Of a stretch of DNA of 64,000 nucleotides, positions 1-64,000 are shown piece by piece. The notes under the pieces are model-generated. The model was not told the DNA's origin and did no database searches. It worked only from the letters and a program-made list of their open reading frames with translations. The translations under genes and the position numbers were made by a program. Positions within the stretch are counted from its first letter, which is position 1, and every line of letters starts with the position of its first letter. The DNA is from Halothermothrix orenii H 168 (GTDB taxonomy: Bacteria; Bacillota; Halanaerobiia; Halanaerobiales; Halothermotrichaceae): NCBI RefSeq assembly GCF_000020485.1, contig NC_011899.1, forward strand, positions 22,501 to 86,500, in the 5' to 3' direction.

Positions 1-2018
<2,018 letters not shown>

Positions 2019-2102
2019 CATCTCATCATTGTATGCTGTTTTGAAGGTGTGAAAGTGGTTAATATTGAGAGGCCAAAAAGTTAAAAAAGCTGAAATAAAG
2101 TG

Positions 2103-2130
2103 TTGACAAGGCGAAAAAATCTGTTATAAT
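2103..2130 (+). promoter_or_regulatory. sigma-70-type promoter between 23S and 5S rRNA genes
   Basis: TTGACA at 2103-2108 and TATAAT at 2125-2130 with a 16-base spacer, a perfect consensus pair. It lies about 85 bases after the 23S 3' end and about 33 bases before the 5S gene, so it can drive the 5S gene and the 13 tRNA genes separately from the main rRNA promoter. No terminator is visible between 23S and this promoter. Confidence 0.75.
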
Positions 2131-2163
2131 AGAATATGCGAATGAGAGATAAGCAAAAAGTTT

Positions 2164-2280
<117 letters not shown>

Positions 2281-2291
2281 ATTTAAAACTC

Positions 2292-2366
2292 TGGGGTGTA
2301 GCCAAGTGGTAAGGCACTGGGTTTTGGTCCCAGCATGCGCAGGTTCGAATCCTGCCGCCCCAGCCA
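2292..2366 (+). tRNA. tRNA-Gln (TTG)
   Basis: 75 bases, cloverleaf closes (TGGGGTG with CGCCCCA), anticodon loop TTTTGGT gives anticodon TTG, T-arm GGTTCGAATCC, encoded CCA. First of 13 tRNA genes in the array. Confidence 0.97.
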
Positions 2367-2386
2367 GGCAAAATCAAAAATAACAT

Positions 2387-2462
2387 GGGCCATTAGCTCA
2401 GTCGGTAGAGCACCTGACTTTTAATCAGGTTGTCGGAGGTTCGATTCCTCCATGGCTCACCA
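2387..2462 (+). tRNA. tRNA-Lys (TTT)
   Basis: 76 bases; acceptor GGGCCAT pairs with ATGGCTC, anticodon loop CTTTTAA, T-arm GGTTCGATTCC, encoded CCA. Confidence 0.97.
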
Positions 2463-2467
2463 TTCAT

Positions 2468-2544
<77 letters not shown>

Positions 2545-2552
2545 TTTTATCG

Positions 2553-2629
2553 GCGGGAGTAGCTCAGCTGGCTAGAGCATCAGCCTTCCAAGCTGAGGGT
2601 CGCGGGTTCGAATCCCGTCTCCCGCTCCA
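2553..2629 (+). tRNA. tRNA-Gly (TCC)
   Basis: Acceptor GCGGGAG pairs with CTCCCGC, anticodon loop CTTCCAA gives TCC, T-arm GGTTCGAATCC, encoded CCA. A second tRNA-Gly (GCC) closes the array. Confidence 0.96.
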
Positions 2630-2673
2630 TTATAAAGCATTCTAACTTGAAGATGATATTTAATAAAATACGT

Positions 2674-2749
2674 GGGTCTATAGCTCAGTTGGCAGAGCAT
2701 GCGGTTCATACCCGCAGTGTCAGAGGTTCGAATCCTCTTAGACCCACCA
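2674..2749 (+). tRNA. elongator tRNA-Met (CAT)
   Basis: 76 bases; acceptor GGGTCTA pairs with TAGACCC; anticodon loop TTCATAC in a GCGG/CCGC stem as in elongator Met tRNAs. A lysidine-modified Ile tRNA with the same CAT anticodon is the alternative but fits the anticodon stem less well. Confidence 0.88.
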
Positions 2750-2752
2750 CCC

Positions 2753-2845
2753 GGAGAGGTACCCAAGTGGCCGAAGGGGCGGGTTTGCTAAACCTGTAGC
2801 AGGGTGTAAGCCCTGGCGAGGGTTCGAATCCCTCCCTCTCCGCCA
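2753..2845 (+). tRNA. tRNA-Ser (GCT)
   Basis: 93 bases with a long variable arm (class II tRNA); anticodon loop TTGCTAA; acceptor GGAGAGG pairs with CCTCTCC; encoded CCA. Only three bases separate it from tRNA-Met. Confidence 0.96.
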
Positions 2846-2863
2846 AGGTTACCTGTTTTTTAA

Positions 2864-2939
2864 GCCCTCATCGTCTAGTGGTCCAGGACACCAGGTTTTC
2901 ATCCTGGCGGCAGGGGTTCGAATCCCCTTGAGGGTGCCA
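2864..2939 (+). tRNA. tRNA-Glu (TTC)
   Basis: 76 bases; anticodon loop TTTTCAT; acceptor GCCCTCA with TGAGGGT (one G-T pair); encoded CCA. Two bases separate it from tRNA-Val. Confidence 0.96.
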
Positions 2940-2941
2940 GT

Positions 2942-3017
2942 GGGCGAATAGCTCAGTTGGGAGAGCACCTGCCTTACAAGCAGGGGGCCACAGGTTCGAG
3001 TCCTGTTTCGCCCACCA
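2942..3017 (+). tRNA. tRNA-Val (TAC)
   Basis: 76 bases; acceptor GGGCGAA pairs with TTCGCCC; anticodon loop CTTACAA; encoded CCA. Confidence 0.97.
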
Positions 3018-3024
3018 TTTTAAT

Positions 3025-3102
3025 GGAGGTGTAGCGTAGCTGGCTCAACGCGCCGGCCTGTCACGCCGGAGATCGCGGGTTCGAATCCCGTCACCTCCGC
3101 CA
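3025..3102 (+). tRNA. tRNA-Asp (GTC)
   Basis: Acceptor GGAGGTG pairs with CACCTCC; anticodon loop CTGTCAC; encoded CCA. Confidence 0.96.
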
Positions 3103-3109
3103 CATTTAT

Positions 3110-3185
<76 letters not shown>

Positions 3186-3187
3186 GT

Positions 3188-3263
3188 GGGGATGTAGCTC
3201 AGTTGGGAGAGCGCTACACTGGCAGTGTAGAGGCCAGGGGTTCGAATCCCCTCATCTCCACCA
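3188..3263 (+). tRNA. tRNA-Ala (GGC)
   Basis: 76 bases; anticodon loop CTGGCAG gives GGC. The acceptor stem has the G3-U70 pair that identifies alanine tRNAs. Encoded CCA. Confidence 0.96.
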
Positions 3264-3284
3264 TTTTTTTAAATTAAATAATAT

Positions 3285-3370
3285 GGAGGGGTGCCCGAGT
3301 GGTCAAAGGGAGCAGACTGTAAATCTGCCGGCGATTGCCTTCAAAGGTTCAAATCCTTTCCCCTCCACCA
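3285..3370 (+). tRNA. tRNA-Tyr (GTA)
   Basis: 86 bases with a long variable arm; anticodon loop CTGTAAA; acceptor GGAGGGG pairs with CCCCTCC; encoded CCA. One base separates it from the last tRNA. Confidence 0.96.
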
Positions 3371-3371
3371 T

Positions 3372-3446
3372 GCGGGAATAGCTCAGAGGTAGAGCGTCTC
3401 GTTGCCAACGAGAAGGTCGCGGGTTCGAATCCCGTTTCCCGCTCCA
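3372..3446 (+). tRNA. tRNA-Gly (GCC)
   Basis: 75 bases; acceptor GCGGGAA pairs with TTCCCGC; anticodon loop TTGCCAA; encoded CCA. Last gene of the rRNA-tRNA operon. Confidence 0.97.
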
Positions 3447-3450
3447 TTAT

Positions 3451-3475
3451 GCACCGTTCAGGTGCTTTTTTTATT
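3451..3475 (+). terminator. rho-independent terminator of the 5S-tRNA operon
   Basis: GCACC-GTTCA-GGTGC stem-loop followed directly by a run of seven T, five bases after the last tRNA. Confidence 0.85.
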
Positions 3476-3543
3476 TTATAATTCTTTTTTCTTGAGATTG
3501 AATGAGAATACTTATATAATTTTTATATATCCAGCAAACAACT

Positions 3544-3647
3544 TTAAACAGTTCATGTACGGTTTATTTAGATACGGAGCACCTGTGGTGCAACCTTAAA
3601 CTGTTCCTGTATGTTTTATTTAGATACGGAGCACCTGTGGTGACAAC
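3544..3647 (+). repeat. two tandem copies of a 52-bp unit upstream of an importer operon
   Basis: The unit starting at 3544 recurs at 3596 with a few changes; the last 27 bases of each copy (TTTATTTAGATACGGAGCAC then CTGTGGT) are identical. Each copy holds a small dyad, GCACC-TGT-GGTGC at 3579-3591 in the first copy. The repeats sit 44 bases before the permease start, the place expected for regulator binding sites. No cobalamin or other riboswitch that I know fits this stretch. The bound factor is unknown. Confidence 0.7.
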
Positions 3648-3690
3648 ATCATTATTAATTATCCATAAAAAATAATTAAGGTGACTAACT

Positions 3691-4704
3691 ATGAAACTAA
3701 ATTATTCGAGAAAAATAATTTTCCTGGCTTTAATAGTATTATTGATAGTAGTCTTTATATTATCTTTAGCAGTCGGGTCGGTTCATATACCCATTCATCA
3801 AATTTGGGCAATTATACTGGACCATGCAGATAGTAATGAAACCTATAAAATAATTATAAAGGATATCAGGCTTCCCCGGATTATTCTAAGTTTCCTGGTT
3901 GGTTCAGCTCTGGCTGTATCCGGGGTTGTGTTTCAGGGAGTTATCAGAAATCCCATGGTTGATCCCTATATAATTGGAGTTTCAGCCGGAGCTGGAACAG
4001 CTGTTACCCTGGCTATTTTATTTAACTGGAGTATTACCTTTCTGTGGTTTGATACTATGCCAATTATGGCTTTTCTGGGGTCTTTATTGACGATTTTTAC
4101 TGTATACAGGATGGCACGGGTTAACAAAAAAACTCCGGTAACTACTTTTTTACTGGCTGGTGTAGCGGTTGGCTTTCTGTTAAATGCAGTTATGTCTTTT
4201 TTGATGGTTTTTGTTACCGGTGATCTGTATAAAGTTGTTTACTGGTTAATGGGGAGTTTGATTACAGAAGGCTGGAAAGAAGTAAAGATAATAGTTCCGT
4301 ATTATATACTGGGTTTAATACCTGTCGTTTTTTATTTAAAAGATTTAAACATACTTTTACTGGGTGAAGAGAGTGCCCATAACCTGGGGGTTAATGTAGA
4401 AAGGGTTAAATCAATTTTGATTTTTTCAGGTGCTTTATTAACCGCAGCAGCTGTATCTGTCAGTGGAATAATAGGTTTTATTGGATTAATAGTTCCCCAT
4501 ATTTCAAGGCTTATTATTGGCCCTGACCACCGGCGTTTGCTGCCTTTTTCATGGCTTCTCGGAGGTTTATTTCTGGTTGTAAGTGATGATCTGGCCCGGA
4601 CATTAATTAAACCATCGGAGATACCGGTCGGTATTATTACGGCCCTGGTAGGGGCTCCTTATTTTATATATCTTCTAAAGAAAAAGAAGGATAATTTATG
4701 GTGA
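3691..4704 (+). CDS. FecCD/BtuC-family ABC importer permease
   Basis: 337-residue membrane protein of the family that imports cobalamin, ferric siderophores or haem. It has about ten hydrophobic segments and the family signatures RLPRI (near residue 60), the AVSG..FQGVIRNPMVDPYI stretch and the later GFIGLIVPH motif that contacts the ATPase. The start follows AAGGTGACT and is the first ATG in frame. It is followed six bases later by the matching ATPase. No substrate-binding protein is encoded here, so the ligand cannot be read from the locus; the binding protein must lie elsewhere. The tandem repeat just upstream may control it. Confidence 0.93.
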   Translation: MKLNYSRKIIFLALIVLLIVVFILSLAVGSVHIPIHQIWAIILDHADSNETYKIIIKDIRLPRIILSFLVGSALAVSGVVFQGVIRNPMVDPYIIGVSAGAGTAVTLAILFNWSITFLWFDTMPIMAFLGSLLTIFTVYRMARVNKKTPVTTFLLAGVAVGFLLNAVMSFLMVFVTGDLYKVVYWLMGSLITEGWKEVKIIVPYYILGLIPVVFYLKDLNILLLGEESAHNLGVNVERVKSILIFSGALLTAAAVSVSGIIGFIGLIVPHISRLIIGPDHRRLLPFSWLLGGLFLVVSDDLARTLIKPSEIPVGIITALVGAPYFIYLLKKKKDNLW

Positions 4705-4710
4705 TGCAAA

Positions 4711-5967
4711 ATGATTGAAATTAAAAACCTCAATTTTGGATATTATAATAAGGCAATACTGAAGAATGTTTCGCTGTCTATTGAAAACAAGGAGTTTATA
4801 GGTATTATAGGTCCCAATGGGTCGGGTAAATCAACCCTCTTAAAGAATTTAAGTAAAATATTATCGCCTGAATCTGGATTAATATATCTTAATAAAAGAT
4901 TATTAAATGATTATTCAGTAAAGGAGTTATCCCGTATCCTTTCCGTAGTCCCCCAGGATACTTCTATTCAGTTTAACTTTACTGTTTATGATTTAATATT
5001 AATGGGGAGAAATCCCTATATGGACAACTGGGGACGTGTAACCCGGGAAGATAAAGTTATAGTAGAAGAAGTAATGGAGCTAACAGATACCAGTAAGTTA
5101 CGGGATAAAAAGGTCAGGGAATTGAGTGGTGGGGAACGACAACGGGTTATTATTGCCCGGGCTCTGGCGCAACAACCTGAAATATTACTTTTAGATGAAC
5201 CCACAGCCAGTCTAGATATTAACTATCAGCAGGAGATTTTTGAATTGCTGTCTCATTTAAACAAAACCATGAACCTGACCATCTTACTGGTATCACATGA
5301 TTTAAACTTAACAGGTCAGTATTGTAAAAGGCTTATCCTTTTAAAAGATGGGAAAATATTTGCTGCCGGTTCTCCAGAAGAAGTATTAACACCGGCAAAT
5401 ATAAAAAAGGTATATAATACTGAAGTTAAAGTATTAAATAACCCCATATCCAACAAACCCTATGTGGTTTTAATTCCTGGAAAAGAGAAAAAGAGACAGA
5501 GGATAAAACCAACCCAAAAACCCCGGGTACATTTGATTTGTGGTGGAGGGTCCGGAAAGGAACTTATGAATACATTACACCAGCAAGGTTACCGGGTAAG
5601 TACCGGTGTTTTAAATCAGGGGGATAGTGACTGGGAGAAGGCCATGGAACTGGGTATACCAGTAGTTGAGATTCCACCTTTTGCCCCCATCTGTGAAAAG
5701 AGCCTGAAGGATAATGTCGCTTTGATACGGGAAAGTGATGTTATAGTAGTAGCAGATACACCATTTGGATATGGTAATATTGATAATCTTAAAGCAATCA
5801 GTGGTATTAAAGATAAACCGATAATAATAGTAAATTCTCATAACATAAAAGAAAAAGACTATACAGATGGCCTGGCTAATAAATACTGGAGTGAAATGGA
5901 GAAAAGAGCAAATTGTTATTCCGTTAAAAATGAAGATGAGGTATTGTCTTATCTAAATAAATTATAA
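4711..5967 (+). CDS. FecE/BtuD-type ABC ATPase with an extra C-terminal domain
   Basis: 418 residues. The first 255 form a standard ATP-binding subunit: Walker A GPNGSGKST at 34-42, signature LSGGERQRV, Walker B ILLLDEPTASLD and a switch histidine in LLVSHD. This subunit powers the FecCD permease encoded just upstream. Residues from about 270 to 418 are not part of normal FecE/BtuD proteins: they begin RVHLICGGGSGKELM and alternate predicted strands and helices like a Rossmann-type nucleotide or ligand domain. It does not look like CbiZ, the cobinamide amidohydrolase sometimes fused to cobalamin transporters. A terminator follows 24 bases after the stop, closing a two-gene operon. Confidence 0.9.
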   Translation: MIEIKNLNFGYYNKAILKNVSLSIENKEFIGIIGPNGSGKSTLLKNLSKILSPESGLIYLNKRLLNDYSVKELSRILSVVPQDTSIQFNFTVYDLILMGRNPYMDNWGRVTREDKVIVEEVMELTDTSKLRDKKVRELSGGERQRVIIARALAQQPEILLLDEPTASLDINYQQEIFELLSHLNKTMNLTILLVSHDLNLTGQYCKRLILLKDGKIFAAGSPEEVLTPANIKKVYNTEVKVLNNPISNKPYVVLIPGKEKKRQRIKPTQKPRVHLICGGGSGKELMNTLHQQGYRVSTGVLNQGDSDWEKAMELGIPVVEIPPFAPICEKSLKDNVALIRESDVIVVADTPFGYGNIDNLKAISGIKDKPIIIVNSHNIKEKDYTDGLANKYWSEMEKRANCYSVKNEDEVLSYLNKL

Positions 5968-5990
5968 TATGTAAATAGAGGATTGCTTTT

Positions 5991-6021
5991 AAAGACACCT
6001 GATAGACGGGTGTCTTTTTTT
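5991..6021 (+). terminator. rho-independent terminator after the importer operon
   Basis: AAGACACC pairs with GGTGTCTT around a short loop, followed by a T run. It marks the end of the importer operon. The next 225 bases before the cassette array (6022-6248) hold nothing I can identify. Confidence 0.8.
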
Positions 6022-6248
6022 GTTTAAATCGATGGGATGAATTTTCATATTTTAAAGGAAATTTAGTTTTGATGTAGAAACATATAAATATATGAATATT
6101 ATGGAAAAATTTATTATCAACCTGAATGACCTTTATAGAATATTTTGGTTTTATTTGGATATTTCCCTGGGTAGTCATTACAGGGGAATATGTATAAATA
6201 TAGGTCAGTGAATTGTGATTTCTGGATAAGTGGGAAGTTTAAATGTCT

Positions 6249-6345
6249 GCTATAGAAAGATATTACCGACACTTTCAGTCGTAAAGAAGTTAGAAAGAGA
6301 TATCTTTACGACATTATGGTGTCGGTAAGATGAGAGTTATATGAA
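6249..6345 (+). repeat. attC0, leftmost and partly degenerate attC-like site
   Basis: Nested palindrome: TTACCGACAC (6262) pairs with GTGTCGGTAA (6319) and GTCGTAAAGA pairs with TCTTTACGAC inside it. The left arm CTATAGAAAGATATTACCGAC resembles the arm of attC6 with a damaged RYYYAAC core (TATAGAA for TATAACA). The right core is GTTATATGA at 6336. It opens the first complete cassette. Confidence 0.7.
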
Positions 6346-6374
6346 GTACTGACAGAAAATAGAGGTGTTAAGTT

Positions 6375-6962
6375 ATGAATTGTAGTCAATGTGGGAAAAC
6401 AGCAATAAATCAGGTTGAGGGCCAACCGTTATGTGTTGATTGTTATTTAAAATTACAACAAGCTATACAAATGCAGAATAACAGGTATCTTGAAGAAATG
6501 AATTATTTGAGTGATATGATGGAAGCAACATTAGGAGTATATGGTGTTTTGCCTAAATATAAAATCAACCAACCAAATCAATATATAAATACAGGCAAAA
6601 TTTCTTTTAACAATATTAATGTTGATAGAAGTGTTATCGGAGCAATTAATCCTGGTGAAGTTAAGAAAATAGATGTTGCGATGGAGCAAATTAAGAAGAG
6701 TGGAAATGATGAATTAGTAGCTGCATTAAAGGATTTTACTGAGAAAATTATAGAAAGTAATGAGTTAAAACAAGAAGAGAAGAATGAATTGTTAGAACAA
6801 GTTTCTTTTATTGCATCACAAACTGCTTTACCGAAAGAAAAACAAAAGAAAAGTATAGTAAAACCAATAATGAATAATATTAAAGAAATAGTATCAACAA
6901 TAGGTACATTATATAATTTATGGGAAAAGGTAAAACCGTTTTTAGATAATATTTTTAGCTAA
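6375..6962 (+). CDS. cassette 1: zinc-ribbon protein of unknown function
   Basis: 195 residues. The N-terminus carries two CxxC pairs (C3-C6 and C20-C23) that would bind one zinc ion. A central part (about 70-95) reads FNNINVDRSVIGAINPG, a short repetitive stretch I have the impression of having seen in other accessory-genome proteins. The rest is charged and probably helical, ending in a hydrophobic C-terminal segment. The start follows AGAGGTG. It is the only gene of its cassette and lies between attC0 and attC1. I do not recognise a function; the AT-rich composition agrees with acquisition. Confidence 0.8.
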   Translation: MNCSQCGKTAINQVEGQPLCVDCYLKLQQAIQMQNNRYLEEMNYLSDMMEATLGVYGVLPKYKINQPNQYINTGKISFNNINVDRSVIGAINPGEVKKIDVAMEQIKKSGNDELVAALKDFTEKIIESNELKQEEKNELLEQVSFIASQTALPKEKQKKSIVKPIMNNIKEIVSTIGTLYNLWEKVKPFLDNIFS

Positions 6963-6963
6963 T

Positions 6964-7083
6964 TGTCAGTACTTCATATAACATAGGGTTTAAGGTTTTG
7001 CTGTCGCTTCACCCAAATTCATTCGCCAAGGGCAGTCGCCCTAAGGCTCATGAACTTCTTAAACCCTAGGAACGTTATCTGAC
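6964..7083 (+). repeat. attC1 (short subfamily)
   Basis: Left core TATAAC at 6977, right core GTTATCT at 7074. AGGGTTTAAG pairs with CTTAAACCCT, and an inner GGGCAG-TCG-CCCT hairpin with CACCCAAAT nearby marks the short subfamily. Upstream bases 6964-6982 are the exact reverse complement of 6336-6354, the start of the same cassette (19 of 19). Confidence 0.88.
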
Positions 7084-7104
7084 ATTTGCCTGATATAACA
7101 ATTA

Positions 7105-7142
7105 ATAAAAAAACTCCTGGGGTTTTTTTCACCAGAAGTTTT
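7105..7142 (-). terminator. terminator of the reverse-strand Doc operon
   Basis: Read on the minus strand, AACTTCTGG pairs with CCAGGAGTT and is followed by a T run. It sits immediately after the toxin stop codon. Confidence 0.7.
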
Positions 7143-7539
7143 AATCCTGCAATGGGGATGTATTTTTTTCTAACCACTTTGTCAATTCTTTTTTTGATAA
7201 TTGGCCAGCTGATAATTTAATCATTATTTTGTACGTTTCTTTTTCTGATGCAACAATTTCATAACCATTTCTTTGGAGGAAAACATCCATAGCTACAAGG
7301 GCAATTCTTTTATTTCCGTCTATAAAAGGATGATTATTACATAAGTGATAACCATAAGCAGCAGCCATATCCATTAAAGTATCATGTAAGTATTTGCCTT
7401 CATATGTTGCTTTAGGTTGTTCTAATGCAGAATCAAGTAATTTTTCATCCCTAATACCATGTTTACCGCCATAGGTTTGAAGAAGTTGATCATAAAAATA
7501 TAAGATTACTTTTTTGGGAATGAATTTTATTTTTTTCAT
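7141..7539 (-). CDS. doc: cassette 2: Doc-type toxin (Fic fold)
   Basis: 132 residues, the usual Doc size. It carries the Fic/Doc motif HPFIDGNKRIAL (near 70-81); in the family the histidine and the G-N-K-R loop bind the nucleotide and phosphorylate elongation factor Tu, which stops translation. The family toxin is silenced by its partner antitoxin. The start overlaps the upstream antitoxin stop by four bases, so the two are co-translated. The operon runs against the cassette array and must carry its own promoter on the minus strand, as toxin-antitoxin cassettes in integrons do. It probably protects the array from loss (inference). Confidence 0.9.
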   Translation of the reverse strand: MKKIKFIPKKVILYFYDQLLQTYGGKHGIRDEKLLDSALEQPKATYEGKYLHDTLMDMAAAYGYHLCNNHPFIDGNKRIALVAMDVFLQRNGYEIVASEKETYKIMIKLSAGQLSKKELTKWLEKNTSPLQD

Positions 7540-7760
7540 TTTGATAATTCCCTTAATGTGTTTTTAAATTTTTTATTAGTTTTTTCAAAAGCACTGGCCC
7601 AATTTTCAAATTCTGGATCAAAAGGGGTTAAGGTAAACCCTTCAGACATTTCTATAACATGGAGTTCTTCACCTTCTTTAAGATTATATTTTTCAATAAG
7701 TTCTTTTGGGATTGTAAATCCGAAACTATTTCCAACTTTACGTAATTTAATAGATCTCAT
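7536..7760 (-). CDS. cassette 2: AbrB/MazE-type antitoxin
   Basis: 74 residues. The N-terminal half IKLRKVGNSFGFTIPKELIE is a SpoVT-AbrB swapped-hairpin DNA-binding domain, as in MazE antitoxins; the acidic and aromatic C-terminal half (FDPEFENWASAF) is the likely toxin-binding tail. Such antitoxins bind the toxin and repress their own operon. The start follows GAGGTGATATT on the minus strand. Pairing of an AbrB-type antitoxin with Doc rather than Phd is seen in other bacteria. Confidence 0.88.
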   Translation of the reverse strand: MRSIKLRKVGNSFGFTIPKELIEKYNLKEGEELHVIEMSEGFTLTPFDPEFENWASAFEKTNKKFKNTLRELSK

Positions 7761-7844
7761 AATATCACCTCATAAATATTATAACATTTGTATTACATAA
7801 TATGCAAGAAGGAAACAGAAAGTAAAAGAACATTTATAAAAAGG

Positions 7845-8016
7845 GGCAAACGTCAGATAACACGGTGTTCCCATTACGCCAAAGTCCATGGCTACCCTGC
7901 GGGACATTGCCTTTGTCATGTCTTTTGTAATCATTGGGGATGGAGGTATTGTGAGCAAAAGCCATGCCAATCCTGTTGGAACGGCAACGTCGGGAACACC
8001 GGGAACGTTATACGAC
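7845..8016 (+). repeat. attC2 (long subfamily)
   Basis: Left core GATAAC at 7856, right core GTTATAC at 8007. GTGTTCCC pairs with GGGAACAC; the inner part carries GGGACATTGCCTTTGTCATG and AAAAGCCATGCCAA, the marks of the long subfamily. Bases 7845-7861 are the reverse complement of the cassette start at 7074 with one mismatch. Confidence 0.88.
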
Positions 8017-8112
8017 ATTCCTAAGATTGTAGGCTGAAAAGATGGGAAAGCTATGCCTTCTAAGTAAATTAATTGTATATAAATTAAATTTTTTAAAAGT
8101 AGGTGAAAAAAT

Positions 8113-8394
8113 ATGGAATTAATATTTATAACCGCTCCCACCTCAATAATTATTATTTTTATAATATTTCGTTATGAAAAGTTGAGAAAAATAAAGAAAT
8201 ATTTTTTTGATTTATTTTATGTAGAAGACAATAAATGGTTTGGAAGATTTGCAATGTACTTTTATCTACTTTATATTTTTAATTATTTAATACACAGTAT
8301 TTTAATAAAAAATATTTTAGGATTTTTCGTTATAATTTCTGTTATTATTGGTTTTCCTCTACTATATAGAATAGTAATAAAAATTAATCCTTAA
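8113..8394 (+). CDS. cassette 3: small membrane protein, unknown
   Basis: 93 residues, very AT-rich. Three probable membrane segments (about 4-20, 46-62 and 65-88) with a basic, charged stretch (YEKLRKIKKYF) between the first and second. The start follows AGTAGGTGAAAAAAT. It is the only gene between attC2 and attC3. I recognise no family; the short size and cassette position would fit a membrane-active or immunity-type protein, but nothing in the sequence shows this. Confidence 0.7.
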   Translation: MELIFITAPTSIIIIFIIFRYEKLRKIKKYFFDLFYVEDNKWFGRFAMYFYLLYIFNYLIHSILIKNILGFFVIISVIIGFPLLYRIVIKINP

Positions 8395-8418
8395 AAAACG
8401 CATTGAAAATGGGGGACC

Positions 8419-8541
8419 GGAACGATCGTATAACAATATATTGCCGGTTCCATTCCTGCCGTCATTTCACCCAAATTCCTTCGTTAAGGGCAGTCGCCCT
8501 AAAACTCAGGAACTTCGGCAATACGAATACGTTAAGCGACA
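8419..8541 (+). repeat. attC3 (short subfamily)
   Basis: Left core TATAAC at 8429, right core GTTAAGC at 8531. ATATTGCCG pairs with CGGCAATA; CACCCAAAT and GGGCAGTCGCCCT lie inside. Bases 8419-8434 complement the cassette start at 8007 apart from one unpaired A and one A-C mismatch. Confidence 0.88.
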
Positions 8542-8572
8542 TGGCTCACGCGGGTAAAGGAGAGATAAAAAA

Positions 8573-9286
8573 ATGATAAAGGCAATTATATTTGACATTG
8601 ATGATACCTTAATTAGTCATACATCAGCAATTAAAAAGGGAAGTAAAAATTTTTATGATAAGTTTATAGCTGAAAAGGGATTCACACTAAGTGAATTTCA
8701 AGATATATGGAAAGAAGAACATGATAAGTATATGGAGCAATATTTAAAAAAGGAAATTACATTTCAAGAACAAAAAATATTGAGATTAAAAGGCGTTTTT
8801 TCAAGGTTTGGTGAAAATATATCTAGTGCTGAAGCAAAAGAATTTTTTAATTATTATTTATCCGCTTATGAGAATAACTGGACTTTATTTTCTGATGTAT
8901 GTTTAGAATTACTAAATGACTATTTGCTTGGAATTATATCTGATGGAGACTCAGATCAACAAAGAAAGAAATTAAAAAACAAAAGTATAATAGATTTTTT
9001 TGATACAGTAGTTATTTCTGGTGATTTAGGTATATCTAAACCTGATAAGAGGATATTTAAAAAATGTTTGAATGATTTGGATATTAATTCTTATGAAGCT
9101 TTATATATTGGCGATAATTATAAAAAAGATTTTATAGGTGCTATTAATTCTGTATTATATGCAGGTTTAATTGATAGAAATGCAGATAAGAAAATTGAAT
9201 ATGTTGGGAACGGCTTTATTATTAATTCATTAGAATTGATTCCAGAAATAATTAAAGAAATAAATAAAAATAAAGATGTTGGGTAA
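8573..9286 (+). CDS. cassette 4: HAD-superfamily hydrolase
   Basis: 237 residues with all four HAD motifs: DIDDTL at the N-terminus (nucleophile Asp9 region), ISDGD (motif II), SKPDKRIF (motif III lysine) and IGDNYKKD (motif IV acidic pair). The helical cap between motifs I and II is about 95 residues long, so it is a type C1 phosphatase, likely acting on a small phosphorylated metabolite. The substrate cannot be told. The start follows AAAGGAGAGATAAAAAA. Metabolic enzymes of this kind are common integron cargo. It is much more AT-rich than the two core HAD-like genes of the window. Confidence 0.9.
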   Translation: MIKAIIFDIDDTLISHTSAIKKGSKNFYDKFIAEKGFTLSEFQDIWKEEHDKYMEQYLKKEITFQEQKILRLKGVFSRFGENISSAEAKEFFNYYLSAYENNWTLFSDVCLELLNDYLLGIISDGDSDQQRKKLKNKSIIDFFDTVVISGDLGISKPDKRIFKKCLNDLDINSYEALYIGDNYKKDFIGAINSVLYAGLIDRNADKKIEYVGNGFIINSLELIPEIIKEINKNKDVG

Positions 9287-9289
9287 ATT

Positions 9290-9410
9290 TGAGCCACGAT
9301 CGCCTAACACAGAGTTTCCGGTTCCGCTGCCGCTGCACCCAAATTTCTGAACCTAAGTCAAGTCTGACTAAGGTTCAGAAACTTCGGAAACTCAAAAACG
9401 TTATATGACA
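9290..9410 (+). repeat. attC4 (short subfamily)
   Basis: Left core GCCTAAC at 9302, right core GTTATAT at 9400. GAGTTTCCG pairs with CGGAAACTC; TTTCTGAACC pairs with GGTTCAGAAA. Bases 9290-9308 complement the cassette start at 8531 with one unpaired A. Confidence 0.88.
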
Positions 9411-9439
9411 TAATCGCTTACGGTCAGGAGGAATTTGAT

Positions 9440-10261
9440 ATGAGCAATCAGAGATTTAAATTTACTAAGGTTTTAAATCATGGAACAAACAATCCGATTG
9501 TAAATAGATTGTCTTTACAATTTTTCGAATTATTTAAAACAAATTTAATAAATTTATCTGATAAAAAAATTGAAAAGATAAAAGAATTTCTTCATGAATG
9601 TACTCTGGATTTAATTAAAGCACAAGAATTATTTAAAAATTATTTAGAATTGCAGAATGAAACTATAAATAAAATTATTGAAGAAAAAGAAATAAAAATA
9701 AAAGAAAATGTTATTCAATATAATGATCCTTCATATGAGTTGAACAAATATTTCGAGGATTTTTTAATAAGAAATGTTATAGCTCTAAGAAAAACAATTA
9801 AAATTGCTGAGTGTGTTTTTGACAAAAAATTTGATGGACCTAAAGATTTATTAAAATATTTAAAAAAGGTTTTTACTAATGAAAAAGAGTACATAAAAAT
9901 GTTAAATGAAGATAGTAAATGGTATAAAGAATTATATGATTATAGAGGAAAAGTTGAACATTCAAAATTAGAAATAACTAATTTTGAAGTATATTTGGAT
10001 AAAAATGATAAACCTTTAGTGAAAAAACAAATTTTAGTTGATAAAAATTGCACACTAGAAGAATATATGGATGTGACATTATACAATGTTTTTTCTTATT
10101 GTGAAGACTTTACAGTGATGTTATTAAAATTACATTGTTCTGACATTATGAGAATTGTTCAGATCCCTGAAAATCAAAGAGAAAATCATAGAAATTTCAA
10201 ATATACCTATGATCTTCGTGAAGATTTAAAAAGTAAATTACTGGATAAAGAAGATAGTTAA
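9440..10261 (+). CDS. cassette 5: HEPN-like protein, unknown
   Basis: 273 residues, almost wholly helical in appearance and lysine-rich. It contains YDYRGKVEHSK, an R-x4-H arrangement (R169 to H174) at the end of a helix. This is the catalytic pattern of HEPN-domain ribonucleases, which cut RNA in toxin-antitoxin, Abi and CRISPR systems. The residues after it (LEITNFEVYL) suggest a following strand. I do not recognise a named family and the HEPN reading rests on the motif and helicity only. The start follows CAGGAGGAATTTGAT. It has no partner gene in the cassette, so if it is toxic, control must be internal or by a trigger. Confidence 0.75.
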   Translation: MSNQRFKFTKVLNHGTNNPIVNRLSLQFFELFKTNLINLSDKKIEKIKEFLHECTLDLIKAQELFKNYLELQNETINKIIEEKEIKIKENVIQYNDPSYELNKYFEDFLIRNVIALRKTIKIAECVFDKKFDGPKDLLKYLKKVFTNEKEYIKMLNEDSKWYKELYDYRGKVEHSKLEITNFEVYLDKNDKPLVKKQILVDKNCTLEEYMDVTLYNVFSYCEDFTVMLLKLHCSDIMRIVQIPENQRENHRNFKYTYDLREDLKSKLLDKEDS

Positions 10262-10449
10262 GCGATTACGTCATATAACACAGTGTTACCGCTACGGCTA
10301 AAAAACAGCCTGCCCTTCGGGACATGCCTTCTGATACGATGTTTGCATGAGTTATTGTGAATCAGGACGGGAAGCTTATATCACGCAAACATCGTACCAG
10401 GCCCCAGTGGGGCGCAGGCACGTCGGGAACACTGGGGACGTTATCTGCA
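10259..10449 (+). repeat. attC5 (long subfamily)
   Basis: Left core TATAAC at 10274, right core GTTATCT at 10440. CAGTGTT pairs with AACACTG; GATACGATGTTTGC pairs with GCAAACATCGT inside. Bases 10259-10279 complement the cassette start at 9400 in 20 of 21 positions. It is the longest site of the array. Confidence 0.87.
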
Positions 10450-10473
10450 ATTGCTAACAGAAAGGATGATATT

Positions 10474-11346
10474 ATGGCTTGTTCAAGATCTAGTGCATTA
10501 CTTCATACTGCAATTTCAGCTATGATTACTGCCATCGAAACGTATAATAAGCCTGATCATAAATATCGCGAAGAAACATTTTCAATATTAGCATTGAACG
10601 CATGGGAATTACTTCTGAAAGCCAAAGTACTTAAAGAAAAAGATAATGATATTAGAGAACTATATATATATGAAAGAAGAACTCTAAAAAATGGTACCAA
10701 GAGCAAAAGAAGATATATAAAGAGAAACCGTACAGGTAACCCTATGACAATAAGTATGGGAAAAACCTTAGTTTTAATTGAGAATGAAGGATTAGGTAAT
10801 ATTGATCAAGCAGTAAAAGCTAATTTAGATGCACTTACAGAGATTAGAGATAATTCAATTCATTTGATTAATATGAGTTCTGACTTGTCAAAGGCAATAC
10901 AAGAATTAGGAACTGCAACTTTACAAAATTTTGTGAAATTAACGAAAAAGTGGTTTGATCATGACTTGAGTCAATATAACTTTTATTTAATGCCACTTGC
11001 TTTTTTTAGAGATTTTGATTCTGCTTTAGCAGTAAATCTGACATCTGAAGAAACAAATATAGCTAAATATTTAACATCTTTACATCATTCCTATGATAAG
11101 GGTGGTAAAAATGAAGACGAATATGCAGTTACATTAGAACTAAATGTTAGATTAAAAAGATCTGCTTTATCAACAGCAGCGAGGTTAGCATTAGGTGATG
11201 ATCCAGATGCAATTCCTGTAACACTTACAGAAGAAGATATTCGTTCTTTATATCCATGGGATTATAAAGAATTAACAGAAAGATTACAAGATAGCAGAAG
11301 TATCATACTATTCGAAAAGAACTTAAGAAAGATAAACGATATGTAA
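10474..11346 (+). CDS. cassette 6: DUF3644-like protein with HEPN motif
   Basis: 290 residues from the ATG at 10474. The open frame extends upstream to 10357, but that part is attC5; the ATG at 10474 follows AGAAAGGATGAT and is the real start. FSILALNAWELLLKAKVL (36-53) resembles the opening of the DUF3644 family, and EIRDNSIHL gives R125 and H130, a HEPN R-x4-H ribonuclease motif. The C-terminal half has a polar EEDIRSLYPWDYKELTERL stretch that could bind DNA or a partner. DUF3644 proteins occur in accessory, defence-rich regions; the exact role is not known to me. A 33-codon frame overlaps its stop by one base. Confidence 0.85.
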   Translation: MACSRSSALLHTAISAMITAIETYNKPDHKYREETFSILALNAWELLLKAKVLKEKDNDIRELYIYERRTLKNGTKSKRRYIKRNRTGNPMTISMGKTLVLIENEGLGNIDQAVKANLDALTEIRDNSIHLINMSSDLSKAIQELGTATLQNFVKLTKKWFDHDLSQYNFYLMPLAFFRDFDSALAVNLTSEETNIAKYLTSLHHSYDKGGKNEDEYAVTLELNVRLKRSALSTAARLALGDDPDAIPVTLTEEDIRSLYPWDYKELTERLQDSRSIILFEKNLRKINDM

Positions 11347-11447
11347 TGTCACGATATTTAGACCCAGATAATCCAAAAAGTGCAAAAAAAGATTTTTATA
11401 GCCCAAATATACTCAATGAATTTGATAAGTATTACGAACGTTCGTAA
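11346..11447 (+). CDS. cassette 6: 33-residue frame coupled to the DUF3644-like gene
   Basis: TAATG overlap: the A of the upstream TAA is the A of this ATG (11346). It encodes 33 residues starting MSRYLDPDNPKSAKKDF, ending at a TAA at 11445-11447, just before attC6. The tight stop-start overlap suggests translational coupling. It may be an intact small protein (for instance an antidote) or the start of a downstream gene lost when the cassette was closed; the end falls only a few bases before the attC arm, which favours truncation. Composition is polar with no membrane segment. Confidence 0.5.
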   Translation: MSRYLDPDNPKSAKKDFYSPNILNEFDKYYERS

Positions 11448-11449
11448 GT

Positions 11450-11577
11450 ACGCAACTGCAGATAACAATATATTGCCGACTTCATTCCTAACGTCATTTC
11501 GTCCAAATCCATCAAACCAAGATAGGAGCTATCTAAGGTTTGATGGACTTCGGCAATACGGATACGTTATACGAAAT
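11450..11577 (+). repeat. attC6 (short subfamily)
   Basis: Left core GATAAC at 11461, right core GTTATAC at 11566. ATATTGCCG pairs with CGGCAATA; AAATCCATCAAACC pairs with GGTTTGATGGA. Bases 11452-11466 complement the cassette start at 10440 apart from the shared A-C mismatch. Confidence 0.88.
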
Positions 11578-11601
11578 CAATCTAAGAAAGGTTGGTTATT
11601 A

Positions 11602-12426
11602 ATGTCAGAGAAAAATTACAAATTAAAAATACCTAAAAAGGAAGCTGAAAAATATTTAAGTGAAAGAATTGAATTGGGTATTAAACTATATGAACGCAAA
11701 ATATCTACTATTGCTGAATTAGAGCAATCTAAAACTGAATATAAAAAATGGACAGCCTTTAATAAAGATTTGCTTGGAAAAATATTTGAAGAAAATTAAA
11801 TTATTGAAGATTATAATGGGTTTACTATTGGTGTTATAGGACATTATAGAGAACCTTTAGGACAAAAAATAAAAAGACATAAAGATATTATTAAGAAAAA
11901 AATTGAAGCTTTAGAATCTATAAGAGAAAGACTTGTTCTTTTTGAACATTTAGTACATACTGATGAAAAGGATGTGAAAACAGATAATAATAAAGTATTT
12001 ATAGTTCATGGTCATAATATTGAAGTAAAAGAAACGGTAGCTAGGACAATAGAGAAATTAGGACTTGAGGCAGTCATATTAAATGAAAGACCAAATACAG
12101 GGCAAACAATTATCGAAAAACTTGAGAATAATTCAGATGTTGGTTTTGCCATTATTCTTCTTACTCCTGATGACCTAGGAAAAGCTAAGTCAGAAGATGA
12201 TTATAAATATAGAGCAAGGCAAAATGTTCTTGTAGAAATGGGATATTTTATCGCAAAATTAGGAAGAGAGAAGGTATGTCCTATTTTTTTAGAAGAAGTT
12301 GAATTACCATCTGATTTTGATGGTATTTTATATGTGCCATATGACGCAAGTGGTAGCTGGAAATTTATATTAGGGCGTGAATTAAAAGCTGCTGGTTATA
12401 ATATAGATCTTAATGATATTGCTTGA
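11602..12426 (+). pseudogene. cassette 7: TIR-like nucleotide-binding protein, interrupted by a stop codon
   Basis: One continuous reading frame of 275 codons from ATG 11602 to TGA 12426, broken only by TAA at 11797-11799 (codon 66). Before the stop: MSEKNYKLKIPKKEAEKYLS onward, charged and helical. After it the frame goes on IIEDYNGFTIGVIGHYREPL and reaches a TIR-like domain: KVFIVHGHN (127-135), RPNTGQTIIEKLE, and RARQNVLVEMGYFIAKLG whose Glu is the likely NADase residue. A change of one base (GAA to TAA) explains the stop. A GTG at 11974 could restart and make the 150-residue TIR part alone. TIR proteins of this type act in antiphage defence by destroying NAD+ in known relatives. Confidence 0.82.
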
Positions 12427-12596
12427 TTGACTTCGTATAACACGGGATTTACGTGACGCCAAAGACCGGCTACCCTACGGGACATTGCCTTTGTTATGTC
12501 TTTTGCAGTCAGAGGGTATGAGGATTTGGGTAGCAAAAGCCATATCAACCCTAAAGGGGCGGCAACGTCGTAAATCCCTAGAACGTTAGGTGAAAT
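12424..12596 (+). repeat. attC7 (long subfamily)
   Basis: Left core GTATAAC at 12435, right core GTTAGGT at 12585. GGGATTTACG pairs with CGTAAATCCC; GGGACATTGCCTTTGTTATG and AAAAGCCATATCAA mark the long subfamily. Bases 12425-12441 complement the cassette start at 11566 in 16 of 17 positions. Confidence 0.88.
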
Positions 12597-12625
12597 ATGC
12601 TGGAGTAAAGAGCACGAGGGAGTAT

Positions 12626-12668
12626 GTCAAAAAAGCAGGTACCTCCTCGGACCTCCTACTTTTTTGAC
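12626..12668 (+). repeat. hairpin A of the ORF-less cassette
   Basis: GTCAAAAAAG pairs with CTTTTTTGAC and encloses a loop containing ACCTCCT twice. The loop core CCTCCTCGGACCTCC is repeated exactly in hairpin B. ACCUCCU is the anti-Shine-Dalgarno sequence of 16S rRNA, so an RNA copy would show ribosome-site-like complements in its loop. Confidence 0.6.
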
Positions 12669-12876
12669 TTGTGGGCTTGATTTAAAAAAAATAACTTACT
12701 TTCTGAAGAGTTTCTTGACGTTTCGAAAATGTTGAATCAGTTAGAAGCCATTAGTTTTAATATTAAATTCTATTAAAAATAATAATGATGTAAAAAGAAA
12801 ACCCAAAAAGAAGTTTTCATAAAATAATATAATTTTGTGTTTCAAATAGTAGAAGGAGAATTTAAAGTTTCTAGGC

Positions 12877-12921
12877 GCATGCCAAAACGGGCCCCTCCTC
12901 GGACCTCCCATTTTGACATGC
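12877..12921 (+). repeat. hairpin B of the ORF-less cassette
   Basis: GCATG-CCAAAA-CGGG on the left pairs with CCC-ATTTTG-ACATGC on the right around the same loop core CCTCCTCGGACCTCC as hairpin A. The stem sequence differs from A while the pairing is kept, as in a conserved RNA or DNA structure. Confidence 0.6.
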
Positions 12922-12925
12922 TTAA

Positions 12926-13009
12926 GCAGCATACTTCACCTAACACAGTGTTTTCGCTAACACTAAGCAAGAAATCTATAAATAAATGTCCGTTGCCCTT
13001 CGGGACATT
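12926..13009 (+). repeat. attC8, left half (cut by the IS element)
   Basis: Left core ACCTAAC at 12938; upstream bases 12927-12944 complement the cassette start at 12585 in 17 of 18 positions. It continues CAGTGTTTTCGCT and GCCCTTCGGGACATT as in the long subfamily and stops at the IS end. Confidence 0.8.
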
Positions 13010-13073
13010 TGACCTTCCCCCCATTTGTCGGACACTGGGTTTAGGTATATAATTAACCCAGGAGGTGCCCATA

Positions 13074-13366
13074 ATGGGAAGGAAAAAATATTCAGAAGAA
13101 TTTAAAAGAGAAGCTGTGGAACTTAGTTTTAGCTCGGATAAATCTTGCACAGTTATAGCAAAAGAACTAGGTATAAGTTATCATAATCTAATCAGATGGC
13201 GTAGGGAATACAAAAACAAAGGTGACTTAGCTTTCCCAGGCAATGGTAAACAAAAGTTAACCCCTGAACAGGAAGAAATTCAAAGACTAAAAAAAGAATT
13301 AAATGATATAAAAATAGAGCGTGATATATTAAAAAAAGCAGTGCGCATCTTCTCAAAGGAACCGAA

Positions 13367-13370
<4 letters not shown>
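13074..13370 (+). CDS. IS3-family transposase OrfA
   Basis: 98 residues from ATG 13074, which follows AGGAGGTGCCCATA. N-terminal helix-turn-helix of the IS3/IS911 type ([15 protein letters not shown] ... [15 protein letters not shown]) and a leucine-heptad coiled coil near the C-terminus ([21 protein letters not shown]) for dimerisation. Near its end lies AAAAAAAG at 13330-13337, a slippery run; a minus-one shift there would join it to OrfB, as known for this family. Confidence 0.9.
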
Positions 13371-14242
<872 letters not shown>

Positions 14243-14260
14243 TTTATTGGGGGAACCCCA

Positions 14261-14345
14261 AAGGGGTTGTTGTAGCATAAGTCATGCCAATCCTGGCGGA
14301 ACGGCAACGCAGGAAATGCCAGGACGTTGGCTGAAATCGGACAAG
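14261..14345 (+). repeat. attC right half after the IS element (from a different site)
   Basis: GCATAAGTCATGCCAATCC and GGAACGGCAACG match the right side of the long subfamily; right core GTTGGCT at about 14325-14331. GGAAATGCCAGG would need CCTGGCATTTCC as partner, but the left half before the IS reads CAGTGTTTTCGCT. The two halves therefore come from two attC sites. Confidence 0.78.
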
Positions 14346-14418
14346 ATTTTTGAATGTTTTTAAATGAGGTAATAAACAATGAAATAAGTTATATTATATA
14401 TAGAATGGAGTTTGTGAC

Positions 14419-15042
14419 ATGCAAACATTTATATTTAAGTATTTAATGAATGCAATTTTTCAACTAATCTTATTTTCTTTATTACCTTTAGTATTTTATA
14501 TTATAACAAGGAGAACAATAAAAGGATTTTTAGCTTATATTGGTTTAAAGAAAGTTGCCTATATAAAAAGCTTTAAAAAAATCATTTTATTGTTTCTAGC
14601 AGCTTATTCTTTTAATTTAATTACTATAACTATTATCTATTTAAAAGGAGAATTAGCAAAAATTAATGCAATAGGAAGTAGTTTTTCTGACGATGACTTA
14701 GGCATGATATTTCTGATACTTTCCGTATTAATTTATAGTTTTATTCAAACAGGTTTAAGTGAAGAAATATTTTTTAGAGGTTTTTTAGCTAAAAGATTAA
14801 TAAGTAAGACAGGTTACTTTTACGGTAATTTAATACAAGCTATAACTTTTGGATCAATACATTATTTTTCTTTGAATGGTGCTTCTACGAAGGTTCGAAT
14901 ATTGGAAATGATTACAGCAACAATTATGGGGTATTTTTATTGTTATATTAATGAAAGAAAAACAAATGGTAGCATTGTGATAGGATGGATATTTCATGCT
15001 ATTACAAATACTGCAACTGTTATAATATTTTTAGTCTTATAA
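14419..15042 (+). CDS. cassette 9: CPBP-family intramembrane metalloprotease
   Basis: 207 residues, about six membrane segments. It has the Abi/CAAX (CPBP) motifs: SEEIFFRGF (motif 1, E-E-x3-R), FGSIHYFS (motif 2, F-x3-H) and IFHAITNT (motif 3, H-x3-N), which bind the metal and cut within the membrane. In Gram-positive bacteria such proteins often give self-immunity to bacteriocins; here no bacteriocin gene is next to it. The start follows GGAGTTTGTGAC. It is alone in its cassette. Confidence 0.88.
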   Translation: MQTFIFKYLMNAIFQLILFSLLPLVFYIITRRTIKGFLAYIGLKKVAYIKSFKKIILLFLAAYSFNLITITIIYLKGELAKINAIGSSFSDDDLGMIFLILSVLIYSFIQTGLSEEIFFRGFLAKRLISKTGYFYGNLIQAITFGSIHYFSLNGASTKVRILEMITATIMGYFYCYINERKTNGSIVIGWIFHAITNTATVIIFLVL

Positions 15043-15119
15043 AAAAGTGTATATTTGTTATAGTGTAATCTTAACTTTGGATTTAGTAAAGAAAAGAGAT
15101 GGATGTATATAAATAAAAG

Positions 15120-15241
15120 CTGTCCGACTTCAGCTAACAAAATATTGCCGGTTCCGCTACGCTGCACCCAAATCCATCAGACTAAGTTAGGAGCTATCTA
15201 AGTCTGATGGACTTCGGCAATACGGTTACGTTATGTGAAAT
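15120..15241 (+). repeat. attC9 (short subfamily)
   Basis: Left core AGCTAAC at 15132, right core GTTATGT at 15230. ATATTGCCG pairs with CGGCAATA; CCATCAGACT pairs with AGTCTGATGG. Bases 15122-15138 complement the cassette start near 14325 in 15 of 17 positions. Confidence 0.88.
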
Positions 15242-15247
15242 TCAGCC

Positions 15248-15652
15248 CTAATTAAAATCATATACCGGTATTTCAAGTTTGCTTGCAGCTTTAATTAATC
15301 TATTATCCATAGTTAATAATTTAGCATTTTTTCTACGAGAAGTGACCAAATACATTGCATCATATACAGGGTGATCAATTTTAAAGGATACTGAAATAGC
15401 TTCTTCATAAATATTTTTTGGTTCAACAAATTGATCTATAATATTCAGTATTTGCCGCAACTTTCGTAATAATTTATCTTGGGGATAATTTTTAATGGAA
15501 TGATATTTCCACATAACATTTGAAGCTTCGTAAATGAAAAGGGTGGGAGCAATAATCCAGTCAGCTTTTTCTAGTTTAGACTTAATAAATGGTTGATATT
15601 TTCGTCCCATAATAAATTCAATAGCAGCACTAACATCTAAAGTTATTATCAT
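15248..15652 (-). CDS. cassette 10: VapC-type PIN-domain toxin
   Basis: 134 residues of the PIN ribonuclease fold. Acidic site residues are in place: ITLDVSAAIEF (first Asp), IYEASNVMW (Glu), VYDAMYLV (Asp) and LLTMDNRL (fourth Asp), which would hold Mg2+ and cut RNA, often tRNA, in this family. It overlaps the antitoxin stop by four bases. The operon lies on the minus strand with its own expression signals, like the Doc pair in cassette 2. Confidence 0.9.
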   Translation of the reverse strand: MIITLDVSAAIEFIMGRKYQPFIKSKLEKADWIIAPTLFIYEASNVMWKYHSIKNYPQDKLLRKLRQILNIIDQFVEPKNIYEEAISVSFKIDHPVYDAMYLVTSRRKNAKLLTMDNRLIKAASKLEIPVYDFN

Positions 15653-15897
15653 CTTTGACGGTCCTCCCTAATAAGTGGAACAGGGTCAGGTACATTATCA
15701 AAATTATCAGATTTGGTTTCATTAATAATTTTATTTAATAATTTTTTACGATGTTTTTTATTTTGTTTTTCCATCTCTAAAGCTTTTTCTAATAAAATAA
15801 TTGTTTCTTGAGTAATACTTCTGCGGTCTTCTTCAGCAAGTTCAACAATTTTGTTATAAATATGTTCAGGTAAATTACGGACTTGTAAAGTAGGCAT
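15649..15897 (-). CDS. cassette 10: FitA/VapB-type antitoxin
   Basis: 82 residues. The N-terminal MPTLQVRNLPEHIYNKIVEL is a ribbon-helix-helix DNA-binding domain of the FitA/Arc type; the basic middle and the acidic C-terminus (NFDNVPDPVPLIREDR) would wrap the PIN toxin and block its site. The start follows AGGAGGTAGCTTT on the minus strand. The pair probably represses its own promoter and helps to keep the array. Confidence 0.88.
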   Translation of the reverse strand: MPTLQVRNLPEHIYNKIVELAEEDRRSITQETIILLEKALEMEKQNKKHRKKLLNKIINETKSDNFDNVPDPVPLIREDRQR

Positions 15898-15998
15898 AAA
15901 GCTACCTCCTTTCTGGGTATATTATAACATAAAAATAAAATGCATGCAATATGCATTAATAATATATGGGAACTATAATGTTGATAACCTGGCTGAAC

Positions 15999-16157
15999 TT
16001 CATATAACATGGTGTTGCTATGACGCCAAAGATCGTGGCTACGATGCGGGACATTGCCTTTGTCATGTTTTTTGAAAAAGAGGGATAAAGCAGCAAAAGC
16101 CATGCCAACCCTAACGGAAACGGTAACGCCGTAAATTCCAGGGACGTTATGTGAAAT
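15999..16157 (+). repeat. attC10 (long subfamily)
   Basis: Left core TATAAC at 16013, right core GTTATGT at 16146. GGGACATTGCCTTTGTCATG and AAAAGCCATGCCAA lie inside. Bases 16001-16018 complement the cassette start at 15230 with one G-T and one A-C position. Confidence 0.87.
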
Positions 16158-16233
16158 TTCCAGCTTAGGTTGGACAATGAAAGTAAGAATAATAGACCGG
16201 GTATTATAAAAAATATATTGGAGGAATTTAATT

Positions 16234-16770
16234 GTGACAATCAAATACAAAAAATTAACTAAAGACGAAGTAAGATTATCATTATTTTCAAACTTTAATC
16301 GTTATCAAGAGGTAAAGAAGTGTTGGCGCAAAGACAATGGAGAATGGATATTGAAAGAAATTTGTTTTACTGAACAGTGGGGTCCGGATGAGTATAAATA
16401 TCTTGTTAAATGTCTAAAGAATACTATAGAAACTGGTGGGACAGTATTTGGTGCATTCAAAAAAAATGTTCTTGTTGGCTTTGCATCTTTAGAAAATCAT
16501 CTTTTTGGAACTAAAAATGAATATTTACAACTCTCAAACATTCATATATCTTATGAAAATCGTGGGATGAGGATAGGAAAAAGATTATTTTATCTTGTTT
16601 GTGAGAGAGCAATAGAAATGGGTGCAAAAAAGTTATATATTTCTGCACATTCAGCAGAAGAAACACAGGCTTTTTATAAAGCATTGGGTTGTATAGAAGC
16701 AAAAGAATATAATGAAGCATTAGTTTCTCAAGAACCTTGTGATTGTCAATTAGAATATAGTTTACTTTAA
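16234..16770 (+). CDS. cassette 11: GNAT-family N-acetyltransferase
   Basis: 178 residues starting at GTG 16234, which follows GGAGGAATTTAATT. The GNAT fold is shown by VFGAFKKNVLVGFASL (strands 2-3), LSNIHISYENRGMRIGKRLF (strand 4 and the R-x-x-x-x-G-K acetyl-CoA loop) and YISAHSAEETQAFYKALGC (C-terminal strand and helix). It transfers acetyl from acetyl-CoA to an amine; the acceptor is unknown. Such enzymes, including drug-inactivating ones, are common cassette cargo. Unlike the other cassettes it is not followed by its own attC: an ABC-transporter remnant starts 30 bases downstream. Confidence 0.88.
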   Translation: MTIKYKKLTKDEVRLSLFSNFNRYQEVKKCWRKDNGEWILKEICFTEQWGPDEYKYLVKCLKNTIETGGTVFGAFKKNVLVGFASLENHLFGTKNEYLQLSNIHISYENRGMRIGKRLFYLVCERAIEMGAKKLYISAHSAEETQAFYKALGCIEAKEYNEALVSQEPCDCQLEYSLL

Positions 16771-16801
16771 ACAATAGATAATATTAAGGAGGAATAATTA
16801 T

Positions 16802-17062
16802 GAACCGTCCAATGGCCTTGATATTGATTCGAGAAGCAAATTAATTGAACACCTGCAGTATATAAAAGATAAATTTAATAAAACCATTATTATAACCTCC
16901 CATGATGTTGATTTTTTACGAAGGATTGTAAGCAGGTTTGTGGTTATTAACCAGGGAAGTATAAAAGATAAATTTATTAATGATAATTTAACTACTGAGG
17001 AAATAGAGAGAAGATATAGGGAATTGATAAATGGGGTGGTATCAAATGTTTTACAAAATTAA
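16802..17062 (+). pseudogene. C-terminal fragment of an ABC-transporter ATPase
   Basis: 86 codons in one frame, beginning EPSNGLDIDSRSKLIEHLQY, the tail of a Walker B/D-loop, then TIIITSHDVDFLRRI with the switch histidine, and a normal C-terminus. Walker A and the signature are missing; the first 60-70 percent of the gene has been lost. The junction lies just after an AAGGAGGAATAATTATG sequence whose own frame ends after 14 codons. It belongs with the ABC-2 permease that overlaps its end. The fragment marks a deletion joining cassette 11 to a chromosomal exporter operon. Confidence 0.82.
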
Positions 17063-17834
17063 AAATACGCTATTCATTATTAAAGCAGAAATAATCAGGT
17101 ATCTACAGGAGACTTTCTCTTATAGGGTTGGGATTATAAGTGATATTATTGTATTATCTATTCTTTACTTATCTTTAATATTTTTAAATACGGGAACAAA
17201 ATTAGGCCTTTATTATCAAACCGGGGATTCCCCATCTCTTCTTCTCCTTGGCTATATTTTCTGGAGTTATTCCATTTCAGCTATAAGTAGAATAAGCAGT
17301 GAGATAAGGACAGAGCAGGTGAAAGGCACATTACAACAGAAATTTATGGCTATTATTCCTTTTAATTTTATTTTAATTGGTACTATATTGAGTAATTTAA
17401 TGATTAATAGCATAGTAGCTATAGCTATCATAATAATATCTAAAATAATAGCAGGTGTTAATATTATATTTACCTGGCCGTCCTTTATTGCTCTATTGAT
17501 TACTCTTGCTGGAATGTATGGAATAGCTTTAATCTTTGGGGCCATTACCCTTCGGGTAAAGAAAATAGGTCAGCTGGTTTTTATAACCCAGGTAATTCTC
17601 TTGTTCATTTCAGATACAATGACCAAAACCTATATATCAGAAAGCCTTGGAAAAATAATACCATTGTCTGCTGGGATTGACCTGGCCAGGAAAGCAGTGG
17701 GTGGTTTAAATGTTAATATTATTGATTGGTCAATATTAATAACTGTTTCAACTTTATGGCTAGTTGTTGGTATTTATGCTTTTAAAAAAAGTCAAAAATA
17801 TGTCAAAAAGCATGGTCTTTTAAATACATATTAA
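17031..17834 (+). CDS. ABC-2-type exporter permease
   Basis: 267 residues with six probable membrane segments and the ABC-2 family pattern (short N-terminal helix, then RISSEIRTEQVKGTLQQ before TM3, which faces the ATPase). The start is ATG 17031 or ATG 17046; both overlap the end of the truncated ATPase. Because the ATPase has lost its nucleotide-binding half, the permease is probably non-functional unless another ATPase serves it. The base composition is closer to the core genome than to the cassettes. Confidence 0.8.
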   Translation: MGWYQMFYKIKNTLFIIKAEIIRYLQETFSYRVGIISDIIVLSILYLSLIFLNTGTKLGLYYQTGDSPSLLLLGYIFWSYSISAISRISSEIRTEQVKGTLQQKFMAIIPFNFILIGTILSNLMINSIVAIAIIIISKIIAGVNIIFTWPSFIALLITLAGMYGIALIFGAITLRVKKIGQLVFITQVILLFISDTMTKTYISESLGKIIPLSAGIDLARKAVGGLNVNIIDWSILITVSTLWLVVGIYAFKKSQKYVKKHGLLNTY

Positions 17835-17934
17835 TTAAAGTTTAAATGTTAAGTAAAGCTTTATCCCTAAGACATATGAATTTCGCAAACCTCTGATGTG
17901 CTTTAAATGTTTAAATCACTTTTTTCTAGAAAGG

Positions 17935-18047
17935 AGAGGACAGGCCCTCTGTCACCAAAGTTTGCATGATAAGGTTAGTATACAACGGCAAACTTGTGAC
18001 AGAACCACGAGCACGTTGCGGACCCCAGGGACATTAGGCGACACAGT
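17935..18047 (+). repeat. attC11, degenerate last site
   Basis: Inner hairpin CTGTCACCAAAGTTTGC with GCAAACTTGTGACAG, then CCCAGGGACATTAGGCGACAC, which equals the shared right end with ATTAGGC in place of GTTAGGC. The left core is not recognisable. It looks like a decayed long-subfamily site. Confidence 0.5.
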
Positions 18048-18083
18048 TTTTAATTAGTTTTATTAAAATATGTTTAATATGAG

Positions 18084-18284
18084 GTGATTTTTATTAAAAG
18101 AAATATTAAAACAATAGCATGGATTATTGGAGGGATTTTATTTATTTTAACTGGTATTTATCCAGTGTATATTAGGCCTATAATACATGATTTACCTAAA
18201 GGAAATATTGAGTGGATGTGGATTTTTATTGGACTAATGTATTTTGGATTAGCAAATTTTTATTACAATAAAGAAGAGAAATAA
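18084..18284 (+). CDS. small membrane protein, unknown
   Basis: About 66 residues with two membrane segments (near 11-28 and 46-60) separated by PIIHDLPKGNIEW. No ATG exists in this frame. The first possible start is GTG 18084, but it lies inside GAGGTGA, which would be the ribosome site; a start at ATT 18093 would give normal spacing. The start is therefore unsure. I recognise no family. It follows the degenerate attC11 and may be a cassette remnant. Confidence 0.5.
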   Translation: MIFIKRNIKTIAWIIGGILFILTGIYPVYIRPIIHDLPKGNIEWMWIFIGLMYFGLANFYYNKEEK

Positions 18285-18356
18285 CTAGTTATTATATTTT
18301 ATCTATATAAATTTAAGTAATTCTGCCCATGGGTTAAAGACTTAAAGGAGAAAAAT

Positions 18357-18543
18357 ATGAAAAAGAAATTAATTGGACAGGGAAGAACAGCTGAAATTTT
18401 TCTTGAAGACAATAACACTAGTTGCAGCAGCTAGATTAAGTGAGGAATTACCTGAAGATGAAAAAAAGCGGCTGCTAAAGGTAGTTGAAAAGGAATTAAA
18501 AAGATTACCTAAGTCTGTTAAAACTGAGTTAAGGCACTTTTAA
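18357..18543 (+). pseudogene. remnant of an aminoglycoside-phosphotransferase-like kinase
   Basis: AAAGGAGAAAAATATG leads to MKKKLIGQGRTAEIFLEDNN, which is the typical start of an APH/choline-kinase-like enzyme (glycine-rich GQGRTAEIF). After about 20 codons the frame is wrong and stops at TAG; in the plus-one frame from about 18421 follows VAAARLSEELPEDEKKRLLK to a TAA at 18541, resembling the C-terminal helix of such kinases. The catalytic middle (about 200 residues) has been deleted. Confidence 0.65.
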
Positions 18544-18594
18544 AACCTGTAATGTTATTTGATATAGTCTAGAAGCAAATGGAGCTGATATAAG

Positions 18595-18993
18595 ATGAAT
18601 ATATTTATAAAAGATATTTTAAGTATTCAACCCAGTCAACTTTATATTAATAAAGAGAAGTTGGGTAGAGTAAATAAATATTTAGATTCGGTAAACATTG
18701 AGGATATTAATCCTTTGCCTATTAAGAAGATAGGAAATAATATCTTTTTTACTGATGGTCATACCAGAGCATATGCACTTTATAAAAGAGGTATAAGAAA
18801 AATAAAAGTATATTGGGATAAAGATGACTTAGACTGGGACTTTTATTTAAATTGTGTTTGTTTGTGTAAAGAAGAAAAAATATATAGCATAAAAGATTTA
18901 GAAGACAAGATAGTAGATCCTGAAGATTATTTTGAATTATGGATAAAAAGGTGTGAAAAGATGTATGATGATTTAAAGGCAAGTTCAAATTAG
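18595..18993 (+). CDS. ParB/sulfiredoxin-fold protein, unknown
   Basis: 132 residues. ILSIQPSQLYINKEKLGRV followed by PLPIKKIGNNIFFTDGHTRAYALYKRGIRKIKV has the layout of the ParB N-terminal / sulfiredoxin fold, whose DGHTRA loop binds a nucleotide (CTP in ParB, ATP in sulfiredoxin). The C-terminal part is acidic and helical with KRCEKMYDDLK. The start follows GGAGCTGATATAAG. It is too short to be a ParB partition protein and has no ParA neighbour. Role unknown. The next 287 bases (18994-19280) hold no feature I can support. Confidence 0.7.
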   Translation: MNIFIKDILSIQPSQLYINKEKLGRVNKYLDSVNIEDINPLPIKKIGNNIFFTDGHTRAYALYKRGIRKIKVYWDKDDLDWDFYLNCVCLCKEEKIYSIKDLEDKIVDPEDYFELWIKRCEKMYDDLKASSN

Positions 18994-19280
18994 AATTTAT
19001 AATGGGTGCTGTGCTTATGGTTAAAAATATTTGTATACATTAAAGTTTAATCTTAATTATAAAAGTGGGGATTTCTGAAGAGCAATGGTAATTCCACCAC
19101 CCTGGCCTCTGACAACTCTGGGGAATGATGAAATTATGAATCAAAATATATAGTTCAGTTACTATTTTTATTAAAAATTGGTCTGATATTACAGAAAGAT
19201 AAATCCCGACAACCGTATGATTATCATTCCTTAGAGGCACAATAAAAAAAGAAATTATTTATAAAGACAGGGGTGATAAA

Positions 19281-19523
19281 GTGGCCAGGAAAATAGCTGT
19301 AGAAGAAGGATTGAGCAACATAGCTCAGGAACTTGAAAGATTTGGGTATCAGGTGGTGAATTTGACCAATCAAAACATGAGGGAAGCAGATGCTATTGTC
19401 ATAAGTGGCCAGGATAGAAATATGATGAACAGGGAAGATATTACTTCAAAGGCCCAGATCATTGATGCCCGTGGTTTGACTGCTGTTCAGGTCAGGAATG
19501 AATTAGAAAATAGATTGATCTAG
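19281..19523 (+). CDS. UPF0180 (YkuS-like) protein
   Basis: 80 residues from GTG 19281 after AGGGGTGATAAA. It matches the small Firmicute family typified by B. subtilis YkuS: MARKIAVEEGLSNIAQELER, then a DAIVISGQDRNMM turn and an IDARGLTAVQVRNELE tail. The function of the family is not known. A terminator follows 36 bases after the stop, so it stands alone, and it marks the return to core-type composition after the cassette region. Confidence 0.88.
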   Translation: MARKIAVEEGLSNIAQELERFGYQVVNLTNQNMREADAIVISGQDRNMMNREDITSKAQIIDARGLTAVQVRNELENRLI

Positions 19524-19558
19524 TGTCTGGTAGTGAAAGTTGATATGGGTAATAAATT

Positions 19559-19587
19559 TAACAACCGCTGATAGCGGTTGTTTTTTT
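19559..19587 (+). terminator. rho-independent terminator
   Basis: ACAACCGCT-GAT-AGCGGTTGT followed by seven T; ends the UPF0180 transcript. Confidence 0.9.
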
Positions 19588-19663
19588 ATTATATTTTTTT
19601 ATAATGATAAAGGTTGTATTTATAACATATAGTTGTATATTGAAAAATATAGACAAAATATTC

Positions 19664-19692
19664 TTGCAACAAACAATGTTTTATAGTATAAT
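19664..19692 (+). promoter_or_regulatory. promoter of the disaccharide-import operon
   Basis: TTGCAA at 19664 and TATAAT at 19687 with a 17-base spacer. The start of transcription would be near 19699, leaving a leader of about 200 bases that contains two LacI-type operators at 19810-19851. Confidence 0.75.
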
Positions 19693-19809
19693 AAAAAAAG
19701 AAAAATTTGAATATTGTTATAAAAAATTTTTAATTATAATACATATATATTAGCTAAAAAATTTTATATCAATTTTTTGAATTTTATATGAGAGGAGGGG
19801 TGTACAGTA

Positions 19810-19851
19810 ACTTTAACGTTTAAGTTTATGTTTTAACTTTAACGTTAAAGT
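19810..19851 (+). promoter_or_regulatory. two LacI-type operators before the binding-protein gene
   Basis: ACTTTAACGTTTAAGT at 19810 and ACTTTAACGTTAAAGT at 19836. The second is a perfect 16-base palindrome with the central CG step of LacI-family sites. The first is the exact reverse complement of the site at 23969 in front of the LacI-type gene at 24039, so that regulator is the likely ligand-sensing repressor. Both lie downstream of the promoter, a roadblock position. Confidence 0.8.
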
Positions 19852-19907
19852 AGTTTAAAGTGGTCAAGGTTTTAATAAACTAATTAAAAATTTCAGGGGG
19901 GACAAGG

Positions 19908-21176
19908 ATGAGAAATAAATCTTTAATTGTTTTACTGGTAGTAAGCCTGTTACTGGTTTGTTATGGGACAGGATTGGCTAAAACCACTGTCAGGATTGCT
20001 GGCTTTGGGGGGAATGACCAGGTAATTGTTGAGGAGCTCCTTAATAAATTTGTCAGGCCAGAGCTGGCGGATGAAGGTATTGAAATTATTTACGAGCCTA
20101 TTGCTGATGATTATCAAAGGTACCTTTTGAATTCGCTTTCTGCCGGTACTGCTGCAGACCTGTTTTATATGGATATTTTCTGGGCTAAAAATGTTATAAA
20201 AGAAGGTCTGGTTGAACCGCTTGATAGCTATCTGGCTAAATCTGAAGTTATCAGCAAAGAAGACATTGTGCCCAGCTTACTAGAAGGTTTTACCTATGAA
20301 GGCAAATTGTATGGAATCCCCAAGGATTTCAACTCTCTGGCCCTGTTTTACAATAAGGACCTTTTTGATATAGCAGGAATACCTTATCCCAATGAGGCCG
20401 ATACCTGGAAAACCTTAGAATATAAATTAAGGAAAGTGGTTGAGTTTTTTGAAAAAGAAGGAGAAGAAATTCATGGATTGGCATTACAACCTGAGTATGC
20501 CAGGATGGGTGCCTTTGCTTATGCTGCTGGATGGGAACCTTTTGTAAATGGAAAAACAAATCTCCAGGACCCCAAATTTGTCAAAGCATTTAAATGGTAT
20601 ACCGGATTAAAAGAAAAAGGGTTAGGTATTATGCCGGCTGATATTGGCCAGGGCTGGGGCGGTGGCGCCTTTGCTAATGGTAATTTTGCTGCCTGCCTCG
20701 AAGGAGCCTGGATTATTGGATTCCTGCGTGATCAGGCACCAAACCTGAATTATGGTGCTACCTTGCTACCGAAATGCTCAGATACCGATGAAAGAGGTAA
20801 CTTTATCTTCACTGTTGCCTGGGGTATAAATGCTAACTCAAAGAATAAAGAAGCCGCTTTCAGGGTTTTAGAAACACTGACAAGTCCTGAAGCCCAGCAA
20901 TGGGTTCTGGAAAGGGGTCTTGCCATTCCCAGCCGGAAATCACTGGCTGACAATCCGTACTTTGAAAAGCAGACCAAGGAAGCCCAGGCCAATAAAGTTG
21001 TCTTCATGGGTGCGTCAAGAGGAAATATTAAACCCTATAGTTTCAGGGATTATGGTGGAGAATGGATGGAACCAATCAATACTGCTTTAAATGAAGTAAT
21101 GAGTGGACAGTCAACAGTAGAAGAAGCATTAAAAACTGCCCAGGAAAGACTTGAACAGGACATAATGAATAAATAA
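19908..21176 (+). CDS. sugar ABC transporter substrate-binding protein
   Basis: 422 residues of the MalE-type (SBP_bac_1) family. An N-terminal signal peptide (hydrophobic 5-22, then GTGLAKT) directs export; the only Cys in it (C19) does not have a proper lipobox, so it may be a free or SPase I-cleaved protein. It has the fold's usual markers: DLFYMDIFWAKNVI, GKLYGIPKDFNSLALFYNKDLF and the C-terminal TSPEAQQWVL. It captures the disaccharide outside the cell and delivers it to the two permeases encoded next. Start follows CAGGGGGGACAAGG. A hairpin after the stop may protect or limit the transcript. Confidence 0.92.
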   Translation: MRNKSLIVLLVVSLLLVCYGTGLAKTTVRIAGFGGNDQVIVEELLNKFVRPELADEGIEIIYEPIADDYQRYLLNSLSAGTAADLFYMDIFWAKNVIKEGLVEPLDSYLAKSEVISKEDIVPSLLEGFTYEGKLYGIPKDFNSLALFYNKDLFDIAGIPYPNEADTWKTLEYKLRKVVEFFEKEGEEIHGLALQPEYARMGAFAYAAGWEPFVNGKTNLQDPKFVKAFKWYTGLKEKGLGIMPADIGQGWGGGAFANGNFAACLEGAWIIGFLRDQAPNLNYGATLLPKCSDTDERGNFIFTVAWGINANSKNKEAAFRVLETLTSPEAQQWVLERGLAIPSRKSLADNPYFEKQTKEAQANKVVFMGASRGNIKPYSFRDYGGEWMEPINTALNEVMSGQSTVEEALKTAQERLEQDIMNK

Positions 21177-21193
21177 AAGTAGACCCTGGAGAG

Positions 21194-21226
21194 GGGGAGC
21201 GGGGGATTCCCCACTCCCCTTTTTTA
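21194..21226 (+). terminator. intercistronic hairpin between binding protein and permease
   Basis: GGGGAGCGGGG pairs with CCCCACTCCCC (one mismatch) around GATT, followed by six T. It looks like a terminator but lies inside the operon, which would give more binding-protein mRNA than permease mRNA, as needed for such importers. Confidence 0.75.
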
Positions 21227-21245
21227 TAAATAGGAGGTGACCGTC

Positions 21246-22394
21246 TTGCAGAAAAAGTGGGCCTACTGGAAAGAGAAAATGGCACCATATGTTTTACTGG
21301 CACCTTTTTTATTCTGGTTTATTATATTTTTTGGTTATGCTTTTATCAGAGTGGTATACTTTAGCTTTACTAAATATAATCTATTTGATCCCCCTACATT
21401 TGTAGGTTTTAAAAATTATTTAGATCTTTTTCGGGAGTATTTATTTGGTGTTGCCTTCAGGAATACCCTTATGTACTCTATTATTGTCACCACTGTGCAG
21501 ACCATTTTTGCCCTCATTCTGGCTGTTGTTATGAATCAAAAAATTAAAGGAATCAGGTTTTTCAGGGCTGCCTATTATATGCCCAGCGTTACTTCCAGTG
21601 TTGTTATTACATTAATTTTTATCTGGTTATTTCAACGCAAAGGTTTAATTAACTATTTGGTAACCCTTTATCATAGTTATGGAAAAATGATAGGAGTCTT
21701 TTTTCTTTTGTTGATAGCCATGCAGGCCCTTTTGGTTTTTAAGGAAAAAAGGCAGGGTAGGCCGGTTAAATACTTAGAACCGAGTTATTTAGTTCTGTCG
21801 ATTTTGTTTGCAGCAATTGTTACCTATATACTGAGAATAATGGGATATATAACAGTGGTAGATGTTAAACCGGTGGATATTATATGGCTAAATACCAGGG
21901 AAAAGGTTTTTGGGTGGCTGGGGCCGTTATCATTTGCCAGACCCCTGGGTGCTATAATGATTTTGAATATCTGGACCACTATTCCGACCTTTATGCTTAT
22001 ATATCTTGCCGGTTTACAGGACATTCCATCTTCATTATATGAAGCTGCTGAAGTTGATGGGGCCAATACCTGGCAAAAGTTCAGGTATGTTACTATTCCC
22101 CAGTTGAGGCACATTACTTTTTTAGTAGTGACTCTGGGTCTGATTGGAACTCTTCAGGTTTTTGACCAGATTGCTATAGTTGGGGATCAGGCTCCTCTTG
22201 AATCTATTGTGACCCTGGCCTATTATGTCTATAGAAATACATTCCCCAGTTCAGCAACTCCTCATGCCGGGATGGCCAGTGCTGGAGCTATAGTCCTGGC
22301 TTTGATTACTTTAACACTGGTATTAATCCGGAAAAAAAATATCCGGAGAGGGGAGAGATTAATATGGCCCGTCTTAAAACGAAAGAAAATATAG
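21246..22394 (+). CDS. sugar ABC transporter permease (MalF type)
   Basis: 382 residues from TTG 21246. The frame is open from GTG 21237, but that GTG is inside the ribosome site AGGAGGTGA; TTG 21246 has the right spacing. About eight membrane segments. The EAA loop facing the ATPase is present: YEAAEVDGANTWQKFRYVTIPQL. A long extra segment between residues about 140 and 210 separates the first and last membrane groups, as in other MalF-like permeases with inserts. It forms the channel with the next gene and uses the MsmX-type ATPase encoded at 29544. Confidence 0.92.
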   Translation: MQKKWAYWKEKMAPYVLLAPFLFWFIIFFGYAFIRVVYFSFTKYNLFDPPTFVGFKNYLDLFREYLFGVAFRNTLMYSIIVTTVQTIFALILAVVMNQKIKGIRFFRAAYYMPSVTSSVVITLIFIWLFQRKGLINYLVTLYHSYGKMIGVFFLLLIAMQALLVFKEKRQGRPVKYLEPSYLVLSILFAAIVTYILRIMGYITVVDVKPVDIIWLNTREKVFGWLGPLSFARPLGAIMILNIWTTIPTFMLIYLAGLQDIPSSLYEAAEVDGANTWQKFRYVTIPQLRHITFLVVTLGLIGTLQVFDQIAIVGDQAPLESIVTLAYYVYRNTFPSSATPHAGMASAGAIVLALITLTLVLIRKKNIRRGERLIWPVLKRKKI

Positions 22395-23755
22395 AGGAAA
22401 TCAATCTTAAGATCAGGCGTAAAAGGTGGAGAAATGTTGCTGCTATTTATCTAATATTACTGATATTTTCTATCCTGTTCATGGGCCCCTTTTTGTTCGG
22501 GGCAATATCATCCCTTAAGGATAATCCAGTTGAGTGGCCTCCTACCTTAAAAACAGCCCAGCTTTCACCCAAAAACTGGATTGGGGCTTATCGAGTTGCC
22601 AGACAGGGTGGGGGAGGAGGTTTTTTTGGTTGTCTTAAACCGGGGCATAATGTTTCTTTTAGAGCTACCTACTTATATCCTGATGGTAAAGAAATAACCC
22701 CACCCCAGGCCAGAGTTTCAAAAAGATTAGCCGGTTACGGAAAATCTGCTTTTGAACTTGATAAAAAGTTTGCGGTAGACTATATAGAGGTTAAGTCTGT
22801 TGAGGAAATAGAACGTCAAAAAACTGATAAAGGGACCAAAGTAATTTATGAGATTACCCTTACTAATCCCAGTCAGTACACCTTTGATAAGGTTCCTGTT
22901 GATGTCCAGGTCCCCTATAAAGTCAAATTTGTGGAAGCCGATTTTGAACCCAACAGGTTGGAAAGGTTAGGAATGGTTCAAAGCTGGGATAACATTGTCA
23001 GTGGTACAATTCCTTATATCTTTCACAATTACCATCGGGTTTTTAATGAAAACTATAGCCGGACTACCGGTAGAAGCCTGTTTTTAACCTGGATATTTAA
23101 TTCATTTTTCCTATCCATAACCAGGGTTATAACTACTATTATTGTGGCTTCCATGGCCGGTTATGTTCTGGCCCGGTTGAACTTCGCTGGTAAAAAGGTC
23201 CTGTTTATTCTGGTTCTTTTTTCCATGATGATTCCTCTGCAGGTTACCTTTGTTTCCAATTACCTGGTTTTAAGAGATGGTATATTTGGATTAACAAAAT
23301 TGTTTGGGGTTGATACCCTGTTAAATAGTTTAAGTGGGGTTATAATATGGGGAATGGTGGCCGGTAATTCGGTCTTTATCATGAAACAGTTTTTTGAAGG
23401 TCTTCCCAAATCCCTTGAAGAATCGGCCCGTATTGATGGGGCCAGTACCTATACTATCTTTTCACGAATAATGCTTCCTCTGGCTAAACCGGCTCTGGGG
23501 GCCTTAACAATCCTTACTTTTCAGGGAGCCTGGAATGATTTCTTCCTGCCCCTGGTTGTTATTACCTCACCGATGGATCGATTCCCTTTAACGGTGGGTT
23601 TGTTGAGTTTTAGAAGAATTTACGGGGCTGGAGGAATGGACTGGGGTCCTGTACTGGCAGGTGCTATTATTTCAGCCCTACCAATTATAATTTTATTTGT
23701 GGTTTTCCAGCGTTACTTTGTTGAAGGAATTAGTTTTAGTGGCATGAAAGGATAA
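22364..23755 (+). CDS. sugar ABC transporter permease (MalG type) with large insert
   Basis: 463 residues, against about 280 for usual MalG-like permeases. The extra length is a soluble, probably extracellular domain of about 160 residues between the first membrane segment (18-45) and the rest, containing RATYLYPDGKEITPPQ and the long VQVPYKVKFVEADFEPN stretch. The EAA loop is LEESARIDGASTYTIFSRIMLPLAKP. It overlaps the preceding permease gene by 31 bases, so the two are translationally linked. The insert could contact the binding protein (inference). Confidence 0.92.
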   Translation: MARLKTKENIEEINLKIRRKRWRNVAAIYLILLIFSILFMGPFLFGAISSLKDNPVEWPPTLKTAQLSPKNWIGAYRVARQGGGGGFFGCLKPGHNVSFRATYLYPDGKEITPPQARVSKRLAGYGKSAFELDKKFAVDYIEVKSVEEIERQKTDKGTKVIYEITLTNPSQYTFDKVPVDVQVPYKVKFVEADFEPNRLERLGMVQSWDNIVSGTIPYIFHNYHRVFNENYSRTTGRSLFLTWIFNSFFLSITRVITTIIVASMAGYVLARLNFAGKKVLFILVLFSMMIPLQVTFVSNYLVLRDGIFGLTKLFGVDTLLNSLSGVIIWGMVAGNSVFIMKQFFEGLPKSLEESARIDGASTYTIFSRIMLPLAKPALGALTILTFQGAWNDFFLPLVVITSPMDRFPLTVGLLSFRRIYGAGGMDWGPVLAGAIISALPIIILFVVFQRYFVEGISFSGMKG

Positions 23756-23968
23756 AATAATTATTTGTAGTATACCTTTATCACTGGTGCAACCACCTCT
23801 GGTGGTTGTACTTTTTTGTAAATTATTCTTTAAAAAAGATTAATTCTATAAAAAAACATAAAAAAATTAAAATAATTTATTTATAATGGGAGGTTGAAGA
23901 CTGGTCCTGATTAACAGTAAAAGATGATTTTTAAGTCTTGCATCGGAGAATAAAGTTGGTTATAATAA

Positions 23969-23984
23969 ACTTAAACGTTAAAGT
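23969..23984 (+). promoter_or_regulatory. LacI-type operator before the regulator gene
   Basis: ACTTAAACGTTAAAGT, the exact reverse complement of the site at 19810 and a near-perfect palindrome with central CG. It lies 54 bases before the ATG of the LacI-type gene, consistent with self-control. Confidence 0.78.
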
Positions 23985-24038
23985 GTTTTGGTTTATTTTA
24001 GTTTGCTTTATTTAAACAGGGGAAAGAGGGTAGCTAAA

Positions 24039-25052
24039 ATGAGTGTTACCATAAAGGATATTGCCAAAAGACTCGGGGTATCAGCTACAGCTGTATCCAA
24101 GGCCCTTAATGATAGGGATGATGTCAGTGAAGAATTAAAACGAAAGGTTCTTAAAGTTGCAGAAGAATTGGACTATTCTGCCAACACTATTGCTAAAAGG
24201 CTGGTTACAAATAAAAGTAATACCATCGGGGTTTTTATGCTTAGTAGAAGAGAATCAGAGCAGAGGGAAACAGTTGGCTTTCAATTTTTGAGTGGAATTC
24301 TGGAAGAAGCCAATAAAAATGGATATGATATAGTCCTGTTTTCAACTAATAGCGATCTACTGGATGAAAAATCCTACATAAAGCTCTGTAAAGAGAGAAG
24401 GGTTGAAGGAGCTATTTTTACTGGCTTAAGGCTTGATGACCCCCATATACCTGAAATAAAGAAAGCTAAATTCCCTATAACTATTATTGATACGGAACTG
24501 GATGATGCTGAGAATGTAGGATTTATAACTACTGACAATCTAAGTGGAGTTCATAAAGCTCTGGAGTATTTATGGAAGCTGGGTCACAGGAGGATTGCCA
24601 TGATTAATGGGCATCACCAGGCCCAGGTCTCTAAAAGGAGATACCAGGCCTTTAAAGAATTTTTGACCCAGAAAGGTGTTTTTGATGAAGACCTCGTCTT
24701 TTATGGTGATTTTACCAAAAATAGTGGTTATAAAGCTGCCCTGAAAATACTTGAATTAAATGAACCTCCAACTGCTGTTTTTTCAGCCAGTGACCTTATG
24801 GCCCTGGGAGCTATTAAGGCTTTTAAGGATAAGGGTTTAATACTTCCCCGGGATATGTCAATTATTGGTTATGATAATATAACTTCAAGTGAGTACACCG
24901 ACCCCAGTCTAACTACTGTAGCTCAGGATTCTGTTAATATGGGAAGAGAAGCAGTAAGATTGGTCCTTGATGGACTGGATGGGGGGACCATGAAGAAAAA
25001 AGTTTTAGAAGCAAAATTAGTTATTCGAGATTCATGTGCCCGGTGTTGTTAA
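24039..25052 (+). CDS. LacI-family transcriptional regulator (disaccharide locus)
   Basis: 337 residues from ATG 24039, which follows AAAGAGGGTAGCTAAA; the frame is open 17 codons further upstream but without a ribosome site and across the operator zone. N-terminal helix-turn-helix and hinge (TIKDIAKRLGVSATAVSKAL ... SANTIAKRLVTNKSNTIGV), then a periplasmic-binding-like sensor domain with FSASDLMALGAIKAF and SIIGYDN. Four matching ACTTWAACGTTWAAGT sites in the locus (19810, 19836, 23969, 25491) are its likely operators. It would release them when the imported disaccharide or a derivative binds. Confidence 0.92.
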   Translation: MSVTIKDIAKRLGVSATAVSKALNDRDDVSEELKRKVLKVAEELDYSANTIAKRLVTNKSNTIGVFMLSRRESEQRETVGFQFLSGILEEANKNGYDIVLFSTNSDLLDEKSYIKLCKERRVEGAIFTGLRLDDPHIPEIKKAKFPITIIDTELDDAENVGFITTDNLSGVHKALEYLWKLGHRRIAMINGHHQAQVSKRRYQAFKEFLTQKGVFDEDLVFYGDFTKNSGYKAALKILELNEPPTAVFSASDLMALGAIKAFKDKGLILPRDMSIIGYDNITSSEYTDPSLTTVAQDSVNMGREAVRLVLDGLDGGTMKKKVLEAKLVIRDSCARCC

Positions 25053-25177
25053 TTTGTAAATCACATTTAAAGAAGTTTCTGATTGACTATGTTTAGAAAC
25101 CTGGATCAAATTTTCAGGAATAATAATTCTGGAAACCTGGTCGGGTTAGATATAAATACTTTAAAGGAGGGCTGGGA

Positions 25178-27520
25178 ATGGCGATAGCTTATAATCTAGG
25201 TAAAGGAGAATATAAAAACTGGATAATTTCTGAAACAGAATTTAATGAAAACAATCTGCCTAAATTTGAAACTATCTTTAGTCTTGGAAATGGTTATATG
25301 GGTTTAAGGGCGGCCACAGAAGAACACTATTTTAATGAAACAAGAGGTTGTTATGTGGCCGGAATGTTTGACAGGTTTAAAGGGGAGGTTGCCGAGCTTC
25401 CCAATATTCCTGATTATGTAGGGATGGAGATTAAGCTTGACGGAGAGAGATTTAACCTGAACCAGGGAAAAATTATATCTTATCACAGGTACTTAAACGT
25501 TAAAGACGGAGAACTGGTTAGAGAGGTGGAATGGCAAAGTCCAGCCGGAAATATTACAAAACTGGTCTTCAAACGCTTTGTTTCTCTTGCCAATCTCCAT
25601 CTGGCCGGTTTTAAGATTAAAATAATTCCAGTTAACTATTCCGGAAAGGTGGCCATTAAAACTGGTTATAACGGGCAGGTAACCAATAGTGGTGTTCAAC
25701 ATTTCGTTGAAGGTGATAAAAGGGTTTTACCTGATGGTAAATCTTATTTAACTGTCCGGACCCAGGAGTCGGGTATTTTTACAATTGTAGCCGGTAAGTT
25801 CCGTTTCCTGATAAATGCCAGTGAAATTAATCCACAACAGCAGATCGTTACCGGTAGGCGTCAGCTTTTCCTGAGAAGCGAATATGAATTGAAAGAAAAT
25901 GAGTGCCTGGAAATGGAGAAGTGTGTAATTGTATATACCGGGCGGGATCTGGAATTTAAAGATAAGGATATTGATTCTGGAGATATTGTTGAAACAGCTC
26001 TTACAACTCTAGATAAAGCAGGTACTAAGAGGTATGAAGAACTTTTTTCAGAACATCGCCAGAAATGGCACAAGCTATGGCATGAGATAGATATTGAAAT
26101 CGGTGGGCCTGATTTTGATCAGCTTGCCGTAAGGTTTGCCCAGTATCATCTGGTACAGATGACCCCGTCCCATGACAGTCGTATCAGTGTTGCTGCCAAG
26201 GGGCTTTCGGGGGAAGGGTATAAGGGTCATGTTTTCTGGGATACCGAGATTTTTATCCTTCCTTTCTTTATCTATACTTTCCCACAAATAGCCCGGAAGT
26301 TACTCGAATATCGCTATCATACCCTGGATGGAGCTCGTAAAAAGGCCCGGGAAAATGGGTATAAAGGAGCCATGTATCCCTGGGAAAGTGCTGATACCGG
26401 TGAGGAAACCACCCCTGAATTTGGTGAAGTTGATATAAAGACCGGGAAACCCATCAGGATCTGGTGTGGGGAAATAGAACAACATATTACGGCAGATGTT
26501 GCATATGCAATCTGGCATTATTATCAGGTTACCGGAGACAAAGAATTTATGTATAACTATGGAACTGAAATTTTTATGGAGACAGCCCGCTTCTGGGCCA
26601 GTAGACTGGAGTATAATCAGGGTCTGGACCGTTATGAAATTAAAGATGTCATCGGTCCTGATGAATATAGTGAACATGTTAACAATAATGCCTATACAAA
26701 TTATATGGTGAAATGGCACCTTGAGAAGGCAATTGATATCTACAACTGGTTATCAGATGATAGCAGAGATATTCTGGAGAAAATAATAAATAAAATTGCT
26801 TTAAAAGAAGATGAACTAAATGAATGGAAGAAAAAGAAAGATAAAATTTACCTTCCCTTCCAGGAAGACAGTAAAGTTATTCCTCAATTTGATGGTTTTA
26901 TGGACCAGGATGTCATAGATATAAGCAGCTACCGTGGTGATGTCGGGGCTATAATGAAGGCTTATAGCTGGGATGAAATAACCAGCAGTCAGGTTATAAA
27001 ACAGGCCGATGTAGTGATGTTACTCTATCTTCTTGGGGAAGATTTTAGCCATGAGGTTAAAGAGAAAAATTATCATTATTATGAACCTAAGACCCTTCAC
27101 GATTCTTCGTTAAGTCCCAGTATTCATGCCATTATGGGTAAGGAAATCGGTGATTTAGATGAGGCCTATAGATACTTCAATAAATCTACCACTATTGACC
27201 TTGGCAGGAATATGAGAAGCTGTGATGCTGGTTTGCATTCAGCTTCTCTTGGAGGTATCTGGCAGGCAGTTGTTTTAGGCTTTGGTGGTGTTAAAGTTAA
27301 AGATAATGTTCTCAATATAGACCCCATGTTACCTGAGAAGTGGGATTACCTGAACTTTAAGCTAAAATGGCAGGGGATGCCAATCAGGGTTGAAATTCGT
27401 AATGACAGAGTAAGTGTCAGTTTTTTAAATGATGATAAAGCTATGCTAAAAGATGTTTCAGTAATGGTCAAGGGCCGTAACCTTCAGCTAAACAATAATA
27501 AAGCAGTAGTGAATCTCTAA
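25178..27520 (+). CDS. GH65-family disaccharide phosphorylase
   Basis: 780 residues, the normal length for kojibiose, maltose, trehalose and nigerose phosphorylases. It splits an alpha-linked glucose disaccharide with inorganic phosphate into beta-glucose 1-phosphate and a sugar, inverting the linkage. Visible markers: GYKGHVFWDTEIFILPFF (sugar-binding loop), KDVIGPDEYSEHVNNNAYTN with the catalytic acid Glu near residue 496, and DAGLHSASLGGIWQAVV near the end. Which disaccharide is used cannot be read with certainty; kojibiose or trehalose type is my best guess. The beta-phosphoglucomutase encoded 102 bases downstream takes the product. Start follows AAAGGAGGGCTGGGA. Confidence 0.93.
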   Translation: MAIAYNLGKGEYKNWIISETEFNENNLPKFETIFSLGNGYMGLRAATEEHYFNETRGCYVAGMFDRFKGEVAELPNIPDYVGMEIKLDGERFNLNQGKIISYHRYLNVKDGELVREVEWQSPAGNITKLVFKRFVSLANLHLAGFKIKIIPVNYSGKVAIKTGYNGQVTNSGVQHFVEGDKRVLPDGKSYLTVRTQESGIFTIVAGKFRFLINASEINPQQQIVTGRRQLFLRSEYELKENECLEMEKCVIVYTGRDLEFKDKDIDSGDIVETALTTLDKAGTKRYEELFSEHRQKWHKLWHEIDIEIGGPDFDQLAVRFAQYHLVQMTPSHDSRISVAAKGLSGEGYKGHVFWDTEIFILPFFIYTFPQIARKLLEYRYHTLDGARKKARENGYKGAMYPWESADTGEETTPEFGEVDIKTGKPIRIWCGEIEQHITADVAYAIWHYYQVTGDKEFMYNYGTEIFMETARFWASRLEYNQGLDRYEIKDVIGPDEYSEHVNNNAYTNYMVKWHLEKAIDIYNWLSDDSRDILEKIINKIALKEDELNEWKKKKDKIYLPFQEDSKVIPQFDGFMDQDVIDISSYRGDVGAIMKAYSWDEITSSQVIKQADVVMLLYLLGEDFSHEVKEKNYHYYEPKTLHDSSLSPSIHAIMGKEIGDLDEAYRYFNKSTTIDLGRNMRSCDAGLHSASLGGIWQAVVLGFGGVKVKDNVLNIDPMLPEKWDYLNFKLKWQGMPIRVEIRNDRVSVSFLNDDKAMLKDVSVMVKGRNLQLNNNKAVVNL
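25491..25505 (+). promoter_or_regulatory. operator-like site inside the GH65 gene
   Basis: ACTTAAACGTTAAAG, identical over 15 bases to the operator at 23969, lies about 310 bases into the coding region (codons for YLNVKD). It could be a DNA-looping or roadblock site for the LacI-type regulator, or chance. Confidence 0.5.
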
Positions 27521-27622
27521 AACCCCCTTTAACATTAAATTATTTAATATTTGTTCCCGGGGGATATTGTTGATATAATAATTAAGGGATTTTACTGGAT
27601 AAAATAAACAACAAGGAATGGG

Positions 27623-28276
27623 GTGATGATAATTCACAGGGAGATTAAAGGATTTATATTTGACCTGGATGGAGTAATTACTGATACAGCCGAATTACAT
27701 TATCGTAGCTGGAAAAAACTCGCTGATGAAGAAGGTATTCCATTTACCAGAGAGGATAATGAACAGCTGAGGGGGGTCTCCCGGAGGAAGTCTCTGGAGT
27801 TACTCCTTAATGGAAGGGAAGTTCCTGAAGAAAAGAAGCTGGAAATGATGGACAGGAAGAACAACTATTATAAAGAATTTATTAAACAAATCACAGAAGA
27901 GGATCTTTTACCTGGGGCAAAAGAACTCCTGGATGAGCTTAAGAGTAGAGGATATAAACTTGCTGTTGCGTCAGCCAGTAAAAATGCTAAACCGGTAATT
28001 AAAAACCTTGGAGTAGAGCATGTCTTTGATCAAATTTCTGATGGTTATAGTGTGGAAAAAACCAAACCTGCTCCGGACCTCTTCCTTTACACAGCTAAAC
28101 AGCTCGGGTTAAAACCTGAAGAATGTGTAGTTATTGAGGATGCCGAAGCGGGAATTGAGGCTGCCCTTGCTGCCGGAATGACTGCTGTTGGTATCGGTCC
28201 AGAAGAAAGGGTTGGCAAGGCCCACTTCCGTTATGATAAAGTTGCTGATATTAACCTTGATGATATCCTTGCCTGA
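27623..28276 (+). CDS. pgmB: beta-phosphoglucomutase
   Basis: 217 residues of the HAD superfamily. FDLDGVITDTAELHYRSWKKLADE holds the nucleophile Asp and the general acid/base Asp two residues later; the cap has LRGVSRRKSLELLL; later motifs are VASASKNA (II), KPAPDLFL (III) and VIEDAEAGIEAA (IV). It turns beta-glucose 1-phosphate into glucose 6-phosphate. It directly follows the GH65 phosphorylase that makes its substrate, a pairing that is nearly constant in this family. Start follows AATGGGGTG. Confidence 0.94.
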   Translation: MMIIHREIKGFIFDLDGVITDTAELHYRSWKKLADEEGIPFTREDNEQLRGVSRRKSLELLLNGREVPEEKKLEMMDRKNNYYKEFIKQITEEDLLPGAKELLDELKSRGYKLAVASASKNAKPVIKNLGVEHVFDQISDGYSVEKTKPAPDLFLYTAKQLGLKPEECVVIEDAEAGIEAALAAGMTAVGIGPEERVGKAHFRYDKVADINLDDILA

Positions 28277-28335
28277 TTAAGCGGCAGGCCTCCCTTGCTT
28301 GCGGGGCGCTTCAGGAAATAAATACTGGTAGATGA

Positions 28336-28378
28336 ACTCCCCTGGAAATTATGGATTGCAGGGGAGTAATTTTTTTTA
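28336..28378 (+). terminator. rho-independent terminator after pgmB
   Basis: ACTCCCCTG pairs with CAGGGGAGT across a 14-base loop and is followed by a run of T. It separates the first sugar operon from the second LacI-type gene. Confidence 0.82.
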
Positions 28379-28438
28379 AAAAAATTGACTAAAAAGAAGG
28401 AATTTTTTAATTTACATAGAATATATATTATAAAAGGA

Positions 28439-28477
28439 ACGCAAGCACTTGCGTAAGGTTTTTCGCAAGCGGTTGTG
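28439..28477 (+). promoter_or_regulatory. two LacI-type operators before the second regulator
   Basis: ACGCAAG-CA-CTTGCGT at 28439-28454 and CGCAAGCGGTTGTG at 28464-28477, both close to the general LacI-family pattern CGCAA-n-CG-n-TTGCG. They are different from the ACTTWAACG sites upstream, so this regulator has its own specificity and probably represses itself and the downstream ATPase gene. Confidence 0.75.
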
Positions 28478-28495
28478 TAACGGGAGTGATTACTT

Positions 28496-29512
28496 TTGCC
28501 GTTGACTTTAAAGGATATTGCAAAAATAGCTGGTGTGGCCGAGTCAACGGTTTCCAGGGCCATTAATAATAAACCCGGGGTTGGTGAAGAAACCAGAAAG
28601 AAAATCCTGAAAATTGTAGAGGAGTATAACTTTCAACCCAACAAACTGGCCCAGGGGCTTGCCAAAAAGCAGACCCACATTCTGGCTTTATTATTACCTG
28701 ATTTGTCAAATCCTAATTATCCTACGATAATTAAAAGTATAGAGGAAGTAGCCAATGAAAATGGATACCAGGTTGTTTTGTGTAATACTGATAACAACCC
28801 GGAAAAAGAGAAAGGCTATCTCGAATTAGTAGAGAGGAACCAGGTTGATGGGGCTATTGTGGTTGGTGGTGAACTGGCCGACAGGCATATTTTAAATCTG
28901 GCTTTGAATAAGAATGCCTCTCTTGTTCTGGTAAATAGGCTCTGTGAGGAGCTTACCATACCTACCGTTCTGGTTGATTCAGCCCGGGGGGCTTACCTGG
29001 CAACTGAGCACCTGATAGACCAGGGTATCAGTGAAATTGCCCTTATAATGGGCCTGGACCGGGAATTTTTAGAATCTGAAAAGCTTGAAGGTTATAAACA
29101 GGCTTTAACTGATAATGGTATAGAACTTAATGAAAAATTAATTGTGCAAACAGAAGGAAGCCGGGAAGCCGGGTACAGGGCTTTTCTTGAATTAATGAAA
29201 AAGGGGGTTACCCCCGGTGGTTTTTTTGCTACCAGTGATCTTCTGGCTGCCGGCCTGGTAGAAGCAATTAAGATGGGAGGATATTTAATTCCTGAAGACT
29301 TTTCAGTGGTGGGTTATGGTGATAGCCTTGTGTCTTCGATAATTACCCCACCTCTGACGGTTGTGGCTGAACCATTGACCAGGCTTGGTAAACTGGCTGC
29401 TCGAAACCTTATTAATCTCTTAAATGGGAAACAACCTGCTGAAATTATTAAGGTATTAAATCCGTCCATTAAGGTGCGGAATTCATCTACACCGCACATT
29501 AAGGATAAATAA
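28496..29512 (+). CDS. LacI-family transcriptional regulator (second)
   Basis: 338 residues from TTG 28496, which follows GGGAGTGATTACTT; a second TTG six bases later is possible. N-terminal TLKDIAKIAGVAESTVSRAINNKPGV is the DNA-binding domain; the hinge is FQPNKLAQGLAKKQTHILALLLPD; the sensor domain ends with FFATSDLLAAGL and SVVGYGDSLVSSIITPPLT. It is followed 31 bases later by the MsmX-type ATPase gene, so it may adjust ATPase supply for several sugar importers. The sugar signal is unknown. Confidence 0.92.
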   Translation: MPLTLKDIAKIAGVAESTVSRAINNKPGVGEETRKKILKIVEEYNFQPNKLAQGLAKKQTHILALLLPDLSNPNYPTIIKSIEEVANENGYQVVLCNTDNNPEKEKGYLELVERNQVDGAIVVGGELADRHILNLALNKNASLVLVNRLCEELTIPTVLVDSARGAYLATEHLIDQGISEIALIMGLDREFLESEKLEGYKQALTDNGIELNEKLIVQTEGSREAGYRAFLELMKKGVTPGGFFATSDLLAAGLVEAIKMGGYLIPEDFSVVGYGDSLVSSIITPPLTVVAEPLTRLGKLAARNLINLLNGKQPAEIIKVLNPSIKVRNSSTPHIKDK

Positions 29513-29543
29513 AACTTCTTAAAATTAAAAGGGGGATGTATTA

Positions 29544-30662
29544 ATGGCTAGTGTAACATTAGAGAATGTTGTTAAGAGGTTTGATGATGTAGTTGCTGTA
29601 AACAATGCTAATCTTGAAATCCGGGATAAGGAGTTCTTAGTTCTCGTTGGACCTTCCGGATGTGGTAAATCAACAACTCTGAGGATGATTGCCGGTTTAG
29701 AAGAAATCACAGAAGGAACTATTAAAATTGGAGATACTGTAGTTAATGATGTACCTCCTAAAGACAGAGATATTGCTATGGTTTTCCAGAATTACGCTTT
29801 ATACCCACATATGGACGTTTACAATAACATGGCTTTTAGCTTAAAATTACGTAAATTCCCTAAAGATGAGATTGACCGTCGTGTTAAGGAAGCTGCCAGG
29901 ATTCTGGGTATTGAGGACTTGCTTGATCGTAAGCCAAAGCAGTTATCCGGTGGTCAGAGGCAGCGTGTTGCTCTGGGAAGGGCTATTGTAAGGGAACCTA
30001 AGGTTTTCTTGATGGATGAGCCCCTTTCCAACCTGGATGCTAAACTCCGTGTTCAGATGCGTACTGAATTAAGTAAATTGCACGACAGGTTACAGACAAC
30101 TGTTATCTACGTTACCCATGACCAGGTCGAAGCTATGACCATGGGTGACAGAATTGTAGTTCTCCGTGATGGTGTTATCCAGCAGGTTGATGATCCATTG
30201 ACCCTTTATAATAAACCAAATAATATGTTCGTAGCTGGATTTATTGGTAGTCCTGCTATGAACTTCCTGGATTGCAAGCTGGTTAAAGAGGGAGACAAAT
30301 ATTATCTTGATGGCCATGGTTCCTTCAAGATTGCTATCCCTGAAGATAAAATCAATGAAGCACCTGAAATTAAGGAATATGAAGGCCGTGAAGTAGTCTT
30401 CGGTATCAGGCCCGAGGACCTGGTAGATGCCAGTATTAAGCATGATTTCGACGTTACCGATGATAATTCTTTCACTGCCAATGTTGAAGTAGTTGAACCC
30501 ATGGGTTCAGAAATTTATCTTTACCTCGGCATTAACGACCATTCCATGATTGCCAGGGTAGAAGCTGAAAGTACTGCCCAGGTTGGGGATAATGTTAAAC
30601 TCGGGGTAGACACAAGAAAAATGCATGTTTTTGATGCTGAAACAGAAGAGGCTATATTCTAA
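29544..30662 (+). CDS. msmX: multi-sugar ABC importer ATPase (MsmX/MalK type)
   Basis: 372 residues. Walker A GPSGCGKST near 38-46, Q-loop VFQNYALYPHM, signature LSGGQRQRVALGRAIVR, Walker B VFLMDEPLSNLD, switch YVTHDQVEAM, then a C-terminal TOBE/regulatory domain (FGIRPEDL ... VEPMGSEIYLYL). This is the subunit that powers MalFG-type sugar permeases. In Firmicutes one such ATPase often serves several importers, and here it stands apart from the permease genes behind its own regulator. Start follows AAAGGGGGATGTATTA. Confidence 0.93.
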   Translation: MASVTLENVVKRFDDVVAVNNANLEIRDKEFLVLVGPSGCGKSTTLRMIAGLEEITEGTIKIGDTVVNDVPPKDRDIAMVFQNYALYPHMDVYNNMAFSLKLRKFPKDEIDRRVKEAARILGIEDLLDRKPKQLSGGQRQRVALGRAIVREPKVFLMDEPLSNLDAKLRVQMRTELSKLHDRLQTTVIYVTHDQVEAMTMGDRIVVLRDGVIQQVDDPLTLYNKPNNMFVAGFIGSPAMNFLDCKLVKEGDKYYLDGHGSFKIAIPEDKINEAPEIKEYEGREVVFGIRPEDLVDASIKHDFDVTDDNSFTANVEVVEPMGSEIYLYLGINDHSMIARVEAESTAQVGDNVKLGVDTRKMHVFDAETEEAIF

Positions 30663-30692
30663 AACTGCCTGAAGTTAAATTAAAGAAGATGG

Positions 30693-30719
30693 GGCGGCCC
30701 CCTGTGGCCGCCTTTTTTT
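30693..30719 (+). terminator. rho-independent terminator after msmX
   Basis: GGCGGCC pairs with GGCCGCC around CCCTGT, followed by seven T. It overlaps the end of the convergent yabP gene. Confidence 0.9.
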
Positions 30720-31011
30720 ATCTGAAAAGTCTGTTCATAAAGTTTTTCCCTGGTTCCCTGTCACTATAATCCAGGGAAGAAAAATGCCCCTTTATCTTTA
30801 CTGTACCCTCATCAAGGTTTAATTTTTGTATATTCAGTTCCTTCCCTTTGATTTCAAGAACTCCCATACTGGTTTGCATTATGATTTTATCTTCATTGTA
30901 GGATATAACTTCCCTTACTCCATCAAGTTCCAGTTCTTTTCTGTTATTTAAAGAAAGAGTATGCCTGGCCGGTGTTGTTTTTTGACCGGAGTTGTTTTTC
31001 TTCTTATCCAA
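30718..31011 (-). CDS. yabP: sporulation protein YabP
   Basis: 97 residues; start TTG 31011 on the minus strand after GAAAGGAGGTTTATATA. RHTLSLNNRKELELDGVREV and the alternating short strands that follow (ISYNEDKIIMQTSMGVLEIKG, LNLDEGTVKIKG) are the YabP pattern, a sporulation protein needed for spore coat/cortex formation in Bacillus. In Bacillus yabP is directly upstream of yabQ on the same strand; here it is inverted and 2.8 kb away, with a chemoreceptor gene between. No spore has to form for the gene to be kept; the SpoIIE gene nearby supports a working or relic sporulation programme. Confidence 0.87.
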   Translation of the reverse strand: MDKKKNNSGQKTTPARHTLSLNNRKELELDGVREVISYNEDKIIMQTSMGVLEIKGKELNIQKLNLDEGTVKIKGHFSSLDYSDREPGKNFMNRLFR

Positions 31012-31400
31012 TATATAAACCTCCTTTCTAAATTATTATTTTAATTAAGCTTGTTTAATTCTTATTTAAGTAAATTTCATAATAAAAATGAATTATATAA
31101 AGAACCTGATTTAGCAGCAAATTATAAAATTATATATGACGACTTAAATATTTTCAAATATATTTGATAAATAACCAGTTTAAGGTATATGATGTAAATA
31201 TATATTAAAGTCAGGTCCTTAATATGACTTGAATAGGAAATAAGCACTACAAAATTTCAAAATTGTTGCAGGAATTTTAAAATTCGTGAAGAAATATTAA
31301 TTTAAGAAAGGATTAATGTGGTATACTCTAAGATGTGTTATATTTAATCAGTATATTTTTATGGTATGGTCGGTAATTTAATGTTGGTTTTTTTGTGGGT
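31012..31400. other. AT-rich intergenic region between yabP and the chemoreceptor gene
   Basis: No gene seen. On the plus strand TG-G-TATACT at 31319-31327 is an extended minus-10 element that could start the chemoreceptor mRNA, giving a leader of about 120 bases that contains the paired operators at 31401-31436. The divergent yabP promoter must also lie here; I could not fix it. Confidence 0.45.
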
Positions 31401-31436
31401 AAAACGTTTGCACAAATAATAAAACGTTTGCGCAAA
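31401..31436 (+). promoter_or_regulatory. tandem operator-like repeats before the chemoreceptor gene
   Basis: AAAACGTTTGCACAAA at 31401 and AAAACGTTTGCGCAAA at 31421, exactly 20 bases apart and 14 bases before the start codon. The AACGTTTGCGCAAA pattern with central CG resembles LacI-family sites but matches neither regulator's own operator in the window, nor a full cre site. Confidence 0.7.
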
Positions 31437-31449
31437 GGAGGAAGCTTAA

Positions 31450-33480
31450 GTGTTTTTAAAAAAATTAAATATTTTTTCGCCCATTTATAGAATATTGAAA
31501 AAAATAATAAGTAGTTATTCCCTTTACACCAAATTATTGCTGTTCTTTTTAATTGTAATGATTATACCTCTTGGTTTGACCTTTTATAATGATTATCGCT
31601 TGACCAATGATTCCCTGGAAAAGAGGCTGGATGAAAAAATACTGACCGGGAAAAATTTTGTAGAAAGGATATATGAATCTGATATCAATAGGGTTGAAGG
31701 GCTGGCGGTTATAAAAGCCAGTGATACCTCAATCCAGGAAACCGTTGCTACCAAAAATTTGTTGCAGTTGATGAATATTCTCAGGCCGGCATTTATTAAT
31801 AAAAACAATATTGATCTAGCCGCTATTTTAGATAGCAAGGGTAAAGTTATAACCCGCCGGGGAAACCTCCCTAATAAGGATTATAAACTGGAGTCCAGGT
31901 ACATAGAGGGGATAAATGATAAAAGGATCTCTGTTAACCAGATTGAGATGACCACAGAGGGGATAGTTATCAAGGGAGCCCAGGCTATTACTGACCCCGA
32001 TCAGGCTAACCTGGTTCACGGTATCTTTTTAACCGGGCTTGTTATGGATAAAAGTTACTGGATAGATTTAAGTCAGGACCTGGGAATGGAAATAATATTA
32101 TTTGATAAAGATGGTCAGCCTGTTACAGCTTCTTTCAGTAATGAAAAGCTTTCTAAAATAAGTTTAAAAACTAATACAGAGGATAGCAACAACATATGGG
32201 TAGATCATTTAATTTCAGATACAGAGTACAGAATGGTTGCTTTTCCGGTTACTGACCATAATAGTAAAATTATTGCCTATCTAGGGGTAACAACACCCAA
32301 AACCCCTATACTAAATGCAGGCAATAAAATGAAACAGTCGATGATTATTTATGCTCTTATCGGTGCCTCTATTGCCATACTAGTGGGGATATTTCTGGCC
32401 AGGAGTATCAGTAAGAGGGTTAAAGGCTTAATCAGTGTAGTCGAACGGGTCGCTGAAGGTGATCTGAGTCAGAAGATAAAGATCAAAGGCCGTGATGAAA
32501 TAGCTTACCTCGGTAAGAGTCTGAACCAGATGGTTAATAATTTAAAGGGCCTGGTAATAGAAGTTATGTCCAGTTCTAATCAGGTTGCGTCTGCGGCTCA
32601 GGAGCTGGCCGGTTCCAGCCAGGAAGCCACCGCTATAACGGAACAGGTTACAGCTACCAGTGAAAATATTTCAGATGGAACTGCTGAACAGGTAGAAAAA
32701 ATTAATGAAGCATCATTAATTATTAAAGAAATGTCCCGGTCTATTCAAGAAGTGGCTAAAGGGGCCCAGGAGGTTGCGGGTAAATCAAAGACTGCCCGGA
32801 ACCAGGTAGAACTGGGTCAGGAAGCTTTAGAAGACTTGCTCCATCAGATTGATAAAATTGGAGAAATAGTAGAACAATCAGCCAGGGTTATAAAACAACT
32901 CGATACCCGGTCCAAGGAAATTAATAAAATTATCGGATTAATCAGTGAAATTACCGAACAGACAGACTTACTGGCCTTAAATGCCGCTATAGAGGCGGCC
33001 CGGGCCGGAGAACATGGCCGGGGTTTTGCCGTAGTAGCTGATGAGGTAAGAACCCTTGCCAACCAGTCAAATGAGGCTGCTACCAATATTAGCAAGATTA
33101 TAGAGGAAATTCAGAATGATACCCAGAAAGCAGTAGATGTTATGGATGAGGGAACCACGGTGGTAGAAGAGGGTAATTTTGCTGCTGGTAAGGCTAAAGA
33201 CACATTTGCCGGGATCAGACAGGCTGTTGAAGATACCTCAAAAATTGCTGAAAGTATTGCTGAGGCTACCAGGGAACAGAAACATGGTAGTGATGAAATG
33301 GTAACTGCCATAGAGGAAATTAATAATATATCCCAGAATACAGCCCAGGGTGCTGGTCAGATTAACCAGGCTATAAGTGAACAGTCTCAGACCATCGAAG
33401 GTATTTCCAATTCTTCAGAAACCCTGGCTATCATGGCAGATAAACTCAGAGGATTAATTGATAAATTTAAGACTGAATAG
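31450..33480 (+). CDS. methyl-accepting chemotaxis protein
   Basis: 676 residues from GTG 31450 after AAAGGAGGAAGCTTAA. Membrane segment at about 27-47, an extracellular sensor region of about 240 residues (Cache-like in length), second membrane segment at 296-317, HAMP domain ([25 protein letters not shown]) and a long coiled-coil signalling tail with the hairpin tip [26 protein letters not shown] that touches CheA/CheW. It senses an outside small molecule and steers the flagella. The operators in front suggest sugar-dependent expression, and its position after a sugar locus suggests the ligand may be a sugar or its binding protein (inference). Confidence 0.93.
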
Positions 33481-33850
33481 GAGAACAGATTAAAGGAATA
33501 AGATTATTTAATTAAAATTGTGGAGGCGCGGTTAAATCATCCAGTGGTTTAACTGCGCTTTCGTAATTAATTAGATTTCATAATATAAGGTCTACATGGT
33601 TGTTTATGGAAACTTGTTTTTTTAGGGGAGTAGGGGACAATCGATGGATCAGTACCGTTCAGATGGGTGGTTTTATATTAAAATAATACCAGATGACTAA
33701 ATATAATTTCTTATTTCCCTGGTTTAAAAAAAGGAAAACCAACATGTTAAGTAGAAATTTATAGTTACCGGCAAAAAAAGTATTTGAAATTCACAAAATC
33801 GGTACCTCCTGCATATAGTATATATAGTGGGAAAAGCAGGGGGTAAAAAG
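33481..33850. other. intergenic region with a stable hairpin
   Basis: GCGC-G-GTTAAA at about 33526 pairs with TTTAAC-T-GCGC at about 33548; it is not followed by a clean T run and may be a weak terminator of the chemoreceptor mRNA. The remaining bases hold no gene or known RNA that I can see. GTG 33827 is in frame with yabQ but has no ribosome site. Confidence 0.5.
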
Positions 33851-34135
33851 ATGGAAGATGTTTTATACCAGATATTTTCGTTTTCTGTCATGTTTGGTTA
33901 TGGTCTGATGTTGGGAATATTTCTTGACCTTTACAGAGGGATTATAAAGGGACTAAACATCAGGGGTATTATGAAAAATATTCTGGATATCCTGTTTGGA
34001 ATAATAGCCGGTCTGATTGGATTTATCATTTTAATCTATACCAACTGGGTCAATCTACGATTTTATATAATTCTGGCCATATTACTTGGTTTTGGTTTAT
34101 ATTATGGGTTAAAATCAAGGTGGGATAACCGATGA
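33851..34135 (+). CDS. yabQ: spore cortex biosynthesis protein YabQ
   Basis: 94 residues from ATG 33851, which follows GCAGGGGGTAAAAAG. Three to four membrane segments; MEDVLYQIFSFSVMFGYGLMLG and FLDLYRG are the YabQ family start, a membrane protein needed for spore cortex formation. It overlaps divIC by four bases (ATGA) as in the Bacillus yabP-yabQ-divIC order. An upstream GTG at 33827 is in frame but lacks a ribosome site. Confidence 0.88.
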   Translation: MEDVLYQIFSFSVMFGYGLMLGIFLDLYRGIIKGLNIRGIMKNILDILFGIIAGLIGFIILIYTNWVNLRFYIILAILLGFGLYYGLKSRWDNR

Positions 34136-34419
34136 AGATGACTAATTTTATAACATCAAAAGGTTTTAAAGTATTGTTAGTAATTTTTCTTATTTTTATG
34201 GCCATTAAGTTTTATAATAATTACAGGGCCATTAGTCGTCTTGAAAAGCAGGTCAGTAATTTGCATCAGGAGATTAAAATTGCCAGAGCCAGAAATACCA
34301 GATTGAAGGAACAACTAAAAAATGTTGATGACCCCTCCTATATTGAAAAAATAGCCAGGAAAGAACTCGGGTTGGTTAAGCCTGGGGAATTACTTTTAAT
34401 ACCTATAGAAGAAGAATGA
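34132..34419 (+). CDS. divIC: septum formation initiator DivIC/FtsB-like
   Basis: 95 residues: short cytoplasmic start, one membrane helix (about 13-26) and an outside coiled coil (ISRLEKQVSNLHQEIKIARA) ending in the family sequence YIEKIARKELGLVKPGE. DivIC pairs with FtsL and DivIB in the division complex. Its start overlaps the yabQ stop. Position between yabQ and the S1/tex genes matches the Bacillus order. Confidence 0.92.
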   Translation: MKMTNFITSKGFKVLLVIFLIFMAIKFYNNYRAISRLEKQVSNLHQEIKIARARNTRLKEQLKNVDDPSYIEKIARKELGLVKPGELLLIPIEEE

Positions 34420-34464
34420 TCTTTTAAATAGAAAAGGAATGATCTATATAAAGGAGTGGCAGTG

Positions 34465-36633
34465 ATGAATCAAAGAATAATTGGACAAATCTCTAAAGAA
34501 TTAAAACTGAAAACTAACCAGGTAAAAGGAACGGTTAAACTTCTTGATGAAGGTAATACCGTTCCTTTTATTGCGCGTTACCGTAAAGAAGTGACTGGAG
34601 GACTTGATGAAGCACAGATAAGGACTATTGAAGAAAGACTGGAATACCTCCGCAGTCTTCAAAAGCGGAAGGAAGAAGTTATAAGGCTGATTGAAGAGCA
34701 GGGAAAGTTAACTCCGGAACTTGAAGAAAAGATTAAAAAAGCTTCCATTTTACAGGAAGTAGAAGATCTCTACAGGCCTTATAAGCAGAAGCGGCGGACC
34801 CGGGCTACCAGGGCCAAAGAAAAAGGCCTTGAACCCCTGGCTAAGTTAATGTGGACACAAGAACTTACTTCTGGTAATCCTGAAGATATAGGTAAGGAAT
34901 ATATCAACCCCGAAGTTGAACTGGAGAGCATTGAAGATGTTTATCAGGGAGCCAGGGATATTATAGCAGAATGGGTTTCAGATGATGCCGGAATTAGAAA
35001 AGAAATCAGGAAAATAACCTTTAAGCAGGGAGTTATTCAGAGCACCTGTAAAGATAGTGAGACCGATGATGAAGGCAAATATGAGATGTATTATGATTAC
35101 AGGGAACCTGTCAGTAAAATACCACCCCACCGGGTTCTGGCTATTAACCGGGGGGAGAAAGATGAAGTGCTCCAGGTTAAGGTTTTAGCTCCTGAAGAAG
35201 ATATTATAGAATTAATCAAGGATAGGGTGGTTAACAATCCTGAAAGTATATTTTACAATGATATAATTGAAGCTATTAAAGATGGATATAAAAGGTTAAT
35301 TGCTCCTTCCATTGAAAGGGAGGTTAGAAATAGTCTTACTGAAAAAGCAGAAGAGCATGCCATAAATATTTTTTCTAAAAACCTTCGCAATCTGCTTTTG
35401 CAGCCACCACTCAGAGGTCATACTGTTATGGGAATTGACCCTGCCTATAGAACGGGTTGTAAAGTCTGTGTTGTGGACCCGACCGGGAGGTTACTGGATA
35501 CAGCAACTATTTACCCCCATCCGCCCCAGAGCCGGACAGGTGAAGCTAAAAAGGTTGTTAAAGGTTTGATAAATGAATACCAGGTTACTACGATTGCTAT
35601 CGGGAATGGGACAGCATCCCGGGAAACCGAGTTTATGGTTGCTGATATAATTAAGGAACTTAAAAACACTCAGGTTAACTATGTAATAGTAAATGAAGCC
35701 GGGGCTTCAGTTTATTCTGCATCCAAACTGGCCAGAAAAGAGTTTCCTGAACTCGATGTAGCCATGAGAGGAGCCATTTCCATTGCGAGGCGGTTACAGG
35801 ACCCCCTGGCTGAGCTTGTTAAAATAGATCCCAAATCCATTGGGGTTGGTCTTTATCAGCATGATGTTAATCAAAAAAACCTTGAAAAATCCCTCGGTAA
35901 TGTAGTGGAATCGGCCGTTAATTATGTTGGAGTTGATTTAAATACAGCTTCGCCATCCCTTTTAAAATATGTGGCCGGTATTAATAGCCGGGTGGCGTCA
36001 AATATTGTTAAATACCGTGAGGAAAATGGTAAATTTGAAACCAGGGATGAATTATTAAAGGTGAAGGGTCTGGGTAAAAAAACATTTACCCAGGCAGCTG
36101 GTTTTTTAAGAATACCGGATGGAACAAATCCCCTGGATAATACCCCAATCCATCCTGAATCCTATCAGGCCGCTAAAGGTCTATTACAGGATGTCGGGTT
36201 TAAACTGTTAGATATTACTGATAAGGAAAAGCTTAAGGAAGTGCGTGAAGAGCTGGACTCCATCAATATAAAATCCAGGGCTGAAAAACTGGAGACAGGA
36301 ATACCAACTTTAAAAGATATTGTAGATGCTTTAAAAAAACCGGGACGCGACCCGCGTGATGAATTACCTAAACCTATCTTCAGGTCTGATGTATTGAAAA
36401 TGGAAGATTTAGAGGCTGGCATGCTCCTTCAGGGTACGGTCCGGAATGTAGTGGATTTTGGTGCTTTTGTTGATATTGGGGTCAAGGTGGACGGGCTTGT
36501 TCATATTTCTGAAATGAGTCATGATTATGTAGATGATCCCCTCAAGGTGGTACAGGTAGGGGATACTGTAAAGGTTAAAATATTAGAGGTAGATGAGAGG
36601 CGAAACAGGATTTCCCTGAGTATGAAGTTGTAG
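34465..36633 (+). CDS. tex: Tex-family RNA-binding transcription accessory protein
   Basis: 722 residues from ATG 34465, after AAAGGAGTGGCAGTG; GTG 34456 is in frame but is part of the ribosome site. Tex domains in order: N-terminal helical HTH region with VPFIARYRKEVTGGLDE, YqgF-like RNase H fold (MGIDPAYRTGCKVCVVD), helix-hairpin-helix pair (NSRVASNIVKYREENGKFETRDELLKVKGLG) and C-terminal S1 domain (MLLQGTVRNVVDFGAFVDIG). It binds nucleic acid and acts in transcription; the detailed role is unclear in Firmicutes. Another S1 protein follows. Confidence 0.93.
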   Translation: MNQRIIGQISKELKLKTNQVKGTVKLLDEGNTVPFIARYRKEVTGGLDEAQIRTIEERLEYLRSLQKRKEEVIRLIEEQGKLTPELEEKIKKASILQEVEDLYRPYKQKRRTRATRAKEKGLEPLAKLMWTQELTSGNPEDIGKEYINPEVELESIEDVYQGARDIIAEWVSDDAGIRKEIRKITFKQGVIQSTCKDSETDDEGKYEMYYDYREPVSKIPPHRVLAINRGEKDEVLQVKVLAPEEDIIELIKDRVVNNPESIFYNDIIEAIKDGYKRLIAPSIEREVRNSLTEKAEEHAINIFSKNLRNLLLQPPLRGHTVMGIDPAYRTGCKVCVVDPTGRLLDTATIYPHPPQSRTGEAKKVVKGLINEYQVTTIAIGNGTASRETEFMVADIIKELKNTQVNYVIVNEAGASVYSASKLARKEFPELDVAMRGAISIARRLQDPLAELVKIDPKSIGVGLYQHDVNQKNLEKSLGNVVESAVNYVGVDLNTASPSLLKYVAGINSRVASNIVKYREENGKFETRDELLKVKGLGKKTFTQAAGFLRIPDGTNPLDNTPIHPESYQAAKGLLQDVGFKLLDITDKEKLKEVREELDSINIKSRAEKLETGIPTLKDIVDALKKPGRDPRDELPKPIFRSDVLKMEDLEAGMLLQGTVRNVVDFGAFVDIGVKVDGLVHISEMSHDYVDDPLKVVQVGDTVKVKILEVDERRNRISLSMKL

Positions 36634-36635
36634 GG

Positions 36636-36664
36636 TTGACATTATATCTAATGTATAATATAAT
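36636..36664 (+). promoter_or_regulatory. consensus sigma-70-type promoter
   Basis: TTGACA at 36636 and TATAAT at 36659 with a 17-base spacer: full consensus. It starts three bases after the tex stop codon and drives the S1-domain gene at 36706. Confidence 0.88.
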
Positions 36665-36705
36665 AAAACAAATATTAATTAAATCTGAGGAGGAATTTTT
36701 TTAGA

Positions 36706-37080
36706 ATGTCCATCGATGTTGGTAGTACTGTTGAAGGCAAAGTTACCGGAATTACAAAATTTGGAGCATTCGTCGAATTGCCAGGGGGGGATACTGGTTT
36801 AATTCACATTTCAGAGATTGCAAATACTTATGTTAAAGATGTTGGTAACTACCTGAAAAAGAATGATACGGTTAAAGTAAAGGTAATTAATATTGACAAA
36901 GACGGTAAAATTGGACTATCAATAAAACGTCTGGATAACCCTTCGGACAGGGTAGATAGTGCTCCTAATATGTCTTTCGAAGAAAAAATGGCTAAATTCC
37001 TGAAAGAAAGTAATGAAAAATTACAGGATTTAAAAAACCAGAAAGCCAAACGTGGGGGCCGCTATAAGAAGACCAGATAA
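36706..37080 (+). CDS. S1 RNA-binding domain protein (YabR-like)
   Basis: 124 residues. One S1 domain fills 1-75 (VGSTVEGKVTGITKFGAFVEL ... GLIHISEIANTYVKDV ... GKIGLSIKRLD); the rest is a linker (FEEKMAKFLKESNEKLQDLK) and a strongly basic tail (KAKRGGRYKKTR) that would bind RNA. It corresponds to B. subtilis YabR, found after divIC. It has its own consensus promoter and terminator, so it should be well expressed. Start follows GAGGAGGAATTTTTTTAGA. Confidence 0.92.
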   Translation: MSIDVGSTVEGKVTGITKFGAFVELPGGDTGLIHISEIANTYVKDVGNYLKKNDTVKVKVINIDKDGKIGLSIKRLDNPSDRVDSAPNMSFEEKMAKFLKESNEKLQDLKNQKAKRGGRYKKTR

Positions 37081-37105
37081 ATGATCCAGATAAATGATAT
37101 TGACC

Positions 37106-37137
37106 AAACATCCTCAAGTTATTGGGGGTGTTTTTTT
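37106..37137 (+). terminator. rho-independent terminator
   Basis: ACATCCTCA pairs with TGGGGGTGT (three G-T pairs) around AGTTAT, followed by seven T. Confidence 0.7.
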
Positions 37138-37187
37138 ATGCTGGTAATATTATTTTTTTAGTTTATAATAAATATGGGTGATGGTCT

Positions 37188-37727
37188 ATGAAGGTAAGTA
37201 AATCTGAACTGGAGATAATTAGAAAACAACTTGGGCGGGAGCCGGACAACCTTGGTGGTATACCCCTGAAATGCCCCTTTGAAAAACCGGCTGTATTATT
37301 AACCCTACCCTATAGTTCTGATAAAGGTATTTTTCCGACAACTTTCTGGTTAAGCTGCCCCTATCTGGTTAAAGAAGTTTCCAGATTAGAAGAAAAGGGC
37401 CTGGTTAAAGAATTAACAGAAAAAATTAATAAAAATCCGGCTTTGAAAGAGGAGCTGGAAAGGGCTCATAAGATTTATGCTCAAAAGCGCCGTTCTCTTC
37501 TTGGTGAAGATGAGGTGGCAGAACTAAGGAGAGGGTCTCCCGATATTTTAAAAGTCCTTTTGGAATCAGGGGTGGGGGGAATCAGAAATAAAGAAGGTAT
37601 TAAATGTCTCCATACCCACCTGGCTGATTATCTGGTTAACGGGGTTAATCCTGTAGGTAGACTGGTCTGGGAGAAACTTGACTGGCCTGAAAGGTGTAAT
37701 CTCTGCAGAATGGAGGCTGGTGAATGA
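37188..37727 (+). CDS. DUF501 family protein
   Basis: 179 residues. It shows the DUF501 features: an N-terminal RKQLGREPDNLGGIPLKCPF, a central FPTTFWLSCPYLVKEVSRLEEKG and a C-terminal CLHTHLADYLVNGVNPVGR block followed by C-N-L-C, giving four or more conserved Cys/His that may bind metal. The family is widespread in Firmicutes and Actinobacteria and often precedes Ppx/GppA, as here, with a four-base overlap. Its biochemical function is not known. Confidence 0.9.
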   Translation: MKVSKSELEIIRKQLGREPDNLGGIPLKCPFEKPAVLLTLPYSSDKGIFPTTFWLSCPYLVKEVSRLEEKGLVKELTEKINKNPALKEELERAHKIYAQKRRSLLGEDEVAELRRGSPDILKVLLESGVGGIRNKEGIKCLHTHLADYLVNGVNPVGRLVWEKLDWPERCNLCRMEAGE

Positions 37728-38641
37728 TGAAAGTCGGGGCTATTGATGTAGGCACTAATTCCTGCCGTATGTTAGCAGTAGAGCAATACGGTGATAAGTT
37801 AGAAGAAATATGTTTTGATTTAAAAACCACCAGACTGGGACAGGGTGTTGATGAAAAACGACTTTTGAATTATGATGCGGTGAGGAGAACCCTGTATGCC
37901 ATAGAATTTTTTGTAAATAAAATGGAGGGGCTGGGGGTTGAAAGGATCAGGATTGTAGGGACCAGTGCTCTGAGGGATGTCAGGAATAGCAATATTCTGC
38001 TTGATGTTGTTAAAAGAAGGACAGGATATGAGCTCGAAGTAATCTCAGGAGTTGAAGAGGCCAGGTTAACCTATACTGGAGCCAGTTTTGATATTAATGG
38101 GAATGATTTTTTAATTATTGATATCGGGGGTGGGAGTACTGAATTTATCTGGCAACAACCCTCTGGACTTAGTTTTAAAAGTCTGGATATGGGAGCTGTA
38201 AGGATGACAGAAAGGTATATAAAAACCCCTGATAAACCTGTCGATAGCCAGGACCTTGCCCGGATTAAAGAAGTAATTAACAGGATGCTCAAGGGAAAGT
38301 TGAAGTTAAATCCTGCCGGAATAAATGTTATTGGAGTAGGTGGTACTATAACAACCCTGGCTGCTATTGATTTAAAAATGAAAAAATATGACCGGGATAA
38401 AGTACATGGTTATAAAATAACCCGGGATAAAATAGAAGAGATTTTGTTGAGGCTGGCAGGAAAAACTCTGGAAGAAAGGCGTAAGATAGTTGGACTTCAG
38501 CCGGAACGGGCTGATATAATAGTGGCCGGGACTATTATTGCTTTAGCAATTATCGATTATCTGGCTCTTGACCACATTACCGTCAGTGAACACGATATTT
38601 TATATGGATTGATAAAAGAAATGCTTGACTTAAGCCATTAA
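37724..38641 (+). CDS. Ppx/GppA-family exopolyphosphatase
   Basis: 305 residues of the actin-like ATPase fold: phosphate-binding loops VGAIDVGTNSCRMLAVE at the start and FLIIDIGGGSTEFIW in the middle, and VIGVGGTITTLAAI later. Enzymes of this length remove terminal phosphates from polyphosphate and, in some cases, pppGpp. It lacks the C-terminal HD-like domains of long Ppx proteins. The start overlaps the DUF501 gene (co-translation). The -35 box of the tRNA-Leu promoter lies within its last codons. Confidence 0.9.
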   Translation: MMKVGAIDVGTNSCRMLAVEQYGDKLEEICFDLKTTRLGQGVDEKRLLNYDAVRRTLYAIEFFVNKMEGLGVERIRIVGTSALRDVRNSNILLDVVKRRTGYELEVISGVEEARLTYTGASFDINGNDFLIIDIGGGSTEFIWQQPSGLSFKSLDMGAVRMTERYIKTPDKPVDSQDLARIKEVINRMLKGKLKLNPAGINVIGVGGTITTLAAIDLKMKKYDRDKVHGYKITRDKIEEILLRLAGKTLEERRKIVGLQPERADIIVAGTIIALAIIDYLALDHITVSEHDILYGLIKEMLDLSH

Positions 38642-38653
38642 TTATATTATAAT
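38625..38653 (+). promoter_or_regulatory. promoter of tRNA-Leu
   Basis: TTGACT at 38625 and TATAAT at 38648, spacer 17. The -35 box is inside the end of the Ppx/GppA gene; the -10 box lies 19 bases before the tRNA. Confidence 0.8.
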
Positions 38654-38672
38654 ATTTCTGTCAGTTGAACAG

Positions 38673-38761
38673 GCCGGGGTGGCGGAACTGGCAGACGCAT
38701 CGGACTTAAAATCCGGTGGGCGTTTTCGCCCGTGTCGGTTCGAGTCCGACCCCCGGCACCA
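38673..38761 (+). tRNA. tRNA-Leu (TAA)
   Basis: 89 bases, class II with a long variable arm (GGGCG-TTTT-CGCCC). Acceptor GCCGGGG pairs with CCCCGGC; anticodon loop CTTAAAA gives TAA; encoded CCA. Single gene with its own promoter and terminator. Confidence 0.97.
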
Positions 38762-38831
38762 TTTTATTTATGTAATATGAATATTTTAATATCTTAATCT
38801 TTGTGTTTACAGTGATATATGAACATAATAG

Positions 38832-38852
38832 CAGCCTCCGGGCTGTTTTTTT
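38832..38852 (+). terminator. rho-independent terminator after tRNA-Leu
   Basis: CAGCC-TCCG-GGCTG followed by seven T. Confidence 0.85.
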
Positions 38853-38961
38853 CTTTTATCTAAAAATATTTATACCAGAATGCTTACCTGTAAAATAATA
38901 AAGCTTTTTTGGATATAAAGGCACTTTATAGGGTAAAATTTTGAAGGCATCTCTCTGTTTC

Positions 38962-38994
38962 TCGACAGTTAAATTAACTAATTTATTTTATAAT
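38962..38994 (+). promoter_or_regulatory. likely Spo0A-type spoIIE promoter with 21-base spacing
   Basis: TATAAT at 38989-38994 is preceded by TCGACA at 38962-38967 with a 21-base spacer. In B. subtilis spoIIE is read from a sigma-A promoter with an unusually long 21-base spacer activated by phosphorylated Spo0A. The reverse strand over the -35 reads CTGTCGAGAA, close to the Spo0A box TGTCGAA. This supports a Spo0A-driven promoter; it was read by eye. Confidence 0.55.
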
Positions 38995-39023
38995 ATTAGT
39001 ATGCGCTGGAAAAAACAGGAGGG

Positions 39024-41405
39024 ATGCCTGAAGTGTTTGGACAAGTTGAATCAGTAAAAAATTATAGTTTTTTGAAAGATAATATTAAAACCAAAAGTAA
39101 ATTATCATATTTTTTTTATTACCTGATAATCGGGGTTTTAGGTTTTATCCTCGGCAGGGCAGAGGTGTTTAGTGGATATTACCCTTTTTCCCTGATATAC
39201 TGGATGGGTTTTGCCCTGGAAAGCCCACTGGTAATGATTTACATCACTGTAGTAAGTGGAGCAGGGCTGGCCTGGAATGGAGATTATTTGAATCTTATTT
39301 ATCTGCTGGCTGGATTTTCAGGGGTTATCCTCAGTAGTTTTTTTAAAAAAGGGAAAGATTCTATTTTCTTTCCGGTAGCTACGGGATTATGCTATCTTGC
39401 CCTGTCCATTGTCAGAGGGATAATTTATCAAAAACCCCTTTACTGGTTTGTAATAACAGGTATTGAAGCCCTTGGTATTATACTAGTTTTTTTATTATTA
39501 AAGGGTACCAGAATACATATTTTTGATAAGCAGGGGTTTGTAAAGGCTTCACCAGTGGTGTTATTGATAACCAGTCTGGGATTTCTGGTGGGGATTGCCA
39601 ATATTGATTTTGTTCCCTTTTTTGTCTTACATACATTTATCTATTTGTTTGTCAGTGGTGTTGCCTATATTTCCGGGTTTAGTTATGCAGTTACTGTTTC
39701 GGTGTTGTATGGTTTAATATTGAGTGGGCTGGGTCTGATACCATTTGTAGTTATGTTGAGAATTTTAATTATCGGCGTTATAACAGGGCTTTTTAAAAGA
39801 AAACCTAAATATATGTTTATAGTAGGTTATTTTTTAACCTTTTTAGTATATTCTGGTTTTTCACCAGGATTATATGATTTAAAAGAGGCTGGTTATGGGT
39901 TTGGGATTGCGCTGGCCCTTTATCTGGTGATATCTGAATCCCTGTGGGTACAACTACTGTCGGGTTTAAAACCCAGTCCTTCCCGGGTTAAAAAGTTGAA
40001 AACAGATAATGAGTTAAATAAAATTTTTAAACAACACCTGCTGGAATTGAGCCGGGTTTTTAAAGAATTAAGTGTTACGTTTAAAGAGGTTTTACCTGAT
40101 GAGGAAGAAGAAGAGAACCTGGAAGACCTGGCGTTTATTTTAAAAAATAAAGTCTGTCAGAGATGCCCCCGACTTAAAATATGCTGGAAAAAGGAACGGG
40201 CAGACACCTATATGAAACTCAGCAGGTTAGTTGAAAAGGCCAGGAAAGCCGGTAAAATAGAAAAACCAATGTTTAATAACCTATTTAAAGATAAATGTCC
40301 TTTTATCAACAAAATTATCGGTGGGGTTAAAAGTAGTTATGAAATATACCAGGTAAATAAATTCTGGCGGGAAAGACTGGATGATAAACAGCGTATTGTT
40401 TCTGAACAACTGGCGGGACTGAGCGAAATAATTCAGCAATTTTCCCAGTCTTCAGGTATTGTACTAAGGGATAACCCGACACTTTCCCACATATATGAAA
40501 GGGCTGTTAACCGGGGAATTGATGTTTATAATCTGGAGGTTGATACTAATATTTATTCATCCCGTCTTAATATTGTAGCAGAAATGGAACCCTGTAGTGA
40601 TACCAGACCCTGTGAAGAACAGCTTTTACCCCTTATTAGCTCTGAATACCAATATAATTTCAGGGTAATAAATAAAAAGTGTGGTAATAAACTTAAAGAT
40701 ATTCCCTGTAAATTATTATACGCCCCCCGGGGTAGCTATAGCCTTGAATATGCTGTTTTACAGAAGGCAAGTACCGGGAAAATATCAGGGGATACATATC
40801 TTTTTAGACCTTTGAGGGATGGTAAGGATTTAATTGTCTTAAGTGATGGGATGGGAGTTGGGAAAAAGGCCTATCAGGAAAGTAAAGCTGCTGTGAATCT
40901 CCTTGAAAAGATTATTGAAGCCGGTTTTGACCGGGATCTGGCGATACGGACAATTAACTCAGCCCTGTATTTCAGAAGCCAGGAAGAAAGTTTTACAACT
41001 CTGGATATCGGCTTTTTTGATACTTTTACCGGGGAACTTATCTTCAATAAAATCGGGGCAGTATCAAGCTTTGTGAAACGGGGTTTTGAGGTTTTGCAGA
41101 TAAAGGCTTCTTCCTTACCGGTTGGAATTTTAGAGAAGGTTGAAATTTCTACTCATTCTGTAAACCTAAAGGAAAATGATTTTGTTATTATGGTGACCGA
41201 TGGGGTCCTGGATTCGAGTCCTGACATTCAGGACAAAGAAGGTTGGTTTATGAGAATACTTCAGAATTGTTCTTTTGATAACCCCAGAGAACTGGCATCA
41301 TATCTTATGGAGGTTGTTACCGGGGCCCAGGGCGGAGTTGATGATGATTTAACTATTATTGTATTTAAGGTCAACAAATTTTTAGAAAAAAAGCAGGAAA
41401 TTTAA
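39024..41405 (+). CDS. spoIIE: stage II sporulation protein E (PP2C phosphatase)
   Basis: 793 residues, the usual SpoIIE size. About ten membrane segments in the first 300 residues, a middle region with a CQRCPRLKICWKKE cysteine cluster, and a C-terminal PP2C-type phosphatase with DGMGVGKKAYQESKAA and VTDGVLDSSPD metal-binding acids. SpoIIE sits at the asymmetric septum and dephosphorylates SpoIIAA to switch on sigma F. ATG 39024 lies directly after GGAGGG with no gap; GTG 39033, nine bases on, has better spacing and may be the real start. spoIIE-tilS-hpt-ftsH is the standard Firmicute order. Confidence 0.94.
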   Translation: MPEVFGQVESVKNYSFLKDNIKTKSKLSYFFYYLIIGVLGFILGRAEVFSGYYPFSLIYWMGFALESPLVMIYITVVSGAGLAWNGDYLNLIYLLAGFSGVILSSFFKKGKDSIFFPVATGLCYLALSIVRGIIYQKPLYWFVITGIEALGIILVFLLLKGTRIHIFDKQGFVKASPVVLLITSLGFLVGIANIDFVPFFVLHTFIYLFVSGVAYISGFSYAVTVSVLYGLILSGLGLIPFVVMLRILIIGVITGLFKRKPKYMFIVGYFLTFLVYSGFSPGLYDLKEAGYGFGIALALYLVISESLWVQLLSGLKPSPSRVKKLKTDNELNKIFKQHLLELSRVFKELSVTFKEVLPDEEEEENLEDLAFILKNKVCQRCPRLKICWKKERADTYMKLSRLVEKARKAGKIEKPMFNNLFKDKCPFINKIIGGVKSSYEIYQVNKFWRERLDDKQRIVSEQLAGLSEIIQQFSQSSGIVLRDNPTLSHIYERAVNRGIDVYNLEVDTNIYSSRLNIVAEMEPCSDTRPCEEQLLPLISSEYQYNFRVINKKCGNKLKDIPCKLLYAPRGSYSLEYAVLQKASTGKISGDTYLFRPLRDGKDLIVLSDGMGVGKKAYQESKAAVNLLEKIIEAGFDRDLAIRTINSALYFRSQEESFTTLDIGFFDTFTGELIFNKIGAVSSFVKRGFEVLQIKASSLPVGILEKVEISTHSVNLKENDFVIMVTDGVLDSSPDIQDKEGWFMRILQNCSFDNPRELASYLMEVVTGAQGGVDDDLTIIVFKVNKFLEKKQEI

Positions 41406-41476
41406 ACTAATATGTAGAATAGGTTGAATAAGTTGCTATTAAAACCGGGCTTTAAAGCCTAAAGGGGTTTGTACTC

Positions 41477-42883
41477 TTGGAGTTGCTGAAGAAATTTAGA
41501 GAATATATTAACCATCATAAACTTATTAAAAAGGGAGATGGGGTCCTTGTCGGTGTATCTGGAGGACCTGATTCCCTGACCCTGCTGGATATGCTGGTCA
41601 GGGTTAAAGATGAATATGGTTTGAAACTGGTTGTCTTCCATTTAGACCATAAATTCAGGCAGGAAGCAGCCCGGGAGGCAAGGTATGTTTCAAATATAAC
41701 AAACAACTATGGTCTTAAATGTATTATTGAAGAGTTTGACGTACCCGGGTTGATGAATGATGAAGGGTTATCTCCTGAGGAAGCAGCCCGGAAAGTCAGG
41801 TTTAATTTAATGATAAAATGGGTTAATAGTTTAAACCTGAATAAAATAGCTGTTGCCCATAATAAAGATGATCTGGTAGAAACCGTTTTTCTCCATATGT
41901 TCCGGGGGACCGGTTTAAAAGGCTTGACCGGTATCGATCCGGTATCAAGGATTGGAGGGGTTGAGGTAATTCACCCCCTCTTAAATATTTACAGGCAGGA
42001 AATAATGGATTATTGTCAAAGGCGAAATTTAAATCCAGTATATGACCCTACCAATCAGGAAACAATCTATACCAGGAATAAAATAAGGCATCATATTATT
42101 CCATATATCGAAGATGAAATCAATCCGGGATTAAAGGATGTTATTTACCAGATGGCTGAAGTAGTAAGGGAAGAAAATAACTTTCTGGATTATCAGGCTG
42201 AAAAAAATCTTAAAAAGGTACTGGTAGATAAAGGGCAGGACTATGTTATCCTGTCACTGGAGAAACTATTTAAATTACCCCTGGTTATAAGGCGCAGGAT
42301 TACCTCCCTTGTCAACAGCAAGCTAAAGGGAGAGGATAATAATTTATACCGGAAACACTATGAGATGGTTGAGAATCTCATTAAATCAAAGGTTACCGGA
42401 AAACGTTTTGATTTGCCAGATGGGGTTGTTGTTGAAAAAAGTTATGATAAAATAATATTCAGGAAAAATAAAAAAATAAACGAGTACTGCATAAATTTTA
42501 ATATCCCAGCAGAAATTGACCTGCCCCGGGGAATAATATTAAAGGTGTCAGAGGAAAAACTCCCTTCAAACTGGCGGCAACTTGTTCAAAATCCAGGTAT
42601 TTGCCTTTGTGATCTTGAAAAAATAGAGTTACCATTAATTGTTAGACCGAGAAAACCTGGAGACAGATTCATTCCACTGGGAATGAAGGGATATAAAAAG
42701 GTAAAGAATTTTTTTATTGATGAAAAAATTCCCCGTTATCAAAGAGAGAATATTCCTGTAATCCTGGACAACAAGGGGAGGATTATCTGGTTAGCCGGTT
42801 TAAGGATGGATGATAGATTTAAAATTACAGATGATACCAAAAAAATAGTCAGATTTGAAATAACCAATAATAAGGAGGAATAA
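41477..42883 (+). CDS. tilS: tRNA(Ile)-lysidine synthase
   Basis: 468 residues from TTG 41477 after AAAGGGGTTTGTACTC. PP-loop ATPase motif VGVSGGPDSLTLLDML near 26-41; HNKDDLVETVFLHMFRGTG; central TilS domain and C-terminal substrate-binding domain with RPRKPGDRFIPLGMKG. It changes the wobble C of tRNA-Ile(CAU) to lysidine, needed to read AUA. It is followed three bases later by hpt, and the two are a classic pair. Confidence 0.94.
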   Translation: MELLKKFREYINHHKLIKKGDGVLVGVSGGPDSLTLLDMLVRVKDEYGLKLVVFHLDHKFRQEAAREARYVSNITNNYGLKCIIEEFDVPGLMNDEGLSPEEAARKVRFNLMIKWVNSLNLNKIAVAHNKDDLVETVFLHMFRGTGLKGLTGIDPVSRIGGVEVIHPLLNIYRQEIMDYCQRRNLNPVYDPTNQETIYTRNKIRHHIIPYIEDEINPGLKDVIYQMAEVVREENNFLDYQAEKNLKKVLVDKGQDYVILSLEKLFKLPLVIRRRITSLVNSKLKGEDNNLYRKHYEMVENLIKSKVTGKRFDLPDGVVVEKSYDKIIFRKNKKINEYCINFNIPAEIDLPRGIILKVSEEKLPSNWRQLVQNPGICLCDLEKIELPLIVRPRKPGDRFIPLGMKGYKKVKNFFIDEKIPRYQRENIPVILDNKGRIIWLAGLRMDDRFKITDDTKKIVRFEITNNKEE

Positions 42884-42886
42884 ACT

Positions 42887-43447
42887 ATGCCATCAACAAA
42901 TATTATGATGAAAGATATTAAAGAAATTATTATTCCTGAAGAGGTAATCCAGAATCGCATTAAAGAACTTGGAGAGGAAATCAGTAACAGCTATGATCCT
43001 GAAGATGAGGTTATAATGGTCTGTATTTTGAGGGGGGCTGTTATTTTTGCTGCTGACCTGGCCCGGCATATTAATTTGCCAGTGACTATAGACTTTATGG
43101 ATGTTTCCAGTTATGGTCAGGGTACTTCTTCCTCAGGGGTTGTCCGGATTATTAAGGACCTTGAAGAAAACATTGAAAACAAACATGTATTGATAGTTGA
43201 AGATATTATAGATACAGGATTAACCCTGAAACATGTGGTCGATATGCTTAAAACCCGCGAACCGGCCAGTATAAAAATTGTGACCTTGCTGGATAAACCG
43301 GAGCGACGGGTAGAAAAACAGGTTGAGGTTGATTTTAATGGGTTTGAGGTTCCTGATAAATTTGTGGTTGGATATGGACTTGATTATGCTGAAAAATACA
43401 GGAACCTGCCCTTTATAGGGGTGCTTAAAGAAGAACTTTATTCCTGA
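42887..43447 (+). CDS. hpt: hypoxanthine phosphoribosyltransferase
   Basis: 186 residues. The PRPP-binding motif VLIVEDIIDTGLTL and the flexible loop SSYGQGTSSSG are present, with ILRGAVIFAADLAR for the early loop. It makes IMP and GMP from free bases and PRPP. Start follows AAGGAGGAATAAACT, three bases after tilS. In Bacillus hpt is linked to ftsH in the same order. Confidence 0.95.
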   Translation: MPSTNIMMKDIKEIIIPEEVIQNRIKELGEEISNSYDPEDEVIMVCILRGAVIFAADLARHINLPVTIDFMDVSSYGQGTSSSGVVRIIKDLEENIENKHVLIVEDIIDTGLTLKHVVDMLKTREPASIKIVTLLDKPERRVEKQVEVDFNGFEVPDKFVVGYGLDYAEKYRNLPFIGVLKEELYS

Positions 43448-43470
43448 TCTGTATAGTAAAATTGCCAGTA

Positions 43471-43499
43471 TTGTCAAATTAATTCTCTTATGATATAAT
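43471..43499 (+). promoter_or_regulatory. promoter of ftsH
   Basis: TTGTCA at 43471 and TATAAT at 43494, spacer 17, about 50 bases before the ftsH start. Confidence 0.75.
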
Positions 43500-43549
43500 T
43501 ATAAATTGTTGTAATGAGATAGTTTACCTTGAGGGGAGGTTAACCTGTT

Positions 43550-45442
43550 TTGAACAACTTTATGAAAAATATAGGATTCTATTTAGTACTCATTGCCCTC
43601 TCAATATTGGTTGCCCAATTTTTTGTTGATACAGATGTAAACACTATTGTTGATACAGATGTAAACACTATTAAGGATTTTACCTATAGTGATTTAATTA
43701 ATTATGTGGAACAGGGAAAAATAAATGAGGTAACTATTATTGGTAATGAAGCCGTTAAAGGTACCTATAATCATAGAGAGTTTAATGTACCTATACCGCC
43801 AGAAGCAGTACCGGATTTGATGGCTGAACTGAGAGAGGCTGATGTTGAAATTAAAACAGAACCCGAACCGACTGCCCCCTGGTGGACGGGCATGTTGGCG
43901 TATATCTTACCGATTATATTATTGATCGGAGCCTGGTTTTTTATAATGCAGCGTATGCAGGGTGGCGGTAGTCAGATGATGTCCTTCGGGAAAAGCCGCG
44001 CCCGACTCAGTGAAAATGGAAAAAAAGTTACTTTTGAGGATGTTGCTAATTATGAAGAGGTTAAAGAGGAATTACAGGAAGTTGTCGAGTTTTTAAAAAA
44101 TCCAGATAAATTTACCAGAATGGGGGCCAAAGTCCCCAAAGGAGTCCTTCTGGTAGGACCTCCTGGAACTGGTAAGACCTTGTTGGCCAGGGCTGTGGCT
44201 GGTGAGGCCGGTGTTCCATTCTTTATAATCAGTGGTTCTGATTTTGTTGAAATGTTTGTCGGGGTCGGTGCCTCACGTGTCAGGGATTTATTTGAACAGG
44301 GCAAAAAGAATGCTCCCTGTATTATATTTATTGATGAGCTGGACGCCGTGGGGCGGCAACGTGGTGCTGGCCTCGGTGGTGGCCATGATGAACGTGAGCA
44401 GACCTTAAACCAGCTGCTTGTAGAGATGGATGGTTTTGAGCCCAATGAAGGTATTATTGTTATGGCAGCCACAAACCGACCTGATGTTCTTGATCCGGCC
44501 CTGCTTAGGCCTGGTCGTTTTGACCGTCAGGTTGTTGTTGATAAACCGGATGTTAAGGGTAGAATGGGAATCTTAAAGATTCATCTACGGAATAAACCGG
44601 TTGCTGACGATGTTGATGTTGAAGTACTGGCTAAAAGAACCCCTGGTTTTACCGGGGCTGATATGGAAAATCTGGCCAATGAGGCTGCTATTCTGGCTGT
44701 AAGGCGGCGTAAAAACAAAATAACAATGGAAGACTTTGATGATGCCATAGATAAAGTAATTGCCGGACCGGCCAAGAAGAGTAAAGTCATGTCAGAAAGG
44801 GAACGTAAACTTGTAGCCTATCATGAAACCGGGCATGCTTTGGTTGGTGATCTTCTGGAACATGCCGACAGAACCCATAAAATATCAATAGTTCCCCGGG
44901 GCCGGGCCGGAGGAATGAGATGGGCCCTTCCTAAAGAGGATAAAAACTTTATGTCTAAACAGGAATTGTTAGACCAGATAACGGTTTTACTTGGAGGTAG
45001 GGCTTCTGAATCAATCTTCCTTGAAGATATTAGTACCGGAGCCCAGAATGACCTGGAACGGGCTACTAAACTGGCCCGGGCCATGGTAACTGAATATGGT
45101 ATGAGTGAAAAACTTGGACCTCTAACCCTGGGTCATAAGCACGATGAGCAGATTTTCCTGGGAAGGGATATATCCCGACAGAGAAATTACAGTGAGGAAA
45201 TTGCAGCTGAAATTGATAAAGAAGTGAGTTCTATCATAGAATACTGTTATCAGCGAGCTGAAAAGATTCTTCAGGAAAATACAGCCAAGGTTGAGAGGAT
45301 TGTCAGGGAATTATTAGATAGAGAAACCCTTGATGCCGAACAACTCCAGAAACTCATTAAGGGAGAACCCCTTGATGATGATAGTATTGATAATTCTACA
45401 GATGAAAATGAAAACAGAGAACATGAAAATAATGACAAATAA
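43550..45442 (+). CDS. ftsH: ATP-dependent membrane metalloprotease FtsH
   Basis: 630 residues from TTG 43550 after GAGGGGAGGTTAACCTGT. Two membrane segments (about 6-23 and 110-128) flank an outside domain; then the AAA domain with [30 protein letters not shown] and RPGRFDRQ, and the zinc protease site HETGHAL. It degrades membrane and regulatory proteins. Residues 26-41 are an exact duplication of VDTDVNTI caused by a 24-base tandem repeat. The C-terminal tail is acidic, as expected in a halophile. A terminator follows. Confidence 0.96.
43625..43672 (+). repeat. 24-bp perfect tandem duplication inside ftsH
   Basis: The unit GTTGATACAGATGTAAACAC then TATT occurs twice with no difference (43625-43648 and 43649-43672). 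It keeps the frame and doubles eight residues in the outside domain just after the first membrane helix. The perfect identity points to a recent slip. Confidence 0.95.
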
Positions 45443-45490
45443 TAGATTTTAATAAAATAGTGTTATTACTTCAAAATTAGTCACTTTATT

Positions 45491-45519
45491 AATGCCAGCT
45501 TCATGCTGGCATTTTTTAT
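45491..45519 (+). terminator. rho-independent terminator after ftsH
   Basis: AATGCCAGC-TTCAT-GCTGGCATT followed by T run. Confidence 0.88.
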
Positions 45520-45630
45520 TTCCAGGAAATTATGTACAAGTTTTATTTTAGATACTTTCAGCCGTTAACAAATTTTATTTTTAAATTATTTTTTTTAATT
45601 ATTATAACCAATTACTGATTTATTTTTTTC

Positions 45631-45659
45631 TTGACTTTAATATAATAAAGTGATAAAGT
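45631..45659 (+). promoter_or_regulatory. probable promoter of the symporter gene
   Basis: TTGACT at 45631 and TAAAGT at 45654, spacer 17, some 30 bases before the symporter start. Confidence 0.5.
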
Positions 45660-45691
45660 ATTAAAGAGATTAAAAAAACGGAGGGATATAG

Positions 45692-47074
45692 ATGGTTTTA
45701 ACAACAGTTATAGTCTATATGCTATTATTACTGGCAATCGGGTACTGGGCCAACAGAAAAATTAAGGGTTTAACCGATTATCTACTGGCCGGAAGAAGGC
45801 TCGGTTTATGGCTGACGGCCGGAGCTCTGGCTGCTACCCATTTTGGTGGAGGTATGGTAGTAGGTGGTGGTGAGTACGGATTTATTCATGGGTTTTCTGG
45901 AGCCTGGTATGGGATAAGCTGTGGAATTGGACTATTATTTTTATCATTTCTAACTGCAGGTAAATTCAGGGATTTATCCCTTTATACTGTTCCCGATTAT
46001 CTAGCACATAGATATGGTGGAAAAACGGTAAGAGTCCTCGGCGCCATACTATCAGTGGTTGCAATAATAGGAATCATTGCTGCCCAGGTACTGGCAGCTA
46101 AAAGTGCCCTGGCTATACTCGGTATCAAAGGTAATGCCGGGGCTATTATAGCAACCCTTATATTTATAATTTATACTGTCCTGGGAGGACTGTGGGCTGC
46201 CACCATAACTGATTTTATTCAGGTAATTATTGCCGGGGTGGGGACGGTTATTGCGGCCTCAATGGTATTATCTAATACTGGAGGGTTATCCGGGTTAAAG
46301 GAATCCCTATCTACTGTGAGTCCAGGTGTTGATTATTTTAACCTTTTTGGGTTTGGATGGACGACCATTTTATGGATATTATTACCTACTGTAATGTATA
46401 CCCTTATCGGACAGGATTTTTACCAGAGGTTATTTGCCAGTAAGGATGGGATAACGGCCCGAAAGGCTTCTTTTATCGGAGGTATTTTCTTAATTATTAT
46501 CAGTTTCTTTCCTGTAATTACAGGAATGGGAGCCAGAATGTATTTTCCGGAAATGACAGATGCCAGTATGGCTTTACCCCGTCTTGTTCAGGAATTGTTC
46601 CCCCTGGGTCTGGGGGCAGTCTTTCTGGCAGCCCTTCTTGCAGCAATTATGTCTACGGCTGATTCCCTACTGACGGCAGGTACCTCCCACCTTATCAAGG
46701 ATTTCTGGTTTGAGGTGTTTAACCGCGGTCAGGACAGGGATAAGGGTCAGATTTTAACAATTTCAAGAGTTACGACCGGTGTTCTCGGTCTTTTAGCCCT
46801 GATTATTGCCCTACTGGTTCCAACTGTGATTGATGCCTTGATTTATTCATATACAATGTATACCGCCGGTGTTTTTATTCCCCTGATCGGAGGGGTACTG
46901 TGGCGCGGGGCAACCCGTAAGGGGGCCATTTCAGCTATTTTTGCCGGCAGTCTGGTTGCCATAACCGGTATTTTAACCGGATTTGAGGCCTGGGGAATAC
47001 CAGTTGAAGTATATTCAGCGGTAATATCCCTGGTATTCTTTGTTGTAATTTCTCTGGCAGATAAAAAAGATTAA
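45692..47074 (+). CDS. sodium:solute symporter (SSS family)
   Basis: 460 residues with about 13 membrane segments. Family marks: GYWANRKIKGLTDYLLAGRRLG at the start, the GGGMVVGGGEYGFIHG turn and the late IMSTADSLLTAGTSHLIKD sequence that takes part in sodium binding. It brings in a solute (amino acid, sugar, organic acid or compatible solute) with Na+. The substrate is not evident. A sodium-driven carrier fits a salt-loving host. Start follows CGGAGGGATATAG. It is a single-gene unit with promoter and terminator. Confidence 0.92.
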   Translation: MVLTTVIVYMLLLLAIGYWANRKIKGLTDYLLAGRRLGLWLTAGALAATHFGGGMVVGGGEYGFIHGFSGAWYGISCGIGLLFLSFLTAGKFRDLSLYTVPDYLAHRYGGKTVRVLGAILSVVAIIGIIAAQVLAAKSALAILGIKGNAGAIIATLIFIIYTVLGGLWAATITDFIQVIIAGVGTVIAASMVLSNTGGLSGLKESLSTVSPGVDYFNLFGFGWTTILWILLPTVMYTLIGQDFYQRLFASKDGITARKASFIGGIFLIIISFFPVITGMGARMYFPEMTDASMALPRLVQELFPLGLGAVFLAALLAAIMSTADSLLTAGTSHLIKDFWFEVFNRGQDRDKGQILTISRVTTGVLGLLALIIALLVPTVIDALIYSYTMYTAGVFIPLIGGVLWRGATRKGAISAIFAGSLVAITGILTGFEAWGIPVEVYSAVISLVFFVVISLADKKD

Positions 47075-47080
47075 TTTTTT

Positions 47081-47107
47081 CAGGGCATTGAAATGCCCTG
47101 TTTTTTT
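47081..47107 (+). terminator. rho-independent terminator after the symporter
   Basis: CAGGGCATT-GA-AATGCCCTG followed by seven T. Confidence 0.9.
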
Positions 47108-47207
47108 AATTAAATGCCCCTTTCTAAATAAAAATAATTAAAGAAGGATATTTATATAGTTACATGGAATTTAATGAACAAGATTAAAAAAGAAAGGGGA
47201 GTTTGAG

Positions 47208-48872
47208 TTGAAAAGTGATATTGAGATTGCCCAGGATGCCAGGATGGAACCTATTGAGGAGATAGCAGAAAAGGCAGGATTACATAAAGACCAGATTGAG
47301 TTATATGGGAAGTACAAAGCAAAGGTAAATACCGATATCATTGATGATGATAAAAAGGACGGCAAGCTGGTTCTGGTAACGGCTATTACACCAACCCCGG
47401 CCGGTGAGGGAAAAACGACCACTACGGTGGGGCTGGGGCAGGCCCTTAACCTGTTAGGAAAAAAGGCCATTATTGCTTTAAGGGAGCCGTCCTTAGGCCC
47501 GACGATGGGGATAAAAGGTGGAGCAGCCGGTGGCGGTTATTCCCAGGTTTTACCGATGGAAGATATAAATTTACATTTCACTGGTGATATACATGCCATT
47601 GGGGCTGCCCATAATTTACTTTCAGCTGTAATAGATAACCATATAAAACAGGGTAATGACCTGGGGATTGATCCTACTTCAGTGACCTGGAAAAGGGTAG
47701 TCGACATGAATGACAGGGCCCTCAGGAATATCGTTGTTGGTCTGGGTGGTAAAGCCCATGGTGTTCCCCGGGAAGATGGGTTTATGATTACAGTGGCCTC
47801 AGAGATTATGGCTATTCTATGCCTGGCCAACAATTTAGAAGACCTGAAAAATAAGATAAGTAATATAGTAGTAGGTTATACTTATGATGGGGAAGCAATA
47901 ACCGCAGGTGACTTAAAGGTATCTGGAGCAATGACAGCCCTGTTAAAGGATGCTATTAAACCGAATCTGGTTCAAACCCTTGAAAATACTCCGGCCTTTA
48001 TCCACGGTGGTCCCTTTGCCAATATTGCCCATGGATGTAATAGTATTATGGCAACCAAAATGGCCCTTAAACTCGGTGAAATTACTGTTACAGAGGCCGG
48101 GTTTGGAGCCGACCTCGGTGCTGAGAAATTTTTTAACATTAAGTGCAGGTATGCTGGACTTAATCCTGATGCGGCCGTGGTTGTGGCCACTGTCAGGGCA
48201 CTAAAGATGCACGGTGGGGTGGATAAAGATAGCCTGTCTGAGGAAAACCTAGACGCCCTTGCCAGGGGTTTTGAAAACCTGGAAAAACACCTCGAAAATG
48301 TTTCTAAATTTGGTGTGCCATCAGTTGTGGCCATTAATCGATTCCCCGGGGATACAGAAGCAGAGTTGAACCTTGTAAGGGATAAATGTGAAGAGATGGG
48401 AGTGCCGGTTGCTATTTCAGAAGTATGGGCCAGAGGTGGAGAGGGAGGACTGGATCTGGCCAGAAAGTTGGTTGATGTCCTAGAAAATACCCCCGGCCAG
48501 TTCAGTTATCTATATGATGTTAACTTTCCTATTACCGACAAGATTGAAAAAATTGCAAAAGAAATTTACGGGGCTGACGGGGTTAATTACACCAGTAAAG
48601 CATTAAAACAGATAGATAAATATACTGAACTGGGCTATGATAAACTACCGATCTGTATGGCCAAAACCCAGAGTTCAATATCTGATGATCCCTCTTTAAA
48701 GGGAAGGCCTAGAGGGTTTAGAATAAATGTAAGAGAGGTTAATTTATCAGCAGGGGCAGGGTTTATAATTCCCCTGACAGGACCTGTCCTGACGATGCCC
48801 GGTTTACCAAAAAAACCTGCTGCTGAAGGAATAGATATAGATGCTGACGGCAAAATAAGCGGTCTATTTTAG
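47208..48872 (+). CDS. fhs: formate--tetrahydrofolate ligase
   Basis: 554 residues from TTG 47208 after AAAGGGGAGTTTGAG. ATP-binding loop [20 protein letters not shown], then [22 protein letters not shown] and FTGDIHAI, all invariant in the family. It joins formate to THF using ATP to give 10-formyl-THF for purine and one-carbon use. The next gene imports folate and is controlled by a THF riboswitch, so the two form a folate neighbourhood, though a separate promoter lies between them. Confidence 0.96.
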
Positions 48873-49064
48873 AAATCAAGGGTTGAGTTATTCAGGGTCT
48901 TTAATAATTAATTTTTCTGGCCGTAAAACCGGAGGCCAGATTAAAAAACCAATAATTATAAATTTATGAAATTAACTCAACTAATTATGTTAATTACCTG
49001 ATATTAAAATACTTTCATCAGGTAAAAAAATAAGAAATTAAATATTCTGTTGTAAAATATGAAC

Positions 49065-49094
49065 TTGTAACTGATAAGGTAGTTATGCTAAAAT
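49065..49094 (+). promoter_or_regulatory. promoter of the folT leader
   Basis: TTGTAA at 49065 and TAAAAT at 49089 with an extended TG-C before the -10 box, spacer 18. Transcription would start close to 49101, just before the riboswitch. The preceding 190 bases after fhs hold only two hairpins (48918-48943 and 48993-49025). Confidence 0.6.
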
Positions 49095-49105
49095 TAAATA
49101 AACAT

Positions 49106-49205
49106 GGCAGAGTAGGTGGCTATGCGTAAATAGTGCTTAAGGATGGGACGTTGCCTTAAGACGAAATGCCTATCAGGCTGCGGTATAGCCACCGCGTCCG
49201 CTGTC
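49106..49205 (+). promoter_or_regulatory. tetrahydrofolate (THF) riboswitch
   Basis: GGCAG at 49106 pairs with CTGTC at 49201 (P1). Conserved THF-I elements appear in order: GAGTAGGTGGC, GCGT, AAGTG-like AGTGCTTAAGG with its partner CCTTAAG, GGGACGTT, GACGAAATGCC, GCGGT and GCGTCCGCT. The order and spacing match the known folT-leader aptamer. The next gene is a folT-type transporter, which confirms the reading. Confidence 0.9.
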
Positions 49206-49267
49206 CAAAGAGTTTTATCCTTTCTCTTTGGTGGGGGTATTCTGCCGTACCCAAAGAGAAGGAGGTG
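49205..49267 (+). promoter_or_regulatory. riboswitch expression platform (ribosome-site sequestration)
   Basis: CCAAAGAG (49205), CTCTTTGG (49224) and CCAAAGAGAAGG (49251) can pair in two exclusive ways: the first with the second, or the second (CCTTTCTCTTTGG) with the third, which hides the AAGGAGG ribosome site at 49259-49265. Binding of THF would be expected to shift the balance to the hidden form. Confidence 0.7.
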
Positions 49268-49275
49268 GTTTAAAA

Positions 49276-49797
49276 ATGATATCTACCAGAAAGATTGTTT
49301 ATCTTGCCTTCCTAACAGCAATTAGTATTGTTTTAACCAGGTTTTTAAGTATAAGACTACCAATGGCGGGTGTTGAGAGTATAAGGATAGGTTTTGGTGG
49401 TCTGCCGATTATACTGGCCGGGGTCGCTTTTGGTCCCCTGGCCGGGGGGTTAGTTGGGTTTATCTCAGATCTTGTTGGCTATTTTATAAATCCAATGGGG
49501 GCATATATGCCTCATTTTACACTGACCTCGGCATTAACGGGTATAATTCCCGGTTTAGTTGTTTTTTACCTCTTCAGGCAAAAGAGGACTTTCTGGACCC
49601 TGCTGGTAGCCATTGGAATAGGTCAAGGGATAACTTCTGTTGTACTGGTCCCATATTTCCTTCAATCACTATTTTTAGTTCCCATTAAGGCTACTATTAT
49701 ACCCAGGATGATCGGTCAATTAATCCATATTCCCCTATATACTTATTTAAGTATGGTTTTAATAAATAATAAAGCTATAAATTTAACAAAGGATTAA
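49276..49797 (+). CDS. folT: folate ECF transporter substrate-binding component FolT
   Basis: 173 residues from ATG 49276, after AAGGAGGTGGTTTAAAA; the frame is open further upstream but only across the riboswitch platform. Six membrane segments with the FolT family stretch RIGFGGLPIILAGVAFGPLAGG and INPMGAYMPHFTLTSALTGIIPG. It binds folate and joins the shared ECF energising module, which is encoded elsewhere. The THF riboswitch upstream fixes the substrate assignment. A terminator follows. Confidence 0.94.
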   Translation: MISTRKIVYLAFLTAISIVLTRFLSIRLPMAGVESIRIGFGGLPIILAGVAFGPLAGGLVGFISDLVGYFINPMGAYMPHFTLTSALTGIIPGLVVFYLFRQKRTFWTLLVAIGIGQGITSVVLVPYFLQSLFLVPIKATIIPRMIGQLIHIPLYTYLSMVLINNKAINLTKD

Positions 49798-49838
49798 AGG
49801 GTTTTCAGGCCCATTAAGGCAGGGGATTGACTTGAACT

Positions 49839-49869
49839 ACAAAAACAGGGGTTTTTCCCCTGTTTTTGT
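49839..49869 (+). terminator. strong hairpin terminator after folT
   Basis: ACAAAAACAGGGG pairs with CCCCTGTTTTTGT around a T5 loop. A and T tracts flank both sides, so it could work in both directions. Confidence 0.85.
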
Positions 49870-50031
49870 TGTAACAGGGGTAGGTTTTTCTGCCTGGCAG
49901 GTGTTTAGAGTTGAATGAAACAAAAAATGTGTGGTATTATTAATAAAGATATATAATGTAATTACTGTTTTTTTAAAATGATAAATTCCGGGTTATATTG
50001 TGATGAATGTATCCAGATGGGAGGGTATAAC

Positions 50032-50937
50032 ATGGGAAAAGAGGTTATTGAGAGGATAAAAGAATTAAAAAAAGAACGTAATGCCGTCATCCTGGCCCAT
50101 AATTATCAAATTGGTGAAGTACAGGATGTAGCTGATTTTGTTGGAGATTCCTTTGGGTTAAGTCGTAAGGCTGCTGAAACAGATGCAGATGTCATTGTGT
50201 TCTGTGGGGTTAAATTTATGGCCGAGAGTGCTAAAATACTGTCTCCTGAAAAGACTGTTCTTTTACCGGAAAAAGAGGCAGGCTGTCCTCTGGCCAGTAT
50301 GGTAGATGTGGATGGTCTTAAGGAAATGAAGAAGAAATACCCCGGGGCAACCGTAGTTACTTATGTGAATTCAACGGCTGCTGTTAAGGCTGAAAGTGAT
50401 ATATGCTGTACTTCTTCAAATGCCCTTAAAGTTGTTGAGTCAGTACCAGGGAATCAGGTTTTATTTGTACCAGATAAAAATCTGGGCCAGTATGTAGCCC
50501 GCCGTACCAGTAAAGAAGTTATCATCTGGGATGGCTACTGTACTACCCACCATCGTGTTGATCCAGAGGAGGTAAAAGAGGTTAAAGCAGCCCATCCGGA
50601 CGCCCCGATAGTAGTTCACCCTGAATGTCCCCCTGAAGTGGTGGAACTGGCTGATCATGTTGATAGTACTGCCGGAATATTAAAATACTGTCGCGAGAGT
50701 GAAGCTGATACCATAATTGTTGGTACCGAGCAGGGACTAATCCATAGACTTAATAAGGAAAACCCTGATAAAAAGTTTTTTGTCTTAAGCCCTAAGTTGA
50801 TATGTCCCAATATGAAAAAAACTAATCTTGATAAAGTACTTAAGTCACTGGAAAAAATGGAAACAAGGGTAGAAATACCGGAAAACATAAGAACCAGGGC
50901 CTATAATGCCTTGAAAAAAATGCTGGAGGTCAAATAA
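50032..50937 (+). CDS. nadA: quinolinate synthase NadA
   Basis: 301 residues from ATG 50032, after ATGGGAGGGTATAAC; ATG 49978 is in frame but has no ribosome site. It shows NAHNYQ-like [35 protein letters not shown], the EAGCPLASM loop and [10 protein letters not shown]; three conserved Cys hold the 4Fe-4S cluster. NadA joins iminoaspartate with dihydroxyacetone phosphate to give quinolinate. First gene of nadA-nadB-nadC, the de novo NAD route from aspartate. Confidence 0.95.
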
Positions 50938-50967
50938 CCTCACTAAATGACGGTAGGGTGGATAAAC

Positions 50968-52566
50968 ATGGGAGATATAAAATATAAAACTACAGATTTT
51001 GTTATAATCGGGACTGGAATAGCTGGTCTGTATACTGCCCTCAAACTGGCCAGTCTGGGTGAGGTTTCTGTTTTAACCAAGGAAAAACTGGAGGATAGTA
51101 ACACTCAGTATGCCCAGGGGGGTATTGCTGCAGTTATAGACAGGGGTGATTCCTGGAAACTTCATATGGAAGATACCCTTAAAGCGGGGGCCGGAATATG
51201 TGATGAAAAGGCGGTAGAAGTGTTAGTTACTGAAGGTCCAGACCGGGTCCGGGAATTAATTAAGATGGGTACAAGATTTGATCATATAGAAGGGGAACTT
51301 GATTTAACCAGAGAAGGAGCCCATAGCAAGAGGCGAATTCTCCATGCCCGGGGGGATGCAACCGGTGAAGAAATTCGGGAATCCCTGACCCGGGCTATAA
51401 CTAAATCCAAAAATATTTCCCTTAAAGAAGAAAATTTTATGATTGACCTGGTTAAATTAAACCGGGGCAACCATGTGGATGGAGTCCTGGTCTGGGATAA
51501 TAATCAAAAAAAATATATTGTTTACCTGGCCAGAGCTGTAATTCTGGCAAGTGGTGGTTGTGGACAGGTCTACCATAATACCAGTAACCCTGAGGTAACC
51601 ACCGGGGATGGAGTGGCAGCTGCCTACAGGGCAGGGGCCATAATAATGGATATGGAATTTATCCAGTTTCACCCCACTGTTTTTTATAATAAACACGGTT
51701 CTTCTTTTTTAATCTCAGAAAGCTTACGGGGTGAAGGGGCTGTTCTTAGAAACAGTGAAGGTAAACGCTTTATGGATAAATACCATGACCTGGCTGAACT
51801 GGCCCCAAGGGATGTAGTAGCCCGGGCAATTTTGCAGGAAATGGAAAGAGATAATAAACCTCATGTGTGGCTGGATATAACCCATAAAGATGCCGATTTT
51901 GTTAAAAACAGATTTCCAACTATATTTAGAACCCTTAAAGAGCATGGTATAGATATAACCAGGGACTGGGTTCCGGTGGTTCCTGCAGCCCATTATATGA
52001 TGGGAGGAGTAAGGACTGATACTTATGGTAGAACAAATTTAATTGGTCTTTATGCAGTCGGGGAAGTTGCCTGTACCGGTGTTCATGGTGCCAACAGACT
52101 GGCGAGCAATTCTCTTCTGGAAGGACTTGTTTTTGGTAATAGAATATACAGGGCCCTGAAAATGGAAGCCGATGTCCTGCCCCTACCAGAAGAAAATCTC
52201 AAGGTTCCTCAATTATTACCTTATGGAAAGGTAATGGTCATAAAACAGATAAAAGAAGAGTTGAAAAAGAAGATGTCCCATCAGGTAGGTATTATCAGGA
52301 GTGAGAAAACCTTAAAAGATATGATAAAGTGGATAGAAGAGACAGAGGTTAAGCTTAATAAATTTAAATATAGTAATGTTGAGTTATGGGAGCTAAAGAA
52401 TATGCTTTCAGTAGCTGGAATTATTTCCAGGAGTGCCCTGTTAAGAAAAGAAAGCCGGGGTGGGCATTTCAGGGAAGATTATCCGGAAATAAAACCTGGC
52501 TGGGGGAATAAACATGTCCTGGTAGATAAACTTAGTCCGGAGGGGAGGATTCATGAAGTTAAATAA
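50968..52566 (+). CDS. nadB: L-aspartate oxidase NadB
   Basis: 532 residues from ATG 50968, which follows GGTAGGGTGGATAAAC; an in-frame ATG at 50947 has poorer spacing. FAD-binding start DFVIIGTGIAGLYTALKLA, QYAQGGIAAV, RRILHARGDATG and the late HGANRLASNSLLEGLVFG site are family marks. It oxidises aspartate to iminoaspartate, the NadA substrate, using fumarate or oxygen; in this likely anaerobe fumarate is expected. Its end overlaps nadC by 14 bases. Confidence 0.95.
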   Translation: MGDIKYKTTDFVIIGTGIAGLYTALKLASLGEVSVLTKEKLEDSNTQYAQGGIAAVIDRGDSWKLHMEDTLKAGAGICDEKAVEVLVTEGPDRVRELIKMGTRFDHIEGELDLTREGAHSKRRILHARGDATGEEIRESLTRAITKSKNISLKEENFMIDLVKLNRGNHVDGVLVWDNNQKKYIVYLARAVILASGGCGQVYHNTSNPEVTTGDGVAAAYRAGAIIMDMEFIQFHPTVFYNKHGSSFLISESLRGEGAVLRNSEGKRFMDKYHDLAELAPRDVVARAILQEMERDNKPHVWLDITHKDADFVKNRFPTIFRTLKEHGIDITRDWVPVVPAAHYMMGGVRTDTYGRTNLIGLYAVGEVACTGVHGANRLASNSLLEGLVFGNRIYRALKMEADVLPLPEENLKVPQLLPYGKVMVIKQIKEELKKKMSHQVGIIRSEKTLKDMIKWIEETEVKLNKFKYSNVELWELKNMLSVAGIISRSALLRKESRGGHFREDYPEIKPGWGNKHVLVDKLSPEGRIHEVK

Positions 52567-53395
52567 TATTTATCTGGAGAAAGTCATTATTGAAGCCCTT
52601 GAAGAGGATATAGGGTTTGGCGATTTAACAACAGATTATTTAATACCATCCACTCACAGGTCCTCCGGAAAGATAATTGTTAAGGAGGATGGTGTTGTTG
52701 CTGGAGTGGGGGTGGCCCGCTCTGTATTTGAAGCAGTGAACAGTAAAATAGAATTTAAGGCCATGGTGAGGGATGGTGATCAGGTCAGGGCCGGTGATGT
52801 AATAATAAAAATAACTGGACCGACAGCAGGTATACTGAAAGGTGAGAGGACAGCCCTTAATTTTATGCAGAGGTTATCGGGAATTGCTACCAAGACCTGT
52901 CGGTTGGTTACAAAAGTTAAAGATTTTCCGGTACGGGTAGTTGATACCCGGAAAACGACTCCAACATTACGTCAACTGGAGAAATACGCTGTCAGGGTTG
53001 GTGGTGGTTATAACCATCGATTCGGGCTTTACGATGCGGTGATGGTTAAAGATAACCATATTAAGGCAGCCGGTGGTATTAAAAAAGCTGTAACCACTTT
53101 ACGAAGGAATATCCCCCATACTACAAAAATTGAAGTAGAAGTCACTACTTTAACTGAAGTTGAAGAGGCGCTGGAGGCTGGTGCTGATATAATAATGCTG
53201 GATAATATGGACATTGAGACCATGGCTGAAGCGGTCAAACAGATTGAAGGGAAGGCTTTAGTAGAGGCATCCGGGGGTATAGATGAGAATACCATTATAG
53301 AGGTTGCCAGGACCGGGGTAGATGTTATTTCAGTCGGGGCTTTAACCCATCAGATTGAGTCCCTGGATATTAGCCTTAACCTGGATAGTGATTAA
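52553..53395 (+). CDS. nadC: nicotinate-nucleotide pyrophosphorylase NadC
   Basis: 280 residues. EEDIGFGDLTTDYLIP near the start, LNFMQRLSGIATKT, DTRKTTPTLRQLEKYAVRVGGGYNHR for quinolinate and PRPP binding, and the C-terminal VEASGGIDENTI barrel loop. It turns quinolinate and PRPP into nicotinate mononucleotide. Start follows GGAGGGGAGGATTC inside nadB. A terminator follows at 53477. No NiaR/NrtR site was recognised upstream of nadA. Confidence 0.95.
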   Translation: MKLNNIYLEKVIIEALEEDIGFGDLTTDYLIPSTHRSSGKIIVKEDGVVAGVGVARSVFEAVNSKIEFKAMVRDGDQVRAGDVIIKITGPTAGILKGERTALNFMQRLSGIATKTCRLVTKVKDFPVRVVDTRKTTPTLRQLEKYAVRVGGGYNHRFGLYDAVMVKDNHIKAAGGIKKAVTTLRRNIPHTTKIEVEVTTLTEVEEALEAGADIIMLDNMDIETMAEAVKQIEGKALVEASGGIDENTIIEVARTGVDVISVGALTHQIESLDISLNLDSD

Positions 53396-53476
53396 TTAGA
53401 TACACTGGACAAAATTAAGCAAAACTATGTTACGGTTTCTGGCCTGCACAATAATCTGGTAAATCTGGTAGGCACA

Positions 53477-53516
53477 AAAACCCCCTGTCGGTTTTTCCGG
53501 CAGGGGGTTTGCTTTT
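53477..53516 (+). terminator. rho-independent terminator after nadC
   Basis: AACCCCCTGTCGG pairs with CCGGCAGGGGGTT around TTTTT, with a T-rich tail. It also sits before the end of the convergent htrA gene. Confidence 0.82.
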
Positions 53517-53600
53517 TAAAAGGATTATTTATATGGTAAAGATTATTTATATGGTATTGTATGATAGTATTGAGGTGGTAATATTCAGAGGTATATTTAT

Positions 53601-54803
53601 CTAAAATTGATTTGGCCTTTTACCAATTTCAACAAAGATTAATCTCGGGTCCCCATTCCTTAAGATTTTGAGGAGGACTTTATCTCCTACTTTTTTGTTT
53701 TTAACTATATTAACAACATCTTCCGGGGTATTAACGGGTTTGCGGTCAATTTCTTTAATAATGTCATATGGTTTTATCCCTGCTTCAGCAGCCGGACTAT
53801 TTTCAACAACACCGACAATTATAGCTCCTTCTGTGTTATCAAGGTTGAAGTATTCTTTAACATCTGGTGTTATTTTATTCATATAAATCCCAATCCAGGG
53901 TCTGATAACTTCCCCTTTGGTTTTAAGGTCATTTACTATTTCCTTAACCTCATTGGCCGGAATGGCAAAACCAATACCCTGGCCCTGGGCACTTACAGCA
54001 GTGTTGATTCCAATAACTTCTCCGTCTATATTCAGGAGAGGACCACCACTGTTACCGGGGTTAATAGCAGCATCGGTCTGGATCAGATTCCGATAGGTTC
54101 TTACCTGCCCATCCTGGGTTGGAATCTGAATGGGGCGACCCAGGGCACTGACTACACCAATGGTTACGGTGTGTTCAAACCCGAACGGATTACCGATGGC
54201 AATAACCCAGTCACCTGGCCTTATCTTATCTGAATCACCAAGTTTAATCGGGGTTAAATCCCTATCTACATTAACCTTTAAAACCGCCAGGTCGAGGCTA
54301 AAGTCAGACCAGGCTATTTCTGCAGGCACGGGTTTATCGAAACCCTTTATAGTAACTTCTATCTTTTCGGCTCCATGGATTACATGTTCATTGGTAACAA
54401 TATAACCATCTTTTGATACAATAAATCCGGTACCAAAGCCTTCTTCAAGTCGCGGTTGTTGCTCGGGATAAGGCAATTGATCACCAAAGAAGTAGCGGAA
54501 AAAAGGATCATTAAAAAAGGGGTCTGAATACTGCCCACCCTGAACTTTAGTATATGAAGTTACTTTAACAACTCCGGCATCAACTTTGGCCGCTATATCG
54601 GCGAAAATATTGGTATCAGTTATAACAATCTTATCCTGATCAGCAGGATTTTCTTCATTGTTTTCAACTAAACTGCCATTTTCCTGGTCTGCATAAATTT
54701 TGGTAGGGGTTAATTCATAATGTGAACCGACAAAGATACCAGTTGTAAAAACAACAGCCAGAATTATAGCAAATAACATTATTTTCCTTTTGCTCCGGGA
54801 CAT
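53601..54803 (-). CDS. htrA: HtrA/DegP-family serine protease
   Basis: 400 residues. An N-terminal membrane anchor (8-24) places the enzyme outside the cell membrane. Protease domain has the triad: His in VTNEHVIHG, Asp in SDFSLDLAVLKV and Ser in AAINPGNSGGPLLN. One PDZ domain follows (EGAIIVGVVENSPAAEAGIKPYD). It degrades or refolds damaged exported proteins. It runs opposite to birA, and the 504-base region between the two has direct repeats that may control it. Confidence 0.95.
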   Translation of the reverse strand: MSRSKRKIMLFAIILAVVFTTGIFVGSHYELTPTKIYADQENGSLVENNEENPADQDKIVITDTNIFADIAAKVDAGVVKVTSYTKVQGGQYSDPFFNDPFFRYFFGDQLPYPEQQPRLEEGFGTGFIVSKDGYIVTNEHVIHGAEKIEVTIKGFDKPVPAEIAWSDFSLDLAVLKVNVDRDLTPIKLGDSDKIRPGDWVIAIGNPFGFEHTVTIGVVSALGRPIQIPTQDGQVRTYRNLIQTDAAINPGNSGGPLLNIDGEVIGINTAVSAQGQGIGFAIPANEVKEIVNDLKTKGEVIRPWIGIYMNKITPDVKEYFNLDNTEGAIIVGVVENSPAAEAGIKPYDIIKEIDRKPVNTPEDVVNIVKNKKVGDKVLLKILRNGDPRLIFVEIGKRPNQF

Positions 54804-55307
54804 AATATACCACCTTTCCTTTACTGATTTGTAATATAAATTTCTGGATATGGTATCTAACCAATAAGTACATTACATACTTATACATACTCAAAATTTC
54901 TAACCCAGAAAGTTACATTCAAGTTACATTCTTGAAAATAGTTCTCTGACCGGAACCTTAAACAGAAACCAGTATGACACACAGGATAAACCCTGTTGTT
55001 AAGTGGTCTGTTGCTTACATATCCTGTTGTATTTGTGAAATGGTCTGTTGCATTACATATCCTGTTGCTTTACGTATAAAATTATAATACAATAAAATTC
55101 AGAAGTCAATTTTAGCATTAATTATAATAAATTAACAAAAAAATAAATTCCAATCCTTAATATACCATGGGCAATTAATACTATAACGTCAGGGTCTTTC
55201 TTAATTGATTTGTTTGCAACACTAAAAGGTTAGCTTAAATGTCGATTATTATAAATTTTTCATATGAAGTTTGCTTATGATAAAGATATTAAAAGAAAAG
55301 GGGGGGA
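54804..55307. other. htrA-birA divergent intergenic region
   Basis: 504 bases without a gene. It must hold the htrA promoter (minus strand) and the birA promoter. Besides the repeats at 55004-55068 it shows a tandem AGTTACATTC pair near 54911-54930. I found no tRNA or riboswitch pattern here and no clear BirA operator in front of birA. Confidence 0.5.
55004..55068 (+). repeat. direct repeats upstream of htrA
   Basis: TGGTCTGTTGCTTACATATC-CTGTTG at 55004 and TGGTCTGTTGCATTACATAT-CCTGTTG at 55041: 27-28 bases, nearly identical, period 37. A third partial CCCTGTTGTTAAG lies just before the first. They could be sites for a stress-response regulator of htrA (the CssR role in Bacillus), but the sequence does not match a site I know. 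Confidence 0.65.
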
Positions 55308-56288
55308 ATGGAATTGAATAAAAAAGAAATAGAACTGGTTAAAATATTACATAATAATAATGGTAAATTTATCTCCGGTGAAAATATAAGTGATACCCTT
55401 GGAGTTTCACGTACTGCCGTCTGGAAATATATAAAAAATCTGCGGAAAAAGGGTTATATTATAGAATCAGTTCCCAGGCGTGGTTATCATCTGGTTGAGG
55501 TTCCCGATAAAATTACAGTAACTGAAGTCCTCGCCGGCCTGAAAACAAACCTGATTGGTAAAGAGGTCAGGGTTTTTTCAAGTATAGATTCAACAAATAA
55601 TAAAGCACGAGAACTGGCCAAAGGGGGTGCCAGTGGAGGAACAATTGTTATTGCTGAAGAACAGACAGGTGGCAAGGGGAGACTGGGGAGGAAATGGTAT
55701 TCCCCACCATATACCGGTCTCTGGTTTTCTGTAATAGTCAGGCCCCATCTTCCTTCAAACAGGGCTCCATTTTTAACTATTATAACCTCACTGGTAGTTA
55801 AAAAAGCAATTAACAAACTGGGGATTGAAGTTTTAATAAAATGGCCCAATGATATTTTAATCAGGGGTAAAAAGGTCTGTGGTATTCTATCTGAGATTAT
55901 GGCAACTCCTGATGTAATCAATACAGCTATAATCGGGATAGGTATTAATGTAAACCAGGATAGTTTTCCTTCAAAGATACCTCTGGCGACTTCTCTTAAA
56001 CAGGTCTGTGGCCATAACGTAAACCGTATTGAACTACTTCAGGATATTTTAATGGAGTTTGAAAATTACTATAATAGACTTAAAGATGGATGTTATCGGG
56101 ACCTGGTTACAGAGTGGAAAAATTCAATGGATATTCTGGGTAAAGAGGTTGATATAGTGGCCGGTAATGAGATTATTTCTGGTAAAGTGGTTTCAATATC
56201 CAGGAGAGGAGAACTGGTTTTAATAGACCCTGATGGGAATAAACATTTATTCTGGGCCGGGGATGTAACCCTCAGGCAAAAAGATTAA
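55308..56288 (+). CDS. birA: biotin--protein ligase / biotin operon repressor BirA
   Basis: 326 residues. N-terminal winged helix (ISDTLGVSRTAVWKYIKNLRKKGYIIESVPRRGYHL) shows it is a bifunctional repressor; the ligase core has STNNKARELAKGG, EEQTGGKGRLGRKWYSP and KWPNDILIRGKKVCGIL, with a C-terminal SH3-like domain. It attaches biotin to carboxylases and represses biotin genes when biotin is plentiful. Start follows AAAGGGGGGGA. The target biotin genes are not in the window. Confidence 0.94.
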   Translation: MELNKKEIELVKILHNNNGKFISGENISDTLGVSRTAVWKYIKNLRKKGYIIESVPRRGYHLVEVPDKITVTEVLAGLKTNLIGKEVRVFSSIDSTNNKARELAKGGASGGTIVIAEEQTGGKGRLGRKWYSPPYTGLWFSVIVRPHLPSNRAPFLTIITSLVVKKAINKLGIEVLIKWPNDILIRGKKVCGILSEIMATPDVINTAIIGIGINVNQDSFPSKIPLATSLKQVCGHNVNRIELLQDILMEFENYYNRLKDGCYRDLVTEWKNSMDILGKEVDIVAGNEIISGKVVSISRRGELVLIDPDGNKHLFWAGDVTLRQKD

Positions 56289-56429
56289 ATAATTCATTTT
56301 TTGAGCAGGAAATTTTTTTTTAATGAAGAAATTTATATTTAGGACAGGCCGGTTAGACAGGTCAGACCTTTTGGATGGTCTTACATATTTACCGGTCTGA
56401 GAAGTTTAAAATACTAAGGGGGTAATACG

Positions 56430-57437
56430 GTGAAAAGGTCAAATCTAATTTTGACTATTTTAATTGTTGCTATTATTATTGCCGGTGCAGTTTATTATTT
56501 AAACCAGGGTGAAGAAGAACAGGCTGTCAAGGATACATTTAAAGTTGGCATGGTAACAGATGTCGGGGGTCTGGGTGACCAGTCCTTTAATGATGCTGCT
56601 TACCGTGGTTTGAAGAGAGCAGAGGAAGAACTGGGTATCGAAATAGAAGTCGTTGAGTCCAATGCCATGACAGATTATGTACCCAACCTGAGCAGTCTTG
56701 CTGAACAGGATTATGACATGGTCTGGGCTATTGGCTTTTTAATGATGGATGCCCTAAACCAGGTTGCCGAGATGTATCCTGATACTACCTTTGGTCTCGT
56801 TGACGCTGTGGTTGATAAGCCCAATGTAGCTTCTGTTACCTTTAAAGAAGAAGAAGGTTCTTTCCTTGTTGGATTAATTGCCGGTAAAATGACTGAAACC
56901 GGAAAGGTTGGTTATGTTGGTGGTATGGAAATGCCGTTAATCCAGAAATTCCAGGCTGGATATGAGGCCGGAGTAAAGGCTGCTAACCCTGATGCCGAAA
57001 TTATGATTGGCTACACTGGAGCTTTTGATGATCCTGCTGCCGGTAAAGAACTGGCTCTTACCCAGTTTGGTCAGGGTGCCGATATCATTTATCACGCTTC
57101 TGGTGCCTGTGGTATCGGAGTTATTGAGGCTGCTGAAGAAAAAGGTCTGTATGCTATTGGTGTAGATTCACCCCAGGCCCACCTGGCTCCGGAAAATGTC
57201 CTGACCAGTATGGTAAAACGGGTTGATGTTGCTGTTTATAATGAGGTTAAATCTCTTTATGAAGGCAATTTCGAACCAGGTCATAAAATTTATGGGCTTG
57301 CTGAAAACGGTGTTGGCCCCAGTGAACATGCCAATGAAATGGTTCCTGAGGATGTAATGGAACTTGTAGAGGAATATAAAGAAAAGATTATTAACGGTGA
57401 ATATACAGTACCAACTAAACCTGAAGATGTAGAATAA
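56430..57437 (+). CDS. BMP-family (Med/PnrA-like) binding protein with membrane anchor
   Basis: 335 residues from GTG 56430 after AAGGGGGTAATACG. VGMVTDVGGLGDQSFNDAAYRGLKRAEEE, GYVGGMEMPLIQKFQAGYEAG and YHASGACGIGVIEAA are the BMP/PnrA pattern for purine-nucleoside binding proteins. In relatives the protein is a lipoprotein; here the N-terminus (6-23 hydrophobic) has no lipobox Cys, so it is held by an uncleaved helix or released. The nucleoside ABC importer genes that usually follow are absent; the next gene is coaX. Confidence 0.9.
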   Translation: MKRSNLILTILIVAIIIAGAVYYLNQGEEEQAVKDTFKVGMVTDVGGLGDQSFNDAAYRGLKRAEEELGIEIEVVESNAMTDYVPNLSSLAEQDYDMVWAIGFLMMDALNQVAEMYPDTTFGLVDAVVDKPNVASVTFKEEEGSFLVGLIAGKMTETGKVGYVGGMEMPLIQKFQAGYEAGVKAANPDAEIMIGYTGAFDDPAAGKELALTQFGQGADIIYHASGACGIGVIEAAEEKGLYAIGVDSPQAHLAPENVLTSMVKRVDVAVYNEVKSLYEGNFEPGHKIYGLAENGVGPSEHANEMVPEDVMELVEEYKEKIINGEYTVPTKPEDVE

Positions 57438-57526
57438 TATCCCTGAATATCAAATATAATATATAGGTTTTGAAAAACAATAATATCAGGGGAGTTAAGG
57501 TAAAAATAAGGAAGGGGGAAGGATAA

Positions 57527-58300
57527 ATGATATTGGCAATTGATGTCGGAAATACTAACACAGTGATGGGTATCTATAAAAAAGATAAATTGATTCAGCA
57601 CTGGCGTATTTCCACTGATAAAAATAAAACACCTGATGAATATGGTATCTTGTTTTTGAATCTCTTTAATTCGGCCAATGTAAATTATAAAAGAATAGAC
57701 GGAATTATACTTTCCAGTGTAGTTCCTCCTCTGGTAAGAATATTGAAGAAGATGACAACACGGTATTTTAATTTAGAACCACTGGTAGTAGGGCCCGGTA
57801 TCAGGACCGGGATTAACTTAAAAATGGATAACCCCCGTGAGGTCGGGGCCGACCAGGTAGTAAATGCAGTGGCAGCTTATCATAAATATGGTGGTCCCTT
57901 AATTATAGTTGACTTTGGTACCGCAACTACCTTCTGTGCTGTATCTGAACGGGGGGAATACCTCGGCGGGGCTATTGCGCCCGGTATTGGGATTTCAGCT
58001 GAAGCTCTATATTCCTATGCTGCTAAATTGCCCCGGGTAGAATTTAAAACCCCCGGCCAGGCCATTGGAAAAAATACTGTTGCCGGGATGCAGTCTGGTA
58101 TTATATATGGGTTTGTCGGGTTAGTTGAGGCCCTTGTTAAAAGGTTTAAAGATGAGCTTAAGGAAACTCCTGAAGTTATTGCTACCGGGGGTCTGGTTAG
58201 TTTAATTGCATCTGAAACAGATGAAATTGATAAAGTAGATCCCTTTTTAACCCTTGACGGACTCTACTATATTGCCAAAATAAACGGAATTGTGGAGTGA
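57527..58300 (+). CDS. coaX: type III pantothenate kinase
   Basis: 257 residues. [16 protein letters not shown] is the phosphate-1 loop; [30 protein letters not shown] holds the PHOSPHATE-2 and pantothenate site; [16 protein letters not shown] follows. It makes phosphopantothenate, the first step of coenzyme A synthesis, and needs a monovalent cation. Start follows GGAAGGGGGAAGGATAA. It is seven bases from dusB, and the two are co-transcribed. Confidence 0.95.
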
Positions 58301-58307
58301 ATAACTT

Positions 58308-59309
58308 ATGAAGATCGGCAACCTGATTGTAGAAAACCCCATTATCCTGGCTCCAATGGCAGGTGTTACTGATTATCCTTTTCGTCAAATTTCCCGGGAA
58401 ATGAACTGCCAGCTAATTTATACAGAAATGGTTAGTAGTAAGGGTTTAATATATGGTAATCGTAAGACCAGGGATTTAATGGATTTTGATAGAGGGAAAA
58501 AAGGACTTATCGGGATTCAGATTTTTGGGGGAGATCCTGAAACCATGGCCCGGGCAGCGGTACAGATAAAAAATCACTATAGACCGGATTTAATAGACAT
58601 AAATATGGGTTGCCCAACCCCCAAGATAGTTAAAAATGGATCTGGAGCTGCATTAATGAAAGTTCCTGAGCGGGCCAAAAGAGTGATGGAGGCAGTAGCA
58701 TCAGCTGTTGACATTCCGGTTACTGTTAAGATACGTATGGGGTGGGACCATAGCCATGTAAATGCTGTAGATATAGCTAAAATTGCCGAAGAGGTTGGAT
58801 TGAAGGCGGTTGCTATTCACGGGAGAACCCGGGAGGATTTTTATAGGGGAGAAGCCAACTGGGATATAATCAGAGAGGTAAAAAGGGAAGTAACTATACC
58901 TGTTATTGGAAATGGGGATGTGTTTACCCCTGAAGATGCTAAAAAGATGATGGAAGAGACCGGATGTGATGGAGTTATGGTGGCCCGGGGGGTAAGAGGA
59001 AACCCCTGGCTTTTAAAGCGGGCATATTATTTAGTAAAAAAGGGGGAACATTTACCCGGTCCCACCTGGGAAGAAAGAATTAATATGGCTATAAAACACC
59101 TTGATATGGCAGTGGCTTATTATGGAGAAAAAGTTGCTATACCCAGGATGAGGAAACATATTGGCTGGTATCTTAAAGGGTTACCGGGTAACAGTGATAT
59201 TAAAGACAGAGTAAACAAAATGAATTGCTACCAGGGGGTTAAAGAGGTCTTGATTAAATATAGAACAGAACTGGGTCAGAAAGAAAAGAATAATACTTTT
59301 ATTCCTTGA
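58308..59309 (+). CDS. dusB: tRNA-dihydrouridine synthase
   Basis: 333 residues. FMN barrel with LAPMAGVTDYPFRQI, IDINMGCPTPKIVKNGSGAALM (catalytic Cys), VKIRMGWD and IGNGDVFTPEDAKKMMEETGCDGVMVARG. It reduces uridines in the D-loop of tRNA. Its end overlaps the convergent MurE-like gene by 11 bases. In many Firmicutes dusB is followed by greA; here greA lies 4.5 kb further on, behind four other genes. Confidence 0.94.
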   Translation: MKIGNLIVENPIILAPMAGVTDYPFRQISREMNCQLIYTEMVSSKGLIYGNRKTRDLMDFDRGKKGLIGIQIFGGDPETMARAAVQIKNHYRPDLIDINMGCPTPKIVKNGSGAALMKVPERAKRVMEAVASAVDIPVTVKIRMGWDHSHVNAVDIAKIAEEVGLKAVAIHGRTREDFYRGEANWDIIREVKREVTIPVIGNGDVFTPEDAKKMMEETGCDGVMVARGVRGNPWLLKRAYYLVKKGEHLPGPTWEERINMAIKHLDMAVAYYGEKVAIPRMRKHIGWYLKGLPGNSDIKDRVNKMNCYQGVKEVLIKYRTELGQKEKNNTFIP

Positions 59310-60747
59310 TCATCTCTAGAATCATGTCACCGGCTTCATCCATAGCATGGGCCCCCAGTAGGAGAATTATATCATCGGGTGTAACCTTATCCAGAACATT
59401 TTTTAAGGCAGGTTTTAATTGATCGAGATGGCTATATTTAATATTGTTTTTGTCCAGGGCCTGCAGGAAAACTTTTTCTTCCTCAGGGCTAACCTTATCA
59501 ATTGGTTTAACAACATCATTACAGTTTGTGGTTAACAAATAGTAATTGTGAAATTTTTTAAGCCACTTTCCTATTGTTTCTGCATTTCCTTTATTGATCT
59601 GGGCTCCTCTGTTTCCTCTGATAGCATTAACAATTAATAGATTTTTATATTTGAGCTGGCTTACTGTTTTAAAAACTGCTCCATAGCTACCGGGATTATG
59701 GGCACAGTCATCTATAATTGCAAAATCTTTGTTGTAAATCACCTGGAATCTCCGCCAGATTCCCCTGAACTGGCCAAAAAAGTCCTGGATTTTTTCAGGT
59801 GTTAAACCATAATAGAGGCCAATTGTTATAGCTACCAGGGCATTATAAATGTTATGTTCTCCAGGTATTTTAAGATTAATAGGGACCTTCATCGGTCCTA
59901 TTTTATTACCCTGGCTGGTTTTTATTGATTTATTTAGTGAGTAAACAAAGTCAGTAGTAATTCCGCTGTAATTAATATTTTCTGCTGTAATATCTGTATT
60001 TGTGGTAATCCCATACCCAATTTGATTTTTAGCGATATTACCAAAAGAACTTAAATAATGGTCATCATTATTTAATAAAACAAGGGTATGGGGGTTTTTA
60101 TCTTCCAGAAAGGATTTTTTTACCTGGACATAATCAGAGAAGTCTGAATGAAGGTCAAAATGGTCGACTGTAATGTTAGTACCAACTTTTATTGCAAATT
60201 GACTACCGGTAATCCTCTTTAATTTGATACCATGGGAGGAGACTTCCATACAGGCATAATTAAGATTGTGTTTTACCATTTCATCAAGATATTTTTGTAG
60301 GGTAACCGGTTCAGGTGTTGTTAAGTTTCCGGGTATTGTTCTCTTACCGGTATCGACTTTTACTGTACCTATTAGCCCTGAATTTTTACCTTTATAGTTA
60401 AGTAAATGATAAATCAGGTGGGTGGTTGTTGTTTTCCCGTTTGTTCCGGTAACACCTATCAGTTTTAATTTGCGGGATGGGTAATTATAAAATTCAGCTG
60501 CCAGCTTTCCCAGTATAGAGCGACTATCTTTAACCCGGACGATGGGAATACCACTCCGGGATTTTATTTCCTTTTCCGTGAATATGACACTGGCCCCTTT
60601 ATTAATAGCTTCTTCAATAAAATTATGTCCATCATTTTTGAACCCCGTTATGGCTACAAAAGCATATCCCGGTTTTACTTCTCTTGAATCACAGGTTATA
60701 TCTGTAAAGGCAGGGAGGTCTTCCTTTCTTTCCATTACCATTGCCAT
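59299..60747 (-). CDS. MurE-like Mur ligase of unsure substrate
   Basis: 482 residues. Mur ligase layout: N-terminal nucleotide-peptide domain (DITCDSREVKPGYAFVAITG), central ATPase (VTGTNGKTTTTHLIYHLL, EVSSHGI, DHFDLHSDFSDYVQVKKSFLE with the lysine to be carbamylated) and C-terminal domain (DDCAHNPGSYGAVFKTVSQL). The DNPR motif that marks diaminopimelate-adding MurE is replaced by TTNCNDVVKP, so it does not add diaminopimelate in the standard way. It stands alone, outside a cell-wall cluster. It may be a second MurE for another amino acid or a cyanophycin-like/capsular ligase. Confidence 0.85.
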   Translation of the reverse strand: MAMVMERKEDLPAFTDITCDSREVKPGYAFVAITGFKNDGHNFIEEAINKGASVIFTEKEIKSRSGIPIVRVKDSRSILGKLAAEFYNYPSRKLKLIGVTGTNGKTTTTHLIYHLLNYKGKNSGLIGTVKVDTGKRTIPGNLTTPEPVTLQKYLDEMVKHNLNYACMEVSSHGIKLKRITGSQFAIKVGTNITVDHFDLHSDFSDYVQVKKSFLEDKNPHTLVLLNNDDHYLSSFGNIAKNQIGYGITTNTDITAENINYSGITTDFVYSLNKSIKTSQGNKIGPMKVPINLKIPGEHNIYNALVAITIGLYYGLTPEKIQDFFGQFRGIWRRFQVIYNKDFAIIDDCAHNPGSYGAVFKTVSQLKYKNLLIVNAIRGNRGAQINKGNAETIGKWLKKFHNYYLLTTNCNDVVKPIDKVSPEEEKVFLQALDKNNIKYSHLDQLKPALKNVLDKVTPDDIILLLGAHAMDEAGDMILEMIKE

Positions 60748-60942
60748 TAACCCCCAGCATCTATTTTATAAGTAAGTAAAATTTTTTTAAAAGAGTTTAC
60801 TTCTTACTATAAGACTATTTCGCTTTCTTTATTATTATAACATATTAATAGCTATCTGATACAATTTCTTGCTTCAGGGCCTGTCTATTTTTTATTTTAA
60901 TAAATTTTTATTATATTAAACCTACATATAACATTATTTTCC

Positions 60943-60970
60943 TTGACAAATATAGTTAAAGTGTTAAAAT
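60943..60970 (+). promoter_or_regulatory. promoter of the regulator-dehydrogenase operon
   Basis: TTGACA at 60943 and TAAAAT at 60965, spacer 16, about 30 bases before the regulator start. Confidence 0.65.
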
Positions 60971-60999
60971 AATATTGTATACAGTTTTGTGCACAGGAG

Positions 61000-61539
61000 A
61001 TGGTTGGATTGGATTTCTTCCGGGTTGGGGATAAGGTTATATATAAAAAGAAAATAGAAAGAACAATAACCAAAATTTTGAAGATGAGGGAAAAGGGGTT
61101 GTCCCAGTCAAAAGTAGCCGGGGAGATTAACGTTGAAAGGAGTTTTATTTCCCGGCTGGAAAGTATCGGTGAAGTAAGAAAGGGAGAAAAAATAGCCCTG
61201 ATAGGCTTTCCTATTGCCAATAAACAGGAAATAACTGAAATTGCTAAAAAAAATGGTGTCGAGTTTATTTTGCTTTTAACCGAAGAAGAAAGATGGGATT
61301 TTATAAAAAATAAGAGTAGTCTTGAAATATTTAATTTGCTTATGGAGATTTTAACCAGACTTAAGGAATTTGATTTATTAATATTCCTGGGTTCCGATAT
61401 GCGCCTGGATCTGGTTGACAAACTTATGGATGGTAAAATAGTAGGGATTGAGCTGGGTAATTCTCCCCTGAAAGAAAATATATATGTTGATCCGGACCGG
61501 ATCGAAGAGATAATTAAAAATTTTTCTATTGATGATTAA
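61000..61539 (+). CDS. helix-turn-helix transcriptional regulator
   Basis: 179 residues from ATG 61000, or 176 from TTG 61009, which has better spacing from AGGAG at 60995. MREKGLSQSKVAGEINVERSFISRLESIGEVRKG is a helix-turn-helix of the XRE/sigma-like type; the rest (IALIGFPIANKQEITEIAKK and FDLLIFLGSDMRLDLVDKLM) looks like an alpha/beta domain that could sense a ligand. It opens a three-gene operon with two dehydrogenase-like genes and is likely their regulator. I know this gene order from other anaerobic Firmicutes, but not what the regulator senses. Confidence 0.82.
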   Translation: MVGLDFFRVGDKVIYKKKIERTITKILKMREKGLSQSKVAGEINVERSFISRLESIGEVRKGEKIALIGFPIANKQEITEIAKKNGVEFILLLTEEERWDFIKNKSSLEIFNLLMEILTRLKEFDLLIFLGSDMRLDLVDKLMDGKIVGIELGNSPLKENIYVDPDRIEEIIKNFSIDD

Positions 61540-61620
61540 ATATACTTTTAATTTTATAAGGGGAAATAATGACTTATACCTGAGTACATAATAATAGTTT
61601 TTCACAAAGGAGTTGATATA

Positions 61621-62538
61621 ATGAAAAAGGTTTTAAGTATTAGCCTTGGTTCCAGCAAACGTGACCATCGGGTAGAGACCGATATTCTGGGAGAAAAATT
61701 TATTATTGAACGTAAAGGAACTGATGGGGATAAAAAGAAGGCTGCCAGATTATTTGCAGAATATGATGGTAAGTATGATGCCTTCGGAATGGGTGGTATT
61801 GACCTTTACATATATTCAGGTAAAAATAGATATGCTTTCAGGGATGCCAGGAAACTAATTAAAGATGTCAAAAAAACACCGACCGTTGACGGTAGTGGAT
61901 TAAAGAATTCACTGGAAAGAAAAGTAGTAAGATATCTGTATAATGAAATGGGTCTTGATTTTGAGGGCAAAAATGTGCTGATGGTTTCAGCAATGGACAG
62001 GTTTGGGATGGCTGAAACCTTCAATGAACTGGGGGCCAATATTGTATTCGGTGATTTAATTTTTTGCCTGGGGGTTCCTGTTTCCATAAAATCTTTAAAA
62101 ACCCTTGATATTTTAGCCAGGGTTGTAGCTCCGGTAGTTACTATGCTTCCCTTTGAACTGGTTTATCCGACCGGGGATAAACAAAATAGTGGTGTTAATA
62201 AAAAGAAATACTGGAAGTATTATAACCGGGCAGATATTATAGCAGGTGATTTTCATTATATTAAAAGATACATGCCAGAAAGGCTTGATAACAAAATAAT
62301 TATTACCAATACAGTTACCCGGGAAAATATTGAAGAACTAAAAAGAAAAGGAGTGGCAATGCTGGTAACGACAACTCCCAATTTAAATGGTCGTTCCTTT
62401 GGTACCAATGTAATGGAAGGTGTTTTAGTGGCCCTTTCCGGTAAACAACCTGATGAAATGACTACTTCAGATTACCTTGAGTTACTTGATAAAATTGGTT
62501 TTAAACCGACTGTTTTTAATTTTAAAGAAGATCAATAG
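61621..62538 (+). CDS. quinate/shikimate-dehydrogenase-like protein
   Basis: 305 residues. The start KVLSISLGSSKRDHRVETDILGE and FGMGGIDLYIYSGKNRYAFRDARKL belong to a family often labelled quinate 5-dehydrogenase; MGLDFEGKNVLMVSAMDRFGMAETFNELGANIVFGDLIF reads like a modified Rossmann region without the usual GxGxxG. The substrate is not known and the quinate label is weak. The frame ends 13 bases before the next gene. Start follows AAAGGAGTTGATATA. Confidence 0.75.
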   Translation: MKKVLSISLGSSKRDHRVETDILGEKFIIERKGTDGDKKKAARLFAEYDGKYDAFGMGGIDLYIYSGKNRYAFRDARKLIKDVKKTPTVDGSGLKNSLERKVVRYLYNEMGLDFEGKNVLMVSAMDRFGMAETFNELGANIVFGDLIFCLGVPVSIKSLKTLDILARVVAPVVTMLPFELVYPTGDKQNSGVNKKKYWKYYNRADIIAGDFHYIKRYMPERLDNKIIITNTVTRENIEELKRKGVAMLVTTTPNLNGRSFGTNVMEGVLVALSGKQPDEMTTSDYLELLDKIGFKPTVFNFKEDQ

Positions 62539-62551
62539 AGGAGGTTTACAA

Positions 62552-63640
62552 ATGAATAAGTTTGCTTTTATAATTCACCCCCTTGAACTGGATGATGTTG
62601 CCCGGAAGTTTAGCTGGGCTTCTAAAGTTCCCGATTACATAGTTGAGAAATTTGTCAGGACTTTACCGGCCATTAAGGCTTCTCATATAACCGGTATCAG
62701 GTCAAAAACAGGCAAAGAGGTGGAAGGGTATTTTGTTGTCTGCCCCTTGACATCTGAACAAATGCTTAAATTACCGGCAGATAAGGTTATTAAAAAGATA
62801 ATTAAAGCCGGCAAAAAAGCCGAGAAACTGGGTGCCCAGATTATTGGTCTCGGGGCTTTCACATCAGTGGTTGGTGATAAAGGAATTACAGTTGCAAAGG
62901 CCCTGGATGTTCCGGTTACTACTGGTAACAGCTATACTGTAGCTACTGCCATAGAAGGCACCAAGCTTGCGGCCCGCAAAATGGGACATGATATTAAAAA
63001 GGCGAGAGTTACTGTGGTAGGAGCCACCGGTTCCATCGGCAGGGCTGTAAGTTTAATACTGGGGGAGGATATTAAACACCTGAGCCTGGTAGCCCGGGAT
63101 GAGAAGAAATTGTCAGCCCTCCAGGAAGAAGTACTGGAAGTAAATCCTGAATTAGATGTCTCCTATTCAACAGATGTATCAGAAGCTGTCAGGGAGTCCC
63201 AGATTGTTATCAGTGCTTCCGGTGCCGTTAAGGCCTTAATAGATGCTGATGATTTACAACCGGGAACAGTAGTATGTGATGTAGCCCGTCCCCGTGATGT
63301 AGCTGAAAGGGTAGGACGGGAACGGGACGATGTTCTAGTAATTGAGGGTGGAATTGTTGAAGTTCCGGGACCCGTTAACTTTAATTTTAATTTTGGTTAT
63401 CCTCCTAAAACTTCATATGCCTGTATGGCTGAAACCATGATTTTGACCCTGGAAGAGAGATTTGAAAACTATAGCCTCGGGCCTGTTCTGGAACTGAAAA
63501 AGGTTAAAGAATCACTTAAACTGGCTAAAAAACATGGTTTCAAACTGGCTGGATTGAGGAGTTTTGAACGGCCACTTTCTGAAAAGCAAATTGCTTTAAT
63601 AAGGGAGAACGCGGAGGAGAAAATGAGTGCAGTATTTTAG
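62552..63640 (+). CDS. acyl-ACP-reductase-like (AAR-like) NAD(P)-dependent enzyme
   Basis: 362 residues from ATG 62552 after GAGGAGGTTTACAA; the frame is open further upstream but only into the previous gene. Segments recall cyanobacterial long-chain acyl-ACP reductase: IIGLGAFTSVV, PVTTGNSYTVATAIEG, the NADP loop VVGATGSIGRAV, LSLVARDEKKLSALQEEV, VIEGGIVEVPGP and SYACMAETMILTLE, whose Cys sits where AAR has its catalytic Cys. AAR turns fatty acyl-ACP to fatty aldehyde. No aldehyde-deformylating oxygenase is next to it. It could use another acyl or amino-acid-like substrate. Confidence 0.75.
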   Translation: MNKFAFIIHPLELDDVARKFSWASKVPDYIVEKFVRTLPAIKASHITGIRSKTGKEVEGYFVVCPLTSEQMLKLPADKVIKKIIKAGKKAEKLGAQIIGLGAFTSVVGDKGITVAKALDVPVTTGNSYTVATAIEGTKLAARKMGHDIKKARVTVVGATGSIGRAVSLILGEDIKHLSLVARDEKKLSALQEEVLEVNPELDVSYSTDVSEAVRESQIVISASGAVKALIDADDLQPGTVVCDVARPRDVAERVGRERDDVLVIEGGIVEVPGPVNFNFNFGYPPKTSYACMAETMILTLEERFENYSLGPVLELKKVKESLKLAKKHGFKLAGLRSFERPLSEKQIALIRENAEEKMSAVF

Positions 63641-63663
63641 TAGATTTTAGTGGTTACGGCTCC

Positions 63664-63692
63664 TTGACAAAAAAATGCTGTTAACTTATAAT
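63664..63692 (+). promoter_or_regulatory. consensus promoter of greA
   Basis: TTGACA at 63664 and TATAAT at 63687 with a 17-base spacer, full consensus. Transcription would begin near 63699. Confidence 0.85.
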
Positions 63693-63715
63693 AATTAATA
63701 ATTGGAATAAATATA

Positions 63716-63759
63716 TTAGTGTCAATGATAATTTCTGGTTATCTTGACACTAATTTTTT
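63716..63759 (+). terminator. leader terminator between the greA promoter and greA
   Basis: TTAGTGTCAATGATAA pairs with TTATC-TTGACACTAA around TTTCTGG and is followed by six T. It lies about 20 bases after the expected transcription start and about 37 bases before the greA ATG, so it should stop part of the transcripts in the leader. Confidence 0.82.
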
Positions 63760-63795
63760 AGTTATCAAATTTTTAGCAAAGGGGTTAGGGATATT

Positions 63796-64000
63796 ATGGC
63801 AAACGAAGTTTTATTGACCCAGGAAGGTTATGAAAAATTGGAGAAGGAACTTGATTATCTGGTTAATGTCAAGCGGCGTCAGGTTGCCAAACGTATTAAG
63901 GTTGCCAGGGAGTTCGGTGACATCGGTGAGAATTCCGAGTATGATGATGCCAAAAACGAGCAGGCCTTCATTGAAGGTAGGATCAAGGAAATAGAAAATA
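63796..64000 (+). CDS. greA: transcription elongation factor GreA (5' part, cut by window end)
   Basis: First 68 codons: [20 protein letters not shown] and [24 protein letters not shown], which make the N-terminal coiled coil with the acidic tip (D-x-x-E-N-S-E-Y-D) that enters the RNA polymerase channel and helps cut backtracked RNA. Start follows AAAGGGGTTAGGGATATT. The rest of the gene is outside the window. Confidence 0.94.

Follow-up and report, generated by a model that had tools for sequence, protein, structure and literature searches.

Why should a stretch of DNA that encodes no credible protein carry two hairpins with the same loop? The question is raised by a locus in Halothermothrix orenii, within a window of 64,000 nucleotides (the whole stretch of DNA analysed; contig NC_011899.1, positions 22,501 to 86,500) to which all coordinates below refer. 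The first-pass annotation had taken the locus for an integron cassette without an open reading frame, whose hairpins displayed anti-Shine-Dalgarno loops and which served either as a small RNA or as a structured DNA element. Its surroundings bear out the cassette. An integron cassette array occupies ~6.3 to 18 kb of the window, in which ten cassette starts follow R'-like boxes at 7–16 kb and attC-like folded sites occur along with genes such as those for a CAP12/TIR protein and a CAAX-type protease; across the loci compared here most neighbouring genes were named by reading alone, and some cargos were tested with Pfam. Integrons are reported as only occasional in Firmicutes (PMC9024848). We found neither the hairpin pair nor the H. 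orenii array described in the open-access papers searched, and the locus, an integron cassette by the features tested, may therefore carry a hairpin frame that is new.

The cassette spans 12585-12944, rather than the 12597-12926 first proposed. It opens with an R' box of the form GTTRRRY, GTTAGGT (12585-12591), which belongs to the attC-like site of the preceding cassette (12435-12591, minus strand), a site with R''/R' boxes and a strong bottom-strand fold of -45.8 kcal/mol. It closes with an R'' box, ACCTAAC (12938-12944), which matches the opening box. Both boxes are part of an extended terminal inverted repeat on the plus strand, whose left arm, GTTAGGTGAAATATGCTG (12585-12602), is 94% complementary to the right arm that ends in the R'' box (12927-12944). 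Inside the repeat lie hairpin A (12626-12668, minus strand), a cargo space of 209 AT-rich nucleotides without a credible gene (12669-12877), and hairpin B (12878-12920, minus strand). The cassette's own attC (12938-14322) is apparently split, as judged by sequence reading and ORFs, by an IS3-type element with two overlapping ORFs (13065-13370 and 13367-14242); its left part is present, the GTTGGCT at about 14326 is a right-hand R' box, and homologues carry the attC intact. The longest frames in the cassette, of 63 and 71 aa, are not credible, and only 4/9 homologues have the ATG of a short ORF that overlaps hairpin A (12624-12680, MSKKQVPPRTSYFFDLWA), in agreement with the earlier view that the cassette encodes no protein. 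Searches of the cargo space against homologue cargos with blastn and tblastn gave no convincing match.

The two hairpins share the loop CCTCCTCGGACCTCC, at 12642-12656 in A and at 12894-12908 in B. ACCTCCT does occur twice in loop A, as had been noticed, on the plus strand; the minus-strand loop reads GGAGGTCCGAGGAGG and presents GGAGG, not CCTCC, with two GGAGG motifs. Both hairpins fold better than dinucleotide shuffles (z from -2 to -5.6; as minus-strand DNA, -5.6 for A and -3.6 for B), whereas the whole 330 nt folded as one RNA does no better than shuffles (z -0.92). It is also possible that, on top of its variable stem, the minus-strand loop adopts the fold of a two-tetrad G-quadruplex (GG-A-GG-TCCGA-GG-A-GG).

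That the stems differ in sequence and keep pairing, a further point of the first-pass annotation, holds across a gap-free alignment of 14 hairpins. On the minus strand 96.9% of cells are paired and 12 of the 14 stem pairs change on both sides, with a covariation score of 0.841 against 0.231 +/- 0.037 in shuffles (0/500 shuffles as high). The aligned hairpins are not independent events, since relatedness exists within each of the three groups in the set (A copies, B copies and Acidobacteriota copies). Left out of the alignment were the B copy of one genome (G027), which has a one-base deletion, and three Acidobacteriota copies whose stem is offset. When the left arms of A were set against the right arms of B, only 5.5/15 pairs formed, and 8.7 in the reverse combination, against 12-14 pairs between true partner arms in Halanaerobiales under the same control.

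The alignment also tells the strands apart. Columns 11/33 form U.G on the minus strand in 13/14 hairpins, hence a mismatch on the plus strand, and across the aligned hairpins plus-strand pairing is weaker than minus-strand pairing. The minus strand folds better in 24/25 hairpins with DNA parameters and in 23/25 with RNA parameters. Because the fixed U.G pair is mismatched on the plus strand, the conserved folded strand is the minus strand. In attC this is the bottom strand, the one that recombines, and the top-strand attC hairpin has been called non-recombinogenic (PMC7923331). The anti-Shine-Dalgarno description of the loops is thus disfavoured, since the strand whose fold is conserved shows GGAGG and not CCTCC. 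The cassette ends have the same bottom-strand asymmetry as the hairpins. The layout of left and right terminal arms recurs in 42 cassettes, drawn from the window and from L160, L036, L138, L140, L141, L202, L162 and L236; their terminal repeats pair over about 17-19 bp, as against the 7 bp of the R boxes, with matches beyond the R box averaging 8.6/13 compared with 4.8 for mismatched cassettes. Position 11 of the terminal repeat is a bottom-strand T.G pair, an A.C mismatch on the other strand, in 76% of the 42.

Homologues were sought first by scanning for exact copies of the loop and next by searches of 59 genomes of the class, and the same hairpins turned up in other members of the salt-loving Halanaerobiales. 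The family has ten members, H. orenii included. Five cassettes carry both hairpins around a gene, in the Soudan_22 MAG (L036) and in G013 (L138), G017 (L139), G018 (L140) and G027 (L141), and four others have one hairpin only, some of them through decay or a contig end. A alone is present at L161, with Phd/ParE-type genes and no attC before A, at L202, where the gene behind it reads as a tyrosine recombinase, and at L231, where it is followed by a gene read as HAD-like at the contig end; L162, at a contig start, has a ParE-type toxin gene and then B alone. Where the neighbouring site is visible, the cassette start is closely followed by A, and B immediately adjoins R'' on the cargo side. The exact pattern was confined to Halanaerobiales among 398 genomes of the phylum, with no control matches, and the two-mismatch pattern occurred in 5/59 genomes of the class, with one control match each in G037 and G038. 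Covariance-model scores of 66.8 bits for A and 63.9 bits for B are those of the model's own training sequences.

The exact 15-mer matches listed mostly look like chance in GC-rich genomes, and only those with matching stems were kept; searches with a three-mismatch pattern were swamped by chance in such genomes, and covariance-model matches in G033 and G015 were judged to be chance as well. Seven exact core matches in viral contigs had no paired-stem design on inspection, and distant blastn of plasmids and phages gave no match. A divergent A-type hairpin (1e-7) lies directly behind an apparent group II intron 3' end in G008 (L232, 6954-6996); it may be a relative of A or a chance match.

The family keeps its ends and changes its middle. 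By BLASTN among the six two-hairpin cassettes the ends match between genomes at 73-95% identity over 45-196 nt, the conservation running beyond the hairpins to the cassette ends, and no match was found across the cargo. The cargos are mutually unrelated: by Pfam they include a ParE-type toxin, a nucleotidyltransferase-like protein, a methyltransferase and a CopZ-type zinc-binding protein, and Phd/ParE-type toxin-antitoxin genes are also among them. Five hairpin members are among the 42 delimited cassettes, and 10/10 pairs of these match at the ends and not in the middle, while other similar pairs match lengthwise or in short internal pieces; shared ends with unshared middles are found only in the hairpin family. 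The first-pass annotation had held that the same hairpins dispersed beside protein genes, along with the absence of a transcript on either strand, would speak against its RNA, and the part about repeats came out in this form, the hairpins flanking different protein genes in the cassettes of other genomes.

The same hairpin design and loop recur in a second setting, in Acidobacteriota, with GC-rich stems and one hairpin per site. A XerC-like tyrosine recombinase is present at L061/L194 and L052/L195 and a DnaG-like primase at L052/L195 and L049/L196, with similar genes, by reading, at L197. In most of the sites the loop start is followed after about 45 nt by a second palindrome, and most also have an AAC/GTT-type dyad, placed at about 100 or 165 nt. 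L194 has two copies of the site, with 94% identity over 432 nt and about 10 kb between them. We interpret these structured sites as putative recombination sites, and the loci with primase and recombinase could form a cassette-like system. They differ from the Halanaerobiales cassettes in being GC-rich, in having a single hairpin per site and in that no classical attC was recognised. Sites of three spaced palindromes, likewise GC-rich and often adjoining RHS-type genes, were seen at L194, L195, L196, L197, L200 and L201.

Four features, namely the strand, the placement at the ends of the cassette, a loop that is nearly constant and a cargo that varies, lead us to infer that A and B act as single-stranded DNA signals at the borders of a cassette frame with exchangeable cargo, of which the H. 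orenii copy is empty or decayed; we give this reading about an even chance of being right. The frame runs in fixed order from the extended terminal repeat through hairpin A, cargo and hairpin B to attC; in an excised circle attC would have B on one side and A on the other. A and B could serve as signals bound by a putative trans-acting factor at the stage of cassette movement in which the bottom strand is single-stranded, and might mark the borders for cargo exchange. The H. orenii copy is read as an empty or decayed frame because its 209 nt of AT-rich DNA resemble no cargo. Ordinary homologous recombination in the conserved ends could be an alternative route of cargo replacement. Of the two functions first offered for the cassette, the structured DNA element is thus favoured, and the small RNA with its anti-Shine-Dalgarno role is disfavoured.

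The strongest rival is an antisense or small RNA transcribed from the minus strand, whose GGAGG loops would have as their partner the anti-Shine-Dalgarno end of 16S rRNA or a protein that binds GGA, for example CsrA. RNA parameters too favour the minus strand (in the 23/25 hairpins given above), the loop has its two GGAGG motifs, and a weak promoter-like site lies on the minus strand at 12794-12767. However, the hairpins bracket plus-strand cargo and stand at recombination-site borders in two unrelated settings, Rfam at permissive thresholds gave no relevant match, and no terminator was found; we consider this RNA unlikely. A local structural role at attC, in which the hairpins would aid folding or limit SSB and the cargo would be swapped by homologous recombination, seems to us more doubtful. 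Hairpin B does adjoin R'', and ends of the identity and length seen here could support homologous exchange, yet other cassettes of the same arrays lack both the hairpins and the shared ends, and a loop that hardly varies points to a specific partner more than to a general part in folding.

Similar strand-specific hairpins at two ends also characterise IS200/IS605 and REP/RAYT elements, and A and B might likewise delimit a single-strand transposon that is non-autonomous and depends on a Y1 (HUH) transposase for its movement. Mobility of the ssDNA type would suit them, and an IS200/605 element has been reported adjoining the CALIN of a halophile (PMC7923331). In the two carrier genomes searched, H. 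orenii and G027, there is no Y1_Tnp (PF01797) match, which makes a Y1-type transposon less likely; moreover, the conservation extends outside the hairpins, so that the unit is the whole cassette end rather than a hairpin-bounded element, and we regard this origin as quite improbable. A small RNA from the plus strand, masking ribosome binding sites with CCTCC loops, draws on the two ACCTCCT motifs of loop A, but it has to contend with a weaker resemblance in loop B, with weaker pairing and a fixed-position mismatch in 13/14 hairpins, and with homologues that frame unrelated genes, and very little credence is left for it. Remnants of a repeated short coding sequence or leader peptide, readable in frame in both copies as M..K..PPRTS..F.D and with an SD-like GAGGGAG before copy A, can be dismissed almost entirely, as the ATG is not conserved (absent in 5/9 A copies) and the stem changes are compensatory.

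The border signals proposed here resemble known systems in part. Vibrio non-coding cassettes likewise lie in arrays, have no credible ORF and are conserved between species, but they are reported to be similar over their whole length (PMC1382264), whereas in the present family conservation is limited to the two ends, between which relatives have unrelated genes. Like attC, which works at the DNA level (PMC7923331), A and B keep a bottom-strand fold by pairing while the sequence varies; unlike attC, they are extra hairpins beside it, lack R/L boxes and have a 15-nt loop that is nearly invariant. A further resemblance is to the Acidobacteriota sites next to XerC-like and DnaG-like genes, which have the same hairpin design and loop and, in most cases, the AAC/GTT-type dyad downstream.

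Integron biology has yet to explain cassette genesis, the step in which a new gene becomes joined to an attC site, and a family whose cassettes retain their ends while the gene is replaced offers a natural example for studying it. In the furthest-reaching form of our proposal, which is possible though we would not expect it to hold, A and B would be a dedicated ssDNA system of cargo exchange, a route of cassette genesis, and would have their recognition signal in common with the uncharacterised Acidobacteriota recombinase/primase system. The loop common to both groups points to a recognition signal in two recombination settings, which makes a binding protein directly searchable.

The integrase genes bear on where the frame was acquired. 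At L231 the hairpin cassette is the first of its array. The gene that precedes it, at a distance of about 80 nt, is integrase-like and full-length (361 aa), and its two halves match the integron-integrase model with scores below the cut-off. Because of this position the hairpin frame was probably taken up at an attI-like site. In the H. orenii genome the best integron-integrase match is a C-terminal fragment only, so the element at 12585-12944 may be inactive in this organism. The CAP12/TIR cassette is present twice in the genome, at 11566-12441 of the window and at L160 (about 1.475 Mb), and despite the integrase being represented only by a fragment the two copies, whose arrays are separated by about 1.4 Mb, show 99.9% identity over 876 nt. 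Elsewhere in Halanaerobiia, integrases of ~360-390 aa (in G013, G017, G027, G028 and others) give two half-matches to the integron-integrase model of about 100 bits each, below the cut-off, and possibly form a divergent IntI clade.
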